A DNA stretch of 64,000 nt, taken from NCBI RefSeq assembly GCF_032362555.1, contig NC_083519.1, positions 1,753,501 to 1,817,500 of the forward strand, read 5' to 3'. Made by a program: the position numbers and the translations under genes. Within the stretch, counting starts at the first letter, position 1, and each line of letters begins with the position of its first letter. The notes under the pieces are model-generated. The model saw nothing but the letters and a program-made list of their open reading frames with translations, ran no database searches and was not told the origin of the DNA. The stretch comes from Amyelois transitella (lineage: Eukaryota; Arthropoda; Insecta; Lepidoptera; Pyralidae). Positions 1-64,000 of this stretch are shown one piece after another.

Positions 1-3000
1 CATTTCTGATAGTCCATTCATCTCGTCTTGTTGTATATAATCTGTGCCTGCGCTGATATATTTATTACGATTGTTATAGAAGATTCCACAGACACCTTCA
101 TAAAACAATGAAACTGACTACTAATCTACAGCAATAACATGCAATTTATTACCATTCCATATCATCCGGCATGTGAAGCCGGACACTAATTTTTTCCTAC
201 ATTTATTATTACATTCATTTAGCGCAGCCCGTTTTAAGTTCACTGAACAATTTTCGATAAGTGAAAGTTTATTTCTTTTGAGAAAAGCTGAAGAGAGTAA
301 ATATTGGATGAAACAATCTTCACAATGAAATTCTTATAAGGCAGCAATTAAGTGAAATATAAAAATTTCTAACAGGGCCAGATATTCTAATAGGTCTAAT
401 AAGGTCCTTCTTTTTGGATTGCCAAAATACTTTTTGTCTCTGTAATAGCACAATGTATGATAAACACAATATTAATCTACAAGTAGGGAGATTTAAAGTT
501 TTCATTGACCTTGTGAAGTAAATCGCAACAAATAGCAATTAAGAGCAAAGCGCGACGATCGATAATATCGCGCCCACCATGGCGCCCGACAGAGATTTAT
601 GTTGAAACAATATACATATTCATGGATTAGCGCAATATTACATTCACCTATACTTTTGGGAGACATTCTAAATTAATGAAAAAAAATTGTCGAATTTTGA
701 TAATGGATCAAAGTGAAATCTTTGAATACATGAAAATTTACCTAGTTCGGCGCTCACCAAATTTTAACGGGTTATGGTGAATCCTTTCTACAAATCTTGG
801 GCAAGAGAACGTTCGTGAAAAAGGCCAGATCTGATTAAATCGATCTTTAATCTTTAATCGATCGAATCGAATCGATTAAATCGAGAAAAACGAGCTTACA
901 CATACGAGAAGATTTTGGATAAAGGTACATACAAAAAGATACGGCGCGCAAGGTTCGTAGAAATTAGAAATATGTGGTCGATGTCAACCATCCGGGAAAA
1001 TAAAGTATAGTCAATATAAAGTATGTATAGACAAGACGTTTTAAAAGATGGATGGTACGTTTTGGACAATGATCTAGAAAGAATTGAAAGATGATCACAT
1101 GGATATTAAAGGAATATGATGGAGAAACTTATTGATAAACCAAAGTTTATTATTTGATACAATTTGTTTTCTACAAGATATATTGAATAACTCAATGTTA
1201 TGTTTAATAACTTGACCGACATAGATTGTTGTTTACGTGAAATAATAGAGATAAAATTAATTCAGTTAATTACTATTGTCAGTAGAACACTTGACCAACT
1301 TATAAGATTTTAATACTATTATATCAATATGGTCATAAACTTAACAATCCATAAATTTAAGCACAATATTTCAATTTAAGTGAACGTGCTTTATAATAAC
1401 TAAGAGCTGGATATAACGATAAGGTAGGTGATCATAAATAACTAAACCCATATAATTTATATGGACTTTATTAGGTGTTATCCTGAGACAAAAATGTTGT
1501 AATTGAAACTGAATCCGTACTTCAGAAAAAAATGTGCCAAGCGTAAGCTCAGAATAAACGTTTTATTTTATGTCTTTTTTCCTCAGTTTTGTTAGTAACT
1601 TAGTTTTATGTGGAAAATTTGAACATGTTCTGCGGGCGGTATTCTCATAGCTTTTTCTCTGTGTTCCAGAAAAAATGTTAAGGTATTTCCTGCCAATAAA
1701 TTCAGCTATTTCATTGGACTTCAATATTATTGTTGTTATTGTATTAATAATGGTTCAGTCACGCACTGTTAGTTCCGCGCTAAAAAAGACACACACCCAC
1801 TGAATTTTTTTCGCACTCGTTAGTACAGATAATATCTAAGGAAACCATAAGAGATCGATGGCTTTGAATATGTAAGCATGTTCTTTTATACCAGAAGTAT
1901 TTATACCATCAGTAATTCGCGAATTAATTTATTAATTTATAAACTTTCCGCGTGTTTCATACAGCGGATAAATAATATCTAATCGTTTATTAATAAAATC
2001 AACTGGGATGGAAATGTGGTGGTGGTAGTGATATTTTATTAAAACAAAGTGCTATTATTTAAAAATATAAGAAACATAAAGCCTCATCTAGAGCAATCTT
2101 GGCAAATGGCTATTTTATCATTCATACTCCTACGTCAGGTCCCAAATTTGTGTCAACCGTTAACGTATTCCAGTATCCCGTTTTTATTTCTGGACCCAAT
2201 GAGGTCACATTCTGTTTTATTTAAAAGTGTTTTGACCTATTCAATGGTGTTGTCTCAATGTGGGGTCACGATACAGTTTGCAGCGGTATTTTGACCTTTT
2301 GTTACCATTCGTGCCACTCTTTGTTCTGACGAACTGTCAGCTTTGTTCGTGTCAAAACAGCGTAAAGTACTCGTTTTTTGAGTTAGAAAGTTAATTGGTT
2401 GGCTTTGAGAGCTATCAAGTGTAAAATTAAACGTTCGAAAGTTGCTCGTGTTAAAATTAACTTAGTAGTAGTAATAAGAATTATATATAAAATTTAATTA
2501 AATAGCATATCTTGATTTATAGAACATATTTATGATTTTGTCAATAACTGATACTAGACTACTTGTACAATGTCATCACGTGTACTAGTTAGTTCAGTTA
2601 TAATAAAATTACGAAAAAAGTTTTCTTTTCCACTGAAACATTATTTAATTTAATCGTTAATAGTCGTATCTTCATAGTTCATAGGATCATAGTGATTTTC
2701 ATACTAAGTCACGCACCTGATATTTGAAACGTGACTGTTACCAAGTTTGATCTGACCAATACTAGCCATATATAAATTGACGTACTATTATTGTTAGTCA
2801 CGTGATAAGATAGACTATATCAACGTCTACACCTGGGTAATGTCATGACAAATCGCTTCGTTTTAACAAAGTTCAAAATATAGTTCAGTACGGGAAATAA
2901 ATAAGTAATTTTTAAGATAAACTATTTCTAAGTAACGACAACGACACATCTTTCGAAAGTTTGAAATAGTAGTTGTATGTCTGTTTATACAATATAATCA

Positions 3001-6000
3001 ATCGGACTTACTACTCACTCGGATACCGAAAAGTTAATTCCGCTTGAATCATCATCATGAAAATGATAACAGAACACAATCATCTAACAAATATATCAAC
3101 TGAAATATGACTTACTTTTCAATGTTCCATCGAGTTAAAATTTGATTGTAGGTTGTATGTTACCATTCTATGAAAATGGCAGAAAAAAATGGTAATAAAT
3201 GGTAAAAAATATTACTATTTTCCATAAATAAAGCCCATTATGAAATTTGTTGCCACCTTCAGCCGGATTGGTTCTTTAGGTGTAATAGAGAAGACTGCAA
3301 TCCACGCGTTTCGGACCGTTAAAGTTGCAAGTAATTCGTTGCGGTTGGCCGCTCTAGTTCATCTACCCTTTGGTGTTCTTGACACAAGACAGTGCGGTTA
3401 AGTTCATTCGTGGAAGGTCGATTTGGTTAGTTTATCATCTTATTATCATTTGGAACATTAAGAACTGTTAGCAATTGCTATTTGGAGACATAAATTCGCA
3501 GTTAGACAGTCAATCTTACTTCTGAATGGACTGAACTTGCGAATGCTATCACCGAGTTCAATCAAAGACTCAATCACCATGTTTTGTGCGTATTGCCTTG
3601 CATAATTGTTCAACCTTTCTGTTAATTCTAAAAAGAAATCAAATTGCCAATATCACGTTTGATATCCCTAACAAAACCACTTTCAAGGGCAATCGATTGG
3701 AGACCGAGCCTTCCACAATTTGAATAGATAATTATTCGCTGTATCGATTTTCTTTCATATCGAGTACTGAAAGCCATGAAAGGCTAATCGATTACGTTTA
3801 TTTTAAGATAAACTGTAAAGGAAATGTAACCGTATCTATGTTGCTTATTCATTGACAAAATTAATGATAAGCTTGTAGATTTGTGTTATATTTCTCATTG
3901 TAATCTTTTCAAATGAAATTACATAGTTTTCTCATGATATTTATGTAATTTCGCGTAAATAGAAATTGCAGTCAATATATTCACGGTCTTTTCTTTTGTT
4001 TAAAAATGTCTGGTTTCAGAGGTTGTAGCTGGAACTTGGTAAGTGTTACGTTTCAAGCACCATCATTTAAAATTTGATAAAAGCATTATGATTTCGTGTA
4101 AATTGGCAAATTAGGCAATTTTTAAGATGTTAAGTTTTCGTCCACTATTCCCATGCAACAAAATTACCAGTTTAAATATGTTTTACTTTCAATAAATTGA
4201 CTGACAGATAAAATATATCAGCGTTTAATAAAAACAGTGTATCGTTTACGTTAATACAAATACAACGATACGGATGTTATTGCGTAAATCATTGTTTATA
4301 TTCAACTGTATTTCATCTTCATCTTGCAAGTATTTACACTTTAAACACACCACTGGATCAACATTCAACAGTTTTAAATATTTACCACAGCACATTTCTG
4401 CCGCGGTCGTGGGAGTCAACATTGACCCTATATCGTTATCTTTTGTATCGGTCTAATGTGGTCTTAATCCACTCATTGTCTATTGTTACCGATTTAACAC
4501 TATCCCATGCTTTGTTTCGCTCGTTAGCTATAATAATACTGTCTTTATTTCAATTGTTGTCAAAATTCTATTTGAAATACTTGATCATCTGAGTTCTGTC
4601 TGCTGACTAACACTTTTATGGCGATCATTATAATATACGAGGAGTAGGCAGTGTCTACATCTTCTTCATTGCTACGATCGCTGCATATTTATTTCGCTTC
4701 AATCACATTCATCACATCACGATACTTGTTAACGAGTAGGTATAATTGTGTTTTTTTAATTACTACAGATTTGACAGTTTACGTGTATGTTCCATCGTAG
4801 TATTGGTAAGTTTTATATCTACATTAGGTGCTGCTCTTAGAATTGATCCGTAAATTTCTTATTTGTTAGCAAATAATCAGCGTTATTACACTATAGACCT
4901 TGGCCGAAGTAATCGTGACTTAGTAAATGTCATCCAAATGTCAAATAGAGGAAACAGTATTAATACGAGTTTATTATGTAGTCTAAAGTCTAAATAAGAT
5001 TAAGATGGATCAATACAAATAATTAACGATAAAAAGTCAGGATATCTTTTCCTTAATATATTAATAAAAGGTTAAAGGAAGTCATGTCATGAAGATAAGT
5101 TTCTCTCAGATAAGTAAAACTCAGTGGAAAAGATTTTGACATATTGTGGTAAATTTTTTATCTTTTAAACACACCATATTGACATATTATTATCACAATA
5201 ATTTTTTTACAGACTTGACCCCAGATTAATCAATATCTATTTTGACAATACAATGCGATGAGCTACTTCTAGGCAGTTCTATTGTAACAAATATATTCAA
5301 TCTTTTTTTTTTAAATAGGTTCTTAAACAACACTTTCATCACAACATGTGATGCGTCAATCTTGCAAGTCTCCAATGACAAACATCGAGCACAATTCAGT
5401 ATTGTTTCATAGCCATTAGCACTTTCTCTGTGAATAACTCTAGTGAAATCGTTTCACAATAGGCTGAGCGTTTAACCGTAGGCGACCACTGCGATTTGGC
5501 CTTTGGAACTTTGCTCTTTCTGCCATTTGATTTCTAAGCTATTGAGTTCTGTGAATCATCAGGGGTCTTATTTTAATGGCCCGCTGTCTGCTTCATTTCA
5601 CGCAGTTAAGATATCGATTACGGTCGTGAATTTTTCGGTCAGGCATAGAAAGTATGCCGAATTGTTACTAGCCGCTCATAAAATCGTATCTAGTCGATTA
5701 ATATTTTTAAAGGTTTGCATCATAATTGTTATAAGTACGATCGCAATTTGTTTGCCTAAAGAGCGACATATTTAGCTTTGTTATCGGTAATTCTGTTTAG
5801 ATATCTAATCATTGTGCACGTTTCCTGATTGTACAAAAAAAGAATCATGGTATGAAATAAAATGTTTGTATGGTGCAATAGAGAGTTATTCCTGATCAGA
5901 ATACGGCAATTGATCTAAATTATGATCATTAAAGGAGATAACTTTAAAGATTGATTGCTTGCTGAAGCATGGAATCTGTCTGTACTTCAAAGTATGTTTC

Positions 6001-6515
6001 CCGTGTAAATTATAACCCTAACTATTCTGTCACTAAATGTGCAAGATTCCCAGCACCCACTCTATAAGCAAGGATAAAATTATTATTATGCGATGTTTAC
6101 AATGTAATTTTCATAAGAATTAATGTAATGTAATATTCATACGGTGGTTTTATGTACCTTTGTTAGTTTTATGCTGCGCACGAACCAATTTGATCGTTTG
6201 TCACAGGAGAAATCGGGAGAAAGCGTTTGGCATTTATGCAACCTCCTTGCAGTGACCGGGTCCTTGTTATCTCGATCATATTTTATGTACTGGATTGCAT
6301 CGACTATGTTTATATTGCTTCCTTCGGAATTTATTGCTTCCTTATATGAGTAAATTTCCATACGAATCCAATTGGCTTCTCAGTAGTTGTCACTAGGTAA
6401 TGAGAGAAACCGAACGAAATTGTTTATGCAACTCTTAGTTGCTTATAGGACCCTAGTAACACCAATCAAATGTCTATTGACATTAGTTATTTTAGATTTT
6501 CTGTTAATACAGAAA
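1..6515. other. No gene seen
   Basis: AT-rich, only short frames without recognisable motifs. A short stretch at 840-900 is rich in ATCGAT/AATCGA, and 4655-4725 is a diverged family C fragment. Confidence 0.6.
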
Positions 6516-6517
6516 TA

Positions 6518-6701
6518 TAGTCACATCTATATCCCTTGCGTGGTAGACAGAGCCAGCAGTTACGAAAAGACTAATAGTTAACGTTCGGCTTAATGATATA
6601 ATTAAGATTCAAATAGTGATAGTGTAGCCCATCGCCTTAAAAAAGAATCGCAAGTTTATAAGCCTATCCCTTAGTCGCCTTTTAAGACGTCCATGGGAAA
6701 G
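6518..6701 (-). repeat. Family A repeat, partial
   Basis: Reverse, diverged copy, with ATATCCCTTGCGTGGTAGAC and CTTAGTCGCCTTTTAAGACG. Confidence 0.75.
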
Positions 6702-7134
6702 ATCTTAACATTTTCACAATGTTGTTCGATACCTACTAAAGTAGTCATTGAATTTATCAAATGGGATTACTAATATCTCTGTAAAATTTTCGTAACCTGC
6801 CTATAGCAGTATATTATAAGAATATTATTTTATATCCAAATGCCGTGTTAAGGTGCTTTCTGATATTTTTATGGTTATTTTTTTGCCAAATAATTTTATT
6901 TATATTTGCGGTAATTTAAACTTCAAATTTCTGGTTTATGAAGGACATTCTCATTTGTTTAAGTTATCCGATGATTAACGCATCATTAAGTTAAAACTGG
7001 TTTGTAATCTAGTCATCCGGCGGCATAATTTTGAGTAAACTTAACATTCTTACTGGCCAGATAATGTAAGGACATTAAAAATCCCTTGTCTTGAATTACT
7101 TGGTACATACAAAGTAGTTAAAAATCACATAATG

Positions 7135-7250
7135 AATAAAATTAAATTTATTCATTATTATGGGTCACTTAATAATTCAAATCTTTTGGTTTATTTATTT
7201 ATTTATTCAGTTCACCAATTGGGTTTCACAACATTGGTAGACGTCAAATA
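7135..7250. repeat. Repeat with TTTCACAACATTGG motif, copy 1
   Basis: Shares TTTATTCATTATTAT and GGTTTCACAACATTGGTWGA with 9513-9615. Here about 30 bp rich in TTTA are inserted in the middle. Probably LINE 3' ends. Confidence 0.6.
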
Positions 7251-8617
7251 AATAAATTAAAACAAAATTAACTGCCGCTTCCAAATCGTCAGTGCAAAAG
7301 AAGCGGTAACAACCTGCAGCATTTTCTTCAACAACGTCAACTTCGCAATTATCCAAACTTAGCATCATAAACTGACCAGATGCCCTCTATAAGATATCTA
7401 AAAAAGGAATTATAAGGAATCAAATATCAATGCAGTATATAAATATTCCATTGATCAAATTTGAAATAAAACTTGTAACTTACGCAATCATTTTATCAGC
7501 TGTAGGTTTGTTCGTTATTTTGCATCACGTGTCGGTTAAGCCTTACAGATGCAGGTCTCGTGTCCAGTCACGGGTATGACTGTTTTTTGCGTTAGTGTTC
7601 CGTATTAAAAACACAATCATATTATGAGCTGTTGGTTCGTTCGTTATTTTTCCTTGATTTACTCTTAAGGTTTCGTATACTAGGATCAAAATTTTTTGGG
7701 GAGTTCAACGGTTTTTTATATTTATAGATTTACTCCAAGTCTAGTCTAAAACTCTTAGTCTACACGAAATTTGCATTTTTCAATCGAAACTTGTCCCTTT
7801 TGTTATTTTTACAAATAGTTTTTAACCTTTTATCGACTGTAACGACATTTTGTCTAAGAATGATATTCTTGTAAGGACTATGCGACACTATAATTTTTGT
7901 TTATTATTTCACAAAAAAAAAATTTAGTAATAAGTATTGGTAGATATTTTTAAGCAACCCTAAATGACAATGAAGTCCGATACCAAGTGGGAAAAATACC
8001 ATACAAAACATTCTCATTACTCATTTAATTAATGATTGTGATTTATTGTACGCTATATTTTAATAATGTGAACGATAATTGTGCTGGTTAATGCGCGAAC
8101 TAAAGAAAATTCTGTTTTTCATTTCCATTATTTTCCAGATTCGCTAGAAAGAGACACACGATTGAGAAAAAAACCATCTGTAACAGTAGAATCTCACAGT
8201 TATTACTTAATTGCTACACGAAGAATGTATAACGAGTGTATAAATGACGGATCAAGGACATGTATTGCAACTTGCTGCTCAATAATTTGTAATTATTGTC
8301 GCTACAGTTATGTAATAGGATCACGATCATATCTGAACTGCAGAAAGTGGGCCGCGGAAGTGGGAACGCGGCCAGTGGGTGAACATTGAGCGCTACCAGT
8401 AAGCGGGTGCAGGTCATTGATGTGATGTGGCCGAATTGGTGATACAAAAATAATGCCAATACTTATAGAGAAGGTAGGTGTACTTGAAGATGGAGGATTA
8501 CACAAATACGTATGTGCAATGAGTTGTAGAAAGTTTTGAACGTTGATGACTAATATGAATGACTGTGTTGACTAACATGATAATAATAAATTGTACTTAA
8601 AGGCTTTTTTTTTGGGA

Positions 8618-8700
8618 CAGATTACACGGATTGGGTTAGCCTCGTGGTAAGTTTGAGACTTGAGTTATGAGATACTTACTCAATGATACTATATTTTATG
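8618..8700 (-). repeat. SINE 3' fragment
   Basis: Reverse of the tail region of the tRNA-derived SINE (GGGACAGATTACACGGATTG, then diverged body). Similar fragments lie at 42090-42165 (-) and 59985-60045 (+). Confidence 0.7.
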
Positions 8701-9512
8701 AAAAGTACGTGCCACTGATTAACTGTGATGATATTAATATATAGCCCCACGCCGCCTCTTCTGGGGATACGTGGATCCAGGAAAGAGGGGCAGACCTGAG
8801 AAATCCACATCGTCATTGATTGTATACAAAGCTTTGGAACAGATGCGTGCATAGAAATTGACAGGGCCGGTGCTTCAAACGGTGTGTAACTGAAGATGCA
8901 ATTGGGAATACGCTAAAAGATAGATAAAATAAAGAGATATCCCTAGTTTTTATTTCATTATTAGTAGAAATCTTTGTCTTCCAAAATTTCGTTTCGGAAT
9001 CTTCTCATTTCTGTACTTGCATGATTTTCAACCCTTTTGTTCGGTTTCTTCAAACATACAATAGGAATGATTATACAAGTACATCGCCATAATATAAAGT
9101 CATTAAATGATTGCAATGCAGTTGCAAGCGCGCTAATGTTCGTTCAACTCTGAAAGGGTAAAAGTCAAATCGTCACGGTTCTATTTCAGTCGTCTTTACA
9201 GCAGATTATTTTAGAATAGTTCTTATGGCCCAACTGTCAGCCTTGAATATTTCTAAATTAAAAGCAGAAACAGTGTTAGGCTTTTCTAGTTTAGTTATTG
9301 AGCGCTAAGCAATCAACGATATTTCTTTTAGTCAGCAAAATCAAGTTCGATTTTTTTTAATATAATTTATTTATTTAACTGGTACACCAGTGTTTACATA
9401 CTACATTTAATGACAGGGACATTACATATTGTTCTTATGAAAACACAAATCATAGGTATATTATACATTCGGTTTAGATGAAGCGAAAAAAATTATATAT
9501 GTAGGTGAAGCC

Positions 9513-9615
9513 ATCAAATTCAAATTCAAAATTTTTATTCATTATTATAGGATACTACATATCGCTTAATAACTGTCAAATCATTTGGTTTCACAACATT
9601 GGTTGACGTCAAGTT
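9513..9615. repeat. Repeat with TTTCACAACATTGG motif, copy 2
   Basis: Carries TTCAAATTCAAAATTTTTA, TTTATTCATTATTAT and TTTCACAACATTGGTTGACG. Just upstream, 9361-9470 also looks like a LINE tail (TTTATTTATTTAACTGG). Confidence 0.6.
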
Positions 9616-11210
9616 TTCTTTTTATTTGTAAATGAATCAGAAATTTTGAATATCATTATCCTTTCGTTATTAATTTCGGTTGGTTCTAGAGAGGAACCCG
9701 GAATCTATCTAGTGACATCGATCGTGGAGCGGGTAAATTAGGCTTTTGCTCGATAGAATTATTGCTATGAATATCTCGGAAAGTTATGAATCTATAACTA
9801 GATTAACACAATAGGTATTATTGTGTTTTTATTACGCCAACTGTATCTGCCAGCATTGTTCTTTTATTCTTGCTCCACTATTTAAAGTTGAGTTTTCTTC
9901 CCTTATCAATCGTGTTTCTCATTTTACTGTAGACCTTAAAAAAAATAAACAAAATCGCAGCTGTAGATTGAGTTGCCTACTGGCTTCAAGACAACTTTGT
10001 TTTTTGCAATCTTAGGTGTGCTGTGACCTGCTCATGAAACGGTGTCAGCCACTGACATTCTGTATTTAACGGTTATTAACGGTTTTCATATCTTTTTCAC
10101 TGACTGCATTTTCCATTGAAAGCTTCTTAATTTTTTCAAATTGTTACTCACTGAAATGTTTACCATTAGCACGTGAGTAAATATGTGGGTTATTGCCAAG
10201 GTGGTGCTAATATTAGGAGCTATCTATGAACCGATCTTATCAGCAAGTTTATTTATGCTTTGCACAAGCCCGATTTCATCAGCTTAACCTAGTTGCATGT
10301 GTTCACGGTTTTCATTTCTCACTCCTGTTCGAGCCTGACCTCCTTTTACTACTTTCCCATTTGCTTTTCCCTCGGAGGTACTTTCCCAATGAATAATTAT
10401 AGCTGATATTGTTAATATAAGAGATATCTGATAAATCCCAACATCAGTTGATTTACTTTCTTTCTAGCCGGTAAAATTACCAAATTTTTTCAATCAACGG
10501 AGAAATCCTTGCCTGGTCTTATTTTTACTTGGATCGATTTCCTTTTTAGAGAGGTTCGGTGCTCAATTGTCCATGATTGGATTTGTCAATTATTCTTATA
10601 TTTATATTATATAATTATTCATACCTTACAAACTTACCCGTACTTAAATGTAAATGTGATGGTAATAAATTGTGTATAATGTTTGTAGTGTTAATAAATA
10701 TTATTTGCGCCGCCTGGTCATTTGTTCTTAGCAAGGACCGTCAAAGCCTTATTTGCTATTCATCTGTTGAAGGCAGTCTGTTCTTGTGACTATCGTATAG
10801 TGGTTTCGTTGATTAATTATTCTCTCATTTCTCTGCTTTTCCTCTGGTATTTACATTTTACTAGGAATTTACTTTTAATTTATTTAAGCAATTTTAAGTA
10901 AGTATTATAAGTAAATACGTTCTAAAATAGGTTTATTATGAAACATTGTCTATTATTTCTCTAATAGTCTATAGTTCTGTATGTGTTTATACAACATTCT
11001 AAATCTGTAATTATTAGATGGTTTTTCTGGCTGTTATAAATTGTCAATAACCATATTTTACTATGACTAAATGGCGACTAGAATACCTATTATGTTATGA
11101 CGTCTTTAGTTTATATCTAATAATGATTAAACTTAGACCCGTGTGTTTATAATGTGTGTGTTAACATTTCAAGGAATAATCGCCTAGGAGCCGTTAAACA
11201 TAATAGAATT

Positions 11211-11440
11211 GGCGGCCTCTGTGGCGCAGCGGTATTACGCTTGTCTGTGACACCGGGGGTCTCGGGTTCGAATCCCGGCCAGGGCATGATGAGAAAAGAA
11301 CTTTTTCTGATTGGCCTGGGTCTTGGATGTTTATCTATATAAGTATTTATTATAAAATATAGTATCGTTGAGTTAGTATCTCGTAACACAAGTCTCGAAC
11401 TTACTTCGAGGCTAACTCAATCAGTGTAATTTGTCCGGTG

Positions 11441-11489
<49 letters not shown>
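11211..11489 (+). mobile_element. tRNA-derived SINE, full copy with a 49-nt A tail
   Basis: A tRNA-like head has A box TGTGGCGCAGCGG and B box GGTTCGAATCC, followed by a body with AGTATCGTTGAGTTAGTATC and a tail ending TTTGTCC. A pure run of 49 A (11441-11489) ends it. Flanks AATAGAATT (11202) and AATAGAAGT (11488) form a target duplication. Both promoter boxes are intact: a young copy. Confidence 0.9.
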
Positions 11490-11491
<2 letters not shown>

Positions 11492-13943
11492 GAAGTCATA
11501 AATTGCAGTAATAATTTAAAATTGAATATATTATTACTTATTTACATCAGCAATAACAAGACTGCATTATATAGCCTTTTGGTTTCAGGCATAGTAGAAT
11601 AGGAACCCCAATCTTTGCCTGTTCTAGAAAGCGACAAATGGAAACAATATGTGTGTGTAGTGCATCGAAATTTTCCAGATTCCTTTCAGATAAACACCTG
11701 ATTGTAAAAACTTTGTTTAATCTGAAAGGGTTAATCCCGTATTTATCTTGAAATAAATAAAAGTGAAACTAGGGGGTTGGTGTGGAAGATAGAATGGAAT
11801 GGTTCGATACAAATTAACACACAACATGTGAATACCATTAGCAGCTTAAAATATACTTAAATTTCTTCTCGTTTATATATCATGCTGTTTTCTTGAAACT
11901 GAATGAAACCTTAAAACATAGTTGACAGTGGAAAGTAATGAAGTTTGTTTACTTGCATTTTTCTATAAAAAATTACATAGCCAAAGCTATCTTTGGCTAT
12001 GTAATTTTTCTTTATTAATTTCCATTCAAGTAGGTACTTATCGGACATATTTTTTATCAAGTCCATGACTTTGCATTATACTAACTAACTATTGTAGCTC
12101 GTTTTTCGTCTTAAGAATAAGAAAAATGATGATAAATTTGTCATTTCACCATGAACAACTTTTACTTTTGGAGTTTGCATTGACAATCGAAATACAAATT
12201 TGGACAACTTTTGCGTCAAGATGTTGGTGGTTTTGGTTACATTTCATTGACTATAGAAGTAAAAAAAAAGAAATATGTAGCAATTAGAATAAATACAGGG
12301 CAAGCGGAAACTCTCCAGAGTGATCAGGATACAACCGAGATTAAAGCCAAGAGGAAGAAGAAAGGGGTAGCGAAAAATAAAGTTTTTTTTTGGGTTGTAA
12401 CTCAGAACTCCGGTTTACGTCAGAGTTTCACTCATCTAGATTATTTTTAAATTCTACTCTTTGTCTTTTGAAGGTTTTATGTTTTTTCTATTACTGCGGG
12501 GCAAAGAATAAATTTTAACATATATTTTAAGTTCATATGTTGTAGTTTGAAGGCTTAATAGAAGAAACATATCAAAAATACAAGTGATAAGGTTATTAGG
12601 TTGTAATTGTAGGGTATACTTATAAGCATAGAGAGCCATCAGAAAGTAGGTAACTGTTGATAGGTAACTTTGTTCAATTCGCCAACTAAGCCTTTTCATT
12701 TCTCATTCGCGTGCTTATCTTCTGATTAATGACGTCTGGGGCAAACTGATCCACGTGCAATCAACCTTAACACCCCACGCATTTTGAGGCGTCGTTTGTT
12801 AAGAAATAATAAAATTCCTGACGCAGGAGAATCGAGTGGAAGTTTTGTATTGACGTCAGAGGGTTGACCCCAATCTTGAACGCAGTCGGCTCGTGGAATT
12901 TGGCAATATTTTAGATAAGACTTTAATAAATTAGGGTCTAACTTAATTTATTAAAGCAATGTTCACCTGAATAATTATGAGTTTAGTTTTATATCGTGAG
13001 TTCTTTCTATGATTATGTGGTGTCGTTAGGCTTAAGGCCGAGATCTTCGTATTAATGGCAACAGAGTGTGACGTCGTGCTCCTACGGTCTCCCCTGCGCC
13101 CCTCTTCATAGCCCGGATGCCCTATAGGAGCTCACGCCCCGGGCCTTTGCCTTTGGACTACTTCAGCGCTCACCAAGTAGATCGCTCCTTTGGTGACTAC
13201 TCTCTTAAGGATTGTTAAAACTAGTTCTAATAAGGGTTGTAGTTTTTCTATGGAGTTTTATATTATCTCTCACCTGCAACGTTTTACCATAACGTCGCAA
13301 AAGTTGACTGAGAGCGGAATTTTGTGCGGAGTCTATGACTATGATCGATCGGAAATATCAACAAAATGTACTTTTATATGGGAACTGTGTATACATGAAT
13401 TGGACTACGATTCAAATTGTGCGGAAGTATAAAAATAAGGTAATTTTGAACTCGCTCTTAAGATTTTTCAACCAATTTTAAATAACAGGAAGTTTCACCA
13501 GAATCAAAGTCAAAAATATTTGTTGAACGGCGCAATGTACTGACGAGTACTAGGCTCTTGTCAAAATAAAGTACTTCTAATGTTTTCCTTATTTGCCCTA
13601 CGCTTCGTTATTCTAATTCAATGACACTAGCTAGCTAGAGCTGCGCAAGAGCACACGGTTTGCGGATATTTGTACTCTAGAGTTAATACCCCTTGTGTGT
13701 TTGTGTTGTGTGGTTCTTTCCTGTTGTCCATGGGCTGGGAATGAACATTTTTAGTTAGCATTTATTCTTTACTTCAAAATAAAATACTGTTGAAGATTGT
13801 TCCCCAAAATTTTTGCTATTTTGTAAAAATATGTTGTTCTGTTGGCAGATGTTAAATGATCTTTATAAATCTGGTTTTTTATTAGATTTGATAACTACTT
13901 AGAAGAAAATTAATTGGAATTATACCAATCAAAGTTTCTTTTT
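11490..13943. other. No gene seen
   Basis: AT-rich except about 13030-13190, a GC-rich patch with CCCCTGCGCCCCTCTTCATA that looks like old repeat sequence. No protein family recognised. Confidence 0.55.
11968..12009. repeat. Perfect short hairpin
   Basis: AAAAATTACATAGCCAAAG and its exact complement form a 19-bp stem with a 4-nt loop (CTAT). May be a tiny fold-back remnant. Confidence 0.85.
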
Positions 13944-14213
13944 TCGTACATACATACATACATATGATCACGTCTATATCCCTTGCGGGGTAGACAGAGC
14001 CAACAGTCTTGAAAAGACTGAATGGCCACGTTCAGCTATTTGGCTTAATGATAGAACCGAGATTCAAATAGTGACAGGTTGCTAGCCCATCGCCTAAAAG
14101 AGGAATCCTAAGTTTATAAGCCTATCCCTTAGTCGCCTTTTACGACATCCATGAGAAAGAGATGGAGTGGTCCTATTCTTTTTTGTAATAGTGCCGGGAA
14201 CCACACGGCTTTT
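13944..14213 (-). repeat. Abundant 240-bp interspersed repeat (family A), full copy
   Basis: Defined by GTGTGGTTCCCGGCAC, GGACCACTC, TTTCCCATGGATGTCG, GGCGATGGGCTAGCAACC, AGCTGAACGTGGCC, CTGTCTACCCCGCAAGGG and a (TATG)n tail; here in reverse. No coding capacity and no terminal repeats seen, so SINE-like or MITE-like. Confidence 0.85.
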
Positions 14214-14345
14214 TCTTTTTTCGTTTTCATATTTATTTGGTTTCCGTTTTCAAAACATCAACCTCAAAAGAACTCATTACGATTATGACATTACGCATTA
14301 GTCAATAAGTTTGAGAAACAACAAAACACGACCATTAGCTCTGGA

Positions 14346-14640
14346 TTATATAAAAGCGATCGGGCAGTTGCTACACGGTCCGTTGCAGCAGCATTGGAAA
14401 GGCGCGTTTACGTAATTGTTGTGTAACGGTGAAAGAACCGTCGACCGACGACGTGCAGTGGTGCAGTCGACACGACCATGATCGGTCGCCCCGCGCGGAC
14501 TCCACGCGACCTCGCCTCGGTATACTTCGGATACACTCGGTTCATTGTGCAACCTGGAACAGTGGTGTGAACCTCCCTTTATGTTGTGATTGCACAGAGT
14601 ATGTACTACATACGTGTCACAATTAGTGAAAAGAGAAAGT
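14346..14640 (+). promoter_or_regulatory. TATA box followed by a GC-rich stretch: candidate promoter and 5' exon of an unknown transcript
   Basis: TATATAAAA at 14347-14355 is followed about 30 bp later by ACACGGTCCG, and then by about 190 bp much richer in GC and CpG than its surroundings (about 14370-14560). Short open frames exist on both strands but none resembles a known protein. Possible splice donors follow (TCG|GTATAC near 14520, TAG|GTAAAT near 14930). It could be a distal non-coding first exon of fem-1 or a separate gene; neither is shown. Confidence 0.35.
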
Positions 14641-17600
14641 TGCCGTTTGAAAAGGCGTTTTGTGTTCGTGTCCGTTTTGTTATTGTTGTCCAGCCAATTA
14701 GGCAATCGATGTTGCTACACTCAGTTTTAAGACAACCAATTTCTTTTTTCCCGATTTGAGCCGCAGTTGTTATTTAGGTTTGACCCAGTAATTGGATTTC
14801 GTTTTCGCAACCATAATCACGTCATTCCGTTAAGCCAATCAGCGGAGGAGAAGCGCTGACCCTGATAAATAATAAGATTGCCTTAGAAATGAGCCAACGA
14901 GGCTTTTCACTAATGAGATAGGTAAATATTTTCCAATTGTCTGCGTTTTTTATTGAAAGATTATTTTTGTAAATCTTCAAACATATTCAAATATTTTTTT
15001 CACAACACCTAACTACAAATGTTATTCCTATAAACATAATATTTTTCGACAACTGCTCAGTTATTTTCAAGTTATCCATTTATATCAACACAAGCTAAAT
15101 CGTTGGCCTCTTCGGTCCAGTTACAAGTTAACCAGACAAAATGTTCATGTTGTGGTCGTAAATATTCTATTCTTTTTCGAGATGATTCTTTCTTCATCTC
15201 ATCATCAACTCATTTCACGTTACAATTACTCTGGCATATTCAAATTATGTTCTAGTGATAGTTATCTTAAATTTAGCTTATGTGCCTTAATTTTCTCAGC
15301 GCTTTTATTATGCTTTATTTGTAAACTGTGTAGTAATGTCATACCGGAACAGGTCAAATATAGCATTTCTGATAGGTATGTAATAAAGATTACACAACTG
15401 TAACGTATTTTACAATTTTAATCAAATCGGGCAGTCAATACCTACATCTACATATTGGTAGAATCGACATAAATAAACATAAACAAAGGTAGGTTACCTT
15501 TGTTTAAATTACGAATTCTGAACGTAAATATAACCTTAAAACATACTTTATCATCTTGATTCCTCAACAAACATTTACACAAGTCTGTCTGTATATCCGG
15601 TATTTAAGGTCAAGTTTCCGTTAAAATACGAAATCCTTACCATAAAGGGTACTTTACGCCTGTCCCACTTTACAATGTTTTTGCAAGTCTGCAACGTTTA
15701 CAGAACTTGACACGGTCTGACCTGATAATTGACGTGGAATTGCTGTCAGCAATTACTTTAAAAGCCGAATGATTCGTTGAATACTTATTCGAATAGGTTC
15801 TTTAAAATTTTAATGATTTCAGGATAATTACAATAATCATCATTCAATTTTAACTGCAAATGGCAAGGCTATAGGGTTACCTGTCTTTGTTTCTGGTCCA
15901 AAAGTAGCTGAACTACCATGAACTTAATTACTTTTGGTGAAAAGGCCAGGAAGAAGAAATGAGATCTTTACCTACTGGTCAAGGTATACCGCATACTAAT
16001 ATGGATATTGCAGGTTGAAAAACCCGCATCTTGATATGCCAAGCATACACGTTTACTTTTTCTTGCAGATTAATGAAACTATTCAGTTCATTAGTGCTTC
16101 AACAGTTTCCCTACTGCTATATTTCGGCTTATAAATTTGGGATTCTTCTTATAGGCGATGAGATAGCAACCTGTCACTGTTTGAATCACAATTCCATCAT
16201 TAAGCTTAACAACTAAATGTGGCCTGTCAGTCTTTCAAGTCAATCATCAACATCATCTACGGCATCTTCAGTTTTAAATCAATTGGCTTGCATATCTGTA
16301 CGATCACGCCTAAAGATAATTGTTTGTTTAAGCCCGCTTAAGGATACATGCCTTGTTGTTCTTCATTTTTTAATTGTCTTGTGCATGAAAAATTTTATAT
16401 TTTATCTATTTATTCATGCTTTATCGTTTCTACGTGTGCATGAGTGCGAAACACTTTAACACACACGTGATAGAATTCCGTTGTACGTATCCATCAGGCA
16501 TTGCGGGCACGCGACTACTAAGTGCCAATTAATTTCTAACTGTGCTGATAAAGTATCAAGATTCAATATCGTGTAGCAGCGTTCTCTAAAAAAAACGTTT
16601 GATTCATATCATGATACTGTTTGTACATTTTATAAACAAATTCAATTTTTGTAAATTTAAGTTCTTTATTAACCACGTTCAGTAGAGTTAAGAATATGAT
16701 TAACTATGTTATACCTCTATGTCTATAAAATCTTTAGCATATTGAGCCTAGTGATGAAGTTCGATCGATCAAGCGAATAAAAAATCTATAAAATCATAAG
16801 AGCAAACAACATGAAGAAAATATTTGTTTGGCTCTTGCTTCAACTAATACAATGTTCTAGTCTTTTTATGACACTGTTTATGTAAGTACCACATTCATAA
16901 CTAGAGATTGTCTCTCTTCGGAGCCGTAGGTGGTAAAGCCATGTTAGTTACGAAACTCGATCAGAGTTGTTTACATCGAACATTGCGTAAGATACACCGT
17001 GAATGTAATCGTCAGTTGGAGTTCTTAATTCTAAATTATATTTCCAAGAGAAATTTGAGGCGATTGTTTAGATTTCCCTCGTCTTTCCATTGTTGTTGTA
17101 TAACAGACTTCAAGTTGATCTGGTTATTTTCAGAGTTATAATAATTGACCTTTAAAATTATTTTACAAAGAGAATATTCTTTTTAATTGGATGACGACCT
17201 TTTTCTTTCGTAAAGGTCACTGGGCCATCTGGTTCATAGAACGGTGTGGGGAGATATCGAAATTTTCAGAATAAATTATGTAATAATGAATAATTATATT
17301 CGTACAAGGTATAAGACTTCTTTACTTACAGAATTTTGAGCTTTTATTTTTTATCAACAAAAATTTGTGCAAACGAAATTTTTGGTTTCATGGCAATTTT
17401 ATAGCAAAAATAAAGTTTTACGTAATTAGTTCTTAGGAGAACTTCAACTTAGCTTGTGATAGTTAATTAAAGAGACCTGATTTTTGGTTGTGATCACTGT
17501 TACATCTCGGAAAATCAACAAGTAAACTTCCCATATTGATATGGTCTCACAATCGTGACATTTCAAAATAAAAAAACCCAGTTACTCACGGCAAATTACA

Positions 17601-18989
17601 TCCAGTGGTAGTTTCTGATTAATCACCATTTTACATTCTTTACGATCTTGAGGACCAAGGTTGTGGTTGATTAGTTGTTGGTTGTTTACTTCTACAGAAC
17701 TATCTAAAACAAAGTGTAGACCTGGTTTCACAATAAACAAAATTTAAAGTTTAGAAGTTATCAATTAATACGTAATCTGTTTAATAATTTCCCGGAAATT
17801 TTTATTACTTTACATATATCTCAAAATTAATTCAATTTTTGATTAGACAATTTACGTAATTTTAGTCATGTAATAATTGAAAGTTCAAGTCAAGAGTGCA
17901 CCCTAAACCTATTATACGAACTTGTACGACGAGAGTCATTGTGGAGGAACCGAAAAAAGTAAGCAGTGATAGTGGTATGTGGGATGATACACTCTCTACC
18001 TGCAAAGACTGGGAAAGATTCGTGATTTATGAATTTATCAAATAATTTGTCATCGCAATATCATCTCAAACACGTGATGGCGATCTGATCAGAAACGTGA
18101 CAGCAATTGACCGCGGCCCCTTTCAATTCCGGGACTCGTCATTGAAATTGATTGGTAGTTCACTCGGAATGATTTTAAATCCTGTTACTGGTGATACGTT
18201 TCTGAGGATCCTATTTGGTAGAATTGAATTGGTCGGAATTTGAACAAAAATTTCTGATTGGTGGTAAATGTGATGTTTGTTGTGAAAGTCGAAAATACTG
18301 AGCAAAGTTAGCTAAATTAATTTTTGCCATGAAAAAGGTAGGGTAGGGAAGCTAAAAAAGGACATAACGGAATTCCCACTAGGACGGTGAAGCGATACAA
18401 TAGCTATTTCATAGCTTCGTATGATAATATTTACATCTCATTATTCGTTTATGCTAGCTAAACGCGACTTAATGATTCTTGTCTTGTACAAAATTATCAT
18501 GTGTCACAGTTACTTGTAAGTAGAGTCGGTACAATACTGATCAGCAAGGTCGGTGTTCGGTTAAGGGCCATCACAAGGTTTTCGAAATAGTGTCCTTTAC
18601 AACTATCATTGTTAATATATTTTCGACATTGTTGCTTATTTTTAAGTACGGTTACTTATTTAGCATCTTTGGTGTCAATGTTCTTATTTACTTTTTTATT
18701 TGGTACACGGCTCACGTTCTCAATAACAGTTGATACCGTTCACCTATGGCTGATTCAGAAAATAAACCTTTCTCTTCAATTCTATTAGATCGATTGTGAT
18801 GATAAAAAAGAATAATATTGTGACGACACCGAAGCAAACTATGAAATCACACCTCAAAATCATACGCGCTTATCATCTCTTTTAGCATCACAACAACATC
18901 GATTGTCTTACTTGACTCGACCACTTGTAAATTTTGCAACAAAAATAACTGGTTCCCTGTGTAAATTGTAATCGGAGGAAATATAAGTT
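14641..18989. other. No gene seen
   Basis: AT-rich, short frames only. A small palindrome (AAACAAAGGTA, loop GGT, TACCTTTGTTT) lies at 15481-15505. Confidence 0.55.
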
Positions 18990-19200
18990 TGTGTACTTTG
19001 TGCAACACTGCATTTTTATGCCGCTGCAAATGCGCTACGCACGTGCGCATACGCATGCTTGCGCATTTTCGGCGGAATCGTTGTTAATATTGCAAATTTG
19101 CACTCGTAGGTTTCACATCGGAAGTTGAAAGTTTAGAACTTAAACAATTGGAATAAAGTGGATTATATTGTAACAGTGGAGTGTAATGTGTTGATTCAAC
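18990..19200 (+). promoter_or_regulatory. Candidate TATA-less promoter and 5' UTR of fem-1 with NRF-1/ewg-like sites
   Basis: Just upstream of the proposed first exon lie several alternating TGCGCAT-type motifs (about 19029-19066, e.g. GTGCGCATACGCATGC and TTGCGCATTTT). They resemble the NRF-1/erect-wing palindrome common in housekeeping promoters. No TATA box is seen. The ATG at 19201 sits in CAACATGTC, a good insect start context. The promoter role is inferred from motif and position only. Confidence 0.4.
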
Positions 19201-35177
<15,977 letters not shown>

Positions 35178-36960
35178 ACGCGAGGCGTTTATTTATATAC
35201 TTATCGGGCGTGACGTGGAAACGACAGTATTTTAAAATTAGAATTTCGAACATTCGATTCCTCCAAAAGTACTTTTGGGTTACGGTATGCACGAATTTCG
35301 CGGCCGGTCATTGGTTGGCTGTCGACCAATTGAAACGCTTCTGACGCAAATAACAAGCAACTATAGAGCCCAATGACGCGGTAATAGAGGCGAATTTGCA
35401 TTGAATCTGGGCAGGTTGATCGTTCATCGTATATTGATTTTAAACTTACACCGTTTGCAACTTGTCGCAAATCAGTAGAATGATATTTGGTACATTTCAC
35501 TTTCAACTCGATCGCTTTCTTTTTTCTCCTGTCAATCGTCTCAGTTTCAACCTAATCCCTCCGGAGAGGAGCCCATGCTTTTAACTTGGTCACTAACATT
35601 TTGTTGTTTTGCGAAAAGATTCTTAAACGGATTATTGAGTATCCTACGTAAATTACTCTTAATATAAAACCTGTGATGTTATCAATCGAAACGATAGTAA
35701 CGAATTGCAACTTTTAATACTTGGAATTGATATTTCAACGCTTAGCGGATTTGATCATTGGAGACGAATTTCGGATATATTTTTTGATATAGATTGTAGC
35801 ATTTTAATAGAGTTTTATTCCAACATCAAAAGGGCCACAGAGGTCAGACGGGAGTCGCTCCCAATTACCTGTATTTCCCACTCCTGGTCAAAGGCACCTC
35901 TAAAGAATAATTAACCAGGATTAATGCCTGGAGGATGATTTTGATAGGATATTAGTAGAAAAATGCACTAGTGCGATAAATTTAAAAATTTTGAGGCTAC
36001 TTATTTCTTTTTTTAAATTGTGATAAAGTTTAATAAGACATTGCAGGCAACAATGTAAAATATTTGTATTGTAAATAACAAAATTACAAATTTCATTGAT
36101 GATCATATTTTGTGTTGGTTTGTTTCGTATTATATTATTTTCGCCGTGATTATAGTTTAAGATGTATATTTTCAATAATAAATGTTATGTCTGATTTTAT
36201 TTGTAAATATTTCGTATATATCATGCATTCAAGAAATGTTTGGTTTTCTTAATATTTTTTTTCCTTTATTGCTGTGCTTTTCTTGAGTTTTACTATTTAC
36301 TTATATTATATTAGTGAGACATTGTCGGTAGCATTAGTCGATAATATTATATTAACCTAAACTGTTTTTATAGCAAATTTGAAGTGAAAATTTTACCATT
36401 TGTTATAAACAATGTACTTTCATTGGTACATTTGAGAAGTTATTGAATTAAATAATAATTCGGTCCAAAAGAAGGTTGTATATTTCAAAATCAATGCATT
36501 CAATGGCTGGCCCGTAATTTGACCAAATGACGGCAGTCTGCTTATGCGCATGTGCTATAATCGTCAGCAATACGCTCTCATAAAAACCTTGATTATATCA
36601 ATTGAAATCGCATTGATTAAGTTACGTGCCGGACATAGTGTCTACATTATGCTCAAAATGCTTGCTACTGCCATCTACTTAAAACATGTCCAAAACACCG
36701 TTGAACGTCCAGATATGTACTGACTAACCCGGATCATTAAATAAAATTGTAATTTAAAAAATATGTCGGAGTAGATTCGATATTGTAATGATGTTTATTG
36801 AAGCGGCTCTGTCTAATATAGTTATAACTGGCTGTTTGCAATATCGGGTTTTTCGAAAAAATAATATTTATACGTTTATTTTTAATTTGTTATTTCACAA
36901 AAATAAAACAACTTTATTTACCGTTTCGTTTTCATAATATTTTTGAATGCCAACTAGTAT
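35178..36960 (+). other. fem-1 3' flank / 3' UTR with repeat fragments
   Basis: No coding signal beyond shadow frames. Two fragments of one SINE-like family are visible (about 35530-35590 on - and 35828-35940 on +, sharing GGAGAGGAGCCC and GGTCAGACGGGAGTCGCT with a fuller copy at 29140-29360). The rest is AT-rich. Confidence 0.5.
36177..36182 (+). terminator. Candidate polyadenylation signal of fem-1
   Basis: An AATAAA 1.0 kb after the fem-1 stop, followed by a T/G-rich stretch. Other AATAAA hexamers lie at 37620 and about 37914, so the true 3' end is not fixed by sequence alone. Confidence 0.35.
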
Positions 36961-37029
36961 ATAGATGATGCCAAATTATTATGCCATGTCACACCGAAGT
37001 TGCATCGTAAAAGTGATACTTGTTTTAAG

Positions 37030-37160
37030 ATTTCGAAACGTCAACTTGACGTGTCGTGATAACGTCACAAGATGGAGGCGTTTGACGTCAATCTCGCGCG
37101 CTTTTTTCTACAATTTCCAAACGATAGTGATGTTTTTACACTATATATACCTGTTTTCTC
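37030..37160 (+). promoter_or_regulatory. Cluster of four CRE-like ACGTCA motifs upstream of a TATATATA box
   Basis: ACGTCA at 37038 and 37062, TGACGT at 37047 and a full palindromic CRE (TGACGTCA) at 37083-37090 fall within 53 bp, and CTATATATACC follows at about 37140. The order resembles an inducible core promoter, but no convincing gene starts downstream. Could be chance or a transposon promoter. Confidence 0.3.
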
Positions 37161-37965
37161 AAAATTTGGATAGTTGCAATCGTTTACAATATTTTTTGCG
37201 TATTGAGGATACAAAATATCAGTGATACATCATTTTTGTTTGGAATGAAAATTAGTTTCGGGAGTGTGCGATAAGTTTGGCTAGTGAGGTAGTGCGGATT
37301 CAAAACTTGTATACTACTCACTTTGTAAGAAATACCTATTTCAGTAACACGGCTTGTCCCAATTTGCCTAACGATTTTTTGGGTTGGGCATGCGTGTACC
37401 TCATCTTGCATAATATGAGACAGATTGAGATGAAACGCTCAAAATTAAAACAAAAATTCTACGCAGGTGAAAATTTATATTGTATAATTTGGAGAGTATC
37501 CGTGCAACCGCCGTCAGCACAAAATATCGCTTCCGCTAGAGCCTAGACTTGTAACACGTATGTCTCTAGTCTTTTGTATCTTAGTACATTCGTGGTAATG
37601 TTATATGATTATGCCATTCAATAAATTGTTTGCGAATTAACACCATCACCGAGTGATCGTTAAACTCATTATATCAATGTAAAAACAAATTAGACAGTAA
37701 GTAGATGTATTAGGATTAAAAAGAAATACGTTAAATTGGTATTCTATATTAGTTAGATGGATAAAATGACAAAAGCGACTAGAACTGAATTACAAATATT
37801 TTAATTTTTATTCGTGACGAGTTACTCGCCGCTATATTGTGTGTATTTACTCATAGTATACTTATATTGAATTTAGTAATGCGTGAATACATGGTCCTAG
37901 TTATTTTTGAAATTAATAAAAATGCTTTAAAATAATTGTTGTTTAATTTTATCATAAACACAGCT

Positions 37966-38045
37966 GAACGTGGTCCTATCATCCTTTTTAAGATTGTTGG
38001 CTCTGACTACCCCGTAAGGGATATAGATGTGATTATATGTATGTA
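37966..38045 (+). repeat. Family A repeat 3' fragment
   Basis: GCTGAACGTGGTCC to CCCGTAAGGGATATAGATG and TATG tail; lies about 100 bp left of the USP-like element. Confidence 0.75.
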
Positions 38046-38154
38046 TGTTTTTTAATTTCACTTGTATATAATTATTATAGTAGTAAAAAGGTACAACATT
38101 GTACTAGTGTAAAAAGTGCGAAATTCTGATATTCTTCGAAATACATACATAAAT

Positions 38155-38735
38155 ATGTGCGTGTGCTCTGAGGGCCACTCTCTCGAATTTCTTTGAAAAC
38201 ATGTTCAGGATTTAGTGAAGATTCCCAAAGAATTGTGAAAGTTGGAACCAGATTTTGTGAAAATCAAATAAGGGAATTATGGGCTTTAAAGTTGGACCCT
38301 CAATCCGCACATAGAGGATTGAGGGTCCACTTGTACCGGATAAACTAAGGGCACTAAAGAAAAAGTCTTTACGCCAAAATGTAAGATAATGCCAAGCAAA
38401 AATTGCGGACACAAGAAATTACAAGAAAAACATTGTATTATTTTCCATACCTGCGTTCAAAATGGACCCTCACGTGGAAAGATTATTACGCTTATAATAA
38501 CAAAACCATTAACTTTTGGCTACTCTTTGAAACCCTATATTATAGTATATAAATTGTGACATTTTGTGAAAGAAATAACAGATCACGATATCATGTTGGT
38601 TAAAAATTATCACCTAGTTAAAATTCGGACCCTCAGTCGTCTCACTTTTTGGTTTTCGTTTTGTTTCGCTTAACGTATGATAGCTAACAAAAACACAAAA
38701 TTGTCTCCTTTTGTGGAAAAAAATGTGCTACAAAT
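38155..38735 (+). repeat. Left terminal inverted repeat of the USP-like element
   Basis: About 581 bp, nearly identical in reverse to 40107-40686. Contains five copies of the motif TGAGGGTCCA or its complement (38169, 38293, 38319, 38463, 38626; the outermost has GGGCC). Two of these form a 13-bp hairpin, GGACCCTCAATCC at 38294 against GGATTGAGGGTCC at 38316. Confidence 0.93.
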
Positions 38736-38931
38736 ACAGTACCATTGGTTAATAAAAACATCTTTTATTGTATAAGAAAATCAATTTTAATTTAGTATGA
38801 AAATAATGAAATAGGGTGACAACATTTTGCATAACTTACTAAAAATTATTACTAAAAATAGCTTTTTCAGAATGTTTTTTTTAAATGTCTAAAATTTGTA
38901 ATGGAAGCAGCGTTGGACTTCATTTACCCTT

Positions 38932-39744
38932 TTAAATTGCAGCATAGATTAATAAATGTAGAGTTATCGGTATTAATAAACTTGGTTCGATTTTTCTCTT
39001 ATTATCATCATAACATTGGAAATTACTATTTATTAAAACATGACATTTGTAATGACCAATACTATCTGAAAAGGGTGGAGGAACAAATTCAATAGCTCCG
39101 ATGAGTTCATATACCTTTGATTTTATTCTTATTGTATATGGAATTTTCAATAAGCAATGCTCACCGGTACCGTTTAAGTCAACTGTAATTATAACGTGTA
39201 ATTCGTAATTTACAGATACGTTAGAGCCACAATGAAGACATAACTTAGATGATTCGTCAAAACAAATCGCGTCCTCCAAAGACTCAATCCCAAAAACGGA
39301 TAACATATCCAAATTGAGTGGTAAGAAAGCAAATTGTCTTTCAATTGAAATCGATGTACAAAACTCGTTAACACATCGTTTTGAAAATAAGGCACTATAA
39401 AAATGATTCAAAAGAACAGTTTCATGAAAACTTGCCACATTACTTTGGCAATCAACAATAACGACGTCGTTATTTAATTTTAGTAAAGATTCTTTAAAGT
39501 AATGTTTGAGTGCTAAATCTGCTCGGATTTTGTATGGATCGTAACTTATTGTTGTACCTGCCAAACATTTAATGTACATTGAGATTAATTCAGAGCTGAA
39601 CATGTTAATCAAATCATGTATATATTGATTTTGAATATAACCGAAACACAAAAGAAAAAATGTTGAATCTAGTCCGCACGTATTTATAATTTTTGTTTGT
39701 CTATTATTAACTTCAACAGTAGAACATAAGTTACCGTTTTGCAT
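38932..39744 (-). CDS. USP-like cysteine peptidase encoded by the long-TIR element
   Basis: From the first in-frame ATG (39744) the product is 270 aa; the frame is open 47 codons further up to a stop, but with no ATG. Cys box: IINTCGLDS, Cys about residue 23, with the preceding Asn in the oxyanion place. His box near the end: IGHYKCHV, His about 231, then CYDDNKRK with Asp about 246. This order and the YELIGAIEF strand before the His box match the papain-fold ubiquitin-specific protease family (C19) or its SUMO-specific cousin USPL1. A CLHCGS knuckle lies between. It is shorter than most USPs. Predicted to cleave ubiquitin or a ubiquitin-like protein; inferred from motifs only. An upstream coding exon in 39890-40100 cannot be excluded. 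Its role in the element is unknown. Confidence 0.65.
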   Translation of the reverse strand: MQNGNLCSTVEVNNRQTKIINTCGLDSTFFLLCFGYIQNQYIHDLINMFSSELISMYIKCLAGTTISYDPYKIRADLALKHYFKESLLKLNNDVVIVDCQSNVASFHETVLLNHFYSALFSKRCVNEFCTSISIERQFAFLPLNLDMLSVFGIESLEDAICFDESSKLCLHCGSNVSVNYELHVIITVDLNGTGEHCLLKIPYTIRIKSKVYELIGAIEFVPPPFSDSIGHYKCHVLINSNFQCYDDNKRKIEPSLLIPITLHLLIYAAI

Positions 39745-40106
39745 ATGTTTAATTTGTTTAAGTATTTTAGTAGCTGTATCGTCATCTGTACCTTCTCCTC
39801 TCCAATTTTCAACTAATGAAGGCTTATCTGAAAAAACGGAGTCCTCATTAAGTACTTTAACTAACTTGGCCTTTTTTATCACCAATCACTTCCGATGCAC
39901 TCACATAAACGATATTGCTTACTAAACTAAAAGCGACTATTGTGCAACACAAAAACATCACTCAGAATTAACACTACCTACATTAAAAATTAAAGGTGGG
40001 CAAAAACAAAATTAATGTCACCCTACCCACATACATTAATAGTCAATTCAGTGTAAATTAAAATTTGTTGTTTTAACGTAATTATTATTATTAACAAATT
40101 ATATCA

Positions 40107-40686
40107 ATTTGTTGCACATTTTTTTCCACAAAAGGAGACAATTTTGTGTTTTTGTTAGCTATTATACGTTAAGCGAAACAAAACGAAAACCAAAAAGTGG
40201 ACGACTGAGGGTCCGAATTTTAACTAGGTGATAATTTTTAACCAACATGATATCGTGATCTGTTATTTCTTTCACAAAATGTCACAATTTATATACTATA
40301 ATATAGGGTTTCAAAGAGTAGCCAAAAGTTAATGGTTTTGTTATTATAAGCGTAATAATCTTTCCACGTGAGGGTCCATTTTGAACGCAGGTATGGAAAA
40401 TAATACAATGTTTTTCTTGTAATTTCTTGTGTCCGCAATTTTTGCTTGGCATTATCTTACATTTTGGCGTAAAGACTTTTTCTTTAGTGCCCTTAGTTTA
40501 TCCGGTACAAGTGGACCCTCAATCCTCTATGTGCGGATTGAGGGTCCAACTTTAAAGCCCATAATTCCCTTATTTGATTTTCACAAAATCTGGTTCCAAC
40601 TTTCACAATTCTTTGGGAATCTTCACTAAATCCTGAACATGTTTTCAAAGAAATTCGAGAGAGTGGCCCTCAGAGCACACGCACAT
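40107..40686 (-). repeat. Right terminal inverted repeat of the USP-like element
   Basis: Mirror of the left arm, with the same motif set (40206, 40369, 40512, 40539, 40664) and the same hairpin. It lies upstream of the - strand gene and must contain or adjoin that gene's promoter. Confidence 0.93.
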
Positions 40687-41122
40687 TACATAAATACATA
40701 AAAATCCCCGGAGGTATGTATGAGGTAGGTATTCTTCGAAATAATCCACTAAACCGATTTATATAAAAATTTTATTTGAATAAAGTTCGCCCAGAGGTCA
40801 AAACTAGGCTACATTTTATGCCTGAGAATTCGTGAGAAACAGGTTATTTTTAAAAGTTTGTGGTTTGTTTAATATTTTGACACATCGTTATAATAAACAA
40901 TACGAGCCTTGTGCCAGCCTATAATTAAGAGTTTGTTTACACTAAACAATAATTAAAACTTTGTTATTAAAAAGTTTACATTATGAAATGAATAACTAAC
41001 TGTTCAGTTAGCAATAATACAAAAGATAACGTTAAAACTTGATTTCGAATGATAAAAAAATGAGTTCGAAGAATTACTTATTAAGAAAAATTTGAAGCCG
41101 TTTGAAATGAAAGAAGCATCTT

Positions 41123-43518
41123 TCACTCGTTAGAGAAGACTTCTCTCAATTTTTCAGAGGAAATTACGGCCAGTGAAGCCTCTAACGGAGATGCTCCAGG
41201 AAACTTGAGCCACAGCCGCATTGCCTCCTGATAATTTGTCTTCAACAAGAGAGCCATTCGTTCCTCATCTCTGTTCTTCTTTTTAGCAATTTTTATCACC
41301 GAGTTCTCGTCAATTTTCTTTAGTTGAAGTTTTCTTAAGGCGCAAATGAGTGGCCAGAATGAGAACAGATGATCAAAGTGTTCTGAACCAGTTACCGCTG
41401 AGAGGTACAGCCTGCATTGTTCAGTGTCTTCGTTGTTCCATTTAAGGCCAAGTAGTTTGGCTTCTTCGCTCTCGATTTTGGGGAATTTCAGGCGGTTTTC
41501 GAATACGAACGCCGCGACCAACCCCGTGAGCCTGTTTTGGGTGAATTCGAAGATTTCGACAGGTACTTTCAGTCCTGTTCGCTTTACGATTAACGGTGAG
41601 CTGCAATTGAAAATAATAATTTGCATGAGAAACAAATCACATCAAATTTGTGACAGATTGAAATAGCGCCAAGGAACTTCAAGACGTGTAATATGGGACT
41701 CTACGATATTATACCTATTTTTTTTATAAAAATCTAACTTACGAGCGCAGAAAATGTACCCTTTGTTCTTTTCCGTACTTAATGTAGGTATGCAAAATTC
41801 CATGTAGATCGGAACAGTACAAACAAACAAATTTTTGCAATCATAATAAGTATGGATACATTAGGTGCCGTGTGGCGCCGGCAGAGTAGAACAGCGTCAC
41901 CCCATATCCTCCGGCTGGTATCGTAAGAGGCGATTAAGGGATTAAGCGGGAGGTGGACAGCAGCGCCTCCTACGCTGATATGATATGGTCCAGAATCAAT
42001 AGACACTGCGGTTACCAACTCACCTGCCCAGCGTGGTGACAAATCTAATACTGGCTACTTACACACGCGAAGAAAAAATATAAATAGAAATGGGACAAAT
42101 AACACAGATTGAGCTAGCCCCAAACTCTTGAGACTTGTGTTATAGGATACTAACTCGACAAAAAAGAAAGTAGGTAGGGTAATTGCGTCGGTTTGGCGTC
42201 CAGTTCTACTTTTCGTCCATTTAACTTCTAAACGCATATAAAAGGAATATAAACGCACCTATGCGCGCATGTTGCATCTTGTCACGATCCTTCATACTTA
42301 AGCAACAGTTCTAACCACCACAAAATCCAATTTGTCAAGTGAAAACTTCGAAAAAATTAAACTCAGTGGCTGGCATGTGTTCGTGTTTTGTAGACGTCAT
42401 TGCCGATCCAAAAAAAAATAGCTGGTGCAGGAACACTCCGTGGTGGGTTTTATGACTATTTCACATAGATTGAGTAATATTTTGGCATGTAAGGATATTT
42501 AAGAGTATAACTAACATTATGTTTAGGTTATTTTACAATGTTTTTGTAGTAATCTTAGTAAAAGTTTGCGGACGAATACTGACATGCCTATTTTACCAAT
42601 TATTTGGTATCCGTCCACGTGGACGGAAACTAAAACAGCAAGCTAAATATTTGGAATGTTCATTTTACTTTTTCAGACCTATAAAAAAATATGTGTTTTC
42701 TTAAGATATGAACTTTATTGGCTATTTGACAAGATATTTAGTTAACGTCCAATAATTTCTCGGTATTGCTTGTTTAAAAAAATGTTTAAATGGCATGGAC
42801 GAAAAATAAACAGCATTTTTTTGTATTAGTTTTCGTCCATAATAGTGTGGAATCTACTTCTAACACATTTGCTTGTTAATTCGTACAGGTTTTTCTAGTG
42901 GGTACTAAACTATGAAATTAATTGTTATAGATGGATTCGGGGAAATAAAAAAAGCAGGAAATCTACTGCTGAAGAATAAATATTTTTGTTGATTAAATAA
43001 AAGATTAAGAAAACAGTTTTTATTTAACATTGCACTTTTACTCTTTTTTACATACTGGACGGAAACTAGATCACACCAGAGCGAAAACCAAACTTTTTTG
43101 GACGAAAACTAGTGAAATCTGCTATTTAACATTTAATTATTTATATAAAAAACAATGTAGTTATAATGAAAAGTTTCTTAATTTTTATCAAAAATAGACT
43201 ATATGAGGTATATAAACAAATATGAGCTATTTTAATAAGGATACTTTATCATATTATTTTTACGTCTGAAAGCTAGCAACTCCGCTAATTGGACGAAAAC
43301 CAGCGCAATCACCCTACTTACTTCTTCGCGAGCCACATCCCTTTCAGCACGACGTTTTTTCCGGGTTCCACTTTCTTCATGAGGTGCCTCAACTTGTAAC
43401 CCTGGTTCAGGAACCACTCGATGTTAGCTTCCACTTGCAGGAATTCTGAACTCTTGTATACTTCGTAGAAGTCATATCCAGTGAAAAGGGCCTTATCTTC
43501 CTCTTTAACCACGCTCAT
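41123..43518 (-). CDS. Two-exon gene, 224-aa protein of unknown function
   Basis: Exon 1 is 43518-43322 (ATG in GAAAAATGAGC) and ends GAAGAA|GTAAGT. Exon 2 is 41600-41123 after TTGCAG. The phases fit (2 nt + 1 nt) and give 224 residues. Exon 1 has FYEVYKSSEFLQVEANIEW and GYKLRHLMKKVEPG; exon 2 has VEIFEFTQNRLTGLVAAFVF and a charged, Lys-rich, probably helical C-terminus. No signal peptide, membrane span or motif I recognise. Codon use looks like ordinary host coding sequence. The frame to the left of the ATG is open but lacks another Met, so upstream coding exons are possible. The 1.7-kb intron contains a transposon whose end lies 6-8 bp from the donor. I do not recognise the family. Confidence 0.65.
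41866..42050. repeat. Interspersed repeat of CCGTGTGGCGCCGGCA type
   Basis: Contains TGCCGTGTGGCGCCGGCAGA, CCTCCGGCTGGTATCGTAAG, GAGGCGATTAAGGGAT and GCCCAGCGTGGTGAC, a SINE-like repeat type I know from moths. Within the intron of the two-exon gene. Confidence 0.6.
42172..43318. mobile_element. Non-autonomous inverted-repeat element with TTTTCGTCCA motif array
   Basis: Left end GGGTAATTGCGTCGGTTTG near 42177 and, inverted, right end GGGTGATTGCGCTGGTTTT near 43315 match imperfectly over about 30 bp and are flanked by TA. The motif TTTTCGTCCA or its complement, with CCGTCC variants, recurs at least eight times (about 42210, 42611, 42619, 42796, 42830, 43056, 43098, 43289). Two copies form the 16-bp palindrome CCGTCCACGTGGACGG at 42611-42626. 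No coding capacity. It lies wholly in the intron of the two-exon gene. Tc1/mariner-like target choice (TA) is possible but not proven. Confidence 0.65.
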
Positions 43519-43616
43519 TTTTCCTAGGGACAATAAACTAGGAATTTAAATTATTCGAACTATTACCTGCTTACGAACAAAACTACTGGGCCGATTTTAA
43601 ATTTAGAATAAGTAGG

Positions 43617-43735
43617 TGTATTCTATCATTAAGCCAAATAGCTAAACGTGGCCATTCAGTCTTTTCAAGACTGTTGGTTCTGTCTACCCCGCAAAGGATA
43701 TAGACGTGACCATATGTATGTCTGTATGTAGGTGT
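43617..43735 (+). repeat. Family A repeat 3' half
   Basis: ATTCTATCATTAAGCCAAAT to the TATG tail, between the two-exon gene and the fold-back palindrome. Confidence 0.78.
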
Positions 43736-43787
43736 ATTCCATCTCTGTGCCAATTTTTTAGTTTTTTTCATTCCGATAGAAACAAAT

Positions 43788-44267
43788 TAAAAAAAACTAA
43801 AAAACTACGCTTTTATTGCTAATCAAACTAAAAAATAGAAAATAAAAATTAATGACAAAGGAATTCAGTAGTAGCAAGTCGAACAATCAGTTATAGTCAG
43901 TTGTAGTAGTAATTACCTCGGATTAAAATTATAACAAAATTAAATTTATAAACAAAACAATTTAAAACAGAGTAAAAAGCGTGGGGTGCCTGATGTAGTA
44001 AATATTAAAATCATTCTATTAGCATATATTTATGACAAGAGAGTTATGAAAACTGAAGTAAAATGCACCCCACGCTTTTTACTCTGATTTAAATTGTTTT
44101 GTTTATAAATTTAATTTTGTTATAATTTTAATCCGAGGTAATTACTACTACAACTGACTATAACTGATTGTTCGACTTGCTACTACTGAATTCCTTTGTC
44201 ATTAATTTTTATTTTCTATTTTTTAGTTTGATTAGCAATAAAAGCGTAGTTTTTTAGTTTTTTTTAA
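43788..44267. mobile_element. 480-bp fold-back palindrome with about 202-bp arms
   Basis: Arms 43788-43989 and 44065-44267 are inverted copies with very few differences, separated by 75 bp. Outer tips read TTAAAAAAAACTAAAAAACT; inner ends read GCGTGGGGTGC. Beyond the right arm, 44270-44335 is a diverged direct copy of the tip region. No coding capacity. A fold-back MITE is the likely nature; target duplication not clear. Confidence 0.85.
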
Positions 44268-44489
44268 ACTATTATTTATTTTCTATTTTTTAGTTCGATT
44301 TGCAATAAAACGGGTAGTTTTTTAGTTTTTTTATACAATTATTTTTTGGAAGTTAACACTTCTGGTATAACTATCTTACTAGAAAAGACTTTCGCAACCA
44401 TGCGCCCATCGCCGGAGGTTTTCACAACTAACTTTCTTAAAGTTATATGTGGCCTGATTGGATTAAATCTCATAATATTCTCATCATCA

Positions 44490-44634
44490 TGATTCTTTTT
44501 AAGGCGATGGGCTTGCAACCTGTCACTATTTGAATCTCAATTCTATCTTAAAGCCAAATAGCTGAACGTGGCCTATCAGTCTTTACAAGACTGTCGGCTC
44601 TGTCTACCCCGCAAGGGATATAGACGTGATTATA
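44490..44634 (+). repeat. Family A repeat split by the mariner insertion
   Basis: The 3' half of family A runs up to GACGTGATTATA, where mariner begins; the remaining tail resumes at 45951. Confidence 0.85.
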
Positions 44635-45948
44635 CATTCAGTCAGAAAAGTATCGGGAATGGATTATTTATTTATGGTTCCAAATTCAAATTTTTGTTAT
44701 TTTTGTTGTTGTTAGATTGGCACAACTGTTTTCCATTTTGGCGCGGAGTTTGAGTTGCATCTGTTGTTTACATTAAATACAGTGCTATTTTTAGTTATAT
44801 CATATCTAGTGTGTATTGCTAATTTCATAATGGATAAAAACATCGAACAAAGAGTTTGTCTTAAATTTTGCATTGCCAATGGAATATCGTGTTCGGAGTC
44901 ACTGAAAATGTTACAGAAGGCTTACGGTGAATCGACTTTATCAAAAACTCGTGCTTATGAGTGGTACAAAGCGTTCAAAAGCGGTCGAGATGTGATGGAA
45001 GATTTGCCTCGCTCTGGTAGGCCATCAACGTCTGCAACTGAAGTTAACATCGCAAAAGTGAAGGAAATAGTGACTGAAAATCCTCATTCAACTTTGAGAG
45101 AGATAGCCACCGAACTTTCTGTATCTCACGAGTTGATCCGTACCATTTTAACTAATAATTTGGGTATGAAACATGTTGCCGCTCGGCTAGTCCCAAAAGA
45201 CCTGAATTTTTTTCAAAAACTCAATCTCATGAGAGTCGCTGAGGACATGCTAGAACGAGTCAATTCCGACCCAACATTCATGAAACGCATTGTTACTGGT
45301 GACGAGACGTGGGTTTACGAGTTTGACATGCAAACTAGTCAACAAGCTTCGGAGTGGCGCCTTCCAACTGAACCGAAACCGAAAAAACCACGCCAAAGTC
45401 GAAAGTCAAAGTCATGTTGACTGTTTTCTTTGACTATCGCGGTGTTGTGCACTCGGAATTCTTGCCGGAAGGTCAAACGGTAAATAAGGAATATTATTTG
45501 AGTGTTATGCGGCGTTTAAGAGAGCAAATCCGACGAAAAAGGCCAGATTTGTGGAAAGAAAATTCTTGGATTTTGCACCATGATAATGCACCTTCGCACA
45601 AGGCCATCATTGTGAACGAATTTTTAACCAAACACTCAACAAATACCATCGAGCAACCACCATATTCACCAGATATGGCTCCAGCCGACTTTTTTCTTTT
45701 TCCTAAACTCAAATTACCACTTCGTGGCACCCGTTTTCAATCGGTAGAAGACATAAAAGAGAATTCGCGGCGAGAACTGACCTCAATTCCGGAAACAGCG
45801 TTTAAAAAATGTTTTGATGATTGGATTATTCGTTGGCGTAAGTGTATCGTTTCTAAAGGAGCATATTTTGAAGGTGATAAAATAAATTTGGATGAATAAC
45901 AAACAGTTTGTGTATTATTGATCTTTTCCCGCTACTTTCTTGACAGAG
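44635..45948 (+). mobile_element. mariner transposon, 1.31 kb, near-complete
   Basis: Imperfect terminal repeats (left CAGTCAGAAAAGTATCGGG, right complement CTGTCAAGAAAGTAGCGGG) are flanked by TA at 44633-44634 and 45949-45950. It sits inside a copy of the abundant 240-bp repeat: the repeat's GGGATATAGACGTGAT precedes and its GTATGTATG tail follows. It encodes a transposase broken by one frameshift. Confidence 0.92.
44830..45899 (+). pseudogene. mariner transposase, one frameshift
   Basis: Frame 1 (44830-45420) has the paired helix-turn-helix DNA-binding domain (SKTRAYEWYKAFKSGRD, LPRSGRPSTS, TLREIATELSVSHELIRTIL) and the first catalytic Asp in TGDETWVYEFD. Near 45390-45412 one extra base shifts the frame. 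Frame 2 (to 45899) carries the second Asp in HHDNAPSH and the third in YSPDMAPADFF, spaced as the mariner D,D34D signature, and ends close to the 3' repeat. All three catalytic Asp are kept, so decay is recent, but no full-length enzyme can be made from this copy. Confidence 0.93.
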
Positions 45949-45965
45949 TAGTATGTATGTATGAT

Positions 45966-47520
45966 GATTGTTAAACCCAGTTGAAAAGAATTTTATAGTG
46001 ATAAATCACTGTTAATAATATTTTTGACTATCCAGCAAACGTAATAATTTTCGATTGTGGCCTTGCCAGGAATCAAACCACAAGATTAAGAGGCAGATTG
46101 ATACAGGAACAAAAATATTTCAAACATACCTCCACTGCCTTTACAACCAGGAACGCAACAAAGTTTATCTGAAGACATCGTGGCACTTTTGTTGTAAAAT
46201 CTGTCTTTCACAAAAACAAACACAAACTTGGGACTCCTATCTCAAATAATAAGGTACTTTTTACAGGAGTCCTATCTCAAAATATCTGCACAACACAGTA
46301 AACACAGTCAGAGTCCAATCTCAGATGATAAAATCACACGAATATCCGGAAGAACAAAGCTCGACTCAACGGAAGATTCCAAACGACAAGTTATCAGCAC
46401 AAAACAAAGTGCAAATAGGTAAATACACAGGCACCGGTAAAAAACAGAAAGAAAGTTTATCGGTGTTCGAATCGAATTCAATCAAAACTTACTGCAAAAC
46501 TTATTTGACATAAAAAACTGTCACTCTTTTTCCAAACGAGTATTACAGTGTTGCTATTATAAATAGGCAAAAGATACCTAGAGGCTTACCACAACCTTTT
46601 ATAGAACCGTTCAAATATTAAGGCAGTTTATTAGCAGGCCTGCTCAAAACTCCTACCATGACGTCTTATAAGGTGAACGGTTTAAGCTGAATGATGAACG
46701 GTTATTTTGTCTATGGCTCAATGTGGAGATGTCAATAAAGAAACGTTCAAACCTCTAATAAAAATAATAATACCATAATAATACAATAATAATATAATTA
46801 AAGATAACAAATACTTATAAATTTAATTAAATATGAAGTTAACCTAAATTTTTCTGAATTGCAATGCATTGTTGCACGCTATAAAATACTTTTATTTGTA
46901 TAAATTAAATAAATGTTAGTTTAAAATGGTTTTGAACGAATCGGCCTGTCACATAAATTTAAAGTAGGTAGGTAGGTACCTGCTAGAATACTTGAGTGAT
47001 ACTTGAAAGTTTTCGATAACTTTAAATTCGTCCCTAAGTCATAAATAATGTTTTTAATGTGTAGAGCCGTTCTGCAACCACTTGAAATATCCTTTTTTTA
47101 CTTGTCACGGCTTTTTAAGTCGACGCGCCTTACCTCACAACAGTTTTAGAAGTTTGCCGGATCGCAGTGATTTTTAATATTCTTAACTTTTGAGGCTATT
47201 ATTTATTTTACAAGAAAACTATATAATGTCGTAAGTAGAAAGTGTTTACTTATAATACCAAGGTATGTAAACATTGATTCCTTTATTTCTTAGAGTCATC
47301 TTCATCCTACTCCCAGCTTCACCTGCTTAAATCAATAATCTTTATTTTCACTTTTGCAGTAAGTTTCGGAAATCCTTATTTAGTGAAACCTGCATATTTA
47401 AAATCTCTAGCCCTACCAGTTTGCCTGGTGTGTTGACCTACAGGCACTCAATCCATGAGTTTTCTCTTTTAATTACATTGTCTCAGTTTTAAACTATACC
47501 TAAATGTTCTTTAACTGTTT
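45966..47520. other. No gene seen between mariner and the Harbinger remains
   Basis: AT-rich; short frames at 46055-46513 do not resemble known proteins. The missing first exon of the Harbinger Myb-like gene was sought here without success. Confidence 0.5.
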
Positions 47521-47523
47521 TAG

Positions 47524-48618
47524 TACTGGGTGGACCTGAAGGCCAAAATAAAACGTAAAAATAGAACAATTCGAGAGAGCGTCAGCAGGACAGGAGGGGG
47601 CCCGCCAAGTGGGGAAGAGCTAACAGAAATTGACATAAAATTTTTAAGTATCCTTGGTGAGGAATATGGCATGGGTTTACCAGCGGTGCAGGTGAACCCA
47701 TTGCAGGTAAGATCCCTTAAATACATTAAAGCCTACAAATTATAATTAATACAAAAAATATATGTTATGTTATATATGTATTAATGAAACCATTTATTTT
47801 TAGGATGATATGAGACCTGAAGCTGGCCCCTCTGGCATTCGAGGTATTGAAGTCGAAATCCATTACAGAAGAATGGTTAGAAGTTCCTTCTAGTGTATGT
47901 ATTCAATTTCATTATTACTAGATTGAGATAAAACATTAATATTTATTGACTAAGGCATCGTGATCTCAAAATGTGTTGTCATAGGCGCCTAGTACATAAA
48001 ACTAAGTGAATAGACTATATCATAGTAGCCTAGTGATGATGAATTATATACCATACTGATTGTATTTTGTATAATAAATTTAACAATTTGATTACATTAC
48101 AAAGCCATACAGCTGAGCATGGCTCAGCCCTTTTGAGACTGTTGGCTCTGTCTACTCTCCTATGGTCATAGAATGTGATTAGATAAATGAATAATTCAAT
48201 GCTTTAAGTCTTCTTGAGACTGTAAGCTCTGTCTACTCCTATGGTATAAGAATGTGATTGTATGAATGAATATTTCAATTGTTATTTTCAGGTATCTCAA
48301 ACTGTTAGTTCTATCGAGGCAGATTCTCTACCTGCAGATGTAAAAATTACTACTGCATCATCAGATCCTTTACAAAGCCACGCAGCAGCTGTCTTTGATG
48401 AGGCTGTCGGCGTCGAAGTACCTAGTGTGGTACAGGCTGAAGCTCCGCCACAACCTAGGCGACGGCGCCGACGTGCTCATTTAACAGCTGCAGAAGCAAG
48501 GGTGCAAATAGTTGAAGCTGCACGACAGAGGGCTGCTACTGAAGCTGCAAATAGTTTAATACTTCAAGAAGCTATTTGTCTCTTCCGTGAATTAGTGGCT
48601 ATAATTAGAAGAAGGTGA
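47524..48618 (+). pseudogene. Harbinger accessory Myb/SANT-like (NAIF1-like) protein, N-terminus missing
   Basis: Three exons in phase 0, 47524-47706, 47804-47875 and 48292-48618, join to TGA. The first encodes YWVDLKAKIKRKNRTIRES and SRTGGGPPSGEELTEID, the conserved end of the Myb/MADF-like domain in Harbinger partner proteins and NAIF1. The last has a basic run (PRRRRRRAH) and an Ala/Glu-rich helix ending AIIRRR. The preceding exon with the N-terminal half of the DNA-binding domain was not found in 45966-47520. In the family this protein binds the transposase and carries it to the nucleus and to DNA ends. Confidence 0.7.
48100..48265 (+). repeat. Two diverged family A tails inside the Harbinger Myb-like gene intron
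   Basis: AAAGCCATACAGCTGAGCAT with GACTGTTGGCTCTGTCTAC, then a second similar stretch about 100 bp on with GTAAGCTCTGTCTAC, indicating a local duplication. Confidence 0.6.
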
Positions 48619-49228
48619 GCAATAATTAATTTATTCAATGTGCCAAATTCATCAAAATTGGTCCAGTAAACCATTTCAAAATGTCAATCATTTCTCTTAA
48701 TAATATTAGTATAGCTAATCCATTAATAACTTGAAGTGTTCTTTGAGATATTCACTTTTCTGCAAATTTACAGAATGTTTTGTATATATTTAAAATAAAA
48801 AAATGTTTTATTTAATTTTTATTATAATTATTAAGTTATTTTAAAATATGTCATTTTGGAATGAGCAAAATTAAAACTAGAACTACTTTGTAAAAAGAAA
48901 AAAGAAAGATGATTACTAAGCAAAATTAAATTTACAAATTAAATTATTCATGTAAAATTCTTTTACTTAACATAACATAACATTTACATTTACTTATTAT
49001 ATATATATATATACATTTACTTATTGAATAAGTACTTTTATGCTTTTACATAATAAAATATTGGTATTCAATTTAATTTAATAACAATAAAAAAACTATA
49101 TTACTTTGATGAATATTAAATGAAAAAGATTATTGTTCATAAACTACCTGCATAGCTACTTATAACTTACTCTTAAAAACGAAATATTATTGAATAAAAA
49201 TCTGCAATAAAATTCTATTTTTTGATTT

Positions 49229-50683
49229 TCAGGTACGGCGAAGAGCCCAGAGGCGTGCCACAAGATCCCGCCGTGTAGATATACCACGTTGAAGCTCAAT
49301 GTTGTGTTGCCCAGCTGGTTCATGAAGAGCTTCCACTGGTGGTTGTTGTGCAACTTCCCTTGCTTGCTCTTCTTCTGTCAACCTTACTTCAGGCAAGTTG
49401 TTTTCATTACAAATATTGTGCAATATTACACAAGCATTTGTAATGAAGCCAGCAACCTGTGGTTGATAATGCAACACCCTGTGGCACAAGAGACACCGGA
49501 AACGTGCTTTGAGAAGACCTATAGTTCTTTCTATCACATTCCTAGCCTTTACATGTTTTTGTGTATAATATGCTTCCGGTGTAGACACACCGGAAGCACA
49601 TATAACCAGACGGTTCTGCATCCAAAATAGGTGTCATCATCGTTCTTCGTTGTGAGTACCCAGAGTCACCTGGAAATAAACATTATAACTCTGTTATTTT
49701 TTTATTTTATTTGAACATTCATATTTTATATAAATTTAATGATACATTTTTATTTTAAAATTGTATCCTACAAATATTTTTGACTTTTAAAATTTTATTT
49801 CATGTTTTTAATTGGTCTAGTTTTAATTGAAAGTGTGTTAAAAATATATCTTTCAAACAATGTTGTTCATATTATTTGCTATAATAAGTTCACCAACAAA
49901 GGTTTTCTTACCTAAAAGCCATGTTGCTTCAGACCCTAAATTTTCCAAATGGTAACGTACAGGATGGTGGCTCCATATAAATGAGTCATGAAATGACCCT
50001 GGATGACTCGCATCAACACTTAGAATTTGTTGATCCGCATCACAAATCTGAAAAAAAAATAATAAGAAAAATTTGAAATTACTATGCGAACATGGGTACA
50101 ATCAATACATCCAATCACACCAGGGATACCAAATTTATTGAAAAATCTGCAGGCAAAAAAGGCATATTGTTATCAAACTTAATTATTGATATAATATAAA
50201 TAAAATTAGCTAAGTAAATATAAGCGTGCCTTAATCTTTTTAACTGACGACTTTCATAAGTCTGTGGGAATTTTATATATTTGTATAAGAGAGGATTACT
50301 ATTAAAATAATGTACTTTATGGAACTTGATTGACCTTTGCTTCTATGCTTAAATCAGTTGCTCTTTTAGAGCTTTTTGCCATTATTGGCTCCAGCTCTTC
50401 ACAAAGTTTGTGCACCAAGTCTGCGGTTAACCTAGACAAGTAAGATACGAGTAATTATGTTATCATGTTGTTGAGAAGAGAGAGATAGATCTTTCTTTAT
50501 AATAGAGCATAAGGCGGTTGATATGTGAACATTTACATACCTGTACTCCTTGATGAAAGCATTTTCATCTAAGTCAAAAGGATCATTATTTTCTCTGTTC
50601 CTTAAACGTTTCTTTTTATTTGCCATTCTGGATTCGTTGAAATCACTTTCCAAAAACTCAAACAGTTCATACTCGTCACACAT
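49229..50683 (-). pseudogene. Harbinger transposase (HARBI1-like DDE), internally deleted and frameshifted
   Basis: Exons read on -: 50683-50541 (N-terminus, ENAFIKEYR), 50431-50335 (LTADLVHKLCEELEP), about 50138-50100 (FGIPGVIGCIDCTHVRI, first Asp), 50047-49912 (ICDADQQILSVDASHPGSFH, second Asp in FHDSFIW) and 49669-49229 (GDSGY, then KARNVIERTIGLLKARF with the Glu, and LHNIC). The roughly 60-80 residue segment with the helix-turn-helix, normally between IEAK and FGIPG, is absent: only about 200 AT-rich bp lie there. The last exon also has a frame break near a perfect 11-bp palindrome (49572-49597). Not expected to be active. Confidence 0.8.
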
Positions 50684-50949
50684 CTTTGCAATAATGTTAG
50701 GGGTGTTATTAATGTTTACACAACTTACTCTTCTGTAGATTTAACTTTTTTGAAAAATTCATAGGTATTTAATCAAATTCTTATTATACACACTTACGTT
50801 ACTTTGCATGTATTTTAATGCCCTTTATCCTACAAATCCTTAGGAAACAAACACGGAACATTTGGTGAATATCTTACAAAACAACGCCAAAATGTCCAAA
50901 GAAGCTACCTGAAAGTAACTTTTGAAGAATCGCTTTATTTGACATTTGC

Positions 50950-53900
50950 GACGAGCAAGAAACTGGGCAGGTAGCGGAAGAGCCGACAAATAAGGCCAAC
51001 GGTAGCGCCCACAGTCCTAGTCAGCTGGACTACATCTCACTCACCGGGACGTCCTGGGCAGGCGGGTGAGTTAAAAGCCTAAACCCTTCAAACTCAAAAT
51101 GGAAGTACAGACACAGAAATGGCCCCGAGTTCCCAGCGGAGAGGCGACACTCAGCAAAGGCAGGAGCATGAGTTCTTGCCAGTCCAGGGGTGCTAAGAAT
51201 CCCTGGGAGTATTCAAACTGCCGAAAGAAAAACAAAAATATCGACAAAGGAACCAAACTATGTATCGGAACATACAATGCAAGGACCTTGAACACCGAAG
51301 GAAGTATGGAGGAATTGCACCAAGAACTAGACAAGATAAACTGGCATATCCTAGGTCTGTCAGAGGTCAGGCGACCGGGCGAAGAATGTTTAAAACTAAA
51401 AGCAGGACATACCCTCTACTATCGAGGCAGAGACAATGGGAAGAAAGAACACGGCGTAGGGATTTTGATACACAAAAGTCTTGAGGAACAGATAGTATCA
51501 ACAGGATCAACATCCGAAAGAGTAGTGTATGTTATTATGAGCCTATCCAAGAAAATCACCATCAAGTTGGTGCAAGTCTACGCACCGACAAGTACAGCCC
51601 CTGACGCCGAAATACACACACTGTATGAGGATATTGAAAAAGCTTTTCAAATCAGGAAAACCACATACACCTTCCTCATTGGTGATTTTAATGCCAAAGT
51701 AGGGAAAAGAGAAGAACTGTCGGAAACATTCATGGGAAGATTTGGATTTGGAGACCGTAATCCTAGAGGTAGGGTTCTTGTCAGCTTTCTTCAGTGTCAT
51801 AAATTATACCACCTAAGCTCCTATTATGAGAAAAGACCAGAAAGGAAATGGACTTGGCTTTCCCCAGGCGGACGACACAAGAACGAGATAGACTACATTT
51901 TTAGTTCTCACAGGTATATAGTACAGGATGTCAGTGTGTTGAATAAATTTAATACCCGTAGTGACCACCGTCTGGTTAGAGCCACATTATACATCAATGC
52001 AAAACTGGCACGATACACGTCCCTAAAAAAGGCAAATTCTAACAAGATCGATACTGTTAGCCTGAAAATAAACGCTGAACAATATAGAGCCCTGCTCGAA
52101 AAATCCATCCCTGACAAACCTCTCGAAGCATTGACCATAGACGAACTGAACAGCCACCTAAGTAAGACCATGATAAATGCAGCAACAGAAATAGCTAAAA
52201 GAAAACCAAATTCGCACAACAAGCTATCAGAGGAAACTAAAGCGCTACTACAAAAAAGAAGGGAAATGGTCAGGAATAGCAATAAGTACAAAGACCTGTT
52301 CAAACTTGTACGATCAAAAGTGGAGAAAGACATCAGGGAGTACAAGGAAAGGAAAGTAAGGGCCATAATAGAACGACACAGGGGACCAAAAGTGTTTAGG
52401 AAGCAACTCGAGCCCGGCTGCCAAGTTATCGCCAAACTAAAAACCAAAGATGGGAACTTGATTGTGGACAGATTGCAAGTGCTTAAGGTGATAGAACACT
52501 ACTACTCCAACCTCTACGCTCAAAAAACTAAAGAACCAGACCACACCAACCGCTTAACTATTAGAAATGTAGGATCAGAAGATATTCCTGAAATAACGAA
52601 AGAGGAAGTAATGTTTGCTCTTTCCAAACTTAAAAATGGAAAAGCGAGTGGCGAAGACGGGATACTGCCCGAAATGCTCAAGGAAGGCGGAGAAAAACTC
52701 TTGGATGCCCTAATAGTTCTCTTCAACAGATGCCTACATTCAGGAGATCTACCGGAAGATTGGAATAGCGCTGTGGTAATTATACTGTACAAGAAAGGAT
52801 GCAAGACGGACTTGAATAATTATAGACCCATAAGTCTGCTATCACAAACCTACAAGCTCTTCTCCAAGATTATCACCACCAGGATAACACCTAAACTGGA
52901 CTTCTACCAACCAATCGAGCAAGCAGGCTTTAGAGCGGGATACAGCACAATAGAGCACATTCTGGCAATGAGAGTCCTCATCGAGAAAACTACCGAGTAT
53001 CAAATGCCACTGTGGTTGGCATTCATTGACTACAAAAAGGCGTTCGACAGCGTGGAAACTTGGGCCGTACATAACTCGCTAAGGAACGCAAGAGTTGATC
53101 ATAGATACAACCAGCTGATCGCCAGAGTTTACCAAAACGCTAAAATGAAAGTGTCAATACCGCAGATGACAAACCCTATTAACATCAAAAGGGGAGTAAG
53201 ACAGGGGATAACCTATCGCCTAAATTGTTTACGCTGGTTGTCGAGGACGTATTTAAAAAACTGAATTGGCAAAAACGAGGTATTTCCATATCAGGTGCAC
53301 GTTTAACCAACCTTCGATTCGCGGACGACATAGTCTTATTTGCTGACAACCCTACTGAACTACAAGAGATGATCGAGGACCTACACAACACATCATTACG
53401 AGTAGGACTGGAGATGAACCTCGATAAGACCAAAGTTATGACATCCGAACAACAAAACAACATCAGGATTGAAGTAGGAGGGACAGAAATTGAGCAAGTC
53501 CAAAAGTATGTGTACTTGGGTCAAGAAATTAAAATAGGCAAAGAGAACCAGTGTAACGAAATCGACAGACGAATAAGACTGGGGTGGGCAGCCTACTCCA
53601 AGCTTGAATATGTTTTTAACATGAACCTGACGTCACAACAAAAAGCCCAAATTTTCGACCAGTGCATACTACCCGTCCTGACATATGGCGCCGAAACCTG
53701 GGTGACTACCCAAGAAGTGATACACAAGCTTGGGGTGGCACAAAGGCATATGGAGCGGAAAATTGTAGGCGTCTGTCTGAAAGACCGTGTGACCAATAAG
53801 GACCTAAGACGGCGCAGCAAAGTCACGGATGTCGGCAGAAGAGTTGCGAAGCTCAAGTGGGAGTGGGCTGGTCATATTGCCAGGAAGTCTGAATCTTGGT

Positions 53901-54110
53901 GCAAAAGATTGCTAGACTGGAGACCTTGGGACCAAAAGCGACCCAGGGGAAGGCCACAAATGAGATGGAAAGACGACATCAAGCAGGTGGCGGGCAGCAA
54001 TTGGACTCTTACTGCCCAAAATAGAGAAGAATGGAAGGAGATGAAGGAGGCCTACATCAGAATGCTGATAGAAGAAGGCTAAGAAGAAGAAGAAGAAGAT
54101 ATAAAATACA
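50950..54110 (+). mobile_element. RTE-class LINE, nearly full length
   Basis: A short 5' leader (about 50950-51098), one APE-RT coding region and a very short 3' end closing in (GAA)n at about 54080-54100 are typical of the RTE clade. It joins directly to the Harbinger remains on the left. No clear target duplication was found, so the exact 5' edge is uncertain. Confidence 0.85.
51099..54082 (+). pseudogene. RTE LINE endonuclease-reverse transcriptase, one frameshift
   Basis: Frame 1 from ATG 51099 holds an AP endonuclease (GTYNARTL, LSEVRRPG, QVYAPTS, GDFNAKVG, SDHRLV) and the first RT blocks (NYRPISLLS, QAGFRAGYSTIEHIL, FIDYKKAFDSV, RGVRQG). One base is missing near 53207-53215, right after RGVRQG. 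The rest continues in another frame (53225-54082) with the catalytic FADDIVLFAD box, the thumb and a GKR/RPRGRPQMRWKDDI C-terminus common to RTE proteins. In the family the endonuclease nicks target DNA and the RT copies the RNA at the nick. Except for this lesion it seems intact. Confidence 0.92.
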
Positions 54111-54170
54111 AAAGAAAAATAATCATTAAAGTAGGTACTTGAAGGGAAAAATAACGAAAAATACGTGGGG

Positions 54171-57052
54171 CAATGTTACCTTAAAAAAGACCAAAGTTAC
54201 CCGAGTTCACCGTAATCGTTTTTGTTTCATAATATTAAACTAGGTAATCTTAAAGTAGGTATGAGATCAATCAAAACTGAGATACTTTTTAGTATAAACT
54301 TCACTAGGTAGGTTTTATGTTATACAATTATAAAACAAAATTTAAATGCTTTTCCTAAATCAACAAAGTAAGTAGCTAACAAAAATGTCAAAAAATAATA
54401 GAATCAACAAAAAATATATAGTTAAACAAAAACAAAATCTTACATTTACTTACTTATTAACAGTAAACAAAAAAAATATTTCTTCATTGCATAAAGACAG
54501 ATAAAAATAGATATAATACAGAAAAGACAAAGCAACGGCGTACATATCCCATGAAGGGATCTCTTCCAGTCATCCGGCAAGATAAGAATGAATACAAAAC
54601 TCAAGGGTGAAACAAATGCAACAAAACTACAACAATTAGGAAAGAAAACAAATAAATAAATACAAAATATATCTATTAATACTTAAAATAGTTACTTAAA
54701 TGAAAATCTACCTATAATCAATAAAATACACATCAAAATGAGTTTTGTTAATTTAGTTTAAAGTAGGTCTAAATTTTTATTTAAAAATATTATCTCGTCT
54801 AGTCTTTTTGCTGCCAGTCTATTTCGTCTTTGGTTACATAGCATACCAGCCTTAGAAAAGACGCGTTCGGAAGGTACGGACGTGGCAGGTATGCACAGAT
54901 ACTTGATAGCTAACTGTGATAAAATTGGATAAGTTTTACAATGTGTTTCCCAAAAACGTAAAGGGTCCTCTTTTCGGTTAATTAAAGGCATTTCTAAATA
55001 CTGTTTTATTTGTAAGGTAGCTGAAGAAGTAGGTGTCGTCGATGAGTTTTGTGATAATGCTTTTTGGTCAAAGAATTTCCACAGATCATCCTCATCATTG
55101 TTTGATTCGGCTCCGATTGATACATGGTGCTCAACAGTTTCCGCGATCGAATTTGAGTTTCCAATTTGATTTGCTAGTTGTTCAGTGAGCCATTTTTCAA
55201 CGTTTGCCGCATTTTCTGGTAATCCAAACCCAGTTTTTTTGAATCTTGGATCCAAAAGGGTACTAAGAGCTATTGATTTATGAGTTTCAGAGTTACCTAG
55301 TCTTCTGCCCAAAACTTCTAAAAGGCTGTTTTTTAAACTAGTTCCGATGTCAGTTGTCGAATTTTTGGCTAACAATAGAAATTGCAATCCTCTTACTAAA
55401 GGAATTACTCTCGACAGAGTAGGATAGTTTTCGCCTGACAATTCTTCAGTAATTTTGTGGACAGGTTTAAGAATCGGTATGATGTCATCTATTATTGCCC
55501 ATTCACTGGCTTCGAGATTTTCGGGTGCATTTATTAATGAAATTAGTGACGCAGTTAGGGGAATTTTTACTTCTGAAAATCGTTCTATCATAAACAAAAT
55601 GGAATTCCAACGAGTAGGCATGTCTTTTTTAAGTTTTAATATTGGTAATCCCATTTGCTCCTGCGTTTCTTTTAATTTGTAGCTTGCGACGTTGCTATGT
55701 TTGAAATGAGCGTGTAATGCACGACATTTATTTAATACAGTTTGGAGTTCCGTGAATTTAGTGATGGATTCCTGGACAGACAGATTCAGAGTGTGTGCTA
55801 CGCAAGGGTGATGAATTTTTCTTAAATGATCGGTAACTGCTTTTTTCACATTACTTGCATTATCTGTCACGACCACCGAGATTTTGCTGAGAGATCCGGG
55901 GAATTTGGCTAATATTTTTAATATAGCTTCCCCAATGTTTATAGCAGTGTGATTGACAGTAACTTCTTCAGTCCCGAGAACACAGCTTTTTAATTCGTAT
56001 TCCCAGATGAAATGGCCGGTGATTGTTATGTAACTCTTATTGCTGTCAGAAGTCCACATATCGCTAGTTATAGACAAGTGGGAGATATTGTCTATCGTGT
56101 TACATAGAGTTTTATTATTTTTTTGGTGTTCATTAGGCAACAACTTTTCTGAAACAGTCTTTCTACAAGGCAGTTCATAATTCGGCTGGAGCATTTTGAC
56201 AAACTCTTTAAAACCTTTGTTTTCTACGATAGACAAAGGCTGATAGTCAGTAGCTATCATCCGGATTAAGCCCTTATCAAAAACTTCTCTATCTACCTTG
56301 CTACTCGTCGCCGCGTACAATCTCAATTGTGGCGCTCTTTTTGCTGCTGGTGGGGCTGGTGGCGAGGACACATTCGGTGTTTCCGAGTCTAAAGTAGCTG
56401 ACTGCCGGGGTGCGGGAGCGCTTACTGGAGCTGTATTTTCTTGCGGTCTAATTTCCTGTTCATACTCGGCCAGTTGAATCGGATGTTTTCTTTTTAAGTG
56501 ATCCTTTAAATTAGTTGTATTTTTATGGTATATTACAGAATGCGAACACAGTTTACACTTAACTTTTTCAATGTACCCTTCTTTAATTTTATCAAAAAAT
56601 TCCCACACTAACGATTTTTTAGGCATTGTTTTAAGTGGTCTTAGCCCACGCGCGTGACCTTCGCTCTTAAACAATAAACGGACTAACGAAATATAATAAT
56701 ATTTACTTTACGTTCAAAGTTCAAAATGAAACGGTAGGCGCGGGGTGCGCAGGGATGGATGAGTGGATAGGTAAAATACAATCGGCTGTTTCAATTTCAA
56801 CAGCTTATAAATGAAGCATTTTACACTACGTAATAAATCAAAAATAATAACAAAAACAATATTTATTAACACTCTTTTAACATATTCTTTTGTTTCATTA
56901 AAATACTCTTACGTAAAACAAATTTGACTTCTATTTTTTAAATTTTCGCCGGATGTTCTTATTTTCACGATAATCAATCAGAACAAAGTATTTATCAACC
57001 AATCAGAATAAAATATCCTGTTTCCTGTCAATTCAATAGGGTTGTAACACTG
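54171..57052 (-). mobile_element. hAT transposon around an intact transposase (limits tentative)
   Basis: The right end may be the inverted CAGTGTTACAACCC at 57039-57052. The best left partner is CAATGTTACC at 54171, a weak match, and flanks do not give a convincing 8-bp duplication. Transposase presence is certain, the borders are not. Confidence 0.4.
54758..56626 (-). CDS. hAT transposase with BED zinc finger, intact 622-aa frame
   Basis: The ATG at 56626 (MPKKSLVWEFFDKIKEG) is preferred; the frame is open 16 codons further without another ATG. Order: BED finger (CKLC .. HLKRKH, residues about 5-55), Pro/Ala linker, catalytic part with ITSDMWTS and VVTDNASNV (two Asp), CVAHTLNLSVQ, and the C-terminal dimerisation region LCIPATSVPSERVFSKAG. 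Length and order are those of full ZBED/hAT transposases, and no stop or frameshift is seen. The family cuts and pastes its element with hairpin flanks. This copy could be active or recently so; domestication is a less likely alternative. The intact frame contrasts with the broken LINE, mariner and Harbinger around it. Confidence 0.93.
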   Translation of the reverse strand: MPKKSLVWEFFDKIKEGYIEKVKCKLCSHSVIYHKNTTNLKDHLKRKHPIQLAEYEQEIRPQENTAPVSAPAPRQSATLDSETPNVSSPPAPPAAKRAPQLRLYAATSSKVDREVFDKGLIRMIATDYQPLSIVENKGFKEFVKMLQPNYELPCRKTVSEKLLPNEHQKNNKTLCNTIDNISHLSITSDMWTSDSNKSYITITGHFIWEYELKSCVLGTEEVTVNHTAINIGEAILKILAKFPGSLSKISVVVTDNASNVKKAVTDHLRKIHHPCVAHTLNLSVQESITKFTELQTVLNKCRALHAHFKHSNVASYKLKETQEQMGLPILKLKKDMPTRWNSILFMIERFSEVKIPLTASLISLINAPENLEASEWAIIDDIIPILKPVHKITEELSGENYPTLSRVIPLVRGLQFLLLAKNSTTDIGTSLKNSLLEVLGRRLGNSETHKSIALSTLLDPRFKKTGFGLPENAANVEKWLTEQLANQIGNSNSIAETVEHHVSIGAESNNDEDDLWKFFDQKALSQNSSTTPTSSATLQIKQYLEMPLINRKEDPLRFWETHCKTYPILSQLAIKYLCIPATSVPSERVFSKAGMLCNQRRNRLAAKRLDEIIFLNKNLDLL

Positions 57053-57659
57053 TGGGTTGTAATAATGTGTGCGTGGATTAATCATATGATTTACATTTTA
57101 AAAACAAATGGTAATATTTCGCGTTGAAATCGTTTGTAAAGTCATGCATGAATATTCAGAGTTCAGATCAGACTCGTATCAGTAGACTCAATATCATTTA
57201 CTTTATTTAGCAAAAAAAAAATCCTTGATTATTTGTCTTCTGTTTCATTTCATATCAACAACAACATGCTATATTAACATTCACAAGCACACGCAAATCA
57301 GAAAAATACGCCGCCTAACGCACACGAATATTAGCTGATATGCGATGAGTATAGAGATAGTAGTATAGTTATGGATAGTAATTAAATTAGTAGTTTGTCG
57401 ATTGTTATTCGAATAATCAGCCTGAGGAACTACTAAATCGACAATCGAATGCGCGAGCGCGCGATTTTCGATTCAGTCGATCGTATATTTAGCAAGGGTC
57501 AACGAAACAAAACCAAATGTGTGTATAAGTACCTATAGTTATTTACGTGCCAACGAAATATAAACAGCCTTATCCTTTGTTTATGGTGACCTACCTAAAA
57601 CAACCGCACATTTATTCCTTACGACTCTCCAACATACCTACATAAAACTGTCTTTTTTG
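57053..57659. other. No gene seen; a short inverted repeat
   Basis: At 57386-57450 TAGTAGTTTGTCGATTGT and, inverted, ACAATCGATTTAGTAG-like sequence (CTACTAAATCGACAATCG on +) face each other. A transposon tip is possible. Confidence 0.45.
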
Positions 57660-58060
57660 AAGGGGTATTATTTTATTTATTTATTTATTACACAATATTC
57701 ATTATGAACTTAAAACAATATTCCGCAAAACTGTTTTCACAGTTTGACTGCGGTCAGTCTCATTTAAAGTTACTAATTTAACACAATAAATAAAGCTATA
57801 TATCTATAACGTGTAGGTAACAATTTAGTTTTAAGCTTACCTACATACTTCTATAGAATTTGAGAAGTAATTTTTTTTGAGTTTTTTTAATTAATGCGTT
57901 GGTCCCACATACAGATCTAATGTCTGCGGGCAAACTATTCAGTAAGTAGGGCAAGCGTTTTTTTAATGTTCTATCGCCATAGTAATTACTTACCCTGGGT
58001 ACCTCCAGCTTGCCCGCAGTCACAGACCTAGTTCCGTGACCATGATGTTTTTCTACTTGC
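57660..58060 (-). mobile_element. 5'-truncated LINE fragment (reverse transcriptase C-terminus and 3' tail)
   Basis: On - a frame (58023-57841) encodes AGKLEVPRVSNYYGDRTLKK, RLPYLLNSLPADIRSVCG and a Lys-rich end, the usual C-terminus after the RT in CR1/Jockey-type LINEs. A 3' tail closes in (AATAA)n-like sequence at about 57668-57690. Only the last 60 codons remain. Confidence 0.75.
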
Positions 58061-58450
58061 CGCGATCCCTGCTTAGGTACTTATTTCGCTTTATCCACGT
58101 CTCTCATCATGTTTTTATAGAATACTCCCATATGGATGACCAGATATTGCTCGCGATTTTTTCCGGAAGTAGAGAAGAATTTTTTGGTAATCAGAGAGCA
58201 TTCAAATCTGAGTAATAATTATTCCATAAGTAATGCGAGTACGCAAGTATATACAGACAGAAATTCCTAAAATCAAATTTTTTAAAGGGCATGAGAAACG
58301 AACTTTTTTCTTATTATTTTATAATTAACGTATAGATTCAGGACGCTTATTTTGTGTTTTTGAGATGTAACAAAGGTAGGTAGGTATAATAAAAGCAGAA
58401 TTACTGTGAAGTTTTACCGATTTATCTTAATTCGTTCAGTGATGTTAAGT

Positions 58451-58680
58451 AACCGTGTGGTTCCCGGCACCAATACAAAAAAGAATAGGACCACTCCATC
58501 TCTTTCCCATGGATGTCGTAAAAGGCGACTCTTAGTTAGACGATGGGCTAGCAACCTGTCACTATTTGAATCTCAATTCTATCATTAAGCCAAATAGCTG
58601 AACGTGACCATTCAGTCTTTTCAAGACTGTTGGCTCTGTCTTCCCCGCAAGGGATATAGACGTGACTATATGTATGTATG
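58451..58680 (+). repeat. Family A repeat, near-full copy
   Basis: CCGTGTGGTTCCCGGCACC through GGATATAGACGTGACTATAT and TATG tail. A short tail fragment is also at 59445-59515. Confidence 0.85.
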
Positions 58681-59084
58681 TTAAGTAACCTTAATAAGTA
58701 ACTTAAAAAACTGACAAACTTTTTAAACTATCTACGACTCGAAGTGGACTGAGAGCGGCTGTACATACTCTAAGAAATAGTTTTAATAACGTTAGACGCT
58801 TATCTACCGTAAAACACCTCGGCCAGTGTTTTATTATACATATTTATTCAAGCTGGCAACCCCATTTTGTAAGTATGTTGGTCCATCCGTCACAATTACT
58901 GTTGGAGCGGAATAACAACGCGAACTCTTGTTAGGTGCGCATCTGGTGGCGTCTCATACATTTTTATGAGCGGTCATTTTATCCACCCATGTCTGCGTGC
59001 CACGATTGTATGTCGTTACGAGTGCTTTATTTATTTATTTGGAATCGTACTTTCTTTGTATCTATCTATACTAATATTATAAAG

Positions 59085-59335
59085 CTGAAGAGTTTGTTTG
59101 TTTGAACGCGCTAATCTCAGGAACTACTTGTTCGAATTGAACTCTTTTTGTGTTGAATAGACCATTTACCGAGGAAGGCTTTGGGGTATATAACACCATG
59201 CTGCAACTTTTAGGAGCGAAGAAATAATGGTAAATGTGAAAAAAGAAACGGGGAAAATTATTCATCCTTTGAGGGCTTCAATGATGCCCAAAATAACCAT
59301 TCCACGCGGACGAAGTCGCGGGCATAGCTATATAT
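59085..59335 (+). mobile_element. Lep1-like Helitron-derived repeat, second copy
   Basis: Matches 31190-31490 with small gaps, ending GGACGAAGTCGCGGGCATAG. Confidence 0.6.
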
Positions 59336-60337
59336 ATTTGCAGCAGATTACATACAGAGATTATTTACTCTCTCACGACTGAGTCAGAAACAACTAATGA
59401 TGCAATATTTTAACGCAAACACTGAAATGCCAATGTTCAACTGTATGGCTTATACTACTTACAGTTTGCGAGACCATTGACTCTGTCTTCCCCGTAAGGG
59501 ATTAAAGTGTGTATGTTAGTAATTTCTAAAGTCACACGCATTCAAAAATAATCCAGGTCCTGTCGAACATGTTCCGATTCGACTTCAGAATGCAAGAAAG
59601 ATTTAAACAATAGACTATTGTGTCGATTCCCAGGCGGATAGTTATTGTACAAATTTGGCTGATTCGTGGAAAGGGGCGCTTCAAAATTTGTACAAAAAAT
59701 TGTATACGGCACGCGCGGTAGGGCTGCGGGTGATAGGGTTGAGACATAACGGCCGCAATAGGATATTAATTTGTTCAACATATTTTGGTGATTGACATCG
59801 ATTTCCCAATGATTTAATTGGTTAATGCCAGGTTTCATGTCTATAATTAGCAAACTGAGAAGGCATTCGACAGTGCGATTAGTTTTAACTGACCGTTTTG
59901 TGTATATTTATTGTTACTTATTTACCCTTGTGACTTCTTACAATTAATATTTCTATTCCACTATCCACATGGCCCAGTCATTTCTCATAACACAAGTCTC
60001 GAACTTATTTTAAGGCTAACTTAATCGGTTTAATTTGTCCTGATATGTTTGTTTGTTTGTAAACTGTTTATTGCACATAAAAAAGAAATATGACAAAATA
60101 CAAAACAGTCATTAGATTTAGATGAACATGTAAAATAAATATTTATTAGGTGTTATTATTATTTATTTGCTCCATAAACCTTCAAGATGCACAAATTTGT
60201 ATAGCTTGCATTTGTCTGAAACACAGTTCTGAAAGGAAGCCGACTGTATGACTGACTACTACCCGTATTTTATTTTGGACTTCTTACGTGATTGCAAATA
60301 TTATTTATAAATTTTATAATGCAACGTGAAAGTTTAC

Positions 60338-60665
60338 ATACTACATACATAAAATCACGCCTCTTTCCCGGAGGGGTAGGCAGAGACTACATCTTTCCAC
60401 TTGTCACGATCTCTGCATACTTCCTTCGCTTCATCCACATTCAAAAATCTCTTCATGCAAGCTCGACGGTTACGGGTACTCTTGACTTGACCCTTTGCCA
60501 GGACGTCCTTTATTTGATCAAGATACGTTCGTTTAGGTTAGAAAGTTGCGAAAGTTTTTTCTGTTTGGTCAGCTGGTTGACTGGTAGAGAATGCCAAACG
60601 GCATAAGGTCCGCCTTTTGTACATTTTTGTTTTTGTGCAATAAAGTTTAAATAAATAAATAAAGT
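60338..60665 (+). repeat. Family C repeat joined to a LINE 3' tail
   Basis: 60338-60537 matches 29936-30128. Directly after it, 60553-60665 matches the LINE tail at 27715-27838, ending (AAAT)n. The join suggests either that C is the body of this retrotransposon or that one landed in the other. Confidence 0.75.
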
Positions 60666-61139
60666 TTAAAATCAATTAATTCGCGGTTTTTTACCAAGTC
60701 GATAAAAGTAATAGTTAACATACCTATCACGCTACAATAGTAAGAGTATTTAGAGCAGCCCTATCAGTTTGCAAGTTATTAATAACGGTAGCATATTACA
60801 ATTCAATTTGAACGGGCGCTCGGTAATCCTCAGTAATCCCGGGCTGAACTGAACACAATTATATTAAAAGCAAACATGAAAATCCTCAAATCTGTACAAT
60901 ATCTATAAAATAGAATGGCCTTTGTCAGCTGTACCTGTAATAATGTATTGTTCAGATCGGTCTGTGGTGAAATTAGATAATCATTAGTTAATACCGAATA
61001 TAAATATATATATTACACTGCACTCGTACTCTTTATTTACAGAGCTATATAAAAGTAAAAACAATAAAGGTTTGGTCATCACGATAGCAAGATTAAGTAG
61101 CTGAGGAAGCCTAATTAATAAATAATAAATAAATATATA

Positions 61140-61371
61140 CGGGACAAATTACACAGATTGAGTTAGCCTCGAAGTAAGTTCGAAACTTGTGTGACGAGAT
61201 ACTAACTCAACGATACTGTATTTTATAATAAATACTTATATAGATAAACATCCAAGACCCAAGTCAATCAGAAAAAGTTCTTTTCTCATCATGCCCTGGC
61301 TGGGATTCGAACCCGGGACCTCCGGTGTCACAGACATGCGTAGGTACTACCGCTGCGCCGCAGAGGCCGTC
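61140..61371 (-). mobile_element. tRNA-derived SINE copy
   Basis: Reverse copy with complement of B box GGGATTCGAACCC and A box CGCTGCGCCGCAGAGG. Near full length. Confidence 0.88.
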
Positions 61372-61445
61372 AAACCGAAGCACCTAATATATAGTAACAC
61401 TAATGAACTTGGGATTCTCCTTTTAGGCGAGTTGCTAGTAACCTC

Positions 61446-61650
61446 TCATGCATACATATAGCCACGTCTATTTCGCTTCCGGTGTAAACAGAGCTAACAG
61501 TCTTGAAAAGACGGCGAAAGGCCACATTCAGAATTCAAACAGAAGAGATTCAAATAGTGACAGGTGGCTAGCCCATCGCCTAAAAGAAGAATCCCAAGTT
61601 TATTAGCCTTGCCCTTGCTTGATGGACTTTTACAATCTGCATGGAAAGAA
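61446..61650 (-). repeat. Family A repeat, reverse copy
   Basis: CCACGTCTATTTCGCTTCCG to TTTACAATCTGCATGG; diverged. Confidence 0.75.
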
Positions 61651-61962
61651 AGAAGCTGACACAATGTGATTTTTTTTCGCAACCAGACGAGCATGGAAGA
61701 TATATTTTGTCATTATATAACTACCCACTCAAACCCCGGGCTGTATTTACCGAAGCAAACACGATACTGGGCGGTAATCGCGTTAAAGTGACTAATGTTA
61801 TTTTTCGGCCCAATGGCCTTCTTACCCACGTGTAAGTAAAGACAGGCGCGGCTGTATTACTTGTATCCAGATAATACCATTATAATCAATATAAATAATA
61901 CATGTAAGTAACCATTTTTTTACGTCTATCTTACACCTGTGGTTATCATTTATCAGTATTAC

Positions 61963-62215
61963 ACTTATCCGTGTGGTCTCCGGCATCAATAGAAAAAAGA
62001 ATAGGACCACTCCTTTTCTTTCCCATGGATGTCGTAAAAGGCGACTACCTAAGGGATAGGCTTATATACTTGGGATGCCTCCTTTAGGCGATGGGTTAGC
62101 AATCCGTCACTATATTTAAATCTCAATTCTATCATTAAGCCAAATGAAAAAGCTGAACGTGGCCTTTCAGTCTTTGAAGACGTGAAGAAGTGATTATATT
62201 TTTGTTTGTATGTAA
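61963..62215 (+). repeat. Family A repeat, full copy
   Basis: CCGTGTGGTCTCCGGCATC through AGCTGAACGTGGCC to the tail. Confidence 0.82.
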
Positions 62216-62989
62216 TGTATTTTACAACAAGTCATTTATTACTAGGTTTGAGTGGTATGTTTTATATACTCGTGTCTATAATTTTTATTTGTTGGATGCG
62301 TCATCGCCTTTATTTTCACTTTTCACGCGCGACTCCGTTTTATCGCGCCAAATACTATTGCCGTTTCGCTTTTTATTATGACGTGAAACGGGACAGTGAT
62401 AGTTTTTCGCGCGATAATAAGTCATCACGCGTGCCATACTACGGGGCTGAATCGAGTAGGTACCTAAGTCAAGTTTTTACACGAAGCGACTCTCGTCTGA
62501 CCTTCGCAACATTTATAAGTGACCACTATGTACAGTACAATCTATAAATTTATTGACAGCATGAAATTAATAAAAATTTAAATTTATAAAGTTTTCACTT
62601 TCACCTCATCTGCTAACTTTGAAAATTAATTTTGCCAATTTACACCCTACATTCAAAACTATAAAACACAAAAATTACAACTACTTAATAGTCTCTCATT
62701 TCGATACAAACTCGATCGTGGAAAGCGTTACAAGTAATTATGGTACCTATTTCCCTGTAAAATGCTCTGAAAGAAGATCCGCTTATATACTTAGAGTGTT
62801 TAAAAACAAACAAACGCGGGACCGTATAATTAATTTCTGTAAGTTCCGCAGCGCCCGCCGCTTTCCGTTTTAACTTTCCGCTTCGCCGGCCCCGACCCCA
62901 ACCATTGTCTTGAATTACGTAAGTGCGATTTTCACGATATATTTCCTTGTTCGATGAACTCTGGGTATTACTTTCCTTGGGTAATATTG

Positions 62990-63460
62990 GTGCCGTGTGG
63001 CTCCCGGCACCAAGAGAAAAGAATGTCCTATTCTTTTCTCGTCTCATTGACACCGTCTCTTTCCAACGGATGTCGTAAAAGGCGACAAAAGGATGGGCTT
63101 GTAAACTTGGGATTCTTCTTTTAGGCGACGGGCTAGCAACCTGTCACTATTTGAATCTCAATTCTATCATTTAGCCAAACAGCTGAACGTGGCCTATCAG
63201 TTTTTAAAAACTGTTGGCTCTGTCTACCCCGCAAGGGATATAGACATGATTATATGTATGTATGACTGTGTAATACTATTCTTTGTCGCAAAAGGCGACT
63301 AAGTAAAGGCAAATAAACTTCTTGCGATTCTTCTTGTAGGCGATAGGCTAGCAACCTATTTGAATCTCAACTTCATCTTAAGCCGCACAGCTGAACTTGG
63401 CCTTTTAATCTTTTTAAGGCTCTGTCTATCACGCAAGGAATACGAAATTATATGTATGTA
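62990..63460 (+). repeat. Two family A repeats head to tail
   Basis: A full copy at 62990-63268 is followed at once by a second, 5'-short copy at 63275-63460, both ending in TATG tails. Confidence 0.82.
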
Positions 63461-63653
63461 TACAATTTTTGTTGCGTCCTTGTTTCGAGTTCCACTAGTA
63501 AGGGCCGGTATTCAATTAAGCAAGCCCCGCCGTAGCCTCCGCACTTTTAGTTATGTCTGACAGCGTTAGCTCCGTTGTTCTACGTTTCCATGTAGGTACT
63601 ATTGCAATTTTATACGCCGTGAATCAATGATATTTAATAAAATCTTTATCTAC

Positions 63654-63880
63654 GACGGCCTCTGTGGCTCAGCGGTAGTACGTTTGTCTGTGACACCGGA
63701 GGTCCCGGGTATCCCGGTCAGGGCATGATGAGAAAAGAACTTTTTCTGATTGGCCTGAGTCTCGGATGTTTATCTATATAAGTTTTTATTATAAAATATA
63801 GTATCGTTGAGTTAGTATCTCGTAACACAAGTTTCGAACTTACTTCGAGGCCAACTCAATCAGTGTGATTTGTCCCGTAT
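63654..63880 (+). mobile_element. tRNA-derived SINE copy, B box damaged
   Basis: Same family. The A box reads TGTGGCTCAGCGG. The B box has lost about 5 bases (GGGTATCCCGG), so polymerase III promotion should be impaired. Confidence 0.85.
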
Positions 63881-64000
63881 ATATTTATTTATTTATTTAA
63901 GTTAGTACCTATAGAAGTAGACTGTGTTTTCATAGCCAAAACTACTGAATAAATTTCATGTCATGAGAGTAAACAATTTCAATTCATACGGCAGCTTTTT

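Follow-up and report, generated by a model that had tools for sequence, protein, structure and literature searches.

The transposon described here, a 2,532-bp element lying in a window of 64,000 nucleotides (the whole stretch of DNA analysed), is in all likelihood a non-autonomous derivative, formed by internal deletion, of a Mutator-like (MULE/IS256-type) cut-and-paste transposon; this is the best explanation overall. The element consists of two arms, an exact 9-bp duplication and a single long minus-strand frame, with the following features (strand in brackets where one applies):

38146..38154, left target-site duplication, TACATAAAT
38155..38735 (+), left terminal inverted repeat, 5'-ATGTGCGTGTGCTCTGAGGG...
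38293..38329, subterminal motif GGACCCTCA as a palindromic pair
38464 and 38627, the other left-arm copies of GGACCCTCA
38736..38931 (-), non-coding 3' part of the interior, including the minus-strand poly(A)-like signals AATAAA (38769) and ATTAAA (38791)
38932..39885 (-), USP-like peptidase domain in an open frame of 317 codons plus stop, corresponding to the C-terminal end of the parental transposase protein
39004..39006 (-), Asp codon, second D of CYDDN
39007-39009 (-), first D of CYDDN
39052..39054 (-), catalytic His codon (IGHYKCH)
39229..39375 (-), four zinc-ligand-like cysteines of the USP finger region, in pairs C170/C175 and C215/C218
39676..39678 (-), catalytic Cys codon (NTCGLDS)
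39876..39879, deletion junction with 4-bp microhomology TTAT
39886..40106 (-), leftover 5' non-coding interior
40107..40686 (-), right terminal inverted repeat
40206, 40369, 40513 and 40539, right-arm mirror copies of GGACCCTCA
40687..40695, right target-site duplication, TACATAAAT

The two arms (581 and 580 bp) are 99.5% identical over 581 columns; all 3 differences fall within the inner 94 columns, and the outer 487 bp are identical. On the plus strand TACATAAAT occurs in the window only at 38146-38154 and 40687-40695, with one more occurrence on the minus strand, at 3939. The terminal ends are the same on two longer copies found elsewhere in the genome (L009 and L010, see below). The original prediction had described near-identical arms of about 580 bp and an exact 9-bp duplication flanking them, and both descriptions were confirmed; its classification as a cut-and-paste type element also stands.

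The peptidase frame (39885-38932, minus strand) has its first AUG at 39744, giving the single gene and 270-aa product originally proposed; the frames of 2,000 Markov-simulated interiors reached 178 codons at most, as compared to 317 codons here. The stretch from the right arm to 39744 holds seven AUGs, five of them in the leftover 5' interior, and 8 more lie inside the right arm; an out-of-frame AUG frame upstream of the peptidase at 39958 (33 aa, hydrophobic) was taken as chance. The NTCGLDS Cys box and the IGHYKCHV...CYDDNK His/Asp box are both present as they had been quoted. Conservation was assessed in an alignment of 33 rows (A3), i.e., the window protein and 32 of 90 collected proteins picked for spanning the peptidase; the window row in this alignment and in A1 starts with an M standing for a non-AUG codon. 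The catalytic Cys was conserved in 32/32 readable rows, the His in 33/33, the second D of CYDDN, which is probably the catalytic Asp, in 32/32 readable rows and the first D in 31/32 readable rows, and the four cysteines in 32/32, 33/33, 33/33 and 33/33 rows; all of these codons were checked in the window. The catalytic residues are thus not random. No transposase sequence was found in the window element by tblastn with the 90 collected relatives (E up to 0.01), in agreement with the earlier description of an element that lacks one.

Other features of the window were recorded around the element. A minus-strand frame of 172 codons at 41123-41641, 0.4 kb from the element, resembles by its sequence an endogenous viral remnant (bunyavirus-nucleoprotein-like; Pfam E 1.8e-4, below cut-off; PDB nucleoproteins, E 2e-4). 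A Fem-1 homologue C-like exon (PDB 8pql, E 5e-10) is located at 34809-35177 (+), with the element approx. 3 kb downstream, and an ankyrin exon at 27379-27750; a Fem-1 tail pattern had no match in the window. The stretch from 44716 to 56707 is rich in transposons, i.e., a Mariner (44716-45899), a DDE_Tnp_4 fragment (49229-49633), an endonuclease/reverse-transcriptase LINE in two frames (51075-54082) and a hAT element with a BED finger (54758-56707).

The genome itself (a 327-Mb assembly of 33 contigs, with the window on C15) was searched with the window arms, and all arm counts given here are lower bounds. In addition to the window copy, paired arms were found on C32 (L009, 6,008 bp) and on C6 (L010, 5,059 bp), so that at least three two-armed copies of this family (family A) were found, the window copy among them; a single arm on C27 (L011) covers element bases 1-844 only, and at least six further, weaker arm matches were present. 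The arm search thus recovered the longer, transposase-bearing relatives that the original prediction had envisaged, with the same arms as the window copy. Bases 1-1725 and 1722-2532 of the window element align to both longer copies, and the stretch absent from the window copy amounts to 2.5 kb relative to L010 and 3.5 kb relative to L009. The sequences place the deletion at the 4-bp microhomology; the stretch lost is the transposase, including its start codon, and the break falls in a linker, such that the whole peptidase domain remains. The peptidase, originally taken to be the element's lone cargo, is therefore a remnant of the element's own transposase protein, whose C-terminal domain survived an internal deletion, and the parent copies rule out a lone peptidase as the normal state of the family.

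L009 and L010, with their frames read as they stand and the sequence left unrepaired, are both broken, as the transposase protein is split over several frames: residues 1-303 and 304-1024 (P0041 numbering) in two frames in L009, which also contains what reads as a nested LINE-like reverse-transcriptase frame (4319-5278), and frames of 240, 396 and 446 aa in L010. Over approx. 2,530 columns, the window copy differs from L009 by 4 mismatches (0.16%) and from L010 by 7 (0.28%), plus small gaps; in the peptidase, 1 synonymous and 1 nonsynonymous change were found as compared to L009, and 0 and 3, respectively, as compared to L010. Changes within families were too few to show selection. As it carries the peptidase only, has 7 upstream AUGs and shows so few mismatches to its longer relatives, we read the window copy as a young deletion derivative that would have been moved in trans by a family-A source, no intact one of which was seen.

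Three sister families in the same genome are built in the same way. Their single frames span 1,031 (B), 1,060 (C) and 1,044 aa (D), counted from the first Met, and the one copy read for each family has both active sites. Family B comprises 4 copies (4,212 bp) and family C 6 copies (5,018 bp); family D has 2 copies, one intact (L032, 5,634 bp) and one broken (L033). Protein identity between families is 29-41%. Arm lengths are 581 bp in A, 354-355 bp in B, 664-665 bp in C and 304 bp in L032 of family D; the arms of L033 pair over 102 and 199 bp, with the left side interrupted. At least 12 full-length C arms were found, all belonging to the six full-length copies. The coding frames of these six copies are identical in 15/15 pairs, and the B frames are 0-2 nt apart per pair, with every difference nonsynonymous. 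Exact target duplications flank 13 of 15 elements (8 bp in 6 and 9 bp in 7); the exceptions are an adjacent pair on C32, in which L029 has none and L030 has 7 bp. Judging from these near-identical frames and exact duplications, the sister families moved recently, and they may still be mobile. The adjacent pair (C32:5641093-5651135) consists of family C elements placed head to tail, seven bases apart, with a common outer 9-bp duplication CACGGAGAC, representing either a tandem or two insertions into one and the same site.

With regard to fold, the structure model of the peptidase has a USP (papain-like) fold, and the PDB matches shown in the fold search were USP-type. In the viral library, virus-encoded USPs were the top matches (best E 7e-11); lower matches (E 1e-6 to 6e-5), to coronavirus ORF1a fragments and other polyproteins, are read as reflecting the wider papain-like fold. 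Both the papain fold on which the original prediction depended and its assignment to the USP type are thus supported by modelling. HMMER aligned USP2 with both boxes (NTC and GHY) and USP5 with the GHY box. USPs (C19) are characterized by a Cys box, a His box and an Asp in USP order together with two zinc cysteine pairs, all of which are present in the peptidase alignment. The window protein had no Pfam match at all, and the Pfam UCH cut-off (23.9 bits) was not reached by any relative (best, 21.4 bits); UCH was matched weakly by 5/33 peptidase rows, and the C98 (USPL1) model by P0059 only among the 33 rows. In Ulp1 (C48) peptidases the active-site order is His-Asp-Cys, and the order Cys, His, Asp found here rules out membership in this class. 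Membership in the VTD class is also ruled out, as Asp-x-His is absent; the window protein reads S-I-G-H at the His, with the Asp after the His.

Protein searches returned 7 relatives at first and then 26 and 63, in overlapping sets, for 90 collected in all. Two of the first 7 have a transposase tail ahead of the peptidase, and fused relatives are 1,005-1,174 aa long; named sources are the moths and butterfly Diatraea, Chilo and Pieris and the firefly Photinus. UniRef labels P0058 as "USP domain-containing protein" and P0018 as "Transposase". No relative was found in the viral contigs, which also lacked an exact terminal motif, or in the genome-contig collection (own-genome records possibly excluded in both). 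A peptidase match was found in 52/90 collected proteins and none in 38/90; many of the latter end before the domain and are fragments or perhaps split by introns, which is not proof of loss, and P0069 is counted among the 38 yet aligns in A3. In the tree, the window domain groups with five fused proteins in a clade of 8 rows (100/100); the label "alone" on P0038, P0042, P0045 and P0005 denotes a missed motif only (P0005 has the tail of a transposase, and the other three measure 1,021-1,056 aa).

Identities in the transposase core and in the peptidase were strongly correlated (r=0.94; 14 proteins, 91 pairs; reached in 0 of 5,000 permutations, which ask solely whether both distances run together), with medians of 32% and 26%, respectively, over the 91 pairs; 15 proteins had passed the motif filters and P0039 was left out, apparently for an empty slice, with 14 pairs fewer. 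These parallel identities suggest that the transposase and peptidase domains travelled together. Some distant relatives have a SCAND3-like zinc finger (Znf_SCAND3) between transposase and peptidase (P0024 and P0027), and this finger was also assigned to P0026 and P0028-P0031 by precomputed PF23663.

The elements show the hallmarks of the Mutator/MULE class, i.e., target duplications within the 8-11-bp range, long terminal inverted repeats and a DDE RNase-H transposase of IS256 type with a DxxH motif. The curated cut-off of Pfam MULE (PF10551) was not reached in the A4 alignment (32/90 collected proteins), where one of 32 members gave E 0.006 (17.4 vs 27.6 bits). No Pfam zinc finger was found in P0041, P0047 and four same-genome frames, and the elements of the window, L022 and L026 had no tandem repeat (minisatellite) at score 50.

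Plant Kaonashi and its relatives, and elements of hydra and lancelet, are likewise MULE-type with a peptidase for a ubiquitin-like protein (Ulp1, C48); the elements studied here differ in having a USP (C19/C98-like) fold, located C-terminally in one frame with the transposase, and in that the named hosts are insects. Arabidopsis Kaonashi is described with Ulp1 in reverse orientation and no terminal repeats (PMC2836005, PMC2528002). Ginger1 also has a C-terminal domain of deubiquitinase/deSUMOylase type on a DDE transposase, but the transposase is Gypsy-integrase-like and the folds are OTU/Ulp1, as compared to IS256-like and USP here (PMC2836005). The nearest printed precedent found is Trichomonas vaginalis XP_001314237.1 (Transposase_11 plus Peptidase C19; PMC2836005), which likewise joins a DDE transposase to a USP-class (C19) domain; however, it belongs to another transposase family, comes from a protist and receives no more than a brief mention as a single protein. 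Deubiquitinases (VTD and OTU) are also encoded by Helitrons, and Helitron VTDs were shown to be active, but these elements are rolling-circle transposons and the VTD active site has the Asp-x-His absent here (PMC9741609). Rehavkus, an arthropod and annelid MULE relative, shares 9-bp duplications and a single long frame; it differs in its arms of 26-400 bp, PHD finger and minisatellite ahead of the 3' arm, with no peptidase listed (PMC6446971). Overall, the printed cases comprise Ulp1 in MULEs and CACTA, OTU/Ulp1 in Ginger1 and OTU/VTD in Helitrons (PMC2836005, PMC9741609, PMC2528002). The words protease, peptidase, ubiquitin and USP are absent from the main text of two MULE surveys, and within the literature searches and the papers covered (PMC6446971, PMC2836005, PMC13359780, PMC10218199, PMC9741609, PMC2528002) a USP domain was not found described for any transposase of MULE type.

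Intact members of the lineage encode one protein of approx. 1,030-1,060 aa, in which a putative zinc DNA-binding part of WRKY-like type is followed by a DDE RNase-H transposase and, at the C-terminus, by a USP-type cysteine peptidase. The transposase part would bind the arms, and GGACCCTCA occurs 8 times in the window as compared to 0.17 times expected, with 4 copies per arm and none outside the arms. Short words of their own are repeated within one arm each of families B, C and D; given this repetition within arms, GGACCCTCA and the sister-arm words represent candidate transposase-binding sites. The fused protein would excise and insert elements with 8-9-bp staggered cuts and could move the short window copy in trans. 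As the active site is conserved, the peptidase is probably an enzyme; its USP domain would take ubiquitin or a ubiquitin-like modifier off the transposase itself or off donor-site proteins, which would stabilise the complex or blunt silencing, a role that we consider about evenly balanced between true and false. Ubiquitin appears to be the distinctly likelier modifier, as compared to SUMO. That the domain is instead a SUMO peptidase (USPL1-like, C98), stripping SUMO to escape SUMO-dependent silencing, is a possible but tentative alternative. A USP-fold domain that is no longer a protease and binds ubiquitin or a ubiquitin-like protein as a targeting or dimer part would be consistent with the divergent sequence and the paucity of Pfam matches, but the Cys, His and Asp have been kept, which would be needless for binding alone; we regard this as unlikely.

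The peptidase frame of the window copy itself is most likely a passive remnant. If the copy were a working peptidase-only element, its solo USP acting in trans for other copies and being kept by selection, one could account for an intact frame with all catalytic and zinc residues, for a linker break that spares the entire domain and for the peptidase-only frames among database relatives (P0001, P0002 and P0009); the AUGs ahead of 39744 and inside the arm, the mismatches to L009 and L010, too few for selection, the standing of the window copy as just one of the two-armed family-A copies and the placement of all full-length C arms in full-length copies make this improbable. The original prediction had also allowed for a captured host gene. 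Capture of a host USP gene between transposon arms, in the manner of a Pack-MULE, has in its favor that MULEs are reported to pick up gene pieces (PMC6446971, PMC2528002) and that USP is a host fold. However, an in-frame fusion of the domain with the transposase is found in the parents, in three other families and in relatives elsewhere, the window domain nests among fused domains in the tree, and all 15 places examined of the 18 in this genome that match the peptidase are transposon copies, the other 3 being short or broken matches. In view of the in-frame fusion, the window gene as a captured host gene is rejected as extremely improbable; a much older capture, at the base of the lineage, is conceivable.

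Peptidases that act on ubiquitin or ubiquitin-like proteins (Ulp1, OTU, VTD) have been acquired by several transposon classes unrelated to each other, and a USP-type domain on a MULE-type transposase adds a further fold. A broader scenario, in which the fused USP of insect MULE-type elements is active and would free the transpososome or silencing complexes of ubiquitin or SUMO, allowing continued germ-line movement, with solo copies supplying the activity in trans, is unlikely. Six copies within a single genome share the same coding frame and are young enough that they could work, and the question of why transposons need such enzymes becomes testable in an animal.
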